Positions 1 to 64,000 of a stretch of 64,000 bases of DNA are shown one piece after another. The stretch comes from a bacterium. GTDB taxonomy: Bacteria > SAR324 > XYD2-FULL-50-16. Below the pieces are notes generated by a model. It had not been told where the DNA came from. It ran no database searches and saw only the letters and a list, made by a program, of their open reading frames with translations. Numbering within the stretch: position 1 is the first letter of the stretch; every line of letters begins with the position of its first letter. The stretch is from the NCBI GenBank assembly GCA_024275165.1, contig JAJRZQ010000006.1:62001-126000 (forward strand), given 5' to 3'. The translations under genes were made by a program, and so were the position numbers.

Positions 1-667
1 ACAACAGATGCGCCCCGGGCTCGGTTCGCAGGTCGATTTCTTCTGCGATGATCTCTGCGGCGTCGCCATGGCGCATTGCAGCGCCATTTAAAAGCGCCTG
101 CCCCTCAATGAGTTTCAAGTAGGCCTGCCGCCCTGCCGCCAAGGGGAAGCGGATGGATTTACCGGCGGTCAGCTCCGTGACATAGAGGTTCACATCTTGA
201 CAGACGGCAATTTCTTCTCGCGGCCCCACCAAATGCAACCATTGATTGAGACGCTCCGACTCTAAAAAGCGTTTTGATCCATAATTCGGGGTTAAATCCT
301 TTTGCTCGGGAAAAATCCAAATTTGCAAAAATCGACAGGTCTCCTCTCCCTCGTTCATCTCCGAATGAGTGATCCCCGTTCCGGCAGAGAGATATTGAAT
401 ATCACCGCGGCCTAGAGTTTCTTTATTTTGCATACTGTCTTGATGGGTCAACCCCCCGGCGACCACATAAGAAATAATTTCCATATCTTGATGCGGATGT
501 CGCCCAAACCCTTGGCGCGGCTGGACCAGATCATCATTTAAAACCCGCAGAACACCAAAATTCAAATTATCTGGATTTCGATATTCGGCAAAAGAAAAAT
601 GAAACCTGCTTTTCAACCAACCTAAATCGCTGACAAAAAGATCGTTAAAGCGAAGGATGCGAATCAT
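1..667 (-). CDS. Pirin family protein (3' end outside window)
   Basis: Cupin-fold protein of the pirin family. Members act as iron-dependent quercetin 2,3-dioxygenases or redox cofactors in the cytoplasm. The N-terminal cupin carries the metal set expected of pirins: His57 and His59 in RHPHQDMEI, and His101 and Glu103 in GITHSE. About 222 residues are visible, and the C-terminal part of the second cupin lies beyond base 1. The start is the ATG at 665-667, giving MIRILRFNDLF, a typical pirin beginning. It lies downstream of the CDGSH gene on the same strand and near a divergent LysR gene; pirins are often under LysR control. The substrate is not predictable from the sequence. Confidence 0.9.
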   Translation of the reverse strand, partial: MIRILRFNDLFVSDLGWLKSRFHFSFAEYRNPDNLNFGVLRVLNDDLVQPRQGFGRHPHQDMEIISYVVAGGLTHQDSMQNKETLGRGDIQYLSAGTGITHSEMNEGEETCRFLQIWIFPEQKDLTPNYGSKRFLESERLNQWLHLVGPREEIAVCQDVNLYVTELTAGKSIRFPLAAGRQAYLKLIEGQALLNGAAMRHGDAAEIIAEEIDLRTEPGAHLL

Positions 668-704
668 GTTGTTCCTTTTGCTTGAAATTGAAAAGCGTCG
701 CCCT

Positions 705-739
705 GCCCCCTGGCCGCCCTTCCAAAGGCAACCAGGGGC
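705..739 (-). other. Inverted repeat between CDGSH and pirin genes
   Basis: GCCCCCTGG at 705-713 pairs with CCAGGGGC at 732-739 around an 18-base loop. It lies in the 113-base gap downstream of the CDGSH gene and upstream of the pirin gene. Only a short T run follows on the minus strand, so this is a weak terminator or attenuator candidate. Confidence 0.3.
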
Positions 740-780
740 GCCTTGTGGGGTTCCCTCTTTCCTGCCCAAGCTAGGCGGGT

Positions 781-1008
781 TTAAGTTTGTTTATGCGCCC
801 CATCGCAATAGGGTTTGCCCTTGGATTTTCCACAGCCGCAGGCGTAAATGGTTTTGTCTTCGCTAAATTTTTCCACAAAAGGCTTCCCACCGACGCTTTT
901 ATGGGTTCCATCACAATAGGGGCCCTTTTTGCTCTCTCCGCAAGCGCATAGATATAAGGTTTCACCGGCTTTCACAGCAATGGAAAAAGGTTCGTTTTGC
1001 CAAGTCAT
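781..1008 (-). CDS. Small CDGSH-type iron-sulfur protein with two motifs
   Basis: This 75-residue protein has two tandem CDGSH motifs, CACGESKKGPYCDGTH and CGCGKSKGKPYCDGAH. Each supplies the three Cys and one His that bind a labile [2Fe-2S] cluster in the CDGSH (mitoNEET-like) family. The twin-motif form is typical of small bacterial members, which are soluble and presumed to work in redox or iron-sulfur handling. No membrane anchor is visible. The gene precedes the pirin gene on the minus strand and is divergent from a damaged LysR gene. Its function is inferred only from the cluster-binding motifs. Confidence 0.9.
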   Translation of the reverse strand: MTWQNEPFSIAVKAGETLYLCACGESKKGPYCDGTHKSVGGKPFVEKFSEDKTIYACGCGKSKGKPYCDGAHKQT

Positions 1009-1107
1009 AATCTCTCCAGGTTAAGATAAAATCGTTCAAACGCATCAAAACGCAAACCTCGCCTTGGCTTGGTTTACCATTCATGTTTACAGGCTAAATG
1101 ATTATTT

Positions 1108-1124
1108 GATAGATTAATATTATC
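1108..1124. promoter_or_regulatory. Candidate LysR operator in the divergent promoter region
   Basis: The 149-base gap 1009-1157 separates the minus-strand CDGSH gene from the plus-strand LysR gene and is strongly AT-rich near the LysR side. GATA at 1108-1111 and TATC at 1121-1124 form an interrupted dyad with a 9-base centre, containing the T-N11-A arrangement typical of LysR sites. This is inference from position and symmetry only. Confidence 0.35.
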
Positions 1125-1157
1125 TTTTTATAAATAACACCATAGTTTTAAACTAAG

Positions 1158-2072
1158 ATGAACCTCGATCAAATTCGTATTTTTGTCACCATTGCCGAAA
1201 CCGGTAGCTTAGGCGCCGCGGCCAAGGCCCTTTTTCGCACCCAGCCCACTTTAAGCGTGGCCTTAAAAAAATTGGAAGAGGCTCTAGGAGTCCAACTCTT
1301 TTCCCGCAAGGCCTACCGCATGAGTCTCACCGCCGCGGGCAAGCAGCTCTTGCGAAAAGCCCAATATCTTTTAGAACAGGCCAGGGAATTTGAAAACTTA
1401 GGCCGCTATTTATCCTCCGGCCATGAGCCGGAGCTTCGGGTCGCCTTTGACCCCTTGATCCCCATCCAACCGATCCTCCATATCTTAAAAACCTTTGAGC
1501 AAAAATACTGTCAAACCCAGCTCACCTTGGTTTAACAATACCTTTCCGGGGGAATCGAAAAACTCCTGCAAGATAAGGTGGATTTAGCCTTCATTGCCTG
1601 GCCGAGAATTCCCCCTCAGTTGTCTCATCTCCTGGTGCTGGAAATCGAGATGAGGATGGTCGTAAGCCCTAAATTTCCTTTAACCCAAAAAAAAGGTCCC
1701 ATTACGCAAAATGAGCTGCGCGCCCAAGCGCAAATCATCATTAAAGACAGCTCGTCTCAACCCACCAAAGATCAATTTAATGTACTCAGCGGGGGCCGCC
1801 ATTGGGATGTTACCGATTTCTGGACAAAAAAAGACATTATCTTAGAGGGAATGGGGTGGGGGGCTTTGCCCCTACATGTGGTTGAAGAGGAGTTGGAACA
1901 AGGTGAGTTGGTCAAGCTTGAGGTTGAAGGGCTACCCCAAAAAATTAGTTTGCCCGCCTATTTGGCGCGAAAAAAGGAAGGACAGCTCGGCCCGGTGGCC
2001 CAGGCATTTTGGAAAGAATGGATAGGGCTCGCCCCCTTGAGATTAAAAAACACCCCAGGTGAAGCCAAATAG
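1158..2072 (+). pseudogene. LysR-family regulator interrupted by one in-frame TAA
   Basis: The N-terminal winged helix-turn-helix is clear: MNLDQIRIFVTIAETGSL, followed by AAAKALFRTQPTLSVALKKLE. The reading frame then meets TAA at 1533-1535 (codon 126) inside the effector-binding domain. It continues in the same frame, starting QYLSGGIEKLLQDKVDLAFI, to 2072. The joined product would be about 304 residues, the usual LysR size, so one base change (for example GAA or CAA to TAA) explains the break. A second start at 1578 would make only a fragment without the DNA-binding domain. Either the gene is freshly inactivated or the sequence has an error. It probably once controlled the divergent CDGSH and pirin genes. 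Confidence 0.85.
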
Positions 2073-2096
2073 AAAAAACAAAAAAATAAACGCGGG

Positions 2097-3062
2097 CTAA
2101 GCCTCTCGACTATAGGGTTTTTGCGGGGTTAAGGATAAGAGGTCAAAAAGGGTTTTATCGGCGTCCGCACTGGGCCCAGGGGTGGTTAAAAGCTTGTCCC
2201 CACTGAAAATGGAATTCGCCCCGGCTAAAAAACAAAAAGCCTGCTCCACCTCATTTAAGGACTCCCGTCCAGCGCTGAGCCGCACCATGGTGGTCGGCAG
2301 CAAAATCCGCGCGGTGGCGATCACCCGCACCAGCTCCAAGGTGGGAACCCGTTGCCCCTTTTCTTCCATGGGGGTGCCGGGAATGGGTACCAGCACATTA
2401 ACGGGCACCGACTCCGGTGCCGGGTCCAACTCGCTTAAGGTTAAAAGCAAGTCAATTCGGTCGTTTTCACTCTCTCCCATGCCCAAAATACCGCCGCAGC
2501 AGAGGCTGATTCCCGCTTGGGCCACGCGGTCAATCGTCCGCAACCGATCTTCATAACCGCGGGTCGAAACCACCTTCGCATAGTAGTTCTTCCCCGTATC
2601 CAGGTTGTGGTTGTAGGCATACAGGCCGGCCTCTTTCAGCTGCTCGGCCTGCTTTGACTCCAACATGCCTAAGGTACAGCAGACCTCCAGCCCCAAAGCC
2701 GAGACTCCCTTAACCATTTCTAAAATCTCTGCAAAATCCTCATCGTCTTTCACCTTGCGACCCGCAGAGCCCATGCAAAAACGGGTGCTGCCACCCTCTT
2801 TGGCCTCTTTGGCCAGGGCCAGCACCTCCTTTTTATCCAGCAGCTTTTCGCGCGCCACGCTGGTTTCATAATGAACCGATTGGGAGCAATATCCGCAGTC
2901 TTCAGAGCAACCGCCCGTTTTGATCGACTGGAGGGTGCAAACCTGGATTTCTTGGGAGGGATGGTGTCGGCGATGAACCTCGGCGGCCTGAAAAACGAGG
3001 TCCAGCAGAGGGCGGTGGTAGAGTTCGGCAATCTCGTCGCGACTGGTAAAGGGCTTGTTCAT
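2097..3062 (-). CDS. bioB: Biotin synthase
   Basis: Radical SAM enzyme that inserts sulfur into dethiobiotin to make biotin, the last step of the pathway. CSEDCGYC near residue 52 is the CxxxCxxC site for the [4Fe-4S] cluster. Conserved BioB segments follow: YNHNLDTG, CCGGILGMGE, PVNVLVPIPGTP and RLSAGRE. At 321 residues it has normal length. A Shine-Dalgarno-like AGGAAAG precedes the ATG. No other biotin genes are adjacent. The repeat element at 3151-3362 lies directly upstream and may contain or disturb its promoter. Confidence 0.97.
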   Translation of the reverse strand: MNKPFTSRDEIAELYHRPLLDLVFQAAEVHRRHHPSQEIQVCTLQSIKTGGCSEDCGYCSQSVHYETSVAREKLLDKKEVLALAKEAKEGGSTRFCMGSAGRKVKDDEDFAEILEMVKGVSALGLEVCCTLGMLESKQAEQLKEAGLYAYNHNLDTGKNYYAKVVSTRGYEDRLRTIDRVAQAGISLCCGGILGMGESENDRIDLLLTLSELDPAPESVPVNVLVPIPGTPMEEKGQRVPTLELVRVIATARILLPTTMVRLSAGRESLNEVEQAFCFLAGANSIFSGDKLLTTPGPSADADKTLFDLLSLTPQKPYSREA

Positions 3063-3150
3063 TGGCTTTCCTGATAAAAGAAAAGTTTACCCAAGCCAAG
3101 GGAATGGAGCAAGGCCTTTATGCCACTTCCAATATTTCGCTTTAACCTAA

Positions 3151-3362
3151 GCAACCTCTGAAAAACTCCTTGCCTACCGCTTGTTCAAGCGGTAGGCTCA
3201 TGCCCTTCGGGCTGATTATAGCCCTTGGGGCGCGTCAAGTTTTTCCGTCGTTTCGGTGGGGAATGAAATCCACAATCCCAACGCGAATCAATAAGTCGCG
3301 TTTTTTGATTTGGCAAGGCATCCCTGCCTTGCTGGGAACCTCCGCGTTTTTCAGAGTTTCCC
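3151..3362 (+). repeat. MITE-like dispersed repeat, copy A
   Basis: Full-length copy of about 212 bases. The left end AACCTCTGAAAAAC and the right end GTTTTTCAGAGTTTC form imperfect terminal inverted repeats with the core CTCTGAAAAAC. Inside are the palindrome CTACCGCTTG-TT-CAAGCGGTAG, a GCCCTTCGGGC hairpin, and GGCAAGG/CCTTGC. CCTAAG stands at both edges (3146-3151 and 3361-3366), consistent with a short target duplication around TAA. It encodes no protein. It lies between bioB and the small gene whose stop codon it provides. Confidence 0.85.
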
Positions 3363-3521
3363 TAAGACCTTGCCCTGCTTTTTCAAATAGGTCTTTTGGT
3401 CAATCCGCTGGATGCGCATGCCTTGGATTTCAAAATAACTCTTGCTGTTCCAGTCGTAGGCAAAAATCACCCGGCCTTCTCGTTGCGACTTTAAAGAGAG
3501 TTCAACTAGTTTTTGATTCAT
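3351..3521 (-). CDS. Small hypothetical protein (56 aa), ending inside repeat copy A
   Basis: An ORF of 56 residues starts at the ATG 3519-3521. That ATG overlaps the TGA of the upstream 79-residue gene (ATGA), suggesting translational coupling. The protein is basic and strand-rich, with GRVIFAYDWNSKSYFEIQG followed by RIQRIDQKTYLKKQGKV. I recognise no family. The last residues GKL and the TGA stop come from the end of repeat copy A, so the original C-terminus may have been replaced by insertion of the element. Confidence 0.5.
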   Translation of the reverse strand: MNQKLVELSLKSQREGRVIFAYDWNSKSYFEIQGMRIQRIDQKTYLKKQGKVLGKL

Positions 3522-3757
3522 GGCCTCAAGTTTGCCAAGGGGTGGACCTCTGTCGCCAATTGAGCGGAAAAAGCCTTGAGTTGGGGGGAGGCCAACAGGT
3601 GAGCCCGACCATCTAGAGTCACCAACCAGGCCTCGCCAGGGGCGATTTCCAAGGCGCCCAAACCGGGAACCTCGATCCGGCAGGCCCGCTCGATTGATTG
3701 AGCCAATTCCAAAGCCCCGATCAGGCTGGCGTAGGTTTCTTCAAGATTCATGGGCAA
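3518..3757 (-). CDS. Small hypothetical protein (79 aa)
   Basis: This 79-residue soluble protein starts MPMNLEETYASLIGALELAQ. A hydrophobic central stretch, RIEVPGLGALEIAPGEAWLV, suggests a beta hairpin. No signal peptide, cysteine cluster or known motif is seen. Its stop overlaps the start of the 56-residue gene by 4 bases, so the two probably form a small operon. Base composition matches the neighbourhood. The family is unknown; it could be a small accessory of a membrane or surface system, but nothing in the sequence decides this. Confidence 0.55.
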   Translation of the reverse strand: MPMNLEETYASLIGALELAQSIERACRIEVPGLGALEIAPGEAWLVTLDGRAHLLASPQLKAFSAQLATEVHPLANLRP

Positions 3758-3850
3758 TCACATTCGGGTTTCCCCAGGGAAATGCAACAAAAGTGCCTTT
3801 AGGGGGAAAAAGCTAGTGAGACGCTCAGACCCCAAAAAAACCTCGACCTT

Positions 3851-5107
3851 TTATCTCTCTTTCATCCGTCCCTCGATCTCTGCAATCTCCTTCGGAATCT
3901 TTTGGCTCAATACCCGGCAACCTTCTTGGGTTAAAAGCACATTGTCTTCAATACGAATCCCCATCCCCTGCTCTTTTAAGTACAAACCCGGCTCAATGGT
4001 GATCACCGCGCCAACGGGTAACGGGTCTTCTGCTTGTTGCAGGTCATGAACATCGAGCCCCAAGGAATGCCCAATCCGGTGCAGGCCCACGCTTGGCAGA
4101 TTTTTTTCCGCTTTAATATAACCGGCCTTTTTATAGATTTCCCCCTGGATTCGTTTCGCCCGCTCGTTGATCTCCTGCCAACTCATCCCCGCCTTGACCT
4201 CGGCGATCATCGCTTGATTGACCTCCAATACCGTTTGGTAGGCCTTTTTTTGTTTTGCGCTAAATTTGCCGCCAGCGGGGAAGACCCGGGTGATATCCCC
4301 CGAATACATGCCGTATTCCGCGCCCGTATCGATCAAAACCAAGTCGCTTTTTTTGATCCGGCTCCGATTGGACACATAATGCAGGGTGGTGGCATTGGCC
4401 CCGGCAGCCACGATGGTATCAAAACCGACCCGGTCGCAGCCTGCATACAAATATTGATGGGCCAATTCGGCCTCGATTTGATATTCCAACCTCCCTGGTT
4501 TAAGGGTTCGCAGCACCCGATCCAAGGCCCGGCCCATAATACTTAAGGCCTGCTCGATCCGGGCGACCTCCTCCTTGCTCTTTTTGCTTCGCAGCTTCAG
4601 CATCAAGGGACCGAGTTTTTTAAAAGCCAAGCCCGGCAAGCGGCGGGTCAGGTTCTCTAAAAACAAATGCTCCGCCGTGAGGGGCTGGTGCGGAAAAATC
4701 GGATTCACCTCGCAATAGAGTTGTTCCCTGTGTTTTTGCCAGCTAAAAAGAGTAAACTCAAAGGCGGGAAGTTCGGCAACCCCTTCGATGCCGCTTAAGA
4801 CTTTTCCCTCCTCCAAGCCGGTCATCTTCCCTTCCCAGGTTTCCTTACTCGCGTCCAGGGGAGGCAAAAAGAGCGTTTCCCCTGCCTGGCCTTCGCTCCA
4901 AGGGGTCAACAGCAGGCGGGCCTTGGGCTCTTCGATCCCGGTGAGATAAAAAAAGGTGGAATCGGGGCGAAAGGGGTAATTTTGATCGGCGTTGCGGGGC
5001 AAGGGAGCCCCGTTGCTCACCAGGGCCAGGCTGCCCTCGGGCAAGAGCTTGCGCAGGGCTTCCCGATTTTTGCTAAAAAACCGGGCCGGTAGGTTGGGGG
5101 CGCGCAT
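3851..5107 (-). CDS. pepP: Xaa-Pro aminopeptidase (M24B family)
   Basis: Cytoplasmic metallopeptidase that removes N-terminal residues ahead of proline. The first half (about residues 1-170) is the aminopeptidase P N-terminal domain (RPDSTFFYLTGIEEP). The second half is the pita-bread catalytic domain. Metal ligands are visible in DTGAEYGMYSGDITRVFP (two Asp), GHSLGLDVHD (His), ITIEPGLY (Glu) and IRIEDNVLL (Glu). Its 418 residues are close to the usual 430-440. It begins 11 bases after purH on the same strand, so the two are probably co-transcribed. Confidence 0.93.
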   Translation of the reverse strand: MRAPNLPARFFSKNREALRKLLPEGSLALVSNGAPLPRNADQNYPFRPDSTFFYLTGIEEPKARLLLTPWSEGQAGETLFLPPLDASKETWEGKMTGLEEGKVLSGIEGVAELPAFEFTLFSWQKHREQLYCEVNPIFPHQPLTAEHLFLENLTRRLPGLAFKKLGPLMLKLRSKKSKEEVARIEQALSIMGRALDRVLRTLKPGRLEYQIEAELAHQYLYAGCDRVGFDTIVAAGANATTLHYVSNRSRIKKSDLVLIDTGAEYGMYSGDITRVFPAGGKFSAKQKKAYQTVLEVNQAMIAEVKAGMSWQEINERAKRIQGEIYKKAGYIKAEKNLPSVGLHRIGHSLGLDVHDLQQAEDPLPVGAVITIEPGLYLKEQGMGIRIEDNVLLTQEGCRVLSQKIPKEIAEIEGRMKER

Positions 5108-5118
5108 GGAAATAACCC

Positions 5119-6801
5119 TTAATGGTTAAAATGGCGCAGACCCGTAAAGGCCATGCTCATTCCCAGTTCGTCGCAGGCCTTGATGGAATCCTCGTCCCGC
5201 ATGCTCCCCCCGGGTTGTACCACAAAACAAATCCCCAAATCGTGGGCCTCTCGAATAGTGTCGTCAAAGGGCAAAAAGGCGTCTGAGGCCATGACCATGC
5301 GGCCCAATTCCCCTTGCCAAAAGGCTTCGAAGTCGCCGGAACTGCCTTGAGCCTCCCACTCTCGTTTCAGGTTTTCCTTGGCCTTGGTCACCGAGAGCTT
5401 GCGCATGCTGTCCACCCGATTGGGCTGGCCCGCGCCCATCCCCATCACCTGAAAGCGACCGGGGGCGTATTCCCTGCCCAAAACCACGGCGTTGGACTTG
5501 GTATGCTTGCAGGCGGTCATGGTAAAGGTCGCCAAGTCCTTTAAGTTGCCGTCAAAGGGTTTTTGGGTCATCACCTCGAAGCGATCGAAAATCTGTTGAT
5601 CCCGATCTTGCAATAAAATCCCCCCCGTAATGGCGCGAAAGGTTTTGGCCTCTCCCTTGCCCTGAGGGCTCGCCTCCACCAAGCGGATCATCTTGGACTT
5701 CTGGGTTAAAAACTCCACCGCCTCCAAGCTAAAACCCGGGGCCACAATGACCTCGACAAACTTGCCCGTGCTCACCTCGGTGGGAATGTATTCCCCCTTT
5801 TTGACCTGGTAGCTGTAATGCTTGACGCTATCGCCCTTTAAAAAACGGGCGAAATCCAAATCCACCTGCTGGTTGCAGGCGATCACCCCCCCAAAGGCGG
5901 AAATGGGATCCCCTTCCCAGGCCCGCTCCAAGGCCTCACGCGGGGTTTCCCCCGTGGCGAAGCCGCAGGGATTGGTGTGCTTGATCACCGCTGCCGCGGC
6001 AATATCAACGGGGATATCCTTCACCGCCTCGTAAGCGGCGTTGGCATCCACATAGTTGTTGTAGCTCATTGCCTTGCCGCTCAAGACCTTTGCGTAGGCG
6101 ACGCTGCTTTCTTTGGACGCCGGATCTTTGTAAAACACGGCTTTTTGATGACTGTTTTCCCCATAGCGCAGCATCTCGCCTTGATCGTAATAGAGGTGGA
6201 GTTTTTCCCGCTCCAAACAGCGGCGGCTCAAAAAGGCATCAATGGCCGCGTCGTAACGACTGGTGAGGTTGTACACCTTGACGGCCAGGTATTGCTTGGT
6301 CTTTAGGTCCACCTCCCCCCGGGTTCGCAATTGAGACAAAACCTCTGGATAGTCTTTCGGGTCGGTCAGCACAGCGACATCCTTGTGGTTTTTCGCAGAA
6401 GCCCGCAACATGGCGGGGCCGCCGATATCAATATTTTCAATGGCCTCTTCCAAGCTTACCTCCGGATTTTCCACCACCTTCAAAAAAGGATAGAGGTTGA
6501 TCACCACCAAGTCGATGGGATCAATCCCGTTTTCCCGCAAGGCCGCCATATGGACGGGGTTATCTCGCACAGCCAACAGCCCCCCGTGAATCTTCGGGTG
6601 CAGGGTTTTCACCCTGCCGTCCATGATTTCTGGGAAACCGGTGACCTCGCTCACCAAGGTCACGGGCACCCCGGCCCCCTTCAAGGCCTTAGCCGTACCC
6701 CCAGTACTGAGAATTTCAATCCCCAGCTTGGCAAGTTCTTTAGAAAACTCTATAATTCCTGTTTTATCCGATACGCTGACTAAAGCCCGTTTGACTTTCA
6801 T
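5119..6801 (-). CDS. purH: Bifunctional AICAR transformylase / IMP cyclohydrolase
   Basis: Catalyses the last two steps of IMP synthesis: formylation of AICAR with 10-formyl-THF, then ring closure. The N-terminal MGS-like cyclohydrolase domain shows RALVSVSDKTGI, STGGTAKAL, GRVKTLHPKIHGGLL and NLYPF. The transformylase domain shows LRYGENSHQKA, IKHTNPCGFA, AFGGVIA, TKSNAV, GMGAGQPNRVDS, SDAFLPFDDTI and QPGGSMRDE. At 560 residues it is about 30 longer than typical PurH. The extra residues lie after LDFARFLKG, before the segment FVEVIVAPGFS. It is followed at once by pepP and diverges from uvrB. Confidence 0.97.
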   Translation of the reverse strand: MKVKRALVSVSDKTGIIEFSKELAKLGIEILSTGGTAKALKGAGVPVTLVSEVTGFPEIMDGRVKTLHPKIHGGLLAVRDNPVHMAALRENGIDPIDLVVINLYPFLKVVENPEVSLEEAIENIDIGGPAMLRASAKNHKDVAVLTDPKDYPEVLSQLRTRGEVDLKTKQYLAVKVYNLTSRYDAAIDAFLSRRCLEREKLHLYYDQGEMLRYGENSHQKAVFYKDPASKESSVAYAKVLSGKAMSYNNYVDANAAYEAVKDIPVDIAAAAVIKHTNPCGFATGETPREALERAWEGDPISAFGGVIACNQQVDLDFARFLKGDSVKHYSYQVKKGEYIPTEVSTGKFVEVIVAPGFSLEAVEFLTQKSKMIRLVEASPQGKGEAKTFRAITGGILLQDRDQQIFDRFEVMTQKPFDGNLKDLATFTMTACKHTKSNAVVLGREYAPGRFQVMGMGAGQPNRVDSMRKLSVTKAKENLKREWEAQGSSGDFEAFWQGELGRMVMASDAFLPFDDTIREAHDLGICFVVQPGGSMRDEDSIKACDELGMSMAFTGLRHFNH

Positions 6802-6878
6802 GATAATCTAAAATGAGATTGTAAGTTTAAGAATAAGGCTTGAGATTAAAACGATAGAGCAAAAGGTACAAGGCCAGG

Positions 6879-8864
6879 ATGCAAAAATCCTTTGAACTGA
6901 ACTCTCCCTACTCCCCCTCGGGCGATCAGGCCCAGGCTATTGAGGCCCTGACCAAGGGATTGGAGGCGCAAAAAAAATATCAAATCCTCTTAGGAGTCAC
7001 CGGCAGCGGCAAGACCTTTACCATGGCCAATGTGATCCAAAGGCTGAAGCGGCCCACCTTGATCATGACCCACAACAAGACCTTAGCCACCCAGCTCTAC
7101 CACGAATTCAAGGAGTTCTTCCCCCACAACGCGGTCGAATACTTTGTCAGCTACTACGATTATTACCAACCCGAGGCTTATGTGCCTTCTAAAGATCTTT
7201 TTATTGAAAAAGACACCAGCATCAACGACGAGTTGGATAAACTCAGGCTTTCCGCGACCCGCAGCCTCTTTGAGCGGGAAGATGTCATCATCATCTCCTC
7301 GGTTTCTTGCATTTACGGCCTCGGCAGCCCCGAGGCCTATTCGGGGCTCTTGCTTTTTTTGATCGAGGGGCAGCAAAAACCACGAGAAGAGATCTTAGCC
7401 AAGCTGGTGGAGATCCAATACGACCGCAACGATTACGACTTTCACCGGGGAACCTTTCGGGTTCGGGGCGATACGGTGGAAATATTTCCCGCCTATGAAG
7501 ACTTTGCCTTGCGCATCGAGATGTTCGGCGACGAGATCGAGGGGCTCTACGAGATCGAGCCCCTAACGGGCAAGGTCCTGCACCGGGTTTCTAAAATCGC
7601 GCTCTACCCGGCGAGCCATTATGTGACCTTTAAAGAGGACTTGAAAGAAACCTTAACAGGCATCCGAGCAGAATTAAAGACCCGGCTCCTCGAGCTGGAA
7701 GCCGAGGGCAAGCTGGTCGAAAAGCTCCGCCTAGAGCAACGCACCCAATATGATTTAGAAATGTTGGAAGAAACAGGCCATTGCACGGGAATCGAAAACT
7801 ACTCCAGGATTATGACCCGCCGAAAAGCCGGCGAGCCGCCGCCTACCTTGATCGACTACTTCCCCAAAGACGCCTTGGTCTTTTTGGACGAAAGCCATGT
7901 GACCCTGCCGCAAATCAGGGGGATGTACAAGGGGGATTATTCGCGCAAGTCCACCTTAGTGAGCCACGGGTTCCGCCTCCCCAGCGCCTTGGACAACCGC
8001 CCCTTAAAATACGAGGAGTTCGATCAACTGATCCGCCGGGTGATCTATGTTTCGGCCACCCCGGGGGACAAAGAATTGACCCAAACCGAGGGCGCGGTGA
8101 TTGAGCAGGTGATCCGCCCCACCGGGCTCTTAGACCCGGTGATTGAAGTGCGCCCCATCAAGGGGCAGGTCGAAGAGGCCTATGGCGAGATCAAAGAGGT
8201 GATCGCCCAGGGCTGGCGAGTCTTGATCACTACCTTGACCAAGCGCATGGCCGAAGACTTGACCGAATATTATTCCGAGATGGGAATGAAGGTCAAATAC
8301 CTCCATTCCGACATCGACACGGTGGAGCGCAGCGAAATTTTACGCGATTTGCGTTTGGGCAAGTTCGATGTTTTAGTGGGCATCAACCTGCTCAGAGAGG
8401 GGTTGGACCTCCCCGAAGTCGCCTTGGTCACCATCATGGACGCAGATAAAGAGGGGTTTTTGCGCAGCTATCGCAGCCTGCTGCAAACCTGCGGAAGGGC
8501 GGCGAGAAACGCGGCAGGCCGAGTGATCATGTTCGCGGATAAAATTACCGCCAGCATGCGGCAATGTATGGATGAAACCGAGCGCCGCAGGGCCATCCAG
8601 CAAGCCTACAACCAAGAACGGAATATCGTTCCCCAAACGATTATCAAAAAAATACAAAACCATCTGGTCAAAGGGAAAGAGGAACCCTTTGACGCGGCCC
8701 GCATGGGCTACCACAAACCGGTTCCCAAAGATTTGCTCAAAGAGATCAAAAAACTGGAAAAGGAGATGCGAACGGCGGCGGCAAGCCTGGATTTCGAGCG
8801 CGCCGCGGACCTGCGAGATCAGGCAAAATATTTAAAGGATGTGCATTTGGGATTGGCGGAGTAA
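6879..8864 (+). CDS. uvrB: UvrABC excinuclease subunit B
   Basis: DNA-damage recognition helicase of nucleotide excision repair. Walker A is GVTGSGKT at residues 39-46. The beta-hairpin region reads [16 protein letters not shown], the DEXX-type box is VFLDESH, and helicase motif VI sits in [11 protein letters not shown]. The C-terminal UVR coiled-coil motif ([23 protein letters not shown]), which contacts UvrC, is intact. At 661 residues it has normal length. It is divergent from purH across a 77-base gap that must hold both promoters. Confidence 0.98.
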
Positions 8865-8972
8865 AGCGAAACAAACGGTTTGGCCGGGCTTTGGGGCAAA
8901 TCGTGATTTCCCCCTACCGATGCTTCTTGCACTCTCTTAGAAAGCCCCCTAAGCTTTGCCTTTAACCACTTT

Positions 8973-9884
8973 ATGCAAACTATGTTGTTCCAACGCTACG
9001 GGCTTTTTATATTTTTTTTCTGGCTCACGCCCCCCCTTTTTGCCACGCAACCCTTGATTTTAGCGGCGAGCCATTACCCCTTAGCCTTTTTAGCGCGACA
9101 AACCCTCAAAGATAGAGTTCAGGTGATCCAACTGACTCCCAACGGAGCAGAACCCCATGAATACAGCCCCAAACCCAGAGATATCATCCTATTGCAGCAA
9201 GCGAAACTGGTGCTTTTTCATGGCCCCAGCATGGAACCCTGGATTGAAAAGCAAGCCCTGGAACTACAACAACAGGGGGTAAAACTCCTCCGCTTGGAAG
9301 ATTTTTTCAAAACCTTAAAAGAAAAAAAACCACCAGCCCACCCGCAAGACCGTGAAAATTACGACCCTCATTTTTGGCTCGATCCTCTCCAAGCGCAAAA
9401 GGTAACCTCTTTCATCGAAAAAGCGGCCATTGACTTGCTTCCCAACCAAAAAGCCGACATCTCCAACCAGGCCATTACCTTGAGAAAAAAGCTCGCCCAA
9501 CTGCACCAAAGCTATGAAAAAGGCTTGGCCCAATGCGCAAGCCGCATCTTGCTCAGCGAACACGCCGCCTTTGGCCACCTCGCAAGACGCTACAATTTAG
9601 AAACCCTGTCATTAAGGGGCTTGAGCCCCCACAGCCTGCCGAGCCCAAAAAAAATGGCGCTCCTCGTTCAAGAGATTCGCCGCCGCAAGGTCACCTCGAT
9701 TTTTTTCGAGACCACCAGCGCGCCCAAATTTATTGAAATTTTAGCCCGTGAAACAGGAGCGCAAAAACTGGAACTCCATCCTTTGGGGAGAATTTCGCAA
9801 AAACGCTTAACCAAGGGCGAAAATTACTTTACTTTAATGCGGTTCAACCTCCAACAACTCAGAAGAGGATTAAGATGCAAGTAG
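8973..9884 (+). CDS. znuA: Zinc ABC transporter, periplasmic binding protein
   Basis: Cluster A-1 (ZnuA-like) metal-binding lipocalin-free solute receptor that delivers Zn2+ to ZnuBC in the periplasm. A signal peptide is evident (LFIFFFWLTPPLFA). Likely ligands are the His in NGAEPHEYSPKPRD (His62), the His in DPHFWLDP and the His in SEHAAFGHLARRYN, with an acidic residue in the FFETTSAPKF segment. The flexible loop before DPHFW is short and lacks the long His tract of enterobacterial ZnuA. Manganese receptors of the same cluster look alike, so zinc is inferred. The 3' end overlaps znuC by 10 bases. Confidence 0.88.
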   Translation: MQTMLFQRYGLFIFFFWLTPPLFATQPLILAASHYPLAFLARQTLKDRVQVIQLTPNGAEPHEYSPKPRDIILLQQAKLVLFHGPSMEPWIEKQALELQQQGVKLLRLEDFFKTLKEKKPPAHPQDRENYDPHFWLDPLQAQKVTSFIEKAAIDLLPNQKADISNQAITLRKKLAQLHQSYEKGLAQCASRILLSEHAAFGHLARRYNLETLSLRGLSPHSLPSPKKMALLVQEIRRRKVTSIFFETTSAPKFIEILARETGAQKLELHPLGRISQKRLTKGENYFTLMRFNLQQLRRGLRCK

Positions 9885-10621
9885 CCATTGAAGCTAAGAA
9901 TCTTCATTTCGGTTACGGGGCGACCAAGGTTTTAGAGGGGGTCAACTTCCAAGTCCAACAGGGGGACTATGTCGCCTTGATCGGCCCCAACGGCGGGGGA
10001 AAGACAACCCTGCTCAAGTTGCTTTTAGGCCTGTTGAAACCCTCGGTAGGGGAGGTGCTTCTTTTTAACCAAAGCCCCCAAGAGGCGGCCAAAAAAGGAA
10101 AGTTGGGCTATGTTCCACAGCTTTCAGGAGGAAGAGCGTTTGATTTTCCCGCCACCATTTTTGAACTGGTGGCCAGTGGGCGCACCGCCAAACTGGGCTT
10201 GGGGAAGCCTTTGAAACCGGAGGATCGAGATATCATCGAACAAGCTTTGAGCAAAACGGGGTTGCAAGAAGATTATAAAAAGCTCGTCCCCAATCTTTCG
10301 GGGGGACAACGCCAACGGGCCTTCATCGCCCGTGCCTTGGCAGCGGAACCGGAGGTTTTGTTTTTGGATGAACCCGTTGCCGGAGTGGATTTAGGGCAAC
10401 AGGGCCGCTTTTATGAACTCTTAAGCGGACTCAACCAACAAGAAGGCTTGACCTTGGTATTTGTAAGCCATGATGTCGGGGTCATGAGCCGCCAAGCCAA
10501 CCGATTTTTATGCCTCAACAAAAAACTGGTCTGCCATGAAAGCCCTGATAATTTTTTAAAACAAGAGTTTATGGATGAAATCTACGGCAAAACCTTAACC
10601 CCCTTGACCCATCACCACTGA
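9875..10621 (+). CDS. znuC: Zinc ABC transporter, ATP-binding protein
   Basis: ATPase that drives import of the metal carried by the upstream receptor. Walker A is GPNGGGKTT (residues 37-45), the signature is LSGGQRQR, and Walker B is VLFLDEPVAGVD followed by the switch histidine in FVSHD. The product has 248 residues, ends in three His residues and is a single nucleotide-binding domain that would dimerise. It overlaps znuA by 10 bases and is 5 bases before the permease gene, so the three are co-translated. It ends in TGA, showing that TGA is a normal stop in this genome. Confidence 0.93.
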   Translation: MQVAIEAKNLHFGYGATKVLEGVNFQVQQGDYVALIGPNGGGKTTLLKLLLGLLKPSVGEVLLFNQSPQEAAKKGKLGYVPQLSGGRAFDFPATIFELVASGRTAKLGLGKPLKPEDRDIIEQALSKTGLQEDYKKLVPNLSGGQRQRAFIARALAAEPEVLFLDEPVAGVDLGQQGRFYELLSGLNQQEGLTLVFVSHDVGVMSRQANRFLCLNKKLVCHESPDNFLKQEFMDEIYGKTLTPLTHHH

Positions 10622-10626
10622 GCCGC

Positions 10627-11421
10627 ATGTTGGAACTATTAGAATACGGATTTGTGCAGCGCGCCTTTATGGCAGGGGCTATCTTGGCTTTGCTCGCCCC
10701 CTTGATCGGCTACTTTTTAGTGGTGCGCCGTTACAGCTTACTCGCCGACTGCTTGGCCCATGTCTCCTTAGCCGGGGTGGCCTTGGGCCTCATCACCCAG
10801 ATCAACCCCGTCTTTACGGCCATGGGGGTTTCTTCTTCCACCGCTTTGTTGATTGAAAAACTCCGGCAAAAAAACAAACTACTGGGGGAAAGCCTTTTAG
10901 CGCTGTTTTTATGGGCTGGGCTAGCAGGGGCCGTGGTCTTGATCAGCCTCAACCAGGGGTTTAATATTGATCTTTTTTCCTTTTTATTTGGCAGCATCAC
11001 CGCGGTTACCCCAGAAGACCTACAACTCATCGCCTTGCTGGGGCTCAGTTTAGGGGTTTTGTTCGCCCTCTTTGCCAAGCGCTTGTTTCTCATTGCTTTA
11101 GACGAAGACTTAGCCTTGGTTTCCGGCTTAAACCCCTCTTTATACAATTATTTTTTGATTCTCGCTGCGAGCATCACCGTGAGCGTAACCATGCGCATCG
11201 TGGGGGTCATGCTGGTAGGGGCCATGATGGTGATTCCCGTACTAACCGCCTTAAACCTAAAAGTCGGTTTTCGCCAAACCCTGCTTTGGGCCTTATTTTT
11301 TTCCTGCGCTTCAATGACTCTGGGCTTGTGCCTTTCTTTAGTCTTTGACATTGTGAGCGGAGGCGCAATTATATTGACTGCCTTAAGTTTTTATTTACTT
11401 AGTTTAACAAAAAGAGGTTGA
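10627..11421 (+). CDS. znuB: Zinc ABC transporter, permease
   Basis: Integral inner-membrane subunit of the ABC-3 family, 264 residues with about seven or eight hydrophobic segments. Typical family stretches are visible: PLIGYFLVVRRYSLLADCLAHVSLAGVALG near the N-terminus and VGVMLVGAMMVIPV in the second half. It completes the receptor-ATPase-permease set 8973-11421. The stop is one base from the start of the downstream zinc-ribbon gene, which places that gene in the same transcript. Confidence 0.93.
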   Translation: MLELLEYGFVQRAFMAGAILALLAPLIGYFLVVRRYSLLADCLAHVSLAGVALGLITQINPVFTAMGVSSSTALLIEKLRQKNKLLGESLLALFLWAGLAGAVVLISLNQGFNIDLFSFLFGSITAVTPEDLQLIALLGLSLGVLFALFAKRLFLIALDEDLALVSGLNPSLYNYFLILAASITVSVTMRIVGVMLVGAMMVIPVLTALNLKVGFRQTLLWALFFSCASMTLGLCLSLVFDIVSGGAIILTALSFYLLSLTKRG

Positions 11422-11422
11422 G

Positions 11423-11899
11423 ATGGATTTTTTACCCATGGTTGGAGAAGTCATCGGCTCATCCATTGGGCTTTTAGCTATCATACTCTTTGGGGCCATC
11501 TTTTATTTTCAATGGCTGATCGGCATGGCGCAAAAGGGCTCAAAGCGAGAGTGCCAAAAATGTGGAATCACCATCAAGCGATATTTCCCCAACACCCGAT
11601 TCTGCTTTGATTGCTTTCACGAAGTGCGTGATAAGGTGGCAAGCCTAACCGAAAAATTGGAACAGGCAAGGCAACAGGTCACGGCAGCAACCACGACCCA
11701 AGATAAAATTCAAGGCTATGACCTCGCTATTGAATACTGCCGGGAATTAGCCGACCTTAGAAGCCGTTACCCAAGGCATGGGGTCGCAATCAGCGGCAAT
11801 ATCCCCGGGGTATTGGCCGCGGCAATGGAAGAGCGAGAGGCCATCGCCAAAAAGCAAGACAACAGGGAAGTCGAACCGACCCCCCCAAAAGCCCCTTAA
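11423..11899 (+). CDS. Membrane-anchored zinc-ribbon protein in the znu operon
   Basis: This 158-residue protein has one N-terminal transmembrane segment (about residues 13-35, IGLLAIILFGAIFYFQWLIG). A four-Cys ribbon follows, CQKCGI then FCFDCF, spaced as CxxC-N14-CxxC, which should hold one zinc. The middle is a predicted helical hairpin (VRDKVASLTEKLEQARQQV), and the tail is proline-rich. I know no named family. It starts one base after the znuB stop, so it is probably translated with the zinc transporter. A role in zinc sensing or storage is only inference from context. Confidence 0.7.
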   Translation: MDFLPMVGEVIGSSIGLLAIILFGAIFYFQWLIGMAQKGSKRECQKCGITIKRYFPNTRFCFDCFHEVRDKVASLTEKLEQARQQVTAATTTQDKIQGYDLAIEYCRELADLRSRYPRHGVAISGNIPGVLAAAMEEREAIAKKQDNREVEPTPPKAP

Positions 11900-11952
11900 G
11901 AAACTCTCCTGCCGCTCGCAAAACGAGAAAGGCAAGGGTTCTAAGGGCTCTT

Positions 11953-12123
11953 TTATTTTTTGATAAACTGAATCAATTTGACTCTCGGTGGGGTTTTCGC
12001 GTCCCTTTGGGCCCGCTCTTGTTGTTGCTTGCGCCAGCGCAGCCACAGGGGAACGCTGACCAAGCCCAGCAACAAGACGATTCCCAACACCCAAAAAGAG
12101 AAAAAAAGTAAAAACTCGCTCAC
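11953..12123 (-). CDS. Small single-span membrane protein (56 aa, GTG start)
   Basis: A GTG-initiated ORF of 56 codons, preceded by AGAGG. It encodes one hydrophobic segment, FLLFFSFWVLGIVLLLGLVS, then a basic stretch WLRWRKQQQERAQRDAK and a short cationic tail. The clean span followed by positive charges predicts N-out/C-in topology. No family is recognised. It lies convergent to the zinc-ribbon gene and divergent from the lipoprotein pair at 12340-14380. The low-complexity composition means chance coding is possible. Confidence 0.45.
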   Translation of the reverse strand: MSEFLLFFSFWVLGIVLLLGLVSVPLWLRWRKQQQERAQRDAKTPPRVKLIQFIKK

Positions 12124-12339
12124 CGCCTTACCTCTACCGCGATCAGGAGGGAACTTAAAACCCGCCTAGCCGGTTCAGCCCCATCTCGGAGCGATATGAT
12201 TTCCAACGCTGGGTTATTTTCCCCCTTGGCCCCGGCAAAGTCAAAGGCCTTTTCAAGGGGCCTACAACATGGCATAATTATAAAAAATACAATCCAAATC
12301 GGTTCAACCCTTTTTGACAAGCCTTCCCCGAGGGGTCTC

Positions 12340-13638
12340 ATGAAATCTGCCTCTTTTTTGACTCTCTTGCTCTTTTTCCTTGCCGCCTGCTCTGGCTCTT
12401 CCCGCTCCTTAGGCCTCGCGGGTTTTGAACCTGGGGACTTACTCCCCGAATACAATGCCGGTCAAAGAGCTTATAACGCCCGGGCGCAGGCCCCCGTAAT
12501 CAACAACGACCTCGCCCAGGCAGAGCGGGTCGCCGCCAAGCGGGCGCGAAGGTTGGCCTTGGACCAAGCGGCGCGCGAGCTTTTAAGCCCGGAGGCCTAC
12601 AATAAAAACTTCAAAAAAATCTGGACCCGCTTGTCCCGCCGCCCCGGCAACTTGATCCTCCAAGAAAAAACCCTCCGCAAAGAAGGAATTTTAGACAACC
12701 AATATGCCGCTGTTTCCACCGCCTTCGTGATCAACCGAGGAAAACTCATCCAGGTGCTGCAAAAAGAATTAAAGGTCTTAGACCAAAGTCACAGCTCCAT
12801 TATCGTCTTGGTGGAAAGCCCGGAGGGACAAAACCTCGACGCTTTGGGCTATAAAATGACGGACTTGGAAACAGGGCTCTTGCAAGGCTTATCGGCGAAG
12901 CTCTACGCCCAGGGTTTTAGCGTCATGGATTATCAAAATCTTTTGAGCCATTTATCCGCCAACCCGGCCATCGGCAAACAAGCCCGCAGGCTGACCGCGG
13001 GGCAATACTTTGAGCTGGCCAGCAAGCCCGGCTCTGCCAGCGGCAAGCAATACGCGCAGGCTCTGGCGGTGCTGCAAGGGTTAGCCAAGGTGATCATTAA
13101 GCTTAATATCGAGCAGGTGGGCTACCAAAACCAGCAACTGCACATGGCCTTGTCCTTAACGGCGGTCAACATCTCGACCCTCAAGGGCGGGGCGATGATC
13201 CACACCAGGGTGCGCAGCGCCCGCTATGGAGGCTCAACCGCTCAACCGGGGGCCATGATCGCGGCGAGCATTGACGACCTCCTAAACCGTGCCGGGGAAG
13301 ACTTCATTCCGCAAATTACAAAAGAATTCAATATTATAGATCAAAGCCCGGGCAAACTCCTCCCCTATCAAGTGACCCTCTCCGGCTATGATGAATCCGA
13401 AGTCCAACAATTGATTCAAGCGATGCGAGACGCGGAGGGGGAGGACTTTCGCCTCCAAGGCGAAAATCCAAAAGCCTTCAGCAGCGACCCGCCCAAAGCC
13501 TTGATCAACCTCCGCGTTGCCGCCCGCCCCGCTGTTTTAAGCCAAAAACTCTTCGCGATCACGCAAAAAGCGGGAGTGAAGGGGGTGCCCCCCTTAATTG
13601 AAGAGGGTCTACTCGATTTAATCCTGGAGGAAAACTAA
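12340..13638 (+). CDS. Lipoprotein of unknown function
   Basis: The chosen ATG at 12340 has GAGGGG upstream and gives a perfect lipoprotein signal, MKSASFLTLLLFFLAAC, with lipobox LAAC; an earlier in-frame ATG at 12196 would bury it. The mature protein is about 416 residues. An early helical stretch (ERVAAKRARRLALDQAARELL) is followed by alternating strand and helix. A region including IIVLVESPEGQNLDALGYKMTDLETGLLQ faintly recalls the envelope FlgT/LPP20-type fold, but not strongly enough to name. It probably faces the periplasm or outer membrane. The next lipoprotein gene begins one base after its stop. Confidence 0.75.
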   Translation: MKSASFLTLLLFFLAACSGSSRSLGLAGFEPGDLLPEYNAGQRAYNARAQAPVINNDLAQAERVAAKRARRLALDQAARELLSPEAYNKNFKKIWTRLSRRPGNLILQEKTLRKEGILDNQYAAVSTAFVINRGKLIQVLQKELKVLDQSHSSIIVLVESPEGQNLDALGYKMTDLETGLLQGLSAKLYAQGFSVMDYQNLLSHLSANPAIGKQARRLTAGQYFELASKPGSASGKQYAQALAVLQGLAKVIIKLNIEQVGYQNQQLHMALSLTAVNISTLKGGAMIHTRVRSARYGGSTAQPGAMIAASIDDLLNRAGEDFIPQITKEFNIIDQSPGKLLPYQVTLSGYDESEVQQLIQAMRDAEGEDFRLQGENPKAFSSDPPKALINLRVAARPAVLSQKLFAITQKAGVKGVPPLIEEGLLDLILEEN

Positions 13639-13639
13639 A

Positions 13640-14380
13640 ATGCGCGCCCTAACCCTTTTATTGCTCTTCGGGCTGCTGGTCGCTTGTTCTTCCCTCAGCG
13701 AAATCGCGGAATTGGAACAGGCCGGCAAGCTTAACGCTGCCTGGGAAAAGGCCATGTCCTTCGTTGAAGCGGGCGACGAAAACTCCGCAGAGGCGATCCC
13801 CCTCGCGGCGCGACTCGGCGTAAGCTTAGACAAACAAAAAGAAACAGGAGCCCGGTTTTTAAAGACCTTAAACCAAGCACCGGATTTAGCCGAAACCCTA
13901 GGGCAAGGCTGGGCCACGCTCGGGGAAGAGGCGGTGCGGGCTTTAGTGAAAGCCTACGAAAAAGCGCAGGCCAAACCCCCCTACGAGCGAGCCTTGCTGG
14001 CCACGGGCTCCATCGGATCAGGGCAATTAGCCCAGGGGTTAAACCGCTTAGTTTGGAAAAGCAAAAAACAACGCATTGCCCTCTTGGCCCGCTACCATAG
14101 CGAAGAGGCCGCTTTAGGCCTCATTCCCCATCTCGGTGGAGACGCCAGTGACGCGGTGGAAGAGGCCATGCTGGCTTTGCGTCAATATTCCTTCAAAGCG
14201 CTTGAAACCGCGCTCCAACAAAACAAACTTTCAACTCGGCAAAAAGCGGCAAGCGCGCGGGTCTTGGGAGAGATCAAAAATCGAGAGGCCCTACCCCTTT
14301 TAGAAAACCTGGCCTCAGACCCCGACCCAGCGGTACGCAGCGCCGCAGAGAAAAGCCTAGCCTTAATCCGGGGATTTTAA
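13640..14380 (+). CDS. HEAT-repeat lipoprotein
   Basis: The signal peptide MRALTLLLLFGLLVAC ends in the lipobox LVAC, so the 246-residue precursor should be lipidated. The mature part is all-helical. At the C-terminus it shows HEAT/PBS-type repeats, notably ASARVLGEIKNREALPLLENL followed by ASDPDPAVRSAAEKSLALI, which usually form protein-binding scaffolds. It begins one base after the preceding lipoprotein gene, so the two probably form a co-translated envelope pair. The gene is convergent with hisB, and a short GCCC-TTA-GGGC hairpin lies between them at 14391-14401. Confidence 0.75.
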   Translation: MRALTLLLLFGLLVACSSLSEIAELEQAGKLNAAWEKAMSFVEAGDENSAEAIPLAARLGVSLDKQKETGARFLKTLNQAPDLAETLGQGWATLGEEAVRALVKAYEKAQAKPPYERALLATGSIGSGQLAQGLNRLVWKSKKQRIALLARYHSEEAALGLIPHLGGDASDAVEEAMLALRQYSFKALETALQQNKLSTRQKAASARVLGEIKNREALPLLENLASDPDPAVRSAAEKSLALIRGF

Positions 14381-14404
14381 CCCGAAGCTCGCCCTTAGGG
14401 CAAA

Positions 14405-14986
14405 CTAAAGCACCCCCTTGCTGCTGGGGATCTCATCCCCCACCACCGCCACGGCATCGCGCAAGGCCCGGGCCATGCCCTTAAACAAGGCTTCAATGAG
14501 GTGGTGATCATTGAAGCCGTATAAAATCTCTTGGTGTAGGGTGACCCCCGCTTTATCGGCAAAAGACTTAAAAAAATGGGCCACCATCTCTGTGGGCAGT
14601 TCGCCTACCTTCGAAGTGTGAAAAAACCCCTTAAAAACATGAAAAGGCCTTCCGGAAAGATCTAAAACCGTACGCACCAAGCATTCATCCATGGGGAGGA
14701 AAAAGCTCGCGTAACGGGCAATTCCCTTGCGTTCGCCCAAGGCTTGATTCATCGCCTCCCCTAAAGCCAAGGCAATATCTTCCACGCTGTGATGGGCGTC
14801 AATATGCAAATCCCCCTGATTGGTCAAGCTTAAATCAAAGCCGCTATGGAAAGCGAAAAGCTCCAGCATGTGATCCAAAAACCCGATTCCCGTATTAATC
14901 TCGGCCTTGCCCGTTCCATCCAGATTGAGTTCCCCCTGAATATGGGTTTCCTTGGTCTTGCGCGCAAAGACTTGGGCTCTAGCCAT
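14405..14986 (-). CDS. hisB: Imidazoleglycerol-phosphate dehydratase
   Basis: Sixth-step enzyme of histidine synthesis, converting imidazole-glycerol phosphate to imidazole-acetol phosphate. Manganese-binding histidine motifs are present: TGIGFLDHMLELFAFHS, DAHHSVEDIALALG and FNDHHLIEALFKG. Starting at 14986 (MARAQVFARKTKETHIQGEL) gives 193 residues, the normal monofunctional size. The longer in-frame ORF to 15205 only reads through hisD. The start overlaps the hisD stop by 8 bases. No phosphatase domain is fused. Confidence 0.96.
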   Translation of the reverse strand: MARAQVFARKTKETHIQGELNLDGTGKAEINTGIGFLDHMLELFAFHSGFDLSLTNQGDLHIDAHHSVEDIALALGEAMNQALGERKGIARYASFFLPMDECLVRTVLDLSGRPFHVFKGFFHTSKVGELPTEMVAHFFKSFADKAGVTLHQEILYGFNDHHLIEALFKGMARALRDAVAVVGDEIPSSKGVL

Positions 14987-16274
14987 CTTCTTTCTCCAGT
15001 CGTACCCGCACTGCCATGGCGTGGGCATGTAAGTTTTCCAAATCCGCGAAGCGGGCAATTTGCTCCCCCTCTTGGAGTAATCTGGCTTTAGAATACTGAA
15101 TGTAACTCGAATGCTTTTGAAAGTCACGGGTAGACAAGGGGCTGGCATAACGAGCGGCGCCGCTGGTGGGAATGGTGTGATTCGGCCCGGCGTAGTAATC
15201 CCCAACAGGCTCGGAGGAATAAGGCCCTACAAATACGGCTCCCGCGTTGCGAATCAAGGCGAACTTGCTTGCGTCGCTCAACAGCACCTCTAAGTGTTCC
15301 GGAGCGATTTGATTGCAGATTTCAATCCCCTCTTCAATTTGCTCCACCACGATAAGCTTGCCGTGATTTTTTAGACTCGCGGTAATGATCTCCGCCCGGG
15401 GCAGCGTCGGCACCAGCTCCCCTAAGCGTTTTTGTACCGCCAAGGCCGTTGTTTTACTGGTGGTCACCAACATTGAGGTCGCCTCTTCATCGTGTTCCGC
15501 TTGGCTCAAAAGATCGCGCACCAGATATTCGACTTCAATCGAGGGGTCATCATGGAGGATTAAAATTTCGCTCGGCCCGGCAACGGAATCAATCCCCACC
15601 TTGCCAAAAACCTGCCGCTTCGCCTCCGTAACCCATTGGTTGCCCGGCCCGGTGATCTTCGCCACAGAGCGAATCGTTTCCGTACCATAGGCCAAAGCGG
15701 CAATGGCTTGCGCGCCCCCGACAGTGTAAACCTCTTTGATCCCCAACATGCCGCAGAGCCCCAAAACCAAAGGATGCGGCAAACCCGTTTCCCCAGGGGG
15801 GCTCACGGCAACCACTTCGGGCACCCCCGCCAACAAGGCCGGCACCGCGTTCATGATCAAGGTAGAGGGGTAAAAGGCTTTGCCCCCGGGAATATAAACC
15901 CCGACTCGGTCCAAGGGGGTGACGGTCTCGCCTAAAATCGTCCCATCCGGCTCGACCTGCCTCCAGCTTTGTTGCAATTGTTTTTGGTGAAAGGCGCGAA
16001 TATGATCGATGGAGCCTTGAAAAATAGCTTTTGTCTTAGAGTCAATCTCGCCATAAGCCTGATCTATCTCGCTTTGCGAGGCCCTTAAAGCTTTGAGTTC
16101 CACTTGGTCAAACTTTAGGCTATAGTCCACTAAAGCAGCGTCGCCCTGAGCGATCACCTTGCCGATTATTTCCGCCACCCCGGTTCGCACGGCCAAGTTT
16201 GCCCCTTGGCTCGCTTGTGGGTTATAGTGAAAGTCTCGACCTGTAAGAATTGGGATGAGTGGCATGGCCAACAT
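14979..16274 (-). CDS. hisD: Histidinol dehydrogenase
   Basis: NAD- and zinc-dependent enzyme that oxidises L-histidinol to histidine in two steps. Family motifs are clear: DRVGVYIPGGKAFYPSTLIM, TVGGAQAIAALAYGTETI, KITGPGN, SVAGPSEILIL, LLSQAEHDEEA, IAPEHLEVL, FVGPYSSEPVGDYYAGPNHT and LPTSGAARY-like TSGAARYASPL. The product is 431 residues, normal length. Met1 (16274) or Met4 (16265) could be the start; neither has a strong ribosome site. It overlaps hisB and is head-to-head with the EcsC-like gene. Confidence 0.97.
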   Translation of the reverse strand: MLAMPLIPILTGRDFHYNPQASQGANLAVRTGVAEIIGKVIAQGDAALVDYSLKFDQVELKALRASQSEIDQAYGEIDSKTKAIFQGSIDHIRAFHQKQLQQSWRQVEPDGTILGETVTPLDRVGVYIPGGKAFYPSTLIMNAVPALLAGVPEVVAVSPPGETGLPHPLVLGLCGMLGIKEVYTVGGAQAIAALAYGTETIRSVAKITGPGNQWVTEAKRQVFGKVGIDSVAGPSEILILHDDPSIEVEYLVRDLLSQAEHDEEATSMLVTTSKTTALAVQKRLGELVPTLPRAEIITASLKNHGKLIVVEQIEEGIEICNQIAPEHLEVLLSDASKFALIRNAGAVFVGPYSSEPVGDYYAGPNHTIPTSGAARYASPLSTRDFQKHSSYIQYSKARLLQEGEQIARFADLENLHAHAMAVRVRLEKEDG

Positions 16275-16302
16275 TGGACTAGGGTATCAAAAAAGCAAAA
16301 CG

Positions 16303-17610
16303 ATGAAGCAAAAGGAAAGTGTTCCCGATTTAGTCGGAAAGATCAACCCAGAGCAATTGCAAAACCTAACTACCATCGCCCATTGCCAAGTCATTGAACC
16401 TTTTGAGGGGGCTAAGGCCTTAGAGGCCTTGCAAAAAGCGCAAGGCGCGATTGAAAAGAGTTTTCAGAGCATCAAAAAATTCGGGGGTTGGCTCAGCGAC
16501 AACCCCTTAAGCCGTAAAGCGCAAGCGAAACTAGAGGAACTCGCCGAACAATCCAAGGCCCAGCGCGGGCTCAACCAGCTTTTTTTAAAACTCAACGCAG
16601 AAACCCAAGGGCTGCAAAGATTAGCCAAAAAAGGCACCAAAGAGGCCCAAGAAACCCTTTGGAAGTACGCCCAAGACTACACCACCCAGGCCTTTTCCCT
16701 GTTGGTTTACGCGGATACGGAAAAGTGGATCTTAAAGCGGGCAAACCAGGTTTTAAACCGCGAGATCATGGGTAAAAGAGACATCCATGAACTCAGTGAA
16801 GCAGAACGGCAGCAGTTGATTCAAGCCCTTTACCCCTATGACAGCCCGCAATATTCCCGCCTGATTCGCGGGTTTGACTCCGCCTTCAACCTAACCCTAG
16901 GGGCCTTGGCCGCGAGTCAGTTGCCCGGCACCGGGCTGCTGGTCGCCACGGTCAACCTGACTAAAACCTTGATTAAGGCGGCGAACCGCATGCAAATCCT
17001 GCTGGCCCTTTATGGATATCATGTGCAAAGCCCCCAAGCCCTCTTTCGGGTAACCGGCAAGGTCATCGCCAGCTTGGTTGACTGGGAAAGCAACCCGGAA
17101 CATCAACCCTTGGACTGCTCCTTTTTGGCGGAACTCTTCGACCCCCCGGTAGAAGAGGAGGATAACGCCTTTTCCAATTTGGTTGCCGAAGCCTTTAAAA
17201 AAGAGGCCTACATCGCCATCCCCGGAATCGGCGCGATCAGCCTGGGCAAAATTCATTTTGACGACATCAAACTTGATTTGCTGATCAGCCACTTGGCCCA
17301 TAACTTTTGGCGTCTGCAAACCCTAAAGCACGACCTGGCTCCAGCAGAGATTGAAGAGGCGCTGAGCCTGCTGCGTCACATCCAAAAATCACTCTGGCAA
17401 GCGGGATGGGCTAAACGAGGCCGCCCCCCCGAACCGAGCGACTGGCAAAAACGATTGAAAGCCTTACTGACAGGGGTCGAGGTCGAACCCCTACACCGCC
17501 TTTTAGAAGCCCGCGCCGTCATGCTTTTCCCTCGCTTAATCGCCCTGCCCCCAGCGCAACGAGAAGAGGCCTTGGCCCAAGAAGTGGAAAAATGGAAGAA
17601 AAGCAATTGA
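16303..17610 (+). CDS. EcsC-like protein of unknown function
   Basis: Starting at the ATG 16303 (MKQKESVPDLVG), the product is 435 residues; the frame extends to an earlier ATG at 16255, but that would overlap hisD. The N-terminal third is helical. The middle contains NLTLGALAASQLPGTGLL followed by TVNLTKTLIKAANRMQILLALYG, whose small-residue helices resemble the EcsC domain of membrane-associated proteins. An isolated hydrophobic segment, EAYIAIPGIGAISLG, follows. No catalytic motif is evident. EcsC assignment is tentative and its role is unknown. It is not linked to the adjacent his genes. Confidence 0.6.
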   Translation: MKQKESVPDLVGKINPEQLQNLTTIAHCQVIEPFEGAKALEALQKAQGAIEKSFQSIKKFGGWLSDNPLSRKAQAKLEELAEQSKAQRGLNQLFLKLNAETQGLQRLAKKGTKEAQETLWKYAQDYTTQAFSLLVYADTEKWILKRANQVLNREIMGKRDIHELSEAERQQLIQALYPYDSPQYSRLIRGFDSAFNLTLGALAASQLPGTGLLVATVNLTKTLIKAANRMQILLALYGYHVQSPQALFRVTGKVIASLVDWESNPEHQPLDCSFLAELFDPPVEEEDNAFSNLVAEAFKKEAYIAIPGIGAISLGKIHFDDIKLDLLISHLAHNFWRLQTLKHDLAPAEIEEALSLLRHIQKSLWQAGWAKRGRPPEPSDWQKRLKALLTGVEVEPLHRLLEARAVMLFPRLIALPPAQREEALAQEVEKWKKSN

Positions 17611-17717
17611 ATCCTTTTCCAGACTAGCTTGAACAGCCTTGCTCCATCTTTTCGCCTCCTTCATTTACAAGCTCTATGCAAGTCGCTATGCTTAACTCTT
17701 TTTGGAGATTTCCTTAG

Positions 17718-18950
17718 ATGACACAACAAGGCAAGAAGCCTGTTTTTACCCCAGAAGAGAAAAAAAGTATTTTCGGGCTTTCGGCCATTCTCTTCTTTCG
17801 CATGATGGGGTTGTTTTTGATCCTCCCTGTCTTTAGCCTCTTAGCCAGTGAAGGCTTAGAGGGGGCCACCCCAATTTTAGTCGGGCTCGCCATGGGGGCC
17901 TATGGCCTGACCAGCGCGATTTTACAAATCCCTTTTGGAGCTTGGTCCGACCGGGTCGGGCGCAAACCCGTTTTGGCTTTTGGTCTGCTTTTATTTATCG
18001 CCGGCAGCCTGATGGCCGCCTATGCCCAGACCATCGAAGAAATGATTGCAGCCCGTCTGCTGCAAGGGGCAGGCGCGGTCAGCGCCCCGATCTTTGCCTT
18101 GATTGCCGACTTAACCCGCCCCGAAGTACGCGCCAGGGCCAATGCCGTTTTAGGGGGCGGGGTCGGCCTCGCCTTTGGGCTCTCGATGTTTTTGGCCCCT
18201 TTTTTAGCCAGCCTTTTTGGTTTAAGCGGGCTTTTTATGGTGATTACAGGCATGGCTTGCTTTGCCTTAATCCTGCTTTTTATCGTTGTTCCTACCCCTT
18301 TAGAGCGAGTCGTCACCAAAGAACCGATGAAGGTTTTGTTGGGGCGGGTTTTAACCATCAAGCCCCTACGGATTCTCAACCTCGGTTCGTTTGTCGCCAG
18401 TATGGGGTTAACGGTGACCTTTTACCACACTCCCTTTGTCTTAAAAGCCATGGGGCTGGATAAGGGCGAGTGGTGGAAAATCTACCTTCCCATGTTGCTG
18501 GCCGGGGCGGTGGTCATGGTACCTGCGGCGATTTTGGCGGAAGTCAAAAATAAATTTCGTGAAGTCATGCTCGGGGGCATCGTCCTCATGCTGGCCAGCG
18601 CGGGTTTGCTTGGGTTTTCCTGGGGCACCGACCACCTCGCCTTACAAATCACCGCCGCCTTTTTGTTTTTTATGGCCTACAATGTCTATGAGCCGCTCTT
18701 TCCCAGTTTGGTTACTCGACTCTCCACCCCTGAAACCAAGGGCACGGCCAGCGGGGTATACAACTTCACCCAGTTTTTTGGGCAATTCAGCGGAGGGGTT
18801 GTCGCGGGGTTGCTCTATACTTTAAATCAACCCGTCTTGCCCTTGGTCATGGCGTTAACGGCCCTGTGGTTTGGCTTGCGCCTCTTACGCTTTCCCAACC
18901 CAGAGCCACGAATCAAGGCAGACAAAGAGGCGGCGGTCGAATCGGCCTAA
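17718..18950 (+). CDS. Major facilitator superfamily transporter
   Basis: An inner-membrane protein of 410 residues with about twelve hydrophobic segments. MFS motif A is present after TM2 as GAWSDRVGRKP, and PIFALIADLTRPEVRARANA follows in the TM4-TM5 region. The overall pattern (MMGLFLILPVFSLLA at TM1) resembles the YajR-type drug/solute exporters, but the C-terminal ferredoxin-like domain of YajR is absent. Substrate unknown. It is transcribed alone and convergent with the NtrC-type regulator gene, 38 bases away. Confidence 0.88.
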   Translation: MTQQGKKPVFTPEEKKSIFGLSAILFFRMMGLFLILPVFSLLASEGLEGATPILVGLAMGAYGLTSAILQIPFGAWSDRVGRKPVLAFGLLLFIAGSLMAAYAQTIEEMIAARLLQGAGAVSAPIFALIADLTRPEVRARANAVLGGGVGLAFGLSMFLAPFLASLFGLSGLFMVITGMACFALILLFIVVPTPLERVVTKEPMKVLLGRVLTIKPLRILNLGSFVASMGLTVTFYHTPFVLKAMGLDKGEWWKIYLPMLLAGAVVMVPAAILAEVKNKFREVMLGGIVLMLASAGLLGFSWGTDHLALQITAAFLFFMAYNVYEPLFPSLVTRLSTPETKGTASGVYNFTQFFGQFSGGVVAGLLYTLNQPVLPLVMALTALWFGLRLLRFPNPEPRIKADKEAAVESA

Positions 18951-18988
18951 CAACCAAAACGCGGCCCCTCTGTTAAGCCAAAAAAGGC

Positions 18989-20491
18989 TTATTCCTTCGG
19001 GGCTTTCATCTCAATTTCTAATCCTTTGGCCTTGTATTCGTTGAGTTTGTTTCTTAAGGTACGAATGGAGATGCCTAAAACCTCGGCTGTTTTGGTGCGA
19101 TTGCCTTGGGTATGGGCTAGGGTTTTTAAGATCAATTGCCGTTCCGCCGTTTCCATGGTCACCCCGAGCCGCAACACCAAGGTTTCGCTATTTTCTTCCC
19201 CCTCAGAGCCGGGCTCTGCCGCCCTAGAGCTAGCCGCAGGGGCCACCCCCGCGCTGGTCTGATTTTGACTTAAGGCCTTAGGCGTCATCAAGAGGTTGGC
19301 GGTAATGATCATCTTGCCGTCACAGAGCAATAAAGCCCGCTCCATTACATTTTCCAACTCCCGCACATTCCCACGCCAGTTGTAACTTTGCAAAAGCTTA
19401 TACACTTCATCATGAACTTGAGGGACCTCGCAATGGTTGATTTCTGCATGCTTGTTCACAAAATAATCCGCCAAAAGCCGCAAATCGCTTTTTCGTTCCC
19501 GCAAGGGGGGCAAGGCTAAGGGAATCACATTGAGACGAAAATAAAGATCCTCTCGAAATTCTCCCTTTTCCACACAGCTCAAAAGATCACGATTGGTGGT
19601 GGCAATCACCCGCACATCAATGGGGGTGGATTCGGTGCCTCCCACCCGGTCAATCACATATTCTTGCAGCACCCGCAAAAGCTTCGCCTGCAAGGGCTGG
19701 GGCATCTCACTGATTTCATCTAAAAGAATCGTGCCCCCGTTGGCCTGCTCAAACTTACCTCGATGGTCATGGGTCGCGCCGGTAAAGGCCCCCTTGCGGT
19801 GACCGAACAGTTCGGACTCCAGCAGGTTTTCGGGTAAAGCGGCGCAATTGACCGCCACAAAGGCGTTGTCTTTGCGATCGGAATGATTGTGGATATAGCG
19901 GGCTAAAAGTTCTTTGCCCGTTCCGCTCTCCGCCTGCACTAAAACGGTAGCCCGAGAAGTGGCGATGTTTTTGGCCACCTGCAACAGGCTTTTCATTCCT
20001 TCATCCTTGGTGATGATCTCTTTAAAACTTGCCTTGTTGAGCTGCTCCCCCTTTTTGCCTTTTTGCCGCGGCTTTTGTTCTTGCTCCAACTCTTCAAGGG
20101 TCTGCACCTTGTGGGTTTCCGGTTTATAGGCCAGGGCACGCTCAATGAGAAAGATAAAGGTATCGAAGTTAAAGGGCTTTTGCACAAAATCAAAGGCGCC
20201 GTGCTTCATTGAGGCAACCGCGGTATCAATCGTACCGTAGGCGGTGACCAAAATCACCGGAACAAAGGGCTTGATTTGCTTAATGTCTTTTAAGAGTTCC
20301 AGCCCACTCCGCTTAGGCATCGTCATGTCGGTAATCACCAAGCTGTACTTGTTGCTTTTAAACTTGTTCAAGCCATCAATGGCATTGTGACTCAACTCAA
20401 CGGGGTAACCACACTTTTTGAGGGCCGCGGACATGGCGATACGCATTTCTACTTCGTCATCTACGACCAGGATCGGATCTGTAATCTGCAT
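18989..20491 (-). CDS. Sigma-54-dependent response regulator, NtrC family
   Basis: Three domains are visible. A receiver domain occupies residues 4-120, with phospho-acceptor Asp55 in LVITDMTMP and Lys in QKPFN. A sigma-54 AAA+ domain spans about 165-400, with Walker A ESGTGKE, the sigma-54 contact loop GAFTGA and Walker B GGTILLDEIS. A Fis-type helix-turn-helix ends the protein (TLAHTQGNRTKTAEVLGISIRTLRNKLNEY). All functional motifs are intact in 500 residues. The layout resembles FlrC/ZraR-like activators. No histidine kinase gene is adjacent, so partner and regulon are unknown. Confidence 0.95.
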   Translation of the reverse strand: MQITDPILVVDDEVEMRIAMSAALKKCGYPVELSHNAIDGLNKFKSNKYSLVITDMTMPKRSGLELLKDIKQIKPFVPVILVTAYGTIDTAVASMKHGAFDFVQKPFNFDTFIFLIERALAYKPETHKVQTLEELEQEQKPRQKGKKGEQLNKASFKEIITKDEGMKSLLQVAKNIATSRATVLVQAESGTGKELLARYIHNHSDRKDNAFVAVNCAALPENLLESELFGHRKGAFTGATHDHRGKFEQANGGTILLDEISEMPQPLQAKLLRVLQEYVIDRVGGTESTPIDVRVIATTNRDLLSCVEKGEFREDLYFRLNVIPLALPPLRERKSDLRLLADYFVNKHAEINHCEVPQVHDEVYKLLQSYNWRGNVRELENVMERALLLCDGKMIITANLLMTPKALSQNQTSAGVAPAASSRAAEPGSEGEENSETLVLRLGVTMETAERQLILKTLAHTQGNRTKTAEVLGISIRTLRNKLNEYKAKGLEIEMKAPKE

Positions 20492-20623
20492 GCTCTTGTT
20501 TAGTCGGGTTTAGGGCGAACCTGTTTGCTGAAAGCATAAGGCTTGCGGGGCCATCTTGCCAAGCACCAATTCTGTGGCCCCGATTTCTTCACTGGGGGCA
20601 ATCCTCCCAGATTTTAGCTTGCT

Positions 20624-21586
20624 TTAGGTCTCTTTTTCCAAGCCTCGGCCAAGCCAGCGAGTCCACTTGCCCGGTAAGGGCGCCGGACGCAGCTCTAAAA
20701 TATGCCATTCCTGCGCCGCTGTTTGCAGGTATTCTTCAGAACCCATGATTTGATCGGCCAAACCCATTTCCAAGGCCTTTTGCCCGTACCAATATTCCCC
20801 TGTGGCCACCTTTTCCAAGTTTAAGCCGGGGCGTTGTTCTTGAATGAAGTCTTGGAACAGGCGGTGCGTTTCTTCTAATTGTTCTTGCGCCTTTTCTCTA
20901 CCCTTTTCGTTATTTTCCCCAAAGAGGGTCAGGGTTCGTTTATATTCCCCGGCGGTCAAAAGCTCAAAGTCAATCCCCTTTTCTTTCAGGTAACGATGAA
21001 AATTAGGCAGTTGCGCCACCACCCCGATGCTGCCTAAGAGGGCAAAGGGAGCGGCCAGAATCTCATCGGCTACCGCCGCCATCAGATAGCCGCCGCTGGC
21101 GGCAACCCGGTCCACCGCGACTTTCAGGGGAATCCGCGCCCGCTTGACCCGCACCAGTTCCCCTGCGGCCTCGCCATAGGCATGGACTAAACCGCCGGGG
21201 CTTTCTAAGCGGAGCAAGACCTCATCCTTCGGCCCCGCCAAGGGCAAAATAACCGAAATGGCACGGCTCAAAGCCCGGGTTGCCTGAGCTTGCACATCCC
21301 CTTTAAAGCTCAACACAAACAACTTAGGCCGAGTTTGCAGGTGAGAGGTTTTTTGCTTTCGCAGCCATTGCCGGACCTTTTTCTTCGGCCAAGTTTCTCT
21401 CGCCAGTTGGAGTTGCCGCCTTAGATATTCCTGATTGAGACAAACCACCTGCAAGGCGGATGTTTTTTTCCTTCGCCCGGAACGCAACAGCAGCAAAGCA
21501 ATCCCTAAGCCGGACAAAAACAGCGCCAACAAGGTAAGGCTTTGCAGGGCAAAAAGACTATAGTGGGTCCAAAAAAAAGGGCTCAT
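20624..21586 (-). CDS. sohB: SohB-like inner-membrane serine protease (S49)
   Basis: Signal peptide peptidase family protein, 320 residues from the ATG at 21586 (MSPFFWTHYSLFALQS); an upstream TTG start is possible but less likely. The first 35 residues form a membrane segment, and a basic linker follows. The catalytic core shows RLESPGGLVHAYG, the nucleophile region DRVAASGGYLMAAVAD (Ser in ASGGY) and the conserved LLGSIGVVAQLPN. The general-base Lys is probably in GEYKRTLTLFGEN. The dyad is therefore preserved. SohB/SppA-type proteases clear membrane peptides. It is divergent from the transglycosylase gene. Confidence 0.9.
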   Translation of the reverse strand: MSPFFWTHYSLFALQSLTLLALFLSGLGIALLLLRSGRRKKTSALQVVCLNQEYLRRQLQLARETWPKKKVRQWLRKQKTSHLQTRPKLFVLSFKGDVQAQATRALSRAISVILPLAGPKDEVLLRLESPGGLVHAYGEAAGELVRVKRARIPLKVAVDRVAASGGYLMAAVADEILAAPFALLGSIGVVAQLPNFHRYLKEKGIDFELLTAGEYKRTLTLFGENNEKGREKAQEQLEETHRLFQDFIQEQRPGLNLEKVATGEYWYGQKALEMGLADQIMGSEEYLQTAAQEWHILELRPAPLPGKWTRWLGRGLEKET

Positions 21587-21781
21587 GGGCAAATCCAAAG
21601 GGTTTTGGAATTTGTAGCGCAATTGGGCAAAAGGAGCAAAAGCTTTTCTTTTTTAAGCGGCTTGCCGAGCTGAGAGCAAAACGCCCCGGAGCTTGCCTCA
21701 CTTAAAAAAAGCGGCGCAAACCTAGATTTGGAACAGAGATTGAATAAAGAGAATTGAGTAAAGTTTTCTTGCACCCCAGAC

Positions 21782-21811
21782 TTGCTCTTTAGAAAACAAA
21801 TTTGTTATTCT
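21782..21811 (+). promoter_or_regulatory. Candidate sigma-70 promoter for the transglycosylase gene
   Basis: TTGCTC at 21782-21787 is followed after 18 bases by TATTCT at 21806-21811, a fair -35/-10 pair. It stands 24 bases before the ATG at 21835. The AT-rich 248-base gap between this gene and divergent sohB must also hold the sohB promoter, which I could not assign. Confidence 0.45.
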
Positions 21812-21834
21812 TAAAGTCAAAGGACTTCACCACT

Positions 21835-22770
21835 ATGAAACAAATCGCGCTTTTACTTACTTGCCTCGGGTTACTCTGCACAGGCCCGCTTTTGGCCGCT
21901 AGCGACGAGCCCCGCCCCCTTGCTGTGCCGGAACGAAACTATTTGGTGCGACACTTCTCCGACAAAGGGTTTAACGCGGCCTACCTGCGAGAAATCTTTT
22001 TTGATCCAAGGCTAAAAAAAAGACCTCTCTCCTTGAAAAAAAACCTGTATCATCAAGAAAACCCCAGGGACTATAGCGACTTCACCAACGCGTACAGCAT
22101 CCATTTGGCCAATAAATTTCAAAAGCGCTGGCGCACCCAATTGAGCAGGGCGAGCCAAAAATACAAAGTCGATAAAGAAGTTTTAGTCGCCATTTTACTG
22201 GTTGAAACAGGTTTAGGAAATGTCATGGGGCATTATCCGGTGATCAGTGTTTTTTCCTCTATTTTAGTGGCCCACGAAAACAACAAAGACCGCTACCCTC
22301 AACTCGACTACTTAGACGCCCCTGAAGCTTACGGCCTCAAACGGCTACAAAAAAAGGCTCAATGGGCAGAAACGGAATTAGCCGCTTTGTTGACCATTGC
22401 CCTGCAAGAAAAACATAGTCCCTACCGCTATCAAGGCAGCTATGCCGGGGCCTTTGGCTTGCCTCAATTCTTGCCCAGCAGCTACCTGAAATGGGGCGCC
22501 GATGGAGAGGGCAACGGCAGGGTCAACCTCTACGGCGTGCCCGACGCCATCCACTCCACGGCCCGCTACCTCGAGGCGCACGGCTGGAAGTACGGCTTAA
22601 GGAAAAAGCAACACCTCCCTGCCCAAAGGGAAGCAATTTACGGCTACAACCACTCCACCCCCTATGTGGATACGGTGCTGCAAGTGGCGCGCATTCTGCG
22701 TCAAAAATCGGCTCAAGCGCAGATTCAGCAGTCTAAGGCTATAGCGAGAATTAAGAGTGAAAACTACTGA
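21835..22770 (+). CDS. Lytic murein transglycosylase, MltB/SLT_2 type
   Basis: Cleaves glycan strands of peptidoglycan to 1,6-anhydro products. The ATG at 21835, with AAAGGA upstream, gives a signal peptide MKQIALLLTCLGLLCTGPLLAA; there is no lipobox, unlike lipid-anchored MltB. The catalytic Glu lies in VLVAILLVETGLGN. Family segments follow: YAGAFGLPQFLPSSYLKWG, GRVNLYGVPDAIHSTARYL and YNHSTPYVDTVLQVA. It has 311 residues. It should act as a soluble periplasmic enzyme. Downstream lies clpS, 71 bases away, with no obvious link. Confidence 0.93.
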   Translation: MKQIALLLTCLGLLCTGPLLAASDEPRPLAVPERNYLVRHFSDKGFNAAYLREIFFDPRLKKRPLSLKKNLYHQENPRDYSDFTNAYSIHLANKFQKRWRTQLSRASQKYKVDKEVLVAILLVETGLGNVMGHYPVISVFSSILVAHENNKDRYPQLDYLDAPEAYGLKRLQKKAQWAETELAALLTIALQEKHSPYRYQGSYAGAFGLPQFLPSSYLKWGADGEGNGRVNLYGVPDAIHSTARYLEAHGWKYGLRKKQHLPAQREAIYGYNHSTPYVDTVLQVARILRQKSAQAQIQQSKAIARIKSENY

Positions 22771-22841
22771 CAAAAAGGGGAGACCCGTGATAATTTTATT
22801 TTGCAGTTAGATCATGAACCCTTGTGAGGACTTAGAAACAA

Positions 22842-23159
22842 ATGCCTTTTGAACCCGATCAGGGTCCGATCGGTCACGGCTCGACGGAAGAAAAGACGGG
22901 ACTAGAGCACCCTAAACACTATAAGGTCTTACTTCACAACGATAATTACACCCCGATGGATTTCGTGGTGGATCTCTTGATTACGATTTTCGGCAAAGAC
23001 CGCTTCAGCGCGATGCAGGTCATGCTGAATGTACACAACCTAGGGCACGGTGTCTGTGGGGTTTATACCTACGAGATTGCCGAAACTAAGCTCGCGAAGG
23101 TACACGAGCTGGCTAACCAGCACGAGTACCCCCTCAAAGCGACCATGGAGGAGGAGTAA
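22842..23159 (+). CDS. clpS: ClpS adaptor
   Basis: Small cytoplasmic adaptor (105 residues) that delivers N-end-rule substrates to ClpAP. The conserved N-degron pocket and ClpA-binding surface are visible in YKVLLHNDNYTPMDFVV and in MLNVHNLGHGVCGVYTYEIAE, which contains the pocket His. The N-terminal tail of about 30 residues is flexible, as usual. The stop is one base before the clpA start, giving the standard clpS-clpA pair. Confidence 0.97.
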   Translation: MPFEPDQGPIGHGSTEEKTGLEHPKHYKVLLHNDNYTPMDFVVDLLITIFGKDRFSAMQVMLNVHNLGHGVCGVYTYEIAETKLAKVHELANQHEYPLKATMEEE

Positions 23160-23160
23160 A

Positions 23161-25425
23161 ATGCTGAGCCGAGAACTTGAAATTTCCTTAATCTCCGCGG
23201 TTAGGGACGCAAAAAAAAGACGACATGAATATGTCACCTTGGAACATGTCTTTTTCGCGCTCCTACATGACCCCTTAACCTCGGAAATCGTTGAGGAATG
23301 CGATGGAGATGTCGCCTTACTCAAAAAACAGGTCGATGAATACCTCGCCACCCAGGTGCCCAGCCTACCTGAAGAAGTGGAACACGAACCCCTCCAAACC
23401 CTAGCCTTTCAACGCCTCATGCACCGGGTCATGAAACAGGTGCAATCCTCTGGAAAAAAAGAGGCCGATGGGGGCGATGTCTTAGCCGCCCTCTTTAAAG
23501 AAGTCGATAGCCACGCGGTTTACTTCATGCGAAATCAGGGTATTGAACGGCTCGACATCCTCCGTACCATCAGTCACGGGGCCGCGGCAGAAAAAAAAGA
23601 ACAGGCCGAGGGCGAGCGAATCTCGCAAGTCGAAGACCAACCAGGCAAAGCGGGCGCGAAAAAATCAGGCTTGGACAACTATACCCAAAACCTGACCGAA
23701 ATGGCCCGCCAAGGCCGCATTGACCCGGTAATCGGGCGGGAGCATGAACTCGAGCGCTTAATGCAGGTCCTTTGCCGCAGACGAAAAAACAACCCCATCT
23801 TAGTCGGGGACCCCGGTGTAGGGAAAACCGCGATTGCCGAGGCCTTAGCCCTAAAAATCCAAGAAGGAAGCATTCCCGACGCCTTGGCAGAAGGCGAGGT
23901 CTTCAGCCTAGACTTAGGCAGCCTCTTAGCGGGAACCAAGTTCCGCGGCGACTTTGAGCAACGACTCAAAACCGTGGTCAACGAGATCAAGAAAAAACCC
24001 AAGGCGATTTTGTTCATCGACGAGATTCACACCATTGTCGGCGCCGGCGCCACCAGCGGCAGCAGCATGGATGCCTCCAACATCTTAAAGCCCGCCTTGA
24101 TGACCGGCGATATCCGCTGTGTCGGGGCAACAACCTATGGAGAATACCGCAACTTCTTTGACAAAGACCGGGCTCTTTCCCGCCGTTTCCAAAAAATTGA
24201 TGTCCCCGAACCCAGTTTGGAAGAAACGGTGCAGATCTTGCGCGGATTAAAAAGCAAATATGAAGAGCATTTTGGGATTCATTACTCGGATCAGTCTCTA
24301 CGCAGTGCCGTTGAACTCTCCGCTCAATTTATCCATGACCGCTTTCTCCCCGATAAGGCGATTGATGTGATTGACGAGGCCGGAGCCAACCAACAACTCA
24401 AAGCGCAACACAAGCGTAAAAAGACCATCACCGTCGCGGATGTGGAAAAAGTGGTCAGCCAAATCGCCCGTGTGCCGGTAAAACATAATGTGCGCACCGA
24501 AACCGCCGGGCTTTTGAGTCTTGCCGATGATTTAAAAGAAAAAGTCTTTGGGCAGGACCAGGCGATCGCTCAAGTCGTCACCGCAATCAAACGCAACAAG
24601 GCGGGGCTCGGCCATCCCGACAAGCCCATTGGCAGCTTCCTCTTTTCCGGCCCCACCGGGGTCGGCAAAACCGAGGTCTCCAAACAAATCAGTGAGATTT
24701 TAGGGATTCATTTCGAGCGCTTCGATATGAGCGAATACATGGAAAAGCATTCCGTCTCCCGCTTGATTGGGGCCCCTCCCGGCTATGTTGGTTTTGAACA
24801 GGGCGGCCTTTTGACCGAGGTGATTAAAAAAAATCCCCATTGCGTGCTGCTGTTGGACGAGATCGAAAAAGCCCACCCCGATATCTACAATATCTTATTG
24901 CAGATCATGGATCGGGCAACCTTGACCGACAACAATGGGCAGGAGTCCAAATTCCACAATGTGGTTTTAATCCTCACCTCCAATGTGGGCAGCAGCGAGC
25001 GAGGCGCCAAAGCCATCGGTTTTGGGGCCGATAATGCCGACAAGGAAAGCGACGCCATTGAGCGCCACTTCCCCCCAGAATTCCGCAACCGCTTAGATGC
25101 CATCGTCACCTTCAACAACCTCAGTATGGAGGTCATGGAAAGCGTGGTGGATAAATTCATTGTGGAATTGGAAGAACAACTAAAAGACCGCAAAATCACC
25201 ATTGAGCTGTCCAAGGAAGCCAAGAAACTCTTGGCTACAAAAGGCTACAGCCCCGACTTCGGTGCCCGCCCCCTCCACCGGGTGATTCAAACCGAAATCA
25301 AAGACCAACTCTCTGAAGAGATCCTCTTTGGTCGCCTCGCCAAGGGCGGCACCGCCAAGGTGAGGGTCAAGAAGGATGTCTTTACCTTTGCCTATCAGCC
25401 CTTGGAAAAAAAGAAGAAAAAATAA
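23161..25425 (+). CDS. clpA: ClpA, AAA+ unfoldase of the ClpAP protease
   Basis: Class I Clp ATPase that unfolds substrates for ClpP. The start at 23161 (MLSRELEISLISAVRDAKKR) has a strong GGAGGAG ribosome site at the end of clpS; the open frame begins earlier only by overlap. The Clp N domain is followed by D1 with Walker A GDPGVGKT and D2 with Walker A GPTGVGKT and Walker B CVLLLDEIEKAHPD. The region after KNPHC-DIYNILLQ carries the C-terminal D2 subdomain. It has 754 residues, normal for ClpA. clpP is not in the window. Confidence 0.97.
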   Translation: MLSRELEISLISAVRDAKKRRHEYVTLEHVFFALLHDPLTSEIVEECDGDVALLKKQVDEYLATQVPSLPEEVEHEPLQTLAFQRLMHRVMKQVQSSGKKEADGGDVLAALFKEVDSHAVYFMRNQGIERLDILRTISHGAAAEKKEQAEGERISQVEDQPGKAGAKKSGLDNYTQNLTEMARQGRIDPVIGREHELERLMQVLCRRRKNNPILVGDPGVGKTAIAEALALKIQEGSIPDALAEGEVFSLDLGSLLAGTKFRGDFEQRLKTVVNEIKKKPKAILFIDEIHTIVGAGATSGSSMDASNILKPALMTGDIRCVGATTYGEYRNFFDKDRALSRRFQKIDVPEPSLEETVQILRGLKSKYEEHFGIHYSDQSLRSAVELSAQFIHDRFLPDKAIDVIDEAGANQQLKAQHKRKKTITVADVEKVVSQIARVPVKHNVRTETAGLLSLADDLKEKVFGQDQAIAQVVTAIKRNKAGLGHPDKPIGSFLFSGPTGVGKTEVSKQISEILGIHFERFDMSEYMEKHSVSRLIGAPPGYVGFEQGGLLTEVIKKNPHCVLLLDEIEKAHPDIYNILLQIMDRATLTDNNGQESKFHNVVLILTSNVGSSERGAKAIGFGADNADKESDAIERHFPPEFRNRLDAIVTFNNLSMEVMESVVDKFIVELEEQLKDRKITIELSKEAKKLLATKGYSPDFGARPLHRVIQTEIKDQLSEEILFGRLAKGGTAKVRVKKDVFTFAYQPLEKKKKK

Positions 25426-25622
25426 ATCAGCTTCCCCTGCCGGACTGGGATATCGCTTTGAAATGACGCCCCAGGAACAAAAGGCTTTTTTCGCCTTCAT
25501 CACAGGTCAAGGGCTTCCTCAACAAGGCAAGCCCCACGCAAAACAAACCACCCCCTTAAGCGGTTGCTAAAATAAGTCTCAGCTTTTAAGCTAAGGCATT
25601 ATTCCTCGATTCTAAAGCTTCT

Positions 25623-26684
25623 ATGAAACCCATCTTGACCTTACTCCTCTCCCTACTGCTGCTTGTAAACATCCCCTCTGCCGAGGCAAAGGAAGAATTC
25701 AGCGGTTTGACCGCCCAAGAAATCAATAATATCCAAATCTTTGAACGGGCTCACAACTCGGTGGTTTATGTCACCAATTCAAAAATTCGCCGCAACAGCT
25801 TTAATTTTAATATTGAAGCGATCCCCGCAGGTACGGGCACGGGTTTTATTTGGGATAAAAAAGGCCACATTGTGACCAATTTTCATGTGGTGCAGGGGGC
25901 CGATAAAATCACCATCACCTTAGCCGATCACAGTTCATGGGAGGGGAAAGTAGTCGGAGCGACACCGGACAAGGATTTGGCCTTAATCAAGATCAAAGCC
26001 CCCCCAGAACGACTCAGCCCCCTACCTACCGCCAACCCGAAACTACCTCGCGTGGGCACTAAGGTGCTGGCCATCGGCAACCCCTTTGGCTTGGACGCCA
26101 CCTTGACGGTCGGGGTTGTCAGCGCTTTGGGTCGCCAGATCAACTCTGTTTCGGGGCGCGCGATTCGCGACATGATTCAAACCGATGCGGCGATTAATCC
26201 AGGGAACTCCGGCGGCCCCCTGCTCAATTCTCGGGGTCAATTAATCGGAGTCAATACGGCGATCTATAGTCCCACCGGGGCCTCGAACGGAATCGGCTTT
26301 GCCATTCCGGTCAAAACGGTTCTAAAAATCATTCCGCAATTGATGAAGTACGGGAAGGAAATTCGCCCTGTGCTGGGCTTGACCTATATGGCCGACCCTA
26401 TTGCCCGGCGCTTTGGGGTCAAGGGAGTGATCATCGGAGAGATTTTACCCAATGGCCCCGCCGATAAGGCGGGCTTACGAGGAATCACTCGCAGCAACCG
26501 CGGGCAATTGATGTTGGGGGATATCATTATCGGGTTTGACGCAAGCCCCGTAACCAATAGCGATGACCTCTTGATTGTCTTGGAGCGGCACAAACCGGGG
26601 GATCAAGTCGTCATAGAAGTGGTGGGAAAGGACGACAAAAAGAGAAAGCTCCCCATCATCTTAGGAAAGCCCCAGAACCGCTAA
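25623..26684 (+). CDS. Periplasmic trypsin-like protease, HtrA/DegQ-DegS type
   Basis: Envelope quality-control protease of 353 residues. The signal peptide is MKPILTLLLSLLLLVNIPSAEA. The catalytic triad is His88 (TNFHVVQG), Asp118 (TPDKDLALIK) and Ser196 (NPGNSGGPL). One PDZ domain follows (about 250-350), containing GVIIGEILPNGPADKAGL. A single PDZ makes it closer to DegS or short DegQ forms than to DegP, but the signal looks cleavable rather than an anchor. It is followed by a short convergent gap before tatA, with a TGGGTG/CACCCA inverted repeat near 26702-26723. Confidence 0.92.
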   Translation: MKPILTLLLSLLLLVNIPSAEAKEEFSGLTAQEINNIQIFERAHNSVVYVTNSKIRRNSFNFNIEAIPAGTGTGFIWDKKGHIVTNFHVVQGADKITITLADHSSWEGKVVGATPDKDLALIKIKAPPERLSPLPTANPKLPRVGTKVLAIGNPFGLDATLTVGVVSALGRQINSVSGRAIRDMIQTDAAINPGNSGGPLLNSRGQLIGVNTAIYSPTGASNGIGFAIPVKTVLKIIPQLMKYGKEIRPVLGLTYMADPIARRFGVKGVIIGEILPNGPADKAGLRGITRSNRGQLMLGDIIIGFDASPVTNSDDLLIVLERHKPGDQVVIEVVGKDDKKRKLPIILGKPQNR

Positions 26685-26819
26685 CTCAAGGAACTAAAAG
26701 TGGGTGAAAGCGCGCCCACCCAATTCAGCGACCAAGCCAAAAGGGCTTGCGAGCTTTTAGGGAATGGATCGGACGCGTTCAAGGGTGGCAGCGCAAACAA
26801 ACCCTTTTGCGAACAAAAA

Positions 26820-27011
26820 TTAAACCTCTTCTTCCTCTTTATGCTCTACGGCCTTTTTCCCCTCTGCTTTGCCCGTATCCACTTCTTTTTTAAAGTTCGA
26901 AATCCCTCGGCCCAATCCGCTGCCGATTCCAGCGAGGCGACCTGCGCCAAACAAAACCACCACAATACAAAGAATAATGGAGAGTTCTCCAACGCCTAAT
27001 CCACCAATCAT
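26820..27011 (-). CDS. tatA: Sec-independent translocase subunit TatA/TatE type
   Basis: Pore-forming subunit of the twin-arginine translocase, which exports folded proteins. The ATG at 27011 has a good AGGAGA site, giving 63 residues. An N-terminal hydrophobic helix, [21 protein letters not shown], has the Phe-Gly-hinge pattern (LFGAGRL). An amphipathic helix ([17 protein letters not shown]) and an acidic-basic tail follow. tatB and tatC are absent here. The gene appears to be the last of the nqr-apbE-nqrM transcription unit, with an inverted repeat element 17 bases upstream. Confidence 0.9.
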
Positions 27012-27028
27012 ATCGTCTCCTGTATAAA

Positions 27029-27180
27029 GGAAACTCTGAAAAACGCAGAGTTTCCCAGCAAGGCGGGGATGCCTTGCCAAATCAAAAAGCGGAACTTATT
27101 GATTTTTCATTGAGGTTGTGGGTTTCATTCACAACCGAAAAGACTGAGAAACTCCAAGGAGGGAGTTTTTCAGAGGTTCC
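27029..27180 (-). repeat. MITE-like dispersed repeat, copy D (inverted, internally deleted)
   Basis: Shortened copy of about 152 bases in the opposite orientation to the other three. It keeps both CTCTGAAAAAC ends and the right-hand 120 bases, almost identical to copy B. It lacks the left internal block containing the CTACCGCTTG palindrome. TAAA flanks both sides (27025-27028 and 27181-27184). It lies between nqrM and tatA, so the tatA leader begins at its edge. Confidence 0.85.
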
Positions 27181-27253
27181 TAAAATCTAAAAATTATTCT
27201 AGCCCTTCTTACGCCCCTTTGCCAAGCAAGGGAATGTTTTTATTATCAAGGCA

Positions 27254-27448
27254 TTACTCTAGGCTCAAAATCACTTGGGTCTTCGCTTTGGAGCAATTCT
27301 TTTTTTTCTTGGTATTGTCATCGCAAAAATCGCAGAGGTCACTCCCCCCGCAGGAACCCTTAAACCCACGGCCCACGAACAACACCCCGAGAGACATCCC
27401 TAAAACCGCCAAACTGAAAATAACCAAGGCCGCGATAAATTCTCCCAT
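27254..27448 (-). CDS. nqrM: NqrM, Na+-NQR maturation factor
   Basis: Small membrane protein required to assemble the Fe centre between NqrD and NqrE. The ATG at 27448, with AGGAGA upstream, gives 64 residues. One transmembrane segment (AALVIFSLAVLGMSLGVLFVG) is followed by the family hallmark KGSCGG and a cysteine pair CDFCDD; four Cys are typical of NqrM (DUF539). The basic C-terminal tail is longer than usual. It lies downstream of the nqr operon on the same strand and is flanked by two inverted repeat elements. Confidence 0.88.
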   Translation of the reverse strand: MGEFIAALVIFSLAVLGMSLGVLFVGRGFKGSCGGSDLCDFCDDNTKKKKNCSKAKTQVILSLE

Positions 27449-27469
27449 TGAGGGTCTCCTATACTTAAG

Positions 27470-27680
27470 CAACCTCTGAAAAACTTCTTGCCTACCGCTT
27501 GTTCAAGCGGTAGCTTCGTGCCCTTCGGGCTGATTATGGCCCTGGGGGCGCGTCGAGTTTTTCAGTCTTTTCGGTTGTGAATGAAACCCACAACCTCAAT
27601 GAAAAATCAATAAGTTCCACTTTTTGATTTGGCAAGGCATCCCCGCCTTGCTGGGAAACTCCGCGTTTTTCAGAGTTTCC
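27470..27680 (+). repeat. MITE-like dispersed repeat, copy B
   Basis: Full-length copy of about 211 bases with the terminal CTCTGAAAAAC inverted repeats. It also has the CTACCGCTTG-TT-CAAGCGGTAG palindrome and the GCCCTTCGGGC hairpin. CTTAA stands at both edges (27464-27468 and 27680-27684). It lies between apbE and nqrM and ends 22 bases before the nqrM start. Its right part is nearly identical to copy D, which is inverted on the far side of nqrM. Confidence 0.87.
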
Positions 27681-27706
27681 TTAAATTCTTTCTTATTTTA
27701 ACCGTT

Positions 27707-28750
27707 TCATTCATTTTTGTCTTTCTTTGTTTCTTGCGGCAAATAGGGAGCAAAGGCAGGAGAATGCGCCTCTTTCAACTCAGCCCCCTCCCAATAGAGC
27801 AAATAAACCGCCAGCTTTTGGCTTTTTGCCAGTTCCAGCCCCTTTTGCGCCCCTAAAACCATCATCGCCGTGGCCCAGGCATCGGCGGTCATGCAGCTCG
27901 AAGCAATCACCGTGGCAGAAGCGAGGGTGTGGGTCACCGGTTTCCCCTTTTGGGGGTCCATGGTGTGAGAATAGCGTTTTCCCCCGACCTCAAAGAAATT
28001 TCGGTAATCCCCACTGGTGGCCATTCCCACATTGCTCAAGGCCAGCCCTAAATACAGGCTCCGTCCTTGCGGGTCAGGCCGTTCGATCCCGATCCTCCAA
28101 GGTTTGTCCCCCTTGTTGCCCTTGACCTTGATCTCCCCACCGACTTCAACCATGTAATTCATAAAACCAAAGACCTCCAACAGCCCCGCGACCTCATCCA
28201 CCGCATAGCCCTTGGCCACCGCGGATAAATCAAGTTGCAGCAAGGGATCCATAACCCTCACCTCGCCTTGATCCATCCTAATTTTACTCAATCCAATATG
28301 GGCCTTTGCCCTTTGAATCGCCGCTGAAGAGGGCAACCCATGGCGGGTCGCCTTACCAAACCCCCAAAGCTCCACCAAGGGACCCACGGTAATATCCAAA
28401 GCCCCCTCAGACAAGGCACCGACCCGTAAGCCCTCTGCAATGACCGTCATGGTCTCAGGGCTAAAATGAAAGCTCGTTTTTTTGTGGTTTGAATTAAATC
28501 GACTCAGTTCAGAGGTCTCTTGATAAGTCGACATCTTCCCTTCGATCTGCGCTAAAAGCTGGTCTACCAGTTTTTGCATTGCTCCTGCCTTTGGGGCCGA
28601 AGCGCCAGCAAGATATTTGAGGGAGTAACTCGTGCCCATGCTGGCCCCTTTGAGCTCAACCAGCTCAGGGCCAGGGGGACGCTTCTCCTCACAACCCAAA
28701 AGGAACAGCAAGGAGACAAGCAAAGGAAAAAATCTAACCGCCAAAATCAT
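27707..28750 (-). CDS. apbE: FAD:protein FMN transferase
   Basis: Attaches FMN covalently to Thr of NqrB and NqrC in the periplasm, using FAD and Mg2+. The precursor has a lipoprotein signal, [19 protein letters not shown], with lipobox LLGC. Family motifs include [71 protein letters not shown] and [12 protein letters not shown]. It has 347 residues, normal for ApbE. The 5' end overlaps nqrF by 17 bases, so it belongs to the nqr operon and probably matures this complex. Confidence 0.96.
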
Positions 28751-29954
28751 CCAACAAGATGTTTTCAGGCTCTACCCCGAGGCTCAGCAGCATCTCAATC
28801 ACGGCCTTATTCATCATGGGGGGGCCACACATATAATATTCACAATCTTCCGGCGCCGGATGATTCTTTAAATATTCCTCCAGCAACACATGATGAATAA
28901 ATCCGGTCAAACCCTTCCAATTGTCTTCCGGCAAGGGATCGGAAAGAGCGACATGCCAACTGAAATTATCAAACTGCTGGGCCAATCCGTCGAAATCCTC
29001 AACATAGAACATCTCCCGCTTCGAGCGGGCACCATACCAAAAAGAGATCTTTCGTTTCGAATGCAGCCTTTTCAACTGATCAAAGATATGACTGCGCATG
29101 GGGGCCATCCCGGCCCCTCCACCGATAAATACCATCTCCGCGTCGGTTTCCTTGGCAAAAAACTCGCCATAGGGACCAGAAATCGTTACCTGATCCCCGG
29201 GCTTCAGGTTAAAGATGTAACTCGACATCTGCCCCGGGGGAACCGTCGGGTTATTGGGCGGAGGGCTGGCAATGCGCACATTGAGCATGATAATCCCCTT
29301 TTCCTCAGGGTAACTCGCCATGGAATAGGCACGCAATACCGGCTCTTCGACCACCGATTTATACTGCCAGAGGTTGAATTTATCCCAATCGGATCGATAT
29401 TCTTCTTCTACATCAAAGTCTTTATAATCCGCCACATGGGGTGGGGCTTCAATCTGAATATAACCACCGGCGCGAAAGTCTACATGCTCGTCTGGTGGCA
29501 ACTCCAACACCAATTCCTTGATAAAGGTCGCTACATTGTGATTGCTGCGTACCTTGCATTCCCATTTTTTAACCTCCAAGGCCTCGGGATTAACCTCAAT
29601 CACCATATCTCGTTTCACCGCCACTTGGCAGGCGAGCCGCTCCCCGGAACGCGCTTCTTTTTTAGTAATCAGGCTCAGTTCAGTGGGGAGAATATCTCCA
29701 CCGCCTGCGGTTACGATGCAGCGACACTGACCACAGGTCCCCCCGCCACCACAAGCGGAAGCCAAAAAAATACCCTCGCTGGCCAAGGTGTTTAAGAGCT
29801 TTTCGCCCGCTGCAACGAGAATGTTTTTTTCCCCGTTGATTTTGATCTTAATTTCGCCGCTTGCCACCAAACGCGATTTGGCCAGGAGGATGATAAATAC
29901 CAAGGCCAGCACGATACTGGTAAACATGACGACGCCCAATAGGATCTGAGTCAT
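28734..29954 (-). CDS. nqrF: Na+-NQR subunit F (NADH entry)
   Basis: NADH dehydrogenase subunit of the sodium-pumping quinone reductase. An N-terminal membrane helix (residues 3-25) is followed by a [2Fe-2S] domain with ligands Cys68, Cys74, Cys77 ([10 protein letters not shown]) and Cys109. The FAD domain has RAYSMASYP, and the NADH domain has [19 protein letters not shown] plus [14 protein letters not shown] near the end. At 406 residues all motifs are intact. It overlaps apbE by 17 bases and follows nqrE by 22 bases. Confidence 0.98.
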
Positions 29955-29976
29955 GATCGATCTTTAGCTGAAGTGT

Positions 29977-30588
29977 TTAAAGCTGGATGCCCGAAAAGGA
30001 CATGAAAGCCATCGCCATCAGTCCCACGGAAATAAAAGTAATCCCTAAGCCCTTGAGCCCAACGGGGACATCCGAATATTTTTGTTTTTCCCTAATCCCC
30101 GCCAAGGCCACGATAGCCAAGGCCCAACTCGCGCCCGAGCCCACCCCGTAAACCACGGACTCGCCAAAGTTGTAATCTCGCTCTACCATAAATAAGCTCC
30201 CTGCCAAAATAACACAGTTCACCGTGATCAGAGGGAGAAAAATACCCAAGGCCTGGTAGAGGGCCGGGAAAAAACGATCTAAGGTCATCTCTAAGATTTG
30301 CACAATCGCGGCAATCACCCCGATATAAGAAATAAAACCTAAAAAGCTCAAATCCGTATTGGGTAGCCCTGCCCAGGCCAAGGCCCCCTCTTTGAGCACC
30401 AGAGAATAGATTAGGTTATTGACAGGTACCGTAATCGCCTGCACCAAAATAACCGCAATCCCCAATCCCATCGAGGTCTCAACTTTTTTGGAGACCGCCA
30501 AAAAGGAACACATGCCCAGGAAAAACGCCAGGGCCATGTTTTCGATAAATAAGGACTTAATAAATAATGAAAGATAATGTTCGGCCAT
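29977..30588 (-). CDS. nqrE: Na+-NQR subunit E
   Basis: Inner-membrane subunit (203 residues, six membrane segments) homologous to NqrD, with which it holds an intramembrane Fe centre. Characteristic stretches are [33 protein letters not shown] and [20 protein letters not shown]; the Cys in each half match the metal-binding positions of the family. It starts 2 bases after nqrD ends. NqrE and RnfA/E are relatives; the neighbouring NqrA, B, C and F settle the NQR identity. Confidence 0.97.
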
Positions 30589-30590
30589 GG

Positions 30591-31217
30591 CTATTCCTTT
30601 TCCACCTGTTCAGGCTTGTAGGTACGCAAAGCCCAAATCAACAGACCAATAATAAAAAAGGCGGAGGGCGGCAGGATCATCAAGCCGTTGACCGTGTACC
30701 AACCCCCCTCGGTGGTGGGGGTTAAAATGTTATGCCCAAAAAGTTTACCGGAACCCGCAAGCTCGCGGATCGCGCCCACGACAAAAAGTAATGTCGAGTA
30801 ACCCAATCCGTTGCCGATCCCATCTAAAAAACTCAACAAGGGGGGGTTTTTCATGGCAAAGGCCTCGGCCCTGCCCATGACAATACAGTTGGTGATGATC
30901 AAGCCCACAAATACCGAAAGCTGTTTGGAAATACTAAAGGCATAGGCTTTTAAAACCTGATCTACCACAATCACCAAACTGGCAATGATGGTCATCTGCA
31001 CGATGATCCGAATGCTGTTGGGGATCTGGTTGCGAATAGCGCTGATAAACAAGTTGGAAAAAGCAGTCACAAAGATCAGCGCGACGCTCATGGCCGCGAC
31101 CGTCTCTAACTTGCTGGTTACGGCAAGGGCGGAGCAGATGCCCAACACTTGCAGCATAATCGGGTTGTTGGCTAAAATAGGGTCTAACAAGACCCGTTTA
31201 GGGGTCAACTCAGCCAT
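30591..31217 (-). CDS. nqrD: Na+-NQR subunit D
   Basis: Membrane subunit of 208 residues with six hydrophobic segments, paired with NqrE. The start at 31217 ([20 protein letters not shown]) has the strong site AGAGGAG; a longer frame to 31271 only overlaps nqrC. Conserved stretches include [16 protein letters not shown] and [17 protein letters not shown]. The family Cys residues in each half are present. The start overlaps the nqrC stop by 8 bases. Confidence 0.97.
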
Positions 31218-31986
31218 GGGTTTCTCCTCTTGTACGGAAGTTACGCAAAAAGGGAGCAAAGCCCTCTTCACCCAACCAGTAACGGATTAGGTTGTTGACG
31301 CCGCGAGTCGTCAAGGTCGCGCCGCCCAAGCCGTCCATTGTGGTTATGGCACCGGGTCGATTGGGATCAACCCGACCTTTGATAACGCGAATCGCCAACT
31401 GGTCATTTTGATAAATATGCTTGCCGAGCCAGCGGTTTTTCCACAGAGGGTTTTCCACCTCGCCGCCTAGGCCCGGGGTCTCACCATGGTCGTAAAAGGT
31501 AACGCCCTTCACCGTGTTGCCGTCTCCGCTCAGCGCGACAAAGGCATACATGGTAGACCACAACCCCTTTCCATAAACGGGTAGGATCAGAGTTTCAATG
31601 CGGTCGCCCTGCTTGACCAGGTAAACCTTAGCGAGCCGAGAACGACTGCGGATCTTTGCGATATCCTTATCCGCGGGAATGCTCTCTATGAGTTCCGGGT
31701 TTTTCATCGCCGCGCGAGGGTCAAAGGTGGTCGGGTCCATTTGATCGGTAAAGTGATCGGTATCCAAATCCACCAAACGAGGCTCAATCTGCTCAAAGAG
31801 CTTTTCTATATCGCCCCCAGGGACCATCAAGCCCGCCGCCTCTAAGATGTTTTTTTTCTCTTCGAGGGCCTTGTTCCGCTCTTGCAAGGGTTTTAAGGCC
31901 ACGACCGAACTGGAAACCAAGACCGCGCAAACAATACAGAGTACCGTCGCAACGAGGAGGGTTCGACTAACGGAGTCCTTATGCAT
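31210..31986 (-). CDS. nqrC: Na+-NQR subunit C (covalent FMN)
   Basis: Periplasm-facing FMN carrier with one N-terminal transmembrane helix (about 10-30). The FMN-binding domain contains [14 protein letters not shown] and [13 protein letters not shown]. The flavinylation site is [10 protein letters not shown] at residues 218-227. The Ser often found before the GAT core is Gly here; Thr224 is the likely flavinylated residue. The product has 258 residues. It overlaps both nqrB and nqrD by 8 bases, showing translational coupling through the operon. Confidence 0.97.
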
Positions 31987-33187
31987 GGCGTAAAGCCCTC
32001 CTTTTGATATTCGCCTTTAAAACGAAGTGGTCGATGACGGGGGCAAAGATATTGCCAAACAAAATCGCCAGCATCATCCCTTCAGGGAAGGCGGGATTAA
32101 CCACCCGCACCAGCAGCACCATGACCCCGATTAAAAATCCGTAATAAAATTGCCCCTTTTGGGTCATGGCCGCGCTGACCGGATCGGTGGCCATATAAAC
32201 CGCGCCAAAGGCAAAACCGCCCAAAACCAAATGCCAGATAAAAGGCAAGGCAAACATGGGGTTGGTGGCGCTACCGATTTCGTTGAAAATAAAACTCATG
32301 GTCATGCCGCCGAGCAGCACGCTTAAAATAATACGCCAGCTACCGATTCCCGTAGCGATCAGCACCAGGGCCCCAAAAAGACAACCCAAGGCACTGGTTT
32401 CCCCCATGGAACCGGGAATAAAACCGATAAAGGCATCCGACCACCTGACGCTCTGCTCTAAAGCCGAAAGCCCTCCGCTAGCGGCGATGCTGAGCGGGGT
32501 CGCCCCGGAAAAACCGTCCACGGCAGTCCAAATCTGATCCCCTGAGATGGAAGCGGGGTAAGCAAAGAATAAAAAGGCCCGGCCCGTCAAGGCGGGGTTC
32601 ATGAAGTTTTTGCCCGTACCGCCAAAAACCTCTTTCCCGATCACCACCCCAAAACTAACGCCTAGGGCAACCTGCCATAAGGGCATGGTCGGGGGAAGGA
32701 TCAAGGGAAACAGCATTCCGGTGACTAAAAAACCTTCATTCACCTCATGGCCTCGTACAGAGGCAAAAATCACCTCCCAAAAACCACCGACAATATGCAC
32801 CACCAAAAAGATGGGCACAAACCAAGCAAGGCCGTGCAGTAGATTGTCATAGATGCTGGTAGGGTCAAAACCGACCCCCAGGGCGCTGAGCAGGCTGCCG
32901 CGCCACCCCTCGATTTCGCCCAAGCCCATTCCGGTTAAGGCTTGATTGGCTTGCAGCCCCGTATTATAGACCGCCATGATAATGCAAATTTGCAACGCGA
33001 TGATGACGGTAAACATCAAGCGTTTTAAGTCCAGGCCATCTCGCACATGGGTTTTGCCTTGAGTGACATCACCAGGAGTGAACAAAAGCGTATCTGCCAT
33101 TTCATAAAGGGCATATAGCTTTTCATACTTTCCACCCTTGCTTACATGTGGATGAACCCGATCCAAGAGGTCGCGCAGAAATTTCAT
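31979..33187 (-). CDS. nqrB: Na+-NQR subunit B (covalent FMN, sodium channel)
   Basis: Main membrane subunit of 402 residues with about ten hydrophobic segments, carrying covalent FMN, riboflavin and the sodium path. The FMN site [10 protein letters not shown] is present. Other family stretches include [22 protein letters not shown] and [14 protein letters not shown]. It starts one base after nqrA ends and overlaps nqrC by 8 bases. All features look functional. Confidence 0.98.
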
Positions 33188-34537
33188 CTAGCCTTCCTTT
33201 TCAATGATCGTCAAATTTTCCCTTAAAAGAGGGCCGAAGTCGGTTTTGCCTGTATCCACGAAGGTGCAAAGAGCCAAGTCCTCTTCATCGAGTTCCAAGC
33301 AACCTAAGTCTTGGGCTTGATCGGTGTCCTTCATGACCAAAGCCCGCAGCAAATAAGTGGGTTCAATATCCAAGGGCATCACCGCCTCAAACATCCCCGT
33401 GGGCACAATGGCGCGAGGGCTGCCCTCGGTGCTGGTCGTAAAGGCCTTGGATAAAAACCGGCCATAGGGGCCCGAAGCAAAGGCCATGCTGACCGAGAAT
33501 TTGGTAAACCCCGGGGCTTGCCAGCCCATAAAAACCCGCTCTCTCCCTTCTGCCAGAGCCGTTACCTGCAAACTAAAGCGACCTAGATAAGCCAGTTCCC
33601 CTTGAGCTTGATGCCCCCAAAAAGGAGAGCCGGAAATGACCCGATTCTCTCCAACGCTCAACTCCCCTTGAGTGAGTTGATCCAAGTTGGCGCCAATTCG
33701 GGTGCGCAGCAAACGAGGCTCTTTCACTTGGGGCCCCGCCAAGGAGACCACTCGGTCCGTAAAGAGTTTACCGCTTTGAAAGAGATGGCCGATGGCGATA
33801 GCGTCTTGATAATTCAAGTACCAAACGCTTTTGTCGTGATGAACGGGGTCTAAAAAATGAATGTGGGTGCCGCTCAAACCGGCGGGGTGCTTGCCGGCGA
33901 ACTTAACCGGGGTAACACCCGGTAAACGCACCGTAGGGGCCCATGCCCCCCCGCCGTAGCAGAGGTAAGTCTTGCCCTGGGTAAGCTTTTTCAAAACCAT
34001 CAGGCCCCGGCAAAAGGCCTCGGTCTGCTCTAAAAGGTAATGGGTCGGATCCGCCGCGAGAGGGTTGGTATCCATGGCGTTGACAAAAATCGCCGCGGGA
34101 ATCGCCTCCACCGCCGGGGACTTCGAAAAGGGACGGGTTCGCAAGGCGGTCCACAAACCCGATTCAATCAGTTGTTTGCGTACCGTAGCGGGGTCGAGCT
34201 TTTCGATTTCCTTGTCATCGAAAGCGGGAAAGGTCACTTCTTCTTCTTGCCGGCTTAAGTCAATCACTACGCTCAACAGGGCTCGCTTCTCCCCTCGGTT
34301 GATGGCGCTGACCTTCCCCCCGCCTGGAGAGGTAAACATCACGCCGGGATTTTTTTTATCCTCAAAAAGGGGCTGACCCTTTTTCACGCTATCGCCGACC
34401 TGCACCAGCATAGTCGGCTTCATCCCATTGTAGTCCGGGCCCAAAAGGGCTACCTGCGAGACTTGGCGCCCCGAAGAAATCGTTTGAGTGGGTTTGCCTG
34501 TAATGGGCAGGTCCAGGCCTTTTTTGATCTTGATCAT
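33188..34537 (-). CDS. nqrA: Na+-NQR subunit A
   Basis: First gene of the operon, encoding the cytoplasmic, membrane-associated subunit (449 residues) near the quinone site. Typical segments are [49 protein letters not shown] and [28 protein letters not shown]. It has AAGG upstream of the ATG. The complex oxidises NADH, reduces ubiquinone and exports Na+, which suggests a sodium-using, often aquatic, way of life. The promoter should lie in 34538-34700, but I could not fix it. Confidence 0.97.
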
Positions 34538-34802
34538 ATTGCCTTAATCCAATAGTCACGCATCCATTGCGGAGATTAGTCTCCAATTTAAGCATAGCTT
34601 CATAGAAAAAAAAAGAACAAACTCGGCCAGAAACTGAAGTTTTTCCCCTTCTTTTCTCTTTTTGTTCTAAGTTGCATAGGCCTTATTCGTCTCAAAAACG
34701 GAAAAAGACCTCCTGCCAGCTTGTGCTTTGCAAAGTGGTTCCACTGCACTAAAGTGGAACAGAAACCGATGCTTAGCACCGGATACAGCAAATTGCAAAT
34801 TA
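34538..34802. promoter_or_regulatory. Intergenic region between nqrA and the ABC permease
   Basis: This 265-base divergent gap is AT-rich next to nqrA. It includes a small GGAGA-TTAG-TCTCC hairpin at 34571-34584. Further on, GTTCCACT (34738-34745) pairs with AGTGGAAC (34753-34760) across 7 bases, a candidate operator or stem-loop. I found no convincing -35/-10 pair. No protein-coding gene is supported here. Confidence 0.4.
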
Positions 34803-35657
34803 ATGAATCTGAATATTCAAAAAATCATCGACTCTTCCAAGGTTCAAGGAACCCTATTGCAGATTCTGCTTTTTACCCTTGCTTTAGCCACCTTGGCCCC
34901 TTTATGGGTCATGGCCGTAACCAGTTTGATCTCCGGCGCGGGGGAATTGTGACTCCATTCTTTTTGGCCCAACCTCAAAGATTTAACCTGGAAAAACTAC
35001 AGCGAAGTTTGGACAGAGGGAAATTTTGGAATCTATTTTTTCAACAGCCTCATCGTCACCTTAGCCATCACCCTGTTCAACCTGCTCTTTGATTCTCTGG
35101 CGGCCTATGCCCTAGCCCGGAGAGAGTTCCCCCTCAAGGGGCCCTTGATGGTGCTGATCTTAGCGAAATTGATGATCCCCGCCGCTGTTTTGATGGTCCC
35201 GACCTTTGTCTTAATCAAGGGGATGGGGCTCTACGATAGCCACTTGGCCCTGATTTTACCGATGGTAGCAGAGACCTTCGGGATTTTTTTACTCCGCCAA
35301 TACATGCTCAGCCTACCCAAGGAGTTGGAAGAAGCGGCAAGGCTGGAAGGAGCATCGGACTTTTATATCTTTTTCACCTTGATTCTCCCCCTCTGCCGAC
35401 CCGCCTTGGCCGTGGTCGCCATCCATTCGGTGCTGGTGAGTTGGAATGCCTATATCTACCCCTTAATCCTCACCAGTTCCGACAGCATGCGCACCCTTCC
35501 CCTAGGAATCGCCTTTTACCGGGCAAGCCACGCGGGGGTGGACGCGGGGCACCTGATGGCGGGCAGCATGATCGCCAGCCTGCCGGTGATTTTGACTTTT
35601 TTGGTTTTTCAAAAACAGATCATCAAGGGCCTCACCCAAGGCGCGGTAAAGGGCTGA
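34803..35657 (+). pseudogene. Sugar-type ABC permease (MalG-like) with in-frame TGA
   Basis: The frame from the ATG at 34803 starts MNLNIQKIIDSSKVQGTLLQ and encodes TM1. It stops at TGA 34950-34952 (codon 50) and continues in the same frame with LHSFWPNLKDLTWKNYSEVW. The rest is a full binding-protein-dependent permease. It has the EAA loop KELEEAARLEGASDFYIFFTLILPLCRPAL and several membrane spans, ending at 35657. Joined, it would be 284 residues, the family norm. One change such as TGG or CGA to TGA explains it. No receptor, partner permease or ATPase is adjacent, so it is an orphan remnant. Confidence 0.8.
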
Positions 35658-35661
35658 ACCC

Positions 35662-36162
35662 ATGGAAGGCTTAGGGGAGTTTTTCTACGCCACCGAAGGG
35701 GAGGCCATTCAACATTATCTATTAAGCTTCGGGGCCTGGGCCGCGGCAGTGAGTTTCGCCTTGATGCTCTTGCAGGCCTTGATCGCCCCCTTGCCTGCCT
35801 TTGCGGTCACCTTAGGCAACGGGCTTTTATTCGGCTTCTTTTGGGGTGGATGTTTAAGCCTGCTCAGCGGAGTGGCGGCCGCTTTTTTGGGCTATGAACT
35901 GGCTCGGGCCTTAGGCCGGGGTTGGGTTCAGGGCAAATTGGGCGAAAAAAGGTTTTTGCAGGCGCGGCGCTGGGTCGAGCGCTGGGGAATCGGGGCCTTG
36001 GTGGCCCTGCGCTTGATCCCCTTTCTCCCCTTCGACCCCTTGAGTTATTTCCTGGGTTTAAGCCCCATGAGTCGGCGGAGCTTTCTGCTTGCCAACCTAG
36101 TGGGGCAAGCGCCGGGGGCTTTTTTCTACGCTGGGGTGGGGGCAGGGCTGGCACAATTTTAG
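35662..36162 (+). CDS. TVP38/TMEM64 (DedA-related) membrane protein
   Basis: A 166-residue inner-membrane protein of the VTT domain superfamily. It has four or five hydrophobic segments and the family core pattern: a glycine-rich early segment (VTLGNGLLFGFFWGGCLSLLSG), then WGIGALVALRLIPFLPFDPL, the Gly-Arg-Pro re-entrant loop motif. Family members are linked to lipid scrambling or flippase activity. It starts 5 bases after the broken permease, so it may depend on that promoter. It is a little shorter than usual (about 200), mainly at the N-terminus. Confidence 0.85.
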   Translation: MEGLGEFFYATEGEAIQHYLLSFGAWAAAVSFALMLLQALIAPLPAFAVTLGNGLLFGFFWGGCLSLLSGVAAAFLGYELARALGRGWVQGKLGEKRFLQARRWVERWGIGALVALRLIPFLPFDPLSYFLGLSPMSRRSFLLANLVGQAPGAFFYAGVGAGLAQF

Positions 36163-36260
36163 ATGCCGCTGGATCATTCCTGGCTGCCGGAAACCTTGCC
36201 TTGAGGCACAGGAACTCACTAAAAATAAAAAGCCGCGCAGCCGCAAGGCCCCAAAAACCT

Positions 36261-36497
36261 CTAGCCCTGCCCCCTCTGCCGGCAAGCTTGAGAACAATAA
36301 AGCTTCCCGCCTTTTTTCAAACTCTCCTCTTCCTTGACCCAGGTGCCGCAGACCGTACATGGCACTAATTTGTTTTCTTTTTTGATCTCCGGCCTGGGGG
36401 CGCCAAAAAGACTCCGCAACTTTTTGCGCGCCAGCGCCTTGACCAGCCGATAGCCGAAATACAAAGCAACGATAAAAATAAAAATCTTAATCAACAT
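36261..36497 (-). CDS. PP0621-family membrane-anchored zinc-ribbon protein
   Basis: A protein of 78 residues. One N-terminal transmembrane helix (LIKIFIFIVALYFGYRLV) is followed by a basic stretch and a zinc ribbon CTVCGTWVKEEE with a second half LYCSQACR. This matches the small PP0621-type proteins of Gram-negative bacteria, function unknown. Its 5' end overlaps the trpF stop by 7 bases, so it rides at the end of the trpDCF transcript. Confidence 0.75.
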   Translation of the reverse strand: MLIKIFIFIVALYFGYRLVKALARKKLRSLFGAPRPEIKKENKLVPCTVCGTWVKEEESLKKGGKLYCSQACRQRGQG

Positions 36498-37123
36498 GGA
36501 AGCCGACCCAGGTTTTGCAGCAATTGGGCCAGCAAGGCAAAATCCTTGATCCCCGGGGATTCTTCCACTCCGCTCGAAAGATCCAATCCGTAAAGTTGTA
36601 CCGCCCGCGTCGCCCGCACTACATTTCCCGGGGTCAGCCCCCCCGCCAAGATCACCTTGCAGCGCAGGCTTGCCGCTTGAGCCAAAGACCAGTCAAAGGG
36701 TTTCCCCATGCCCCCGACCCCTTGATCCGAATAAGCGTCGAGCAGCACAAACTCCAGCCCCAAGGCCTCAATCTCGGCTAAATCCCCCGCCTCTTTCACC
36801 CTCAAGGCCTTCAACCAGGAAACCCCGACCCGGTCCAACTCATCCAAATAGGCACGCCCCTCAGAGCCATGCAATTGCGCCAATCCCAAGCCCGTGGTTT
36901 GCATGATCTCAATCAGGCGATCTAAAGGCTGATCCACAAAAACCCCTACGGACTGCTGCAAAGGCCCCACGGCCCGCGCCAAGCGTTTCAGTTGGGCCAC
37001 TTCCACATGACGGGGCGATGCGGCATGGTGGATAAAGCCCACCGCGTCAATCGCCAAGTTCGCCGCTGCCTTAACCTGTTGGACCTGGGTAAAGCCGCAA
37101 ATTTTTAAACGAGGCAAACTCAT
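36491..37123 (-). CDS. trpF: Phosphoribosylanthranilate isomerase
   Basis: Third step of tryptophan synthesis, an Amadori rearrangement in a TIM barrel. The catalytic Cys is in RLKICGFTQ near the start, and the Asp is in LLDAYSDQGVGGMGKPFDW. ILAGGLTPGNV and GLDLSSGVEESPGIKD form the phosphate-binding end. At 210 residues it is normal. It is a separate gene, not fused to trpC, and overlaps trpC by 4 bases. Confidence 0.96.
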   Translation of the reverse strand: MSLPRLKICGFTQVQQVKAAANLAIDAVGFIHHAASPRHVEVAQLKRLARAVGPLQQSVGVFVDQPLDRLIEIMQTTGLGLAQLHGSEGRAYLDELDRVGVSWLKALRVKEAGDLAEIEALGLEFVLLDAYSDQGVGGMGKPFDWSLAQAASLRCKVILAGGLTPGNVVRATRAVQLYGLDLSSGVEESPGIKDFALLAQLLQNLGRLPC

Positions 37124-37902
37124 AACCCCTCCACTAAAGAAGGGATCAGGCTACCGGGGTCTTGCGCCCTCATCAAGACTTCTCCAACTAAAACCGCATG
37201 ATAACCAGCGGCATACAGAGTTTGGCAATCTTTCGCGTTGCCAATCCCCGATTCGCTGACCCGAATCACCCCTTCTGGAAACCGAGGCGCCAAGCGCAAG
37301 CTGGTGTCTAAACTGGTTTCAAAAGTCTTTAAATTGCGGTTATTCACCCCGATCAGCTTTGCCCCCACCTCTAAAGCGCGGTCTTGCTCTTCCTCGTCAT
37401 GCACCTCTACCAGCACGCTCAGGCCAAAACTCAAGGCCAAGCGATGGAAGTAATCGAGCTGCTTTTGGGATAAACTCGCACAGATCAAGAGAACCGCGTC
37501 CGCGCCCATTTCATAAGATTCTCGGATCTGGCGCGGGTCCACCATAAAATCTTTGCGTAAAATAGGGAGTTGAACCACGGCCCGAATCGCCTTTAAGTAA
37601 TCCGCGTGGCCTTGAAAATAATTCTCTTCAGTTAAAACGCTCAAACAAGCCGCGCCCTGTCGGGCGTAGCTGCGGGCAAACTCGAGGGGGAAAAAATCTT
37701 TGCGGATCAACCCTTTAGAAGGGCTCGCTTTTTTAACCTCCGCAATGACCGAAAGCCCGCCCCCCGCCAAAGCCCCGATAAAATCCAAGGGCACCCGCTC
37801 ATCTCGAGGGCCTTTGAGCAGGTCAGATTCGGCCATATGACCCAAACGGGCATCGACCTCCAACCGCTTATCCCGATTGATCCGCGCTAGAATATCGCTC
37901 AT
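37120..37902 (-). CDS. trpC: Indole-3-glycerol phosphate synthase
   Basis: Fourth step of the tryptophan pathway. A TIM barrel of 260 residues with VIAEVKKASPSKGLIR (substrate and catalytic Lys), QLPILRKDFMVDPRQI, LLICASLSQKQLD, LIGVNNRNLKTFE, VSESGIGNAKD and LVGEVLMRAQDPG. All recognised catalytic positions are intact. It overlaps trpD and trpF by 4 bases each, so the three are translated as one coupled unit. Confidence 0.97.
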   Translation of the reverse strand: MSDILARINRDKRLEVDARLGHMAESDLLKGPRDERVPLDFIGALAGGGLSVIAEVKKASPSKGLIRKDFFPLEFARSYARQGAACLSVLTEENYFQGHADYLKAIRAVVQLPILRKDFMVDPRQIRESYEMGADAVLLICASLSQKQLDYFHRLALSFGLSVLVEVHDEEEQDRALEVGAKLIGVNNRNLKTFETSLDTSLRLAPRFPEGVIRVSESGIGNAKDCQTLYAAGYHAVLVGEVLMRAQDPGSLIPSLVEGL

Positions 37903-38915
37903 GCAAAACCGTTGGAAACCTGGATGAGCCTCTCTAGAGCCTGCAACCCCACTTGCTCGCCCAACAGGGCTTCTGCCCGCTGAAAGGCCTCTTTAAAGTT
38001 CAGCCCTTCAGCGGCGGCCAAGACAAAACCCGCGTTCAGCGCGACCACTTCTCGCTTAGGGCCTCGCAACGCCCCCCCAAGAATCTCGCGGCAAGTCACG
38101 GCGTTTTCCGCCGCGCTGCCTCCGGCAATCTCTGTGAGCGGCACCTTTTCATAACCAAACATCTCCGGGTCGAACTCGAATTCCTCAATCTCTCCGTTCG
38201 GGGCCAAATGGGCTACCAGGGTATTTTCGCTCAGAGCGACCTCATCAAAACCGGAAACCCCACTGACCACAAAACCGGATTGAACCCCCAAGCCCTTTAA
38301 TACCCTGGCCATCACCCCGACCAATTGAGGGTCAAAGAGCCCTAAAACCTGTACATTCGCCCCTGCCGGATTGGTCAAGGGCCCCAACAGATTAAACAGA
38401 GTGCGCACCCCCAACTCTTTTCTCACCGGCACCACATGCCTCATGGCCGAATGCAGGGCAGGGGCAAACAAAAAACCGATCCCCGCCTGGTCAATACATT
38501 GCCCCACCTGCTGCGGGGTTAGGTCGATTTTCACCCCCAGCGCCTCCAGCACATCGGCGCTACCCGAGCGAGAAGTCATGCTCCGGTTGCCGTGCTTGGC
38601 TACCTTATGCCCCGCGCCGGCCATCAACAAAGCGACGGTAGTCGAAATATTGATGCTCCCCGAGGCGTCCCCCCCCGTGCCGCAGGTGTCGACCACCTGC
38701 GCGTAGTCCGCCGCAATCGGAGTCGCCTTTTCTCGCATCACTTGCGCAAAAACCGTGATTTCTTCCGCTGTTTCCCCCTTCATGCGCAAGGCCACTAAAA
38801 AGGCCGCCATGACCGGAGGGGAAAGTTCCCCCCCCATCAAGGCCTCCATGAGGGTTCTTGCCTCTGAACTGGTCAAATTTTCTTTCCGAATTACCTTTTC
38901 CAGTAGTCCTTTCAT
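37899..38915 (-). CDS. trpD: Anthranilate phosphoribosyltransferase
   Basis: Second step of the pathway, joining anthranilate to PRPP. The PRPP-binding motif VDTCGTGGDASGSINIST and the KHGNRSMTSRSGSADVLEALG segment are present. Further motifs are FLFAPALHSAMRHVVPVRKELG and GPLTNPAG. Its 338 residues are normal. It heads the trpD-trpC-trpF unit; trpE, trpG, trpA and trpB must be elsewhere. The 186-base gap upstream separates it from the divergent hemerythrin gene. Confidence 0.97.
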   Translation of the reverse strand: MKGLLEKVIRKENLTSSEARTLMEALMGGELSPPVMAAFLVALRMKGETAEEITVFAQVMREKATPIAADYAQVVDTCGTGGDASGSINISTTVALLMAGAGHKVAKHGNRSMTSRSGSADVLEALGVKIDLTPQQVGQCIDQAGIGFLFAPALHSAMRHVVPVRKELGVRTLFNLLGPLTNPAGANVQVLGLFDPQLVGVMARVLKGLGVQSGFVVSGVSGFDEVALSENTLVAHLAPNGEIEEFEFDPEMFGYEKVPLTEIAGGSAAENAVTCREILGGALRGPKREVVALNAGFVLAAAEGLNFKEAFQRAEALLGEQVGLQALERLIQVSNGFA

Positions 38916-39020
38916 GATTTATCGTTTGCTGGGGTTGACCTTTTAAAATAAAGAAAAAACGCTTAAAAATCAAGGCTTGATTGAAGGAGCTTATTTCATG
39001 GCCAGATTGAAAAGTTTCCA

Positions 39021-39050
39021 TTGCTTTTTTTGATTTTTTTAAGATATTAT
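39021..39050 (+). promoter_or_regulatory. Candidate promoter for the bacteriohemerythrin gene
   Basis: TTGCTT (39021-39026), an 18-base T-rich spacer and TATTAT (39045-39050) make a good sigma-70-like pair. They stand 51 bases before the ATG at 39102, which has GGAG at the right distance. The T-rich spacer is unusually AT-biased for this window. Confidence 0.5.
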
Positions 39051-39101
39051 CTATTGTCATGCAGAGCCAATCAAAATTAATTTCTTCTTAATGGAGCAGC
39101 C

Positions 39102-39512
39102 ATGCCTCTTCTGACTTGGAACGAAAACCTAAGTGTTAAAATTCTCTCTATCGACAATCAGCACAAACGATTGATTGATTTAATCAATCAACTGCAAGAC
39201 GCCATGTCTAGTGGAGACTCGCGTTCGGTCTTGGGTGAGATTTTCGATGGTTTACTGAATTACACGATTGAGCATTTTAAGTTTGAGCAAGACCTTTTTG
39301 CAAAGTACGGGTTCCCCGGTGCCGAGGACCACATTAAAGAACACGACCAATTCACCCAAAAGGTAGGCGACCTGCACAAGCAGTTTGTAGGGAGCAGCAA
39401 CTTCATGATCGGGGTGGATGTAATGAAGTTCTTGACCGACTGGTTGGTCAACCACATCCAAGGGGTTGATAAAGGTTATTCTGACTTTCTGATCGCCAAA
39501 GGGGTCAAATAA
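39102..39512 (+). CDS. Bacteriohemerythrin
   Basis: Oxygen-binding di-iron four-helix protein of 136 residues. All seven ligands line up: His21, His58, Glu62, His77, His81, His118 and Asp123, in NQHKRLID, EHFKFEQDLF, DHIKEHD and NHIQGVD. It stands alone, with no sensor domain attached, so it could store, carry or buffer O2. It suggests exposure to changing oxygen. Its function in this organism is inferred from the family only. Confidence 0.95.
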   Translation: MPLLTWNENLSVKILSIDNQHKRLIDLINQLQDAMSSGDSRSVLGEIFDGLLNYTIEHFKFEQDLFAKYGFPGAEDHIKEHDQFTQKVGDLHKQFVGSSNFMIGVDVMKFLTDWLVNHIQGVDKGYSDFLIAKGVK

Positions 39513-39690
39513 CTTTCAGTTCGCGACCCCGCAACCCGGCAAAGCGCATCGAAGAAAGCGCCTACTCGACAAAACTTGCGGGGCCTCGGCTCTCTCCAGC
39601 ACCCCCTTCCAGACCGGAAATAAAAATTAGGTTGCCCCGTGGAAAAGGCCTCACTCAAGAGGTCCAGGCCCGCAAAGCGATTCACTTAAG

Positions 39691-39902
39691 GACCCCTCTG
39701 AAAAACTCCTTGCCTACCGCTTGCTCAAGCGTTAGGTTCGTGCCCTTCGGGCTGATTATAGCCCCTGAGGCGCATTGAGCTTTTCGGTCTTTTCGGTGGG
39801 GAATGAAATCCACAATCCCAACGCGAATCAACAAGTACCACTTTTTGATTGGGCAAGGCATCCCTGCCTTGCCGGGAAACTCCGCGTTTTTCAGAGTTTC
39901 CC
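39691..39902 (+). repeat. MITE-like dispersed repeat, copy C
   Basis: Full-length copy of about 212 bases, closest to copy A: it has the same interior with GAATGAAATCCACAATCCC. The CTACCGCTTG-CT-CAAGCGTTAG palindrome has changed in one arm. TAA is shared by the flanks (CTTAAG at 39685-39690, CCTAAA at 39901-39906). It lies downstream of the hemerythrin gene. The 178 bases before it (39513-39690) carry nothing I can assign. Confidence 0.85.
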
Positions 39903-40015
39903 TAAAACAAATCGGCACACCTTACGCCCTTCCCGGATTGCCTTGTTTTACCAGCGCTCCAGCAGCTCCCCCAAATCAAAACATCCCCGACTTTCAACAA
40001 CAAGCGCCGCTAAAA

Positions 40016-41206
40016 CTATTCGTTGAAACCTGTCGGCTTTTGCCAGCCGAGCCGTTTCAAAACCGCCTCGACAATGCGCTGCGAGAGCTGGGTCATCTCT
40101 GTCAAGACATCCTGCCTTTTGAGCCAGCGAGGGTCTTCTTCAATGGCCAAACAATGAATGCAGGTGGTTAAATATTCCAAAATCAGACTGGGCTGAGGGC
40201 TGTAATCCGCATCAAAAAGCTCCTGCAATGGTTTTTGCTTCAACTCGGTCAGCAAAGCGACCCGCTCTTCCTCATTTTGCGGCAAAACTAAACGGGACTC
40301 CTCTAAGCCAAAATGCCTTAAAGCATTTTTCCATAACAGGGGAAGGAATTTTTTAGCCGGGAATTGCGTGTTGAGAGGCGCCAAAAAAGGCTCTTTGTCT
40401 GTTCCCTGACCCCCAGCCTCTTTTTCATCCTTGGCCTCTACTACCTTTTTATTTTGAGCGTAGTAAAAAAGTTTTCTTGCTTCCATCGGGTCATCGACGG
40501 AAATCCCAAATTTAAGAAAAAGAGGCCTCCTCTCGTAACCCATCCACAACTCGTCAAAAAACCGCTCACTCGCGCCCAGTTCTTCAAACAGGTTGATCAT
40601 GCTCATGTTTAGGGCGAGCATACTTGCCGCGTCCCAAAGCCCGCTCTCGGTTCGTTCCTTGGCCTTGTTTAAAATCGCGTCCGCCTTAGCGAAGAAACCT
40701 TGCGGGTCTTTGTCGGGTCGAATCCCTCGTTTAAACATAAAACTATGGATTTCCCGCTCTACATCCTCTCGTTGCAAACCGATAAACATGCGGTGGTTTC
40801 TCACCATGCCAACGACCTGCAAGGACTCTTTGGTTTTGTTTTTAAAAGAAAAAATAAAAGGCAGGGTTTTGCCATGCAAGGCCAGGGCAACCTGATCGGC
40901 CTTGCGCCAGAGATTGGGGAAACTAATGGCCGGGGAAGCCGGAATATGCTGACCGTAAGAAAAGCCCTTCTCGCTGATATCACATAAGGAATAGGACTTA
41001 CTCCCCACTTGAGCGGTGATCCCTAAAATATCATGGCTCAACAGATCAAGGCGATCCGGTCGATTTTTATATTTACGGTTGCCCAGGCGAATCTTCCCCA
41101 ACGCCTCGGGCAGGCTTTTTTCACCAGATACCTTTTGAAAGCTTTTTGAGAGCGTTTTGCTGGATTGCAATTTTTTCTCGCCTTGGGCAATCTCTTGGGC
41201 TCCCAT
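40016..41206 (-). CDS. PilZ-like domain protein, paralogue 1
   Basis: A 396-residue cytoplasmic protein. Near residues 50-80 it has RPDRLDLLSHD and YSLCDISEKGFSY. The DxSxxG pattern is that of PilZ domains, but the usual RxxxR arginine pair appears only as RxxR, so c-di-GMP binding is uncertain. The long helical remainder includes LALNMSMINLFEELGASER and GYERRPLFLKFGISVDDPMEAR. It is an obvious tandem paralogue of the gene at 41314-42534, differing mainly in the tails. I know no named family. No membrane segment or enzyme motif is seen. Confidence 0.7.
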   Translation of the reverse strand: MGAQEIAQGEKKLQSSKTLSKSFQKVSGEKSLPEALGKIRLGNRKYKNRPDRLDLLSHDILGITAQVGSKSYSLCDISEKGFSYGQHIPASPAISFPNLWRKADQVALALHGKTLPFIFSFKNKTKESLQVVGMVRNHRMFIGLQREDVEREIHSFMFKRGIRPDKDPQGFFAKADAILNKAKERTESGLWDAASMLALNMSMINLFEELGASERFFDELWMGYERRPLFLKFGISVDDPMEARKLFYYAQNKKVVEAKDEKEAGGQGTDKEPFLAPLNTQFPAKKFLPLLWKNALRHFGLEESRLVLPQNEEERVALLTELKQKPLQELFDADYSPQPSLILEYLTTCIHCLAIEEDPRWLKRQDVLTEMTQLSQRIVEAVLKRLGWQKPTGFNE

Positions 41207-41313
41207 AAGTTCCTCGCCGCATGTAAATAGGGTATTTAACCTAAAAGCTAATTGTACTGGGCAAAAAATTCAAGCTAAAAGTCCCTTTCGCTTCCTATTC
41301 CATTTAGATCTAG

Positions 41314-42534
41314 CTATCCTGGCCAACCAACCTCTTTTAACTTTTCCTCCATCGCCCTTTGCATGAATTGAAATACCCTTTTGTTCAAATCCTCTTCCTC
41401 TATGTCCAGGTTGCCCAAGCCTAAAAAAGTTTCAAATAGAAATTGATGGCACACCACTTCCGCGCGCCGAAAATCCTGGTCAAAAATTTCTTGCAAAGGT
41501 TTTTCGGCCATCTCCATGCGCAAATCCGAAGAGAGCGGCTCTAAAAAAGGAAGGGGCAATCGCAAGGAAGGGTCTAGCTTAAAATAAGCCAACCCCAAAC
41601 CCCAGGCATGCTGCAACAAGTCAGAGGCCGTAAAGCGCTCCTCCAGCAATTCCAAAAAAAGCGCTTTGCTTGCTTGCCTGGCCTGAGATAAGGCGATTTC
41701 ACTGGGTTTAAGCTTTTTTTCCCGCACCGCCAAGGTAACGCTTTCTTCCAAGGCGTCCACCTCTTCTGTGGCGGTGACATCGGAAAAAGAAGGCTCTAGA
41801 GATCGATAATGCTCATGCAGCTTCGTAAACCGAGCCAATTGCCGCGCTTCATTGGGGTCGTCAATGGCAATCCCGAACTTGATATACAACGGCCTTCGTT
41901 CATAGCCTTGCCAAAGCCGATCAAAATCCGCTTGCGTGGCACCCAACTCTTCAAAAAAATTGATTAAAGAAATATTTAAAGCCAGCAAACTGGGCATGCT
42001 CCAGTTTTTACTATAGGCCAAACGGCGCGCCTTATCGAGCAAAGCCTCTGCTTTGGCGTAACGATGCAAGGGGTCGTCTTTGGGAATGCGATGCAAAAAT
42101 AAAAATTGTTTGAGCTCTTTGGATACATCTTCCAGCGAAAGCCCAAAAAACAACCGATGATTGCATACTCGGCCATGCACCCGCAGCACCTCCCCCTCCG
42201 ACTCCCCACGAAAATAAAAGGAAATGGGCAAAACCTTGCCGTGCAGATTGCCCCCGCTCGCCTTGACCCGTTCCACCTCCATCGGCAATGAGGCGCGCGC
42301 CTTTAAGGGGATATGCTGAGCGTAAGAGAAGCCTTTGGCGCTAATATCGCAAAGGGAATAGGATCGACTCCCCACCTGAGCGGTGAGTTGGGTGAGATCA
42401 TGGCTCATCAAATCAAGCCTGGCCGGCCTTTGAATGCTCGGGTGCCCATGGGCGATGCGGTCAAATTTCCCCGGAGTACGAGGGGCCGCGCCGGGGTGCT
42501 GGAAGTTTTTTACTAAATCCTTCGAGGATTGCAT
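41314..42534 (-). CDS. PilZ-like domain protein, paralogue 2
   Basis: A 406-residue protein matching paralogue 1 along most of its length: RPARLDLMSHD, QVGSRSYSLCDISAKGFSYAQHIP, LLALNISLINFFEELGA and GYERRPLYIKFGIAIDDPNEAR. The PilZ-like DxSxxG is intact. The second half is helical and carries LFLELLEERFTASDLLQHAWGLGLAYF. The 107-base gap to paralogue 1 suggests the pair is transcribed together. The very AT-rich 115 bases upstream (42535-42649) probably hold the promoter. Function unknown; signalling or type IV pilus/motility is possible from the domain only. Confidence 0.7.
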   Translation of the reverse strand: MQSSKDLVKNFQHPGAAPRTPGKFDRIAHGHPSIQRPARLDLMSHDLTQLTAQVGSRSYSLCDISAKGFSYAQHIPLKARASLPMEVERVKASGGNLHGKVLPISFYFRGESEGEVLRVHGRVCNHRLFFGLSLEDVSKELKQFLFLHRIPKDDPLHRYAKAEALLDKARRLAYSKNWSMPSLLALNISLINFFEELGATQADFDRLWQGYERRPLYIKFGIAIDDPNEARQLARFTKLHEHYRSLEPSFSDVTATEEVDALEESVTLAVREKKLKPSEIALSQARQASKALFLELLEERFTASDLLQHAWGLGLAYFKLDPSLRLPLPFLEPLSSDLRMEMAEKPLQEIFDQDFRRAEVVCHQFLFETFLGLGNLDIEEEDLNKRVFQFMQRAMEEKLKEVGWPG

Positions 42535-42649
42535 GGGGGAAACTTACAAGAATCGGAGTGAAATAAATATATTTATGTTAATATAAACCCTATGATTCCG
42601 CAAGATAAAAGAGATTTTCTAAATATGATACTCCGGTCTTTGCCCTAGC

Positions 42650-45244
42650 TTAGCGGCGGCCTCTTTTTCCTCTCCCAGTCCCCTTCTTCGCCTTCTTTTC
42701 GCTCAGCCATTCTAAGGCTTGCTCTAGGGTCACCGATTCGGGGGTCACATCCTTCGGCAAGCTCGCGTTGGTTTTCCCATGTTTTACATATAAACCATAG
42801 GGGCCGTTAAAAATTTGTATCTCCTGCGCGTCTTCCGGGTGCTTGCCGAGGTCGCGCAGGGCTTCACTGGCCTTTTTACGCCCTCGTTTTTCTTGCGCCA
42901 AGAGCTCTAAGGCTCGCTCTAGCCGAATCGCAATAATACTGTCTTCCTTGGTTAAACTGCGGAAATCCTTGGTACCGTCTTCTTTTTCATGCACCGTATA
43001 AGACCCAAAACGACTGATTCCCACCTTAACCGGCCCCCCCTCGGGGTGCATCCCCAAGGTGCGAGGAAGGGAGAGAAGAACCAAGGCGGTATCCATGTCC
43101 ACTTCCGATTCCTTCATCCCCTTCGGCAGGGTCACCCGTTTCGGTTTCGGCTTGCCTTCTTCCACCTCGCCAAGCTGCACATAAGGGCCATAGGCTCCAT
43201 TGAGCAAAAAAACAGGCAATTGCAACTCGGGATGAATCCCCAACTCTTCATTGCCCTTTTCTTTTTGCATAAAGATCAGGTCGACCTTTTCTTGGTCCAA
43301 TTCAGCGGGACTGATCTCCGGGGGAATGCTCGCCGTTTTCTTTTCCTCACCCTCGACCTTTTCCAAATAAGGGCCAAAACGGCCAATGCAAATATCCGCG
43401 TTCAACTCTGAAAAACGCAAATGACGAAACTCACTCGCTTCGATCTGCTCGGTTTTGGCCAAGGTACGCTCTGCCAAGCCCTGCTTGCCCAAATAGAATT
43501 TTTTTAAATAGGGGAGCCATTCGCTCTTGCCGCTGGCGATCTGGTCTAGCGTTTCTTCCATAGTGGCGGTAAAATTCGTGTCCACCAATTCAGAGAAGTG
43601 ATTCTCCAACAGGTTGACCATGGCAAAGGCGACAAAAGTGGGCACCAGGGTATGACTGGCCACCTTGACATAGCCCCGGTCTTGAATGGTTTCAATAACC
43701 GTGGCATAGGTACTGGGACGACCGATCCCCTCGGTTTCCAACTTTTTGACCAGGCTCGCCTCGGTAAAACGCGCCGGGGGTTTCGTTTCGTGCCCTTTGG
43801 GCTCTAAATCGGCTAGCTTGAGCCTTTCTCCCGGCTTTAACTCGGGCAGAGGGCTCTCTTTGTTTTCCAGTTCTTGAGCCGGGTCATCGCTCCCTTCCAC
43901 ATAGGCGCGAAAAAACCCGGGAAACAAAATCCGGCGGCCCTGGGCACGGAAAATACAATCTTCCGCCTCAATGCGCAAGGTCACATGAGAGAGCTGGGCT
44001 TCTTTCATCTGGGTGGCGACGGTTCGCTTCCAAATGAGGTCGTAGAGTTCCAATTCATAACCACTCAAGCCCGTCTTTTCGGGCAAGACAAAGGTGGCCC
44101 CAGCAGGGCGAATCGCCTCGTGCGCCTCTTGGGCGCCTTTGGATTTACTGGTAAACACCCGTGGTTTGGGGGTTAAGTACTCTTTCCCGTAACGACTGGA
44201 CACGCATTTGCGTGCCGCTGACATGGCCTGATCAGAGAGGTTGACCGAATCGGTTCGCATATAGGTGATAAAACCCTTTTCATAAAGGGCCTGCGCCACC
44301 TGCATGGCGCGACGGGGGCTGAGCCGCAGCTTTCGGGCCGCTTCCTGCTGCAAGGTCGAGGTGATAAAAGGGGCAGAGGGTTTTTGTTTCGATTGCTTTT
44401 CTTCTTGATCCAAGACCTTCCATTCCGCTGTTTCTAAACGCATGGCCAGCTCTCGCGCCTGTTTTTCACCCAAGAGCAAAACCTCTTTGCCTTGCTTGAT
44501 TTGACCCGTATTTTCATCAAAATCCGCGCCAATCGCCAAACGCTTGCCGCCAACCGAGTAGGCTTGCGCGTCAAGCGAATTTTTCCCCTTGCCCAACTTG
44601 GCTAAGAGATCCCAGTAACTGCCTTTTTTAAAGGCCATGCGCTCCCGCTCTTTTAAGACCAACAAGCGCACCGAAACCGATTGCACCCGGCCCGCTGAAA
44701 TCCCGGCGGCTACCTTCTTCCAGAGTAGGGGGCTTAAGGTATAACCGACCAAACGGTCTAAAATGCGCCTTGTTTCTTGGGCATGGACTAAGTCCATGTC
44801 GATCTCGCGAGTATGGTCTACCGCCTCTTGAATCGCTTCCTTGGTGATCTCGTGAAACACCATTCGCTTAATGGCAATGGGTTTTCTCTTGGGCAAATCC
44901 GCCCTTAAGACCTCTAAAAGGTGCCACGAGATGGATTCCCCCTCGCGGTCTTCATCGGTCGCGAGAATCAATTCATCTTTTCCCTTCAGTTTCGCTTTGA
45001 TCTCCCGAATGACCTTGGCCTTGTCTTTGGGAATAATATAAAGAGGCTCAAAGTTTTTTTCCGTGTTGATCCCCAATTGAGCCCAGGCCTTTTCATTCTT
45101 TTTGATCTCTTCGGGAATATCGGCGGCCGATTGGGGGAGGTCTCGAACATGACCCATGCTGGCAATAACCTCATACCCCTTCGGAAGAAAATCCTTGATC
45201 GTTTTCGCCTTGGTGGGCGACTCGACAATAACCAATGCACTCAT
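42650..45244 (-). CDS. topA: DNA topoisomerase I
   Basis: Type IA topoisomerase that relaxes negative supercoils. The N-terminal Toprim domain has ALVIVESPTKAKTI and the acidic DEDREGE. The active-site Tyr is in KGFITYMRTDSVNLS. The C-terminal quarter lacks any CxxC zinc fingers. Instead it has a string of topoisomerase C-terminal repeats, beginning FGPYLEKVEG, GAYGPYVQLG, RFGSYTVHEK and NGPYGLYVKHG, and a basic GRGKRGRR end. At 864 residues this matches the repeat-tailed form rather than the E. coli zinc-finger form. Confidence 0.97.
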   Translation of the reverse strand: MSALVIVESPTKAKTIKDFLPKGYEVIASMGHVRDLPQSAADIPEEIKKNEKAWAQLGINTEKNFEPLYIIPKDKAKVIREIKAKLKGKDELILATDEDREGESISWHLLEVLRADLPKRKPIAIKRMVFHEITKEAIQEAVDHTREIDMDLVHAQETRRILDRLVGYTLSPLLWKKVAAGISAGRVQSVSVRLLVLKERERMAFKKGSYWDLLAKLGKGKNSLDAQAYSVGGKRLAIGADFDENTGQIKQGKEVLLLGEKQARELAMRLETAEWKVLDQEEKQSKQKPSAPFITSTLQQEAARKLRLSPRRAMQVAQALYEKGFITYMRTDSVNLSDQAMSAARKCVSSRYGKEYLTPKPRVFTSKSKGAQEAHEAIRPAGATFVLPEKTGLSGYELELYDLIWKRTVATQMKEAQLSHVTLRIEAEDCIFRAQGRRILFPGFFRAYVEGSDDPAQELENKESPLPELKPGERLKLADLEPKGHETKPPARFTEASLVKKLETEGIGRPSTYATVIETIQDRGYVKVASHTLVPTFVAFAMVNLLENHFSELVDTNFTATMEETLDQIASGKSEWLPYLKKFYLGKQGLAERTLAKTEQIEASEFRHLRFSELNADICIGRFGPYLEKVEGEEKKTASIPPEISPAELDQEKVDLIFMQKEKGNEELGIHPELQLPVFLLNGAYGPYVQLGEVEEGKPKPKRVTLPKGMKESEVDMDTALVLLSLPRTLGMHPEGGPVKVGISRFGSYTVHEKEDGTKDFRSLTKEDSIIAIRLERALELLAQEKRGRKKASEALRDLGKHPEDAQEIQIFNGPYGLYVKHGKTNASLPKDVTPESVTLEQALEWLSEKKAKKGTGRGKRGRR

Positions 45245-45348
45245 GCGGGACTTATTACTTTAATATTTTAGAAAAGGAAAATCGAATCCAAGAGATAAGG
45301 CGAAACGCTCCCCCTTTGTCAAGCCTCAAGGGAAATAAAAACCCTTCT

Positions 45349-47136
45349 TCAACCCTGGCTTTGGCTGGAGCGCGTTTCTAAATCTTCCCAACGGGCATAA
45401 AGCTCCTCCAGGTGATCTTTTTCTTTCCTCACCGCCTCATAAGCCTCTTGCAGGGCTGCCGGGTTGCCGGCTAAATCGGGATCGAGCAGGGCTCTTTCCC
45501 GCTCTTGCCAACGCAGTTCTTGTTTGTGAATCCGCTCTTCGATTTTTTTGAGTTCTTTTTGCTCTTCATAACTCAAGCCGGACTTGTTTCCCTTCCCCAA
45601 GGCCGCCCCTTCCCGATTCGGTTCGGATAGAGGTCGGTTTTGCCGACTCTGCCATTGGTCGAAGTCGGGAAAAAAACCAGCCCCTCCTTGGCCATCTAAG
45701 GCTAAGATTTGGGTAGAGACTTGCTGGAGCAAAAAACGGTCGTGGGTCACTAAGATGATGGCCCCGGGGAACTCGCTCAAGGCCTCTTCCAAAACCTCTA
45801 AAGCGGGGATATCGAGGTCGTTGGTCGGCTCATCCAAAAGGAGCAAGTCCGCCGGAGAAAGCATCAACTGAGCGATCAAAACCCTGGCCTGCTCTCCTCC
45901 TGAAAGGCTCCCCACCGGTTGCTCCAAGCGGTCGGCGGCAAACAAAAAACGCCGGGCCCAAGAATAAACATGGATCGACTTCCCTTGATACACCACCGCG
46001 TCCCCCTCGGGGCAAAGTGCCCGGTATAGGGTTTCTTCTGAGTTGATTTGGCCGCGGTTTTGGTCAAAATAGATCACCCGCAAATCAGCCGCCCGTTTCA
46101 CCCTGCCCTGATCGGGCTCCAACTCGCCCTGCACCAGCCGCATGAGGCTCGACTTGCCCGAGCCGTTCGGCCCTAAAAGCCCCAAGCGATCCCCCGGGCC
46201 GAGTTTGAATTTCAACCCCTCAAACAATCGGCTCCCGCCCAAAGACTTCCCTAGGTTATAAGCTTCCACCAGCCGTTTGGTATTCCGCGCGGTATGCACA
46301 AACTCGATCCCCGCCTTGGCCTGGGCTCGGTTGAGCCCCTTTAGGCGGCGCAGCTCGGCTTGCAGGCGATGCGCCTCGTCAATGCGGTAACGGGCTTTGG
46401 TGGTCCGCGCTTGAGGGCCTTTGCCCAGCCATTCCTTTTCTCGCTTTGCCTTATTTCTAATGGAACTTTCCTGTTTTGCCATCCCTTCTAAATACAGGGC
46501 TTTGCGCTCAATAAAATCCGCGTATCCGCCTTGTACCTCGAAAAATCCCTTTTCATAATGGTGGCTCAACTCAAGAAGGCGGCTCACCCCCCGCTCTAAA
46601 AAAGCGCGATCGTGACTCACTAAAACAAAGGCAAAGGCCGGGGCCCGGAGCAACTCTTCAAGCCAAATGATCCCTTCTAAATCCAAATGATTGGTCGGCT
46701 CGTCCAAAAAAAGCAGGTCCGGCTCTTGGATCAAGACGGTCAAAATGTGCAACCGCTTTTTCCACCCCCCAGAAAGCTCGCCCACCTTTTTATTTAAATC
46801 CGGAAATTTCGCCTCTTCCAAAAGCTCAATCACCTTCGCCTCCTCCCACAGGGGTTGAAAGGGGCTTAAGGTCTCCACCAAACCGGATGCTTCGGAAAAA
46901 TCAGAGCGTTGGGAGAGATAAACCCGCTTGATTCCCTTTTGAAAAACCAATTCCCCCTCGTCTGCCTCTTCCAATCCCGCCAAGAGTTTTAAGAGCGTCG
47001 ACTTCCCCGAACCATTGGCCCCAATCAACCCCAAGCGCTCACCGGGAAAAATACCCAAAGTGATCTTTTCAAATAGTGGATCGCCGCCAAAAGACTTCGC
47101 GATCTCTTTACAACTGGCTAGGGGGGACAAAGACAT
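45349..47136 (-). CDS. uup: ABC-F ATPase, Uup type
   Basis: A soluble 595-residue protein with two ATPase domains and no membrane part. Walker A motifs are GANGSGKSTLLK and GPNGSGKSSLMR; signatures are LSGGWKKRL and LSGGEQARV; Walker B is LLFLDEPTNHLDLEG and LLLLDEPTNDLDIPA. A C-terminal coiled coil (YEEQKELKKIEERIHKQE and on) separates Uup from EttA and YheS, which end differently. Uup acts on ribosomes or DNA structures. It starts 104 bases beyond topA. Confidence 0.93.
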   Translation of the reverse strand: MSLSPLASCKEIAKSFGGDPLFEKITLGIFPGERLGLIGANGSGKSTLLKLLAGLEEADEGELVFQKGIKRVYLSQRSDFSEASGLVETLSPFQPLWEEAKVIELLEEAKFPDLNKKVGELSGGWKKRLHILTVLIQEPDLLFLDEPTNHLDLEGIIWLEELLRAPAFAFVLVSHDRAFLERGVSRLLELSHHYEKGFFEVQGGYADFIERKALYLEGMAKQESSIRNKAKREKEWLGKGPQARTTKARYRIDEAHRLQAELRRLKGLNRAQAKAGIEFVHTARNTKRLVEAYNLGKSLGGSRLFEGLKFKLGPGDRLGLLGPNGSGKSSLMRLVQGELEPDQGRVKRAADLRVIYFDQNRGQINSEETLYRALCPEGDAVVYQGKSIHVYSWARRFLFAADRLEQPVGSLSGGEQARVLIAQLMLSPADLLLLDEPTNDLDIPALEVLEEALSEFPGAIILVTHDRFLLQQVSTQILALDGQGGAGFFPDFDQWQSRQNRPLSEPNREGAALGKGNKSGLSYEEQKELKKIEERIHKQELRWQERERALLDPDLAGNPAALQEAYEAVRKEKDHLEELYARWEDLETRSSQSQG

Positions 47137-47394
47137 AAAAGGGGTACCTGCAAAAACTTAAGAGTGCCCGGGTCGCAGGGGCTTGGCAAGGGGGAAAGCC
47201 CCCCATTTTGACCAAAAGCGCTGGAACTGCTATGCTGAAATCTTTTATACCTTACAACAAAGTGAATACAACCAAACCTTGGCTGAAATGAGTGGCTCTT
47301 TTTTTAGGGAAAAAACCTAATCAAGAGTTAGGCAACGCGCTTCGCGCTGGCCTACTTGCGCGAGCAAGAGCCCTGGGAAGCTAAGGAAAAAGGA

Positions 47395-48501
47395 ATGAAC
47401 CATACCAATTATCAAATCGAAAACTGGAAACATCAATTACAAAACTCAATTCGCACCAGAGAAGAACTCGCCAAATGGATCCATATCTCCCCTGAAGAAG
47501 AGGCGGGGATTCAGGCCCTTTCCCATACCCGCTGGTCCATCACCCCTTACTACGCCAGCTTGATGGACCCAGATGACCCCAATTGCCCGATCCGCAAGCA
47601 GGTCATCCCCTCCATTCACGAAAAGGAAAACCGCTACGGCATGGACGATTACCTGATGTTTAAGGAAAATCGCCGTGATGAAGCCGATATCAGGCCCGAT
47701 GCCATTGGCCGCCAGTACAAAGACCGCATCGCCTTTACGGTCACCGACCGCTGCGGCATCTATTGCAGGCACTGCTTCCGCAAAGAGGTGGTGGTGGATC
47801 AGGAGATACAGCTCCGTTTTGATGTGGACGAAGGCATAGCCTGGATCAGCGAGCATCCAGAAATCCGCGATGTCTTGATCACCGGGGGGGACCCCTTGAT
47901 GCTGTCGGACGACAAATTAGAATACCTGATCCGCAAGTTGCGCGAGATTCCCCATATCGAGATGATCCGTTTTGGCTCGCGTCTGCCGGTCGTGTTGCCA
48001 CAGCGAATTACCCCAGGTTTAAAGCGGGTCTTGGGCGGCTTTCACCGGGTTCCCATCTGGCTCAATACCCAGGTCAACCACCCCAAGGAAATCACCCCCC
48101 AACTCGCTCACGCGGTCTATGATCTCTTAAGCTGCGGGGTCAATGTGGGCAATCAGATGGTTCTGCTGAAGGGGATCAACGATGATGACGCCACCTTTAA
48201 AAAACTACATTTAAAACTCTTGCAGGCGCGGATTCGCCCCTATTATGTCTTTTATTGCGAGCCCGCGCCGGGGATCGACCACTTTCGCACCTCGGTAGAG
48301 CGAGGCGCGGAATTGATTCGAGACAATTTGCGGGGGCACACGACGGGCTTGGCCCAGCCGATGTATGTGCTGGCGACCAATATCGGTAAAATCCCCCTCA
48401 TGCCCGACTATTACATCCAAGAAAAAACCGAAGAACATTATATCTTAAAAAACCATCGGGGGGAGACGACCACGATCCCCAATATTCCCGAAGTGGAATA
48501 A
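47395..48501 (+). CDS. KamA-family radical SAM aminomutase
   Basis: The start at 47395 (MNHTNYQIENWKHQLQNSIR) has AAGGAAAAAGGA upstream. The product is 368 residues. Cys120, Cys124 and Cys127 (CGIYCRHC) bind the SAM [4Fe-4S] cluster. The PLP lysine is probably in the C-terminal ATNIGKIPLMPDYYI, as in lysine 2,3-aminomutases. GHTTGLAQPMYVLA precedes it. It could be lysine 2,3-aminomutase (osmolyte or lysine breakdown) or the EF-P-modifying EpmB; its length lies between the two. No EpmA or efp neighbour is seen. The 258-base gap to uup holds GC-rich hairpins only. Confidence 0.85.
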   Translation: MNHTNYQIENWKHQLQNSIRTREELAKWIHISPEEEAGIQALSHTRWSITPYYASLMDPDDPNCPIRKQVIPSIHEKENRYGMDDYLMFKENRRDEADIRPDAIGRQYKDRIAFTVTDRCGIYCRHCFRKEVVVDQEIQLRFDVDEGIAWISEHPEIRDVLITGGDPLMLSDDKLEYLIRKLREIPHIEMIRFGSRLPVVLPQRITPGLKRVLGGFHRVPIWLNTQVNHPKEITPQLAHAVYDLLSCGVNVGNQMVLLKGINDDDATFKKLHLKLLQARIRPYYVFYCEPAPGIDHFRTSVERGAELIRDNLRGHTTGLAQPMYVLATNIGKIPLMPDYYIQEKTEEHYILKNHRGETTTIPNIPEVE

Positions 48502-48509
48502 GCTTCCAA

Positions 48510-48539
48510 GGGTAAAGAGGGCCTCGGCCCTCTTTACCC
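48510..48539. terminator. Perfect stem-loop between convergent genes
   Basis: GGGTAAAGAGGGCC at 48510-48523 is exactly complementary to GGCCCTCTTTACCC at 48526-48539, with the CTCG tetraloop at the tip. It lies 9 bases after the kamA-like stop and 28 before the RND pump stop on the other strand. No long T run follows on either side, but its stability and position suit a bidirectional terminator or RNA-end protector. Confidence 0.65.
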
Positions 48540-48566
48540 CGAAATATTCGGTTGATTTTTAAGGTA

Positions 48567-51500
48567 CTAGGGCTTTTTCTCAAAAAGTTTTTTCACTCCC
48601 CGGGCAAAGCCCTTTTTTGGCGGCCCGGTTTCTTGTGGGGGGTCTGCCTCCACTTGAGTCGGATGAACCGTTTCTTCCATTACCGGGGCCGCTTCCCCAG
48701 CCGGAGCCTTCAAGGCGAGGTAGCCCCACTTGGCCGGAGACCGCGCCCAAGCCAGCAGCCCCTCCCATTTGCCCAACCAATATTTTTTGCCGGTATCAAT
48801 CAAGGAATAACAAACGGGCACCACGATTAAGGTCAAGCCCGTGGCCACCCCCAAACCGTAGATCACCGTTCGCGCCATGGGCACCCACATGGCGCCGGAC
48901 TCCGACCCAAGATGAATAATGCCGGGGCGATAAAAATTGATGTCCAACCCGATGGTGATGGGAAAAAGCCCCAGCATGGTGGTAATGGCCGTCAGCAAAA
49001 CCGGGCGAATGCGCAGCATTCCCGCCAGCACAATCGCCTCTCTCCGCTCCATTCCCTTTGCCCTGAGCTGATTGATATAATCAATTAATACAATCGCGTT
49101 ATTTACCACCACTCCGGCTAGGCTGATGGTTCCAATCCCACCCATCATAATACTTACCGGGCTTTGATGGATGATCATCCCTAAAAAAACCCCCATAAAG
49201 GAAAGAAAAACGCTGATCATAATGATCAAAGGGAGCAATAGAGAATTAAATTGCAATACCAAAATCAAGAAAATCAAAAAGATGGCAATGAAAAAAGACT
49301 TGCCCAAATATTGTTGCATTTCCTTGCGACTTTCATTCTCCCCTGTATATTCAATACGATACCCCTTAGGCAGAGGAAAGTCTTTGAGGTTTTTTTGTAC
49401 CTTTTTCAAGGCGTTGGGGCCGCTGATTCCCTCCACATCCGCGCTGATGGTGATGACCGTTTTGGAATCAATATGGCGAATACTGCCTTTGGAGGCCGTG
49501 GGGAGGATCGTCGCCAGCTCGGCAAGGCTGACGGATTGGCCCTGCGGGGTTTTGACATAAAGCCGCTCAATATCGTTCAAAGAGGTCCGATGCGCCTCAT
49601 CCAACCGCACGATAATATCATATTCTTCCTTGCCGATCCGATAGGTACTCACCTTGCGGCCATTAATCGCCGTGCGAATGATCCCCGCCACCTCGCGGGT
49701 ATTCAACCCCAGTTTCGCAATCTTGATCCGATCCAGCTTGATTTGAATCTCGCTGCGGGTGCTGGTGAAGTCGTCACTGAGATTCACCAAGCCTGGAATC
49801 GCCTTGATTCGCTGCTGAATTTCCAAACTCAATTCCTTCATTTGAGTTAAGTCATTGCCGTACAACTCCAGATTGACCGCCTTGCCCGAAGGGGGGCCCC
49901 GACTGGGTTTGGACAAGGTAAAGCTGCCCCCCGTAAACTGTTCCAGCAGAGGGCGAATTTGCGCAATCACCTCACTGGGTTTCACCGTCCACTCGCTCCA
50001 ATCTGGAAAACTCAAGGTAATATGGCTTAAATGGGTCGTACTTCCCGAATCGCCACCCGAACCCTGCCGCTGGCCGATATTGGCCACTACGGCGTCGGTA
50101 GCGGGCCAAAAGGGCTTGATGACCGCCTCCACCTGCCGTACCAGCCGATCACTGGTTTCTAAGGTACTGCCAAAGGGAGCCTTGATCTCAATGGTCGAAC
50201 TCCCGGGCTCAGAGGTGGGAAAAAATTCCACCCCCGCCCGTTGGAACACCACCCCGATATAGATTCCCGCCAACAAAACCCAGAGGCCGAGCATCGCGAA
50301 AACCACCTTCCAACGATGATCCAACGACCAGACCAAGGCCTTTTTGTATTGTCGCAACCAAAGCGAACCATCGGAGAAATGATCTTCTCCCACCAACTTT
50401 AATTTTTTCGGGTTTTTCATCATCAACCCGCACAAAACGGGGTTAAAGAGCAAGCCCACAACTAAACTACAGGTTAGGGTAATGATCAAGGTCTTGGGCA
50501 AGAAACTCATGAACTGCCCCGAGATACCGGGCATAAACAACAAAGGGGCAAAGGCCGCCAAGGTGGTAAGGGTGGAAGTGATCACGGGAACCGCGACCTC
50601 ACCGACCCCTAAACGGGCCGCCTCCATGCGAGGCAGCCCCGACTCCAGATGACGATAGATGTTCTCCACCACCACAATGGCGTTATCCACCAACATGCCC
50701 AAGGCTAAGATCAGGCTAAAAAGCACCACAAAATTCAGGGTCATCCCCACCCAGCTAATCACAATAAAGCTCAGCAACATCGAAAGAGGGATGGCCACGG
50801 CGATAAAAAGGCTGTTTTTAAAGCCCATAAAAAACATGAGTACCAGGCAAACAAAAATCAAGCCCGTGTAAATGTTGTTTTCCAAATCACTCACCAAACT
50901 GCGAATTCGCTTCGATTCATCGTTTAGGATGTTAAAGGCTACTTTATCCCCCCATTTGCCCTGCTCTTGCGCCACGATTCCTTTGATTTCGTCACTGATG
51001 GCAATGAGATTTTCCCCCGTGCGCTTCGAAACCGAAAGGCTGACCGAATCCACCCCATTCTTACGGCTGCGGCTGGTGATCTCTTGGAAACCGTAAACCA
51101 CCTTCGCCACATCTTGGGTATAGATGGGCAATTGATCGGCAGCGGTGATGACCATGGTTTTAATCTCTTCGGGGTCGGTGATCTCACCGGGCACCCGAAT
51201 ATTGTATTTCATCGTGCCCACGGTGATATTCCCGGCAGGCAAACTGGTATTTTCCCTTTGGATGGTATTGGAAACCTGATTGAGATCAAGGTTGTAATAA
51301 ACCAATTTATCCGGGTCCACCTCAATGCGCACCTCGCGCTCTAATCCCCCGGCTCGCTTGACTTCCAAAACCCCGTGTACCCCTTCGATCCGGTCTTTTA
51401 AATCTTCGGCAATCTCTTTTAAACGCAACAGACCCAGCTTGCCGGCCAGGTTGACAATCATAATCGGTCGCTCAGAAAGGTTGATTTCCTTGATCAGCGG

Positions 51501-51881
51501 GTCTTCTGCCTCAGCGGGCAACTCAGGGGCCACCCGATCTAAGGATTCGCGTACCCTAGCGCGCGCCTCGTCGATATCCACGCCCAAAACAAATTCCAGG
51601 GTAATCATCGCCGCCCCCTCGGTGGCGGTGGATTTCATTTCCTTTAACTGATCCAACCCCTTAAACTCGGTTTCTGCCTTATGGATGATCAGCGCCTCCA
51701 CATCTTCAGGAGAGGAACCGGGATAAGGAATGGTCACAATCAACCGAGGAATTTGAATATCCGGGGCAGATTCTCGTGGGAGGGCGCGATAATCCAAAAA
51801 TCCAATCACCGTGATGAGGACAATCAAGATCAGCACCCCAGAAGCTTTATTGAGAGCAATCTCTGCTGGTTTAAATCTCAT
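48567..51881 (-). CDS. RND multidrug-type efflux permease (AcrB/HAE1 family)
   Basis: A 1104-residue inner-membrane proton antiporter. TM1 is VLILIVLITVIGFLDYRAL, followed by the large porter domain (PYPGSSPEDVEALI). The TM4 proton-relay acidic pair lies in LALGMLVDNAIVVVENIYRH. The second porter domain and TM7-12 repeat the pattern (SLAGVVVNNAIVLIDYINQL). The C-terminal tail of about 70 residues is Pro- and Glu-rich and longer than usual. The end is convergent with the kamA-like gene. It is last in an operon whose junctions overlap by 4 bases. Substrates unknown. Confidence 0.95.
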   Translation of the reverse strand: MRFKPAEIALNKASGVLILIVLITVIGFLDYRALPRESAPDIQIPRLIVTIPYPGSSPEDVEALIIHKAETEFKGLDQLKEMKSTATEGAAMITLEFVLGVDIDEARARVRESLDRVAPELPAEAEDPLIKEINLSERPIMIVNLAGKLGLLRLKEIAEDLKDRIEGVHGVLEVKRAGGLEREVRIEVDPDKLVYYNLDLNQVSNTIQRENTSLPAGNITVGTMKYNIRVPGEITDPEEIKTMVITAADQLPIYTQDVAKVVYGFQEITSRSRKNGVDSVSLSVSKRTGENLIAISDEIKGIVAQEQGKWGDKVAFNILNDESKRIRSLVSDLENNIYTGLIFVCLVLMFFMGFKNSLFIAVAIPLSMLLSFIVISWVGMTLNFVVLFSLILALGMLVDNAIVVVENIYRHLESGLPRMEAARLGVGEVAVPVITSTLTTLAAFAPLLFMPGISGQFMSFLPKTLIITLTCSLVVGLLFNPVLCGLMMKNPKKLKLVGEDHFSDGSLWLRQYKKALVWSLDHRWKVVFAMLGLWVLLAGIYIGVVFQRAGVEFFPTSEPGSSTIEIKAPFGSTLETSDRLVRQVEAVIKPFWPATDAVVANIGQRQGSGGDSGSTTHLSHITLSFPDWSEWTVKPSEVIAQIRPLLEQFTGGSFTLSKPSRGPPSGKAVNLELYGNDLTQMKELSLEIQQRIKAIPGLVNLSDDFTSTRSEIQIKLDRIKIAKLGLNTREVAGIIRTAINGRKVSTYRIGKEEYDIIVRLDEAHRTSLNDIERLYVKTPQGQSVSLAELATILPTASKGSIRHIDSKTVITISADVEGISGPNALKKVQKNLKDFPLPKGYRIEYTGENESRKEMQQYLGKSFFIAIFLIFLILVLQFNSLLLPLIIMISVFLSFMGVFLGMIIHQSPVSIMMGGIGTISLAGVVVNNAIVLIDYINQLRAKGMERREAIVLAGMLRIRPVLLTAITTMLGLFPITIGLDINFYRPGIIHLGSESGAMWVPMARTVIYGLGVATGLTLIVVPVCYSLIDTGKKYWLGKWEGLLAWARSPAKWGYLALKAPAGEAAPVMEETVHPTQVEADPPQETGPPKKGFARGVKKLFEKKP

Positions 51882-52906
51882 TGTTGGGCGATCTGATCAC
51901 GGGTTTGTACCACTTCGATCTCCTCATTGTGAGCAATCAATTCCTGACCCACGATGATCAGGTGATCTTCAAAAGCGACCCCCTCTTTGATTTGCACCTC
52001 CGAGCCCTGACTGATCCCTAAGCGAACGGGCCGTTTCAGGCTATGCCCCTTGTTGACCAAATAAACATAAGAGCCTTTCTCATCCTGCAGCACGGCGTAA
52101 CGAGGGATCACCACCTGCCGAGAAAGGTCATAAGTCGTCATCCGCACCCGAGCCAGCATTCCCGGCAAAAGTTCGAATTGGGGATTGGAAATCTCGACTT
52201 CAATCGCAAAGCTTCGGTTTTGGGTGTTCGCCTCCCGACTCACCATGGAGATCACCCCCTCATAAGTTTGCCCGGGAATGGCATCGAGACTGACCATCAC
52301 CTCTTTCCCAACCTTCGCAAAGCGGATATCCCGCTCTGGCAGATTGATTTCTGCCTTCACCCACTTCATGGAGATCAACTCCAAAAGAAGCTTTCCCCGA
52401 GCTTTATATTCCCCCTGCTCCACTTTTTTTTTCGAGACCACCCCATCAATGGGGCTTTTGACCGTGGACTTCGCCAAGTCCAAGCGAGAAAGCTCCATCT
52501 GGTATCGGTTCACTTCCATCTTGGTTTTTAAGGTTTCCACCTGCGACTTGGCCGATAACCCTTGTTTGTACAGTTCTTTTTCCCGCTTGTACTCCGCAAA
52601 GGCGAGCTTGTAATTGGCACGATTAAGCTTATGGGCCAAGGCCGATTTACTGGTTTCAAAGCGCACCAAAACCTGGCCCTCGGTGACCCTTTGCCCAAGG
52701 TCGAAATTGGCTTTTTCAATGATTCCCTCCACCTCAGAGCTGATGGGAACCCGTTCCTTCGGGGCCAAATGCCCCACGAAAGAGGCATAGCTGGTCAAGC
52801 TACGCGGTTTGATCACCAAGGCTTTCACCTTGGTCAACTTCGCTCCCGCTTGAGCCATCGACCCCATTGAGCAAAGTAAGAAAATCAAAAACAGGCTTTG
52901 TTTCAT
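51878..52906 (-). CDS. Efflux periplasmic adaptor (membrane fusion protein)
   Basis: A 342-residue exported adaptor linking the RND pump to TolC. The signal peptide is MKQSLFLIFLLCSMGSMAQAGA. The barrel-sandwich lipoyl halves appear as EGQVLVRFETSKSALAHKLN and SPIDGVVSKKKVEQGEYKARG, with a helical hairpin between. A beta-barrel and membrane-proximal domain follow (LLPGMLARVRMTTYDL). No lipobox is present, so it is probably soluble or non-lipidated. It overlaps both neighbours by 4 bases (ATGA). Confidence 0.93.
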   Translation of the reverse strand: MKQSLFLIFLLCSMGSMAQAGAKLTKVKALVIKPRSLTSYASFVGHLAPKERVPISSEVEGIIEKANFDLGQRVTEGQVLVRFETSKSALAHKLNRANYKLAFAEYKREKELYKQGLSAKSQVETLKTKMEVNRYQMELSRLDLAKSTVKSPIDGVVSKKKVEQGEYKARGKLLLELISMKWVKAEINLPERDIRFAKVGKEVMVSLDAIPGQTYEGVISMVSREANTQNRSFAIEVEISNPQFELLPGMLARVRMTTYDLSRQVVIPRYAVLQDEKGSYVYLVNKGHSLKRPVRLGISQGSEVQIKEGVAFEDHLIIVGQELIAHNEEIEVVQTRDQIAQQ

Positions 52907-54468
52907 GAGGAAAGAGGGTACAGGTTAAAGACCTGATCGGTCATTAAAAGTAAATCCAAAAAAGTCTTTTCATAGGCAATCAAAGCTTGATTCAGCCGCA
53001 TCTGGGCTTCGGCTAAATCCTGCTGGGCTAAGGCAACACGAAAACTGGTGGATTGACCCACTTTAAATCTTGCCGAGGCCTTGCCATAGAGTTCTTCGTT
53101 GAGTCGCACCCCGGTTTGGGCTAAGCGAATCGCCTCTTCATTTAAACGCAGCGTTTGCAAAAGCGAGTAAAAGTTCACCTCGGTCACTGCTTTTTGATTT
53201 TCCAATTGCAAAATGATGCGCTCCCCTTCCAACTCCGCCTTAATGCGTTTGCGCTGCCCTTGATGGTTAAAAAGAGGAACTTGCCAAGTCAAGGCCACTT
53301 GGTAATCCACCGCGCCTTGCTTGCTCACGCCTCTGGCCGCCTCAGAGGCAAAGGTGCCATACCCATTTTGTTGGTACTTCAGGCTCAAATCCAAGTTGCT
53401 GGAATCTGCGTTATTTGCCTCTTGCAAGTCCAACTCATTCAAACTGATTCCCGCCCGCAATAGCGCCAAATCCGGGTCTTGTTGCAAAGCCCGGGCTAAA
53501 AGCTTATCTTCGGGCAAAGGCAGGGGTTTGATCTGCGGTTCTTCCTTCGCCCAATACTCTAGTTTTAAATTCCTTAAGTCTAAAAAGACCTTGATTTGAT
53601 CCTCAATCAAGCGCTTTTTGGTTATTTCCGTTAAGAGTTCTTGCTCTGCCAAGGCCAATTGAGTCTTTGCCTGGGTCACCTCGGTGGGGTCTAGGGCCCC
53701 TAAGCGAAACTTCGTTTCCGCCTCCTTTAAGACCCGGTTCGCCAATTCTTTGGCAGAGGCTCTGACCTGAATGTTTTTCTGCGCCGCGACCAGATCCCAA
53801 TAGGCCCCTCCCACTTGACGCAACAAGGCTCGATTGGCTTTTTGCTCTCGGTGTTGCGCCTGGATAAACAAGGCCTCACCCCGGTATTCAGGGAGGTAGC
53901 CAATGGAGCCGAAATCTTTCAACAAAGGTAATTTCATCTCCGCGATCCAGCTATCGGCAATATAGGCATCATCCAGGGCGATAAATTTACTCAAAGGTTG
54001 ATCCGGCGAAGTAAAATAAGCGATAAACCCTTTTCTGCTGGCCCTTTGATAGGTCAACCCATAACTCAAACCCCATTTGGCCTTTTGACTAAATCCGGTA
54101 CTGGCGATGACGGAATCGTTTCTGGAATAGGGCAACCCGGAAGCCTTAGAACTCACAAAACTGGAAGAAAGCAGGTTGCCGCTACGGGTATTGACCACTT
54201 GATTGCTCCAGGTCAAGGGATTCATCGCCTGCTGCTCTTGCCAGTCGCGCAAGGCCTGCTTGGTTTCAATGGAGGAAATTTTATACCCCGTCGCTCGCTC
54301 CACCGTCAGGGCTAAGATCTGGCCCAAACCCACGGCAAGCTTTTTCTTCCCCTCAATGACAATCTGGCTCAAGCCTTTCGGCAAAGCGGGATTAAATTCC
54401 GCCTTCAAGCCCTCCGCGCTCAAAAGCAGGCACCCCAAACCAAGGAAAAGCCCCCGCAATGCTTTCAT
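52903..54468 (-). CDS. TolC-family outer-membrane efflux protein
   Basis: Outer-membrane channel of 521 residues for the RND system. The signal peptide is MKALRGLFLGLGCLLLSAEGLKAE. The two repeated helical halves show the family pattern, for example QVGGAYWDLVAAQKNIQVRASAKELANRVL followed by EAETKFRLGALDPTEVTQAKTQL, then RFKVGQSTSFRVALAQQDLAEAQMRLNQ near the end. It is a little longer than usual at the N-terminus. It overlaps the TetR gene and the adaptor gene by 4 bases each. Confidence 0.93.
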   Translation of the reverse strand: MKALRGLFLGLGCLLLSAEGLKAEFNPALPKGLSQIVIEGKKKLAVGLGQILALTVERATGYKISSIETKQALRDWQEQQAMNPLTWSNQVVNTRSGNLLSSSFVSSKASGLPYSRNDSVIASTGFSQKAKWGLSYGLTYQRASRKGFIAYFTSPDQPLSKFIALDDAYIADSWIAEMKLPLLKDFGSIGYLPEYRGEALFIQAQHREQKANRALLRQVGGAYWDLVAAQKNIQVRASAKELANRVLKEAETKFRLGALDPTEVTQAKTQLALAEQELLTEITKKRLIEDQIKVFLDLRNLKLEYWAKEEPQIKPLPLPEDKLLARALQQDPDLALLRAGISLNELDLQEANNADSSNLDLSLKYQQNGYGTFASEAARGVSKQGAVDYQVALTWQVPLFNHQGQRKRIKAELEGERIILQLENQKAVTEVNFYSLLQTLRLNEEAIRLAQTGVRLNEELYGKASARFKVGQSTSFRVALAQQDLAEAQMRLNQALIAYEKTFLDLLLMTDQVFNLYPLSS

Positions 54469-55082
54469 GTTTCCTGCTCGATCAATTGCCCGACGAGCAA
54501 AGTCAAAATCTCCTTAGCCCCTTGCTCCGCGTTCATAAAGGGGGAGTGGGCTCCATAGAACCGCCGCTGGTTGATCATCCCTTCCCGCAATAGAGAAAAA
54601 CCGAGCAATACCCTTTCTAGCCCTTGGGGCTCTAGGGGTTTTTGAAAATAACTTTGCAAATCCACTCTCATCTGTTGAATCATGCTTTTTTTAAACTCTT
54701 GGACCTGCTTGCGAAAGGATTCATCGCGCTGTACCCGCTCTAAAATAGCGATATAGCCTTCGCCTTGTTTATCCATCACCTGCTTTACGCTAAAATCAAA
54801 GGCCGCCCGCAGGTATTCGCTCGCGGTATTGCAGCGTGCTTGTTGAAAGATTTCCAGCTTTTTTTCCACCTGTTCTTTCATGCTGAACATCAGCACTTCA
54901 TCCACCCCGGAAAAATGATGATAGAGGCTCGACTGGCTGACCCCGGCCTGGGCGGCGATCCCTCTGGTGGTCAGTTTGTCGATCCCTACCTTTTCAATCA
55001 GCACCTGCGCCGCTGCCAAGATGCGTTTGCGGGTTTTCTCCCCCTGTTTTTTGCGTTGATCCTTCATCCCTTTCCTTTCCAT
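54465..55082 (-). CDS. TetR/AcrR-family repressor of the efflux operon
   Basis: A 205-residue regulator. The N-terminal DNA-binding helices read TRKRILAAAQVLIEKVGIDKLTTRGIAAQAG, then VSQSSLYHHFSG, the recognition helix. The C-terminal ligand domain is all-helical. An internal ATG at 55067 has a better ribosome site (AAAGGAAAGGG) than the first, so the protein may begin MKDQRKKQGEK. It is first in the operon and overlaps TolC by 4 bases, so it is made with the pump it likely represses. The dyad at 55118-55129 is its probable target. Confidence 0.93.
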   Translation of the reverse strand: MERKGMKDQRKKQGEKTRKRILAAAQVLIEKVGIDKLTTRGIAAQAGVSQSSLYHHFSGVDEVLMFSMKEQVEKKLEIFQQARCNTASEYLRAAFDFSVKQVMDKQGEGYIAILERVQRDESFRKQVQEFKKSMIQQMRVDLQSYFQKPLEPQGLERVLLGFSLLREGMINQRRFYGAHSPFMNAEQGAKEILTLLVGQLIEQET

Positions 55083-55098
55083 ACCTGTATCATTTTAC

Positions 55099-55129
55099 AT
55101 ACTAAAAATACCCGATCACTTGATCAAGT
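55099..55129 (-). promoter_or_regulatory. Promoter with overlapping dyad operator for the efflux operon
   Basis: On the minus strand, TTGATC (55122-55127) and TAGTAT (55099-55104) are separated by 17 bases, a good -35/-10. The -35 lies inside the perfect 12-base palindrome ACTTGATCAAGT (55118-55129). A repressor bound there would block RNA polymerase, as expected for self-regulating TetR operons. The region faces the plus-strand gene at 55282, which it might also affect. Confidence 0.55.
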
Positions 55130-55281
55130 AAAAAAAGGTAACAAAAAGTAACAGGCCCTCAATGGCAGATCAAAACAGAAAACATCCCCTTGGTATGGCT
55201 TTTGCTTTAATCAAAGTATGGAGCGGCAATAAACCAGGTAAATTCAGGCCTGGCCTAATCTCGCCTTTATCGAGCAAAAGT

Positions 55282-55833
55282 ATGAAGACCTATATCTACC
55301 TCTTAGTCGGATTGAGTTTTTTTGGATTCTCCCCCCTCTTGCGCGCGGAACTGCCGCCCGTATTGGACATCTTACGAGTCGAAAAAATACAAGAAATCAA
55401 AAAATTGCTGCAAACCGAGCTGGGAACCCAGGATTTTCAAGTCCAATTAAACTGGCAGGCCACCACCCGCAGCGCCCCAGCCAAACCCTCTTGGAAAATC
55501 AAAAAAATCAATGGAGATTACCCCAAAGAGGGGCGATTTTTGCCGAAGGAAACCGAGATTTTAGGCGATACTCAGTTTATTTTGCGCAAACAAGAGGCAA
55601 ATATTTCCATCCAAACCCGCTTGAGCCAAGAAAAAGCCGCAAAACTCCAAAGCCAAATCAAAACACTTTTAGTTCTCAACAACAAGCGGGGGGACCAGCT
55701 TCACCTGAACTTCAAACTACGCCCCGCTGTTCCCGTAGCCAAAGCGAAAGCCCCCAGCCTGACCCCTGAAGAAGCGGTCTTACTAGAGGCAAAGGCGCGG
55801 TTGAACTCGGCCCCGAAACCCTGCAAGCCCTAG
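55282..55833 (+). CDS. FliF-like periplasmic domain protein (N-terminal part of a frameshifted gene?)
   Basis: A 183-residue product from the ATG at 55282. The signal peptide is MKTYIYLLVGLSFFGFSPLLRA. A compact domain then reads EIKKLLQTELGTQDFQVQLNW, and a later helix-strand unit (QIKTLLVLNNKRGDQLHLNF) has the RGD-x-L-x-V layout of the last periplasmic part of flagellar FliF. FliF has a membrane helix next; here the frame ends at TAG 55831-55833. The reading frame one base back continues through a membrane helix into a FliG-like domain. I infer one original gene broken by a one-base loss between 55770 and 55833. Confidence 0.65.
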   Translation: MKTYIYLLVGLSFFGFSPLLRAELPPVLDILRVEKIQEIKKLLQTELGTQDFQVQLNWQATTRSAPAKPSWKIKKINGDYPKEGRFLPKETEILGDTQFILRKQEANISIQTRLSQEKAAKLQSQIKTLLVLNNKRGDQLHLNFKLRPAVPVAKAKAPSLTPEEAVLLEAKARLNSAPKPCKP

Positions 55834-56021
55834 CCCATGCAACCCCTGAGGCACAAACAACCTCACCCAACCCAGCGCTGCAACGGCTGAAAGCAATCTT
55901 TTCTTGGAAGAGCCTAGCCCTCTTCGCCTTCTTTCCCCTGATTTTTTGGATTCTACGCAAAAACCGTCCAGCGCCCCAAAAATCCGGCACCACCGCAGAT
56001 AAATTTAAAACCAAGGCACCT

Positions 56022-56882
56022 ATGGAACTGATCCAACGCATTGAACGGGCAGACCAATTAGCCCAAGAACAAGACCTAGCCCCAATGGAAAAAATGATTG
56101 CCTATACCGGGGATATGGAACTAGATTTAGATTATGAGATCAACCTGGAAATGGATGAGGTCATTCTCGCCGCGGAACAAGCTTTAACCGAGGCCGAGAA
56201 GCTACGAGAAGAAAAAAACCCCTTAGACCTACAAACCGCTTTAAAAAGCACGGAAGAAGAGCCCAGCAGCGTGGATTTTTCTTTTTTAAACCGGCTAGAA
56301 ACACCCGCCCTTACCGAGCTGTTTGCCCAAGAAACCCCGCTCGTGCGGGCCTTGATCATCAGCCGCTTGAGCCTGCGCAAGGCCGAAGCGATCTACGCCT
56401 CCATCAAGCCCCAAGAGCGCTTTGAAGTGGTTTGGGAATTAGGGAACCTCCACCTCTTAAAGCAGGACGAAAAAACAGCTCTCTCCCTAGAGCTCCAGGT
56501 CAAAGCCAACCAGCAGGGGAGCGAAAAATTAAGGCTAGTCAGCGCGCCCCAGAGCGAGGTATTCTTAGACGACATCTTTACCGATCCCTTAACGCTGGAT
56601 GAACTCTCTAAATTGAGCCGCCCCCTTTTGGTAGAAACAGCCCATCGCATGAACTTAGAAGATTTAATGATCGCCTTAAGCCATGCGCCCAAGGTTTTAA
56701 AAGAACGCATGGTCGCTGCCTTAGACAGCGCCAGACGAATCGAGTTTTTACAAGGAGTTCAAGGCCTGCGAGCCGACTTAGATGACAGCATGGAGCGCCA
56801 ACAGATTCTCTTAGATACGGCTCAGGCCATTCTAGACGAGCAAAAGGCAACCCGTTCAGCCATTGATTTAAAACAAGCATGA
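56022..56882 (+). CDS. FliG-like domain protein (C-terminal part; open frame from 55770)
   Basis: From the ATG at 56022 the product is 286 residues; the open frame runs back to 55770. Before the ATG it encodes a membrane helix (WKSLALFAFFPLIFWILRK). The protein then holds an acidic helical linker and two FliG-like units. FLNRLETPALTELFAQETPL followed by VRALIISRLSLRKAEAIYAS resembles the FliG middle domain. The segment RPLLVETAHRMNLEDLMIAL, with KERMVAALDSARRIEFLQGV, resembles the FliG C-terminal domain. The charged torque-helix pattern of true FliG is not conserved. No flagellar gene is nearby. It overlaps the barrel gene by 4 bases. Confidence 0.65.
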   Translation: MELIQRIERADQLAQEQDLAPMEKMIAYTGDMELDLDYEINLEMDEVILAAEQALTEAEKLREEKNPLDLQTALKSTEEEPSSVDFSFLNRLETPALTELFAQETPLVRALIISRLSLRKAEAIYASIKPQERFEVVWELGNLHLLKQDEKTALSLELQVKANQQGSEKLRLVSAPQSEVFLDDIFTDPLTLDELSKLSRPLLVETAHRMNLEDLMIALSHAPKVLKERMVAALDSARRIEFLQGVQGLRADLDDSMERQQILLDTAQAILDEQKATRSAIDLKQA

Positions 56883-57880
56883 AATTAAGCTTTCCCCTCC
56901 TCCTGCTCATGGCAGCGGGGTGGAGCCTGCCCCTCCTCGCTCAGGTGGCAACCGCCCCCTTGGATTCGAGTTTAGAAATCCGCATGCCCCAAGCAGCAAG
57001 CTGGCGCTTTGTCAAAGCGGGAAACGAACAAGACGACAACCGTACCGCCACCTTGGCCGGGGTCACCTTCAACGGCAAGGGAGAAAGCGACAACCAGCAA
57101 ACCGACTGGGAAACAAGCGGCAAATCTTTCCTCCTCATTGCCCAGACCGAAAATGTCAATATCGAGGCCTACAACCGCACCAGTCTAAAAACCACCATCA
57201 ACTTTCAGGCCTATGACTGCACCCGCGTTGACGACATTCCCCTCTGCGGCACCGGCAAGGTAACCCAAGATCGGGTCGAAAACCGGCTCGGCTTTTCCCT
57301 CAAGGCCAAGGGGGCCAGCTACGGCGCAAGCTACAACACCGAAGAATTCTCTTGGGCCAACTCCAGCCCCTATAAACGACAAAGCTACGCCTTAGGCGGC
57401 ACCTGGCAGTTTGGCAAGGTCTTGTTTGCCTCCCTAGGGCTAGAGCGGGTCACCCAATCGAATCTCTACCTCCCCACCCTGAACTGGAACAACCAAATCT
57501 GGGCTTTTGGGGTCATGGCAGGCAACCCGGAGGAGACACAATTAAGATTGGAGTATGCCGGGATCACCAGCCCGGAAAAAAATAAAACCGATGACTTGGG
57601 CAGAACGCAGCGCCACCAAGGAGAGCAAAAAAGCCTGCTCAGCGCGGAAGTCAAAATGCAGGGGATTTTATTGCACTTTCGCAAAGAAACAACCCGTTAC
57701 CTCACCGCGACCTACTGGGGGGAGCAAAGTCGCAGCCGCAGCATAATGGGCCTCGGTTGGGCCCCCAGCAACGGCATTATCGCCTCTGCCCAAGCTTATA
57801 CCGATCACTATCAAATCTCCACCAGCCAACCCGACCAAGTCGCCAAATCCTTGCGGCTTTCTGTAGGTTATAATTTCTAA
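56879..57880 (+). CDS. Predicted outer-membrane beta-barrel protein
   Basis: A 333-residue exported protein with signal peptide MKLSFPLLLLMAAGWSLPLLAQ. The rest is rich in alternating amphipathic strands with aromatic girdles (SYALGGTWQFGKVLFASLGLE, RYLTATYWGEQ, IIASAQAYTDHYQIST). It ends in NF after SLRLSVGY, a typical C-terminal Phe signal for barrel insertion. Two Cys (YDCTRVDDIPLCG) could form a loop disulfide. Its start overlaps the FliG-like stop by 4 bases (ATGA), so the two are translated together. The family is unknown. Confidence 0.75.
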   Translation: MKLSFPLLLLMAAGWSLPLLAQVATAPLDSSLEIRMPQAASWRFVKAGNEQDDNRTATLAGVTFNGKGESDNQQTDWETSGKSFLLIAQTENVNIEAYNRTSLKTTINFQAYDCTRVDDIPLCGTGKVTQDRVENRLGFSLKAKGASYGASYNTEEFSWANSSPYKRQSYALGGTWQFGKVLFASLGLERVTQSNLYLPTLNWNNQIWAFGVMAGNPEETQLRLEYAGITSPEKNKTDDLGRTQRHQGEQKSLLSAEVKMQGILLHFRKETTRYLTATYWGEQSRSRSIMGLGWAPSNGIIASAQAYTDHYQISTSQPDQVAKSLRLSVGYNF

Positions 57881-57892
57881 AAAGCTTATCCC

Positions 57893-58552
57893 CTACTCCT
57901 CTTGGTGGCGTACAATAACGCCCTCCACCAAGTAAATCACATCTTCGGCGATATTGCAGGCTAAATCCCCAACCCGCTCCAAATAGCGAGAAAGCGAAGG
58001 GAGCTGGATGATCACATCAATCCGGTCTAAGCTTCGTTTCATCTCCTCTTTAACCACCTCATAAACAGCGGCGTGGCGATCATCCACCTCATCGTCTTGA
58101 GCGATCACCTCACGGGCCTTATTCGGGTCCATTTCAATCAAGGAATCCAGCGCTTTAGAAAGCATTCCTTGGGCAATATCCGCCAGCCCAATCAAATCAA
58201 AGGGAAACTTACCCGCCTCGAGGCGATGCAGGTCAATAATCCGCTCTGCCATGTTGACGCTAAAATCGTTGATCCGTTCCAACTCATTGTTGATCTTTAA
58301 GATGGCCACCACAATGCGCAAATCAATCGCTACGGGCTGGTGCAAGGCGAGGGTTTTTAAGCATTCTTCTTCAATATCGATCTCCATCTGATTGATGATC
58401 TCTTCTTCTTGCTCAATCAAGCGCTTGGCTTCGGATACATCCAAACGATCTACGGCAACCACGGCGTCATGGACATTTTGCTCCACCTTGGCACCCATCT
58501 CCAGAATCATTTTCTTTAATGATTCAATCTCTTTGTGTATATGTATACTCAT
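57893..58552 (-). CDS. phoU: Phosphate transport regulator PhoU
   Basis: A 219-residue helical protein with two repeated PhoU three-helix bundles. Metal/contact motifs appear as LIEQEEEIINQMEIDIEEE and AQDDEVDDRHAAVYEVV. It links the Pst transporter to the PhoR sensor and damps phosphate uptake when phosphate is plentiful. It is the last gene of the pst operon, 5 bases after pstB, and convergent with the barrel gene. Confidence 0.97.
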   Translation of the reverse strand: MSIHIHKEIESLKKMILEMGAKVEQNVHDAVVAVDRLDVSEAKRLIEQEEEIINQMEIDIEEECLKTLALHQPVAIDLRIVVAILKINNELERINDFSVNMAERIIDLHRLEAGKFPFDLIGLADIAQGMLSKALDSLIEMDPNKAREVIAQDDEVDDRHAAVYEVVKEEMKRSLDRIDVIIQLPSLSRYLERVGDLACNIAEDVIYLVEGVIVRHQEE

Positions 58553-58557
58553 AACTC

Positions 58558-59337
58558 TTATCCAAATCGTCCTGTAATATAATCTTCGGTCTGCTTTAAA
58601 CTCGGTTTGGTAAAAATTTGCCCTGTTTCGCCAAATTCAATGAGCTTGCCTTCAAAGAAAAACGCGGTATAATCACTCACCCGGCTGGCCTGCTGCATAT
58701 TATGGGTTACTATGATAATAGTATAGTCACCTCGCAAATCTAAAATCAATTCTTCAATTCTCGCGGTTGATTTTGGATCCAAGGCACTACAGGGCTCATC
58801 CATCAATAAAATCTCTGGGTTGACCGCAATGGCGCGCGCAATGCAAAGCCGTTGCATCTGCCCCCCTGAAAGCCCCATGGCCGAGGTGTGCAATCGGTCC
58901 TTCACCTCATCCCATAAAGCGGCTTTTTTTAAACTCGTTTCCACCACTTCGTTCAGCACCGACTTTTTGCCCTGCCCAGCGATCCGCAAGCCATAGACTA
59001 CATTTTCATAGATTGATTTGGGAAAGGGGTTCGATTTTTGAAAAATCATCCCGATTCGCCTTCTCAATTGAATGGGATCTTGGTCTTTGTGGTTGATATC
59101 AATATAATCATCCAAGATCAAACTCCCCGTGATGCTCACATCACCGACTAAGTCATTCATCCGGTTAAAGCAACGCAAAAAAGTGGACTTGCCGCAGCCC
59201 GAAGGCCCGATAAAGGCGGTGACCTGATGTTTGGGCACCTCCATATTAATATCAAACAGGGCCTGGGATTGGCCATAGAAAAAGTCCAATTCCTTTACGG
59301 AAATAACACTTTCAAAATCCGTTGGGTTCATGCTCAT
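58558..59337 (-). CDS. pstB: Phosphate ABC transporter ATPase
   Basis: A 259-residue ATP-binding subunit. Walker A is [13 protein letters not shown], the signature is [14 protein letters not shown], and Walker B is [13 protein letters not shown] with switch His in IVTHNMQQ. The PstB-specific [22 protein letters not shown] is also present, which separates it from other ABC ATPases. It lies one base after pstA. Confidence 0.98.
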
Positions 59338-59338
59338 C

Positions 59339-60946
59339 CTAAAAAGCTTTCGCTTGGTATCTCTTGCGTATCTTATTGCGCAAAATAATGCTGGTACTAG
59401 AAAGAAGGATCACAATGCTCAAGAGCAATAAGGTCGTCACAAAAACCATGGGTTTTGCCGCCTCCACATTGGGCGACTGAAAACCGACATCATAGATGTG
59501 AAAACCCAAGTGCATAAATTTGCGTTCCAAATGAATAAAGGGAAAAGTCCCGTCAATCGGTAAAGCAGGGGCGAGTTTCACCACCCCGGTGATCATCAAG
59601 GGGGCCACCTCCCCCGCGGCGCGGCTCATGGCTAAAATAAACCCGGTGATAATCCTCGGGCTCGCCATGGGCAGGGTCACCTTCATCAAGGTCTGAAACT
59701 TCGTGGCCCCCAAGGCGAGGCTGCCGTGGCGCACATCGGAGGGCACCCCGCCTAAGGCCTCTTCGGTGGCGACAATCACCACCGGTACGGTCAATAAAGC
59801 CAAGGTCAGGCTTGCCCATAAAATTCCCCCCGTACCAAATGTGGGGGTGGGCAATTGTTCGGGATAAAAAATCTGATCTATCCCTGAACCAATCGTATAG
59901 ATAAAAAAGCTTAACCCGAAAATCCCCCAGACAATACTGGGAATCCCCGCCAAATTATTGACCGCAATGCGAATGGTCTGCAACAAAAACCCGGGGCTAG
60001 CGTATTCCTTCATGTACACGGCCGCCACCACCCCCATGGGGAAGGAGAAAAGGCTCATGGTCAAAACCAGCATCACCGTACCGATAATCGCGGGGAAAAG
60101 CCCTCCTTCCGTATTGGATTCCCTCGGCTCGTCGAAAAAGAGTTCCCACAAATGGGCAAGGTAATGGGAAAGCTTGGCAAAAAGCCCCATTTGGTTGGGT
60201 TGGTATTGGCGAACAACATGGGATAAGGGTAGGGTTTTTGTGGTGCCCTCGGCGTCTCGCAGTAATACTTGGTATTGCGACAAAACCGTATGCTGCTTCC
60301 CTTGAGCCTCTAAAAGCAAATCAAAATGTTCCCTTAAAACTCGTTGTTCCGCCTCGATTGCGGCATGATTTTCCCCCTCGTATTGGGCTTTGAGAATTTT
60401 TCGCCTCAAGGACTCCATCTCGACTGCGACGCTCTTAATCTCCTCATTCAATCGAGCTAAAACCTGCACCTCTTCGGTAAATGAAGGCTCAATCCGCTCT
60501 AAGACATTGGGCCCTTGAACCGGCTCTGCGCCGGTAAGCGGACTTTGATAGCCTTGGATAAAGCCGTAAAAGTTCCCGTATTCCGTCCGTTCAATCGCTA
60601 CCGCTTCTTTCGGATAGGTGATCCGCGAGATCGTTTTAGACTGAATCCATTTAAAGTCGAGACTATATAACTCTCGATTGCCTACCTTAAGCTGAATCCG
60701 TTCCTCACCCGTATGGGGGTGCAGGGTGGTTTGCTTGATCTCGCCGAGATAATACTCCCCTGAGTTGGTTTCAACCAAGGCTAAGGAATGGGGCCAGAAG
60801 GCGACAAAGCCGTTTTTCACAATCACAAACAAGAGCGTACCGATGATCAACAAAATCATACCGACTCCGATTGAGCTAAGCCAGATAAAGGCCTCGCCCT
60901 CGCGCCAAAACCTACCTTTGACGATCCCGGGGTTAGAATTGAGCAT
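59339..60946 (-). CDS. pstA: Phosphate ABC transporter permease PstA (long form)
   Basis: A 535-residue inner-membrane permease. The C-terminal half is the standard PstA domain: [22 protein letters not shown], the loop segment [28 protein letters not shown], and [13 protein letters not shown]. Before it, after a first helix, is a periplasmic domain of about 230 residues including a helical stretch ([20 protein letters not shown]). Long PstA and PstC occur together in many Gram-negative bacteria. The start overlaps the pstC stop by 14 bases. Confidence 0.95.
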
Positions 60947-63176
60947 AACGCTTCCTTAAGGCACTCCGCACTATCTCAGCGAGGCTATTGATAACAAAGG
61001 TAAAAGCGAACAAAATCACGGCCGATAAAAACAGTACTCGGTAGAGGGTTCCGTCCACCGGGGCCTCGGGAATCTCTACCGCTATATTGGCCGACAAGGT
61101 ACGCATCCCATTAAAGGGACTGAGGTCAATAATCGGGGTATTCCCCGTGGCCATTAAAACAATCATGGTCTCCCCAATCGCTCGCCCCATGCCTAAAATC
61201 ACACCCGCAAAAATCCCCGGGCTGGCGCTGGGCAAAAGCACTTTCCACAGGGTTTGCCACCGACTGGCCCCCAGGGCTTGACTGGCGGCCTTTAAGCTAG
61301 GGGGGACACCGGACAAGGCATCATCGGTCATGGTAAAGATAAAAGGAATCACGATAAACCCCAGAGCGAACGCAATAATAATGCTGTTGCGTTGGTCGTA
61401 GTCGCTTGCTAGGTTTTCCAAAATCCAACGATGAAAATCCCCGCCAAAAAAGACCCCTTCCACCCCCGGGGCAATCAACATCGCCACAAACAAGATCAAC
61501 ACCGCCAAAGGAATCATCAACAACAACTCCCTGGATTGCTCAAACTTTTGAAAGCGTTTTTGGCAACGGAGCCTGGCCCAAATGAATAAAAAAAGCCCAA
61601 AACCCATATGCAGCAAAACCAGGTACAAAAAGAAGGTCAAAAGCCCTTGGTGAATCAAGGGGGCAAGCCATAAGGCCGCGATAAAACCGATAATAACGCT
61701 GGGCACGGCCGCGGTAATCTCTACGGTGGGCTTGACCCAAGCGCGAAAACGAGGGCTGGCAAACTCGTTGGTATAGACCGCGCCTAAAATACCTAGGGGC
61801 AAGGCAAAAAGCATGGCATACAAACTGCCTTTCAGGCTGCCGAAGATCAAAGGGGTTAGACTGAATTTTGCCTCGAAATCATCCGCGCCAGCAGAGGATT
61901 GCCAAACCAAGGCGGGCTCGTCATACCCCTCATACCAAAGCTTTTGAAACAAAGACTTAAAATTGATTTCTGGGTGCGGCGTGGAAACCGACCACAAATG
62001 CAGGCGCTTGGCCTGATCTAAAGCAAATAAACCGTTCCCCCTCGGCCCTAGGTCAAATAGTTTCAAACCGGCTAAAGCGACAAATTCCAAAAGGTGCTTT
62101 TCACTGGTTACATGATCGAGATGAACTCGACCGGTTTGATCGCGACTCAAAATCGCTTTGTGGCGCAGGCTTGTTTGAATCTCTACAATCGAGCTGCTGT
62201 GGCGTTGAAAGCGATGTACCAAGGTCAAATGTCGATTCCCGTACGGCCCGGTGACCCCGGCAAGGCTAAAAAGTTGGCCCTGAGCGTCCCCAATGGCCAA
62301 GGACTGATCCCCAAAAACCAAAGCCATCGCCGTTAAGGGATGCGGTTCCCCAAAAGGCAACACCTCGTCAACCAGCTCGGCGCTCTCTTCCCCTAAATTC
62401 CACGCGAGAACCCGCCCCTCCGCGGTATAAGCATATAACTTTTCCCCATTGCCGCTGAGGGTAAAGTTTTGAATCGGGTAGGGAGAATCTAAGATAAAAC
62501 CTTGAACCTCAGGCGCGGCTTCATCGCTATTCTCTGCCAAAAACATGGCCATGAGGTCGTCACTTTGGGCCGCCGCCCCCTTTCTTAAAATCTGCAGCCG
62601 ACCCGAGGGCAACAGAGCCGCCACCACGGCGGAGTCTTCCCCCTGGCGACCGATCACCTGGAGCGGCTGTTCTGCGAACTCGCTGGGCTCAACCTGCAAA
62701 AGGTTTTCCACCTGAGGGCGCACCACCCTTTTCGGGATTTCATCCCCTTCATAAACAGGGACTAAGGCGAGCCGATCCAAGCGAAAATCACCGGAACTCA
62801 ATAAAGAAGAAAAAAGCGTGCCTTGCCGTTCCACAAAAAGAATTTTGCGGCCCCCGACCCAGTCGGGCAAGGGATGACTTTGACTGACCTGTTCTTGAAC
62901 CAGATCGATTACAAAATAATGACCTTGATCAGAAAGCCAAAGACCCTTTTCCAGATATTCATCCAGTAAAAGGGCCATGGGTTTGCCTGCCGCCTCGGGC
63001 AAGGCGAAGCGGGTAAGCTTCGTTTGCCCGGAGCCAAAAAAGAGAGGCAGAGTCACCTCGATCAAGAGCGCGAGGATTCCAATCACACAGATTAGAATGA
63101 ATACCCCGCCAATACTTATCAGCCGTTTCGCTAAATAGTCAGCCCTCTTGTTACGCTCTAAGATCTTGCGTTCCAT
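60933..63176 (-). CDS. pstC: Phosphate ABC transporter permease PstC (long form)
   Basis: A 747-residue permease subunit. A first membrane helix (residues 17-41) is followed by about 400 residues of repeated beta segments resembling a propeller (NFTLSGNGEKLYAYTAEGRVLAWN). The permease domain follows, with IFGSLKGSLYAMLFALPLGIL and the loop DDALSGVPPSLKAASQALGASRWQTLWKVLLP. All permease motifs are intact. The large extra domain is shared with long PstC proteins of other Gram-negatives; its role is not settled. It lies 6 bases after pstS. Confidence 0.95.
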   Translation of the reverse strand: MERKILERNKRADYLAKRLISIGGVFILICVIGILALLIEVTLPLFFGSGQTKLTRFALPEAAGKPMALLLDEYLEKGLWLSDQGHYFVIDLVQEQVSQSHPLPDWVGGRKILFVERQGTLFSSLLSSGDFRLDRLALVPVYEGDEIPKRVVRPQVENLLQVEPSEFAEQPLQVIGRQGEDSAVVAALLPSGRLQILRKGAAAQSDDLMAMFLAENSDEAAPEVQGFILDSPYPIQNFTLSGNGEKLYAYTAEGRVLAWNLGEESAELVDEVLPFGEPHPLTAMALVFGDQSLAIGDAQGQLFSLAGVTGPYGNRHLTLVHRFQRHSSSIVEIQTSLRHKAILSRDQTGRVHLDHVTSEKHLLEFVALAGLKLFDLGPRGNGLFALDQAKRLHLWSVSTPHPEINFKSLFQKLWYEGYDEPALVWQSSAGADDFEAKFSLTPLIFGSLKGSLYAMLFALPLGILGAVYTNEFASPRFRAWVKPTVEITAAVPSVIIGFIAALWLAPLIHQGLLTFFLYLVLLHMGFGLFLFIWARLRCQKRFQKFEQSRELLLMIPLAVLILFVAMLIAPGVEGVFFGGDFHRWILENLASDYDQRNSIIIAFALGFIVIPFIFTMTDDALSGVPPSLKAASQALGASRWQTLWKVLLPSASPGIFAGVILGMGRAIGETMIVLMATGNTPIIDLSPFNGMRTLSANIAVEIPEAPVDGTLYRVLFLSAVILFAFTFVINSLAEIVRSALRKRYAQF

Positions 63177-63182
63177 CCACCC

Positions 63183-64000
63183 TTATTTGATGTTCTTTAA
63201 TTGCGCCTTCACTAATTTTGCAGTTAAAGGAAGGTAACCGTCTTTGACTACAATCTTTTGCCCTTCTTTGCTCAAGACAAAGCGTAAGAACTCGCGGGTC
63301 AATTTATCCATGCGTTGACCGGGCTTTAAGGGAACATAAATGTACAGCATGCGACCTAAAGGGTACTTCCCTTTCAGCACATTTTTATAATTAGGTTCAT
63401 AGTATTCTTTTCCGTCTTTGGAAAGAGCAATAGCTTTCACTCCGCTAGTTTTGTACCCAATCCCCGAATAGCCAATTCCAGCTAAATCTTCGGTTACGCC
63501 CAAGACCACGGAGGCACTGCCGGGTTGCTCCTTAACACTGTTTTTAAAGTCGCCTTTGCACAGGGCATGCTTTTTAAAATAACCGTAGGTGCCACTCGCC
63601 GAGTTCCTGCCGTATAAGCTTACCGGCCTGTTGGCAAACTTGCCTTTTAGGCCCACTTGACCCCATTGGGTGATCTCTCTTTTGCCGCATTTGCGAGTTG
63701 AAGAAAAAATCGCATCCACCTCTTTAATGGTCAGGCGTTGAATCGGGTTATCCTTGTTCACAAACACGCCTAGGCTGTCTAGAGCCACCCCAATCCGGGT
63801 GGGCTTGTAGTGATGCGCCTTTTCAAAAGCTTCGATCTCTTTCTTTTTCATGGCGCGGCTCATGGGGCCTAATTGAGAGGTGCCTTCGGTCAAGGCAGGG
63901 GGGGCGGTACTGCTGCCTTTGCCTTCAATCTGAATATTTACGTTGGGGTAAGTTTTGCGGAAGTCTTCTGCCCAATAGGTCATTAAGTTGTTCAAGGTAT
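63183..64000 (-). CDS. pstS: Phosphate-binding protein PstS (start outside window)
   Basis: Periplasmic phosphate receptor, first gene of the visible pst operon. About 272 residues are present. The leader and the first phosphate-binding segment lie beyond base 64000; the last visible bases read [13 protein letters not shown]. Binding-site segments [25 protein letters not shown] and [19 protein letters not shown] are present. It is followed by pstC, pstA, pstB and phoU on the same strand. Any Pho box would lie outside the window. Confidence 0.96.

Follow-up and report, generated by a model that had tools for sequence, protein, structure and literature searches.

Chains that join FliF to FliG have been described as laboratory-made constructs in Vibrio (PMC11481574; PDB 8z4d), and both SAR324 and FliF go unmentioned in a survey of MotAB evolution (PMC12505986). 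A 2016 study of SAR324 (PMC4782131) reported many flagellar motor genes and few chemotaxis genes and made a guess at gliding, and no system of the kind considered here was described. In our literature search, which was partly swamped by papers on flight, we found no paper that describes MotA together with a FliG-like protein outside flagella, and no natural FliF-FliG fusion with stators of its own. Here, a 64,000-nucleotide stretch of DNA (the window) was analyzed, in which the original prediction had placed a single chain of a FliF-type domain, a membrane helix and FliG domains. The locus probably represents the end of an operon in degenerate form; in other SAR324 bacteria, this operon would encode a motor that is driven by ions, spans the envelope and is assembled from parts of flagellar type.

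The source genome (2.69 Mb in 47 contigs) falls among SAR324/Candidatus Lambdaproteobacteria. The fusion locus covers positions 55282-56882 of the window on the forward strand and is divided between two reading frames. Its N-terminal half (55282..55785, frame 1, in an ORF that continues to 55833) encodes a signal peptide and one ring-building domain of the FliF RBM3 type, the folded part of which closes with RGDQLHLNF. Frame 3, which stays open between 55770 and 56882, encodes a single transmembrane helix (about 55899..55955 in the translation, aligning weakly with the transmembrane helix of the family profile), followed by a FliG middle-domain-like segment (56310..56522; Pfam FliG_M, E = 0.0033; family profile, 5.4e-11) and a FliG C-terminal-domain-like segment (56565..56834; Pfam FliG_C, E = 0.0042; family profile, 3e-5). 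The secreted N-terminal domain with its RGDQLHLNF element, the membrane helix and the FliG-like segments were all found in the ORFs, in the order originally predicted. The joined reading frame that had been assumed was not found: one gene-like reading frame gives way to another near 55785, inside a zone where both are open (55770..55833), and the fusion frame in the window is really broken.

The codon bias is gene-like on either side of the shift (0.30 and 0.31, compared with 0.21-0.35 for control genes) and is -0.48 and -0.77 in the off-frames. Apart from the frameshift, both frames are free of further stops. A programmed -1 frameshift was rejected, as no correctly phased slippery heptamer is present at the frame switch and the sole heptamer there, AAACCCT at 55816, stands in the wrong phase. 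A reading as two separate genes was also rejected, as the second frame offers no ATG, GTG or TTG before 56022, which is already past the membrane helix, so that the helix lacks a start codon in its own frame. The largest ATG-started ORF in this frame (56022..56882) would yield a soluble FliG-like fragment without the transmembrane helix. The frameshift could be an assembly error; if the decay is real, it would be recent, since the codon bias is still gene-like on both sides.

Taken alone, the window chain stays below threshold in the two Pfam comparisons given above and in NCBIfam (fliG, 0.0009). A family profile built from the alignment of 18 intact relatives matched the two pieces at 5.8e-5 (N-terminal) and 2.8e-13 (C-terminal) in a search of three sequences only, and matched the window fusion at 8e-8 genome-wide. 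When the two translated pieces were compared with the fusion of the closest syntenic relative, a genome of the same family (G001), they scored 163, whereas the best of 100 shuffles reached 49. Motifs that are invariant in the protein family are missing from the window fusion, and its FliG C-terminal-like segment is without the FPExxR motif of the torque-helix region.

An outer-membrane β-barrel protein is encoded directly after the fusion (56879..57880, forward strand), starting at 56879 and overlapping the fusion end at 56882 by the 4 bases originally reported. The gene is intact, and its product has a signal peptide, long antiparallel strands and a C-terminal aromatic residue; its structure model is of low confidence (pLDDT 54), and the best PDB matches of that model are all outer-membrane barrels. 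On the left, the locus is bounded by a TetR regulator (54465..55082, reverse strand), and on the right by PhoU (57893..58552, reverse strand). In G001, TolC and TetR stand on the left and PhoU on the right, the whole operon begins just past the TetR ortholog, and the complete operon together with the same barrel, at the syntenic place, lies between these flanks. In the window, the same flanks enclose the fusion and the barrel only. Further along the reverse strand (60933-63176), a PstC-like permease of 747 aa was observed, of which the last 200 residues alone match the permease family and about 550 precede them.

The family profile detected the fusion in 27 of 52 SAR324 (Lambdaproteobacteria) genomes. 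In the relatives the fusion is mostly one intact frame of 590-660 aa, as in JANQGX010000045.1; some copies are truncated by contig ends, a few matches contain stop codons, and the copy in G038 is broken into pieces. Its identity is about 40-50% between relatives of genome families f1 and f3, and 50% between G001 and G003. A scan of 84,980 species, the reach of which is limited by the peptide patterns used, returned 25 fusion loci; their titles read SAR324, Lambdaproteobacteria or, for MAGs belonging to this group, a generic name (Deltaproteobacteria, Proteobacteria, bacterium). No fusion was found outside SAR324 in four further sets of 291, 77, 4 and 1 genomes; for the last three a strict cut-off of 1e-33 applied, which only a near-full-length fusion could pass, and the 291-genome search had the sensitivity to pick up canonical FliG, as it did in most of the 172 genomes that gave a match. 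In that search, the SAR324 profile found its strongest FliG match in G321; in a genome of the same family (f52) in another phylum, a FliG match (G325:C72:5813-6472) lies within an open frame of 506 aa, where 330-360 is usual.

In the relatives, the fusion is one chain comprising a signal peptide, a FliF-type ring-building domain, a transmembrane helix and FliG-like domains, which is not the soluble switch protein of about 330 aa. Compared with the PDB, the family profile matched solved FliG at 3e-22, and one relative by itself matched Pfam FliG_C at 2.5e-14 and FliG_M at 3.8e-11. An AlphaFold model of a 602-aa relative (20 sequences, mean pLDDT 77) shows an alpha-beta-beta-alpha-beta order of elements over residues 28-149, as in RBM-type domains, then a long membrane helix from residue 182 and an all-helical cytoplasmic part. 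A Foldseek search of the PDB with this model aligned full-length FliG over 308-322 columns (1e-9) and the FliF S-ring/RBM3 at 1e-3 with a probability of 1.00, and these were the sole convincing matches. The whole-model TM-scores were low, for which a different arrangement of the domains is the presumed reason. The family thus has the N, M and C domains of FliG, the N domain being seen in the model alone, and the RBM3/S-ring fold of FliF beside a C-terminal transmembrane helix. RBM1, RBM2 and the retained N-terminal transmembrane helix of FliF are absent, as the apparent signal peptide is followed by one ring-building domain. In the family alignment with solved FliG, the FliM-binding EHPQ motif is not kept, which accords with the absence of FliM and FliN from the operon. 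By our own mapping of the E. coli numbering, the torque-helix positions R281 and D288/D289 read K/Q and Ser/Thr-Ser, and the classic torque charges are not kept in the family; an F-P-E-x-x-R motif near these positions is invariant.

These results speak directly to the idea that the protein resembles FliF and FliG by chance only, for which the sub-threshold Pfam matches of the window protein could be cited. The family profile, the structure search and the operon partners agree with one another, so that this idea is refuted for the family and is extremely improbable overall. The single-chain architecture that had been predicted is borne out: profile and structure comparison recover both folds, and the two parts are, in the relatives, one mostly intact gene and not separate, unrelated genes.

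The gene order in f1 and f4 is MotA, MotB, a CsgG-like protein, a TPR lipoprotein, a ring-domain/TPR protein, a TPR protein and the fusion. MotAB are placed after the fusion in G013, and in a common marine genus elsewhere in the genome. When compared with the PDB, the operon MotA matched solved MotA/PomA at 2e-27, with no ExbB/TolQ-type structure among its matches, and the operon MotB matched solved MotB/PomB at 2e-16; in the latter, a plug/transmembrane part contains the ion-channel Asp region and is joined by a peptidoglycan-binding domain of the OmpA type. Such a dedicated flagellar-type pair is present in nearly all fusion-bearing relatives, and is about 30-36% identical to the flagellar-type MotAB of the same genomes. 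The ring-domain protein matched YscJ_FliF_C at 2.4e-4, and its own profile matched the N-terminus of the fusion at 2.9e-9; by sequence, its PDB matches were to TPR and unrelated proteins only. The CsgG-like protein (350-400 aa, secreted) has no Pfam match and was assigned a CsgG-like domain and a small barrel by our reading of its sequence. None of the fusion operons examined contained FliM, FliN or export genes.

Across the 52 SAR324 genomes, these components occur together. Fusion and MotA were both present in 25 genomes and both absent from 21 (fusion only, 2; MotA only, 4); for the ring-domain protein the corresponding numbers were 26 and 24 (1 and 1), and for the CsgG-like protein 26 and 23 (1 and 2). 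All five components were found in 25 genomes, none in 20 and a part in 7, presence being judged by eye from E-value tables and the seven part-sets being mostly incomplete MAGs. The barrel is more variable. Its pairing with the fusion, as originally proposed, holds for the window and G001, the only two places where this type of barrel was found; in other families, the fusion is followed directly by another kind of barrel or by none. In f4, the next gene encodes an outer-membrane protein of 400-510 aa (L033, L032, L046), FadL/PorV-looking by eye, which does not cluster with the window barrel by blast, and in f3 no barrel follows directly.

A second, divergent operon type was also observed in several genomes, for example at L120 (G011:C3), L121 (G042:C11) and L122 (G038:C4). 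Its MotA is about 37-45% identical to that of the first type, its MotB has an enlarged periplasmic part (with a weak Calx-beta match in L120), and it contains a transmembrane-anchored FliG_M-like protein of 543-746 aa. The G042 locus also has a CsgG-like homologue, and contig C63 of G042 adds further MotA, MotB and CsgG-like matches. Very large repeat-rich proteins edge this operon type (L120:1-3329 and L121:4-3135), which could be surface cargo of such a machine.

Viewed beside these operons, the window locus appears reduced. The ring-domain and CsgG-like proteins had no profile match in the window's genome (98% completeness), the dedicated stator pair is absent, with only distant flagellar-type MotA and MotB detected, and no remnants of lost genes were found between TetR and the fusion (best E, 0.84). 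Between the window and G001, the fusion is 25% identical and TetR 32%, and the orthologs of barrel, TolC, MFP, PhoU and RND span 34-64% (barrel, 34%; PhoU, 54%; RND, 64%). The low fusion identity, the lost partners and the frameshift together indicate reduction and decay: judged from these sequences, the lineage appears to have lost the stators, the ring-domain proteins and the CsgG-like protein, leaving a diverged, frameshifted fusion and the barrel, and the local machine is most likely dead or dying. The window copy would instead be a working reduced device if the frameshift were artefactual, with fusion and barrel serving as a static trans-envelope scaffold or using the flagellar MotAB. The gene-like codon bias around the shift, the freedom of both frames from other stops and the intact barrel, still 34% identical to its ortholog, are in keeping with such a device. 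We nevertheless hold it to be unlikely, given that the partner genes are gone, that the fusion identity falls well below the 40-50% between f1 and f3 relatives, that family-invariant motifs are lost, and that neither a phased slippery site nor a start codon for the transmembrane part is available. The suggestion that the chain is a scaffold rather than a motor is, for the family, probably wrong, given the dedicated MotA/MotB in nearly all relatives, and for the broken copy it is moot; the idea of an envelope-spanning device is supported.

Starting from the observed architecture, fold, co-occurrence and stator type, we infer the following course of action in the relatives. The fusion would oligomerize via its ring-building domain into a small MS-ring-like base carrying a FliG ring, and the dedicated, peptidoglycan-anchored MotAB would push this FliG ring, hung from the FliF-like ring, in a rotation or some other movement. 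The periplasmic ring-domain proteins may then pass the motion to outer-membrane proteins and thence to the cell surface, where the output might be surface movement, adhesin transport or similar. A wider proposal, toward which we lean neither way, is that SAR324 may have a rotary motor that is independent of the flagellum: MotAB would drive the natural FliF-FliG fusion ring and act through stacked periplasmic rings on the outer membrane, with no export gate, no filament, and two divergent operon types. Counting against a motor is the absence of the classic torque charges (Ser/Thr-Ser at the D288/D289 positions), despite the nearby invariant F-P-E-x-x-R. The same absence would suit a machine in which MotAB act as TolQR/ExbBD do, coupling ion flow to the pulling or opening of an envelope complex with the FliG-like part as a docking surface, and the TPR and outer-membrane-type proteins of the operon likewise suggest a transport or anchoring complex. 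This is doubtful, however, as the PDB matches of MotA are to flagellar MotA/PomA only and not to ExbB/TolQ, and as ring-building domains paired with FliG are rotor parts.

Somewhat more credible, though still tentative, is that the operon provides an extra rotor/stator set, with a second stator type and additional rings, within the SAR324 flagellum. FlhA is present in every fusion-bearing genome, the operon MotA is of the flagellar MotA/PomA type, and in one SAR324 genus fliL-N-O-P-Q stand about 6 kb upstream of the fusion operon, with a flagellin gene adjoining the dedicated MotAB (L117:5556-7166 and L142:10152-14277). Against such a role, all five genes are missing from 20 of the 52 genomes, though nearly all of these 52 have FlhA; the membrane-anchored FliG exists beside a separate canonical FliG, as checked in the window's genome; the EHPQ motif is not kept; and no flagellar gene was seen near the f1 and f4 operons examined. 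The claim that the locus lies away from flagellar genes therefore stands for the window itself and fails for that one genus, and the window's genome keeps flagellar genes elsewhere (FlhA on C17, canonical FliG on C16).

Should the parts correctly indicate what the family is, the rotor and stator of the flagellar motor can exist without its export half, which would bear directly on the evolutionary assembly of the flagellum. It would also offer a minimal FliF-FliG-MotAB system for study, and suggest a possible way for a lineage abundant in the deep ocean to move or to display proteins on its surface.

Set against known systems, the ring-building domain of the fusion resembles the RBM3/S-ring of FliF in ending with an RGD-x-hydrophobic strand followed by a transmembrane helix to the cytoplasm; it differs from FliF in having one ring-building domain and one transmembrane helix, with FliG itself as the cytoplasmic tail. 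As in FliG, the model aligns over the full FliG length, and relatives give significant Pfam matches to FliG_M and FliG_C; unlike FliG, the chain is membrane-anchored, keeps neither EHPQ nor the torque-helix Asp, and stands in an operon without FliM/FliN. The operon-specific MotA and MotB match solved MotAB/PomAB stators, yet the pair is distinct from the flagellar MotAB of the same genomes and is tied to the fusion by genome occurrence. To our knowledge, none of Agl-Glt, GldLM and ZorAB has a FliG or FliF rotor part. The Myxococcus Agl-Glt gliding motor, GldLM and the Zorya ZorAB likewise have stator homologues outside the flagellum, coupled to other machinery (PMC12505986). The engineered FliF-FliG of Vibrio has the same order of parts in one chain; that chain is engineered and flagellar, whereas the SAR324 fusion is a natural protein that is conserved across a group at the level of a phylum.
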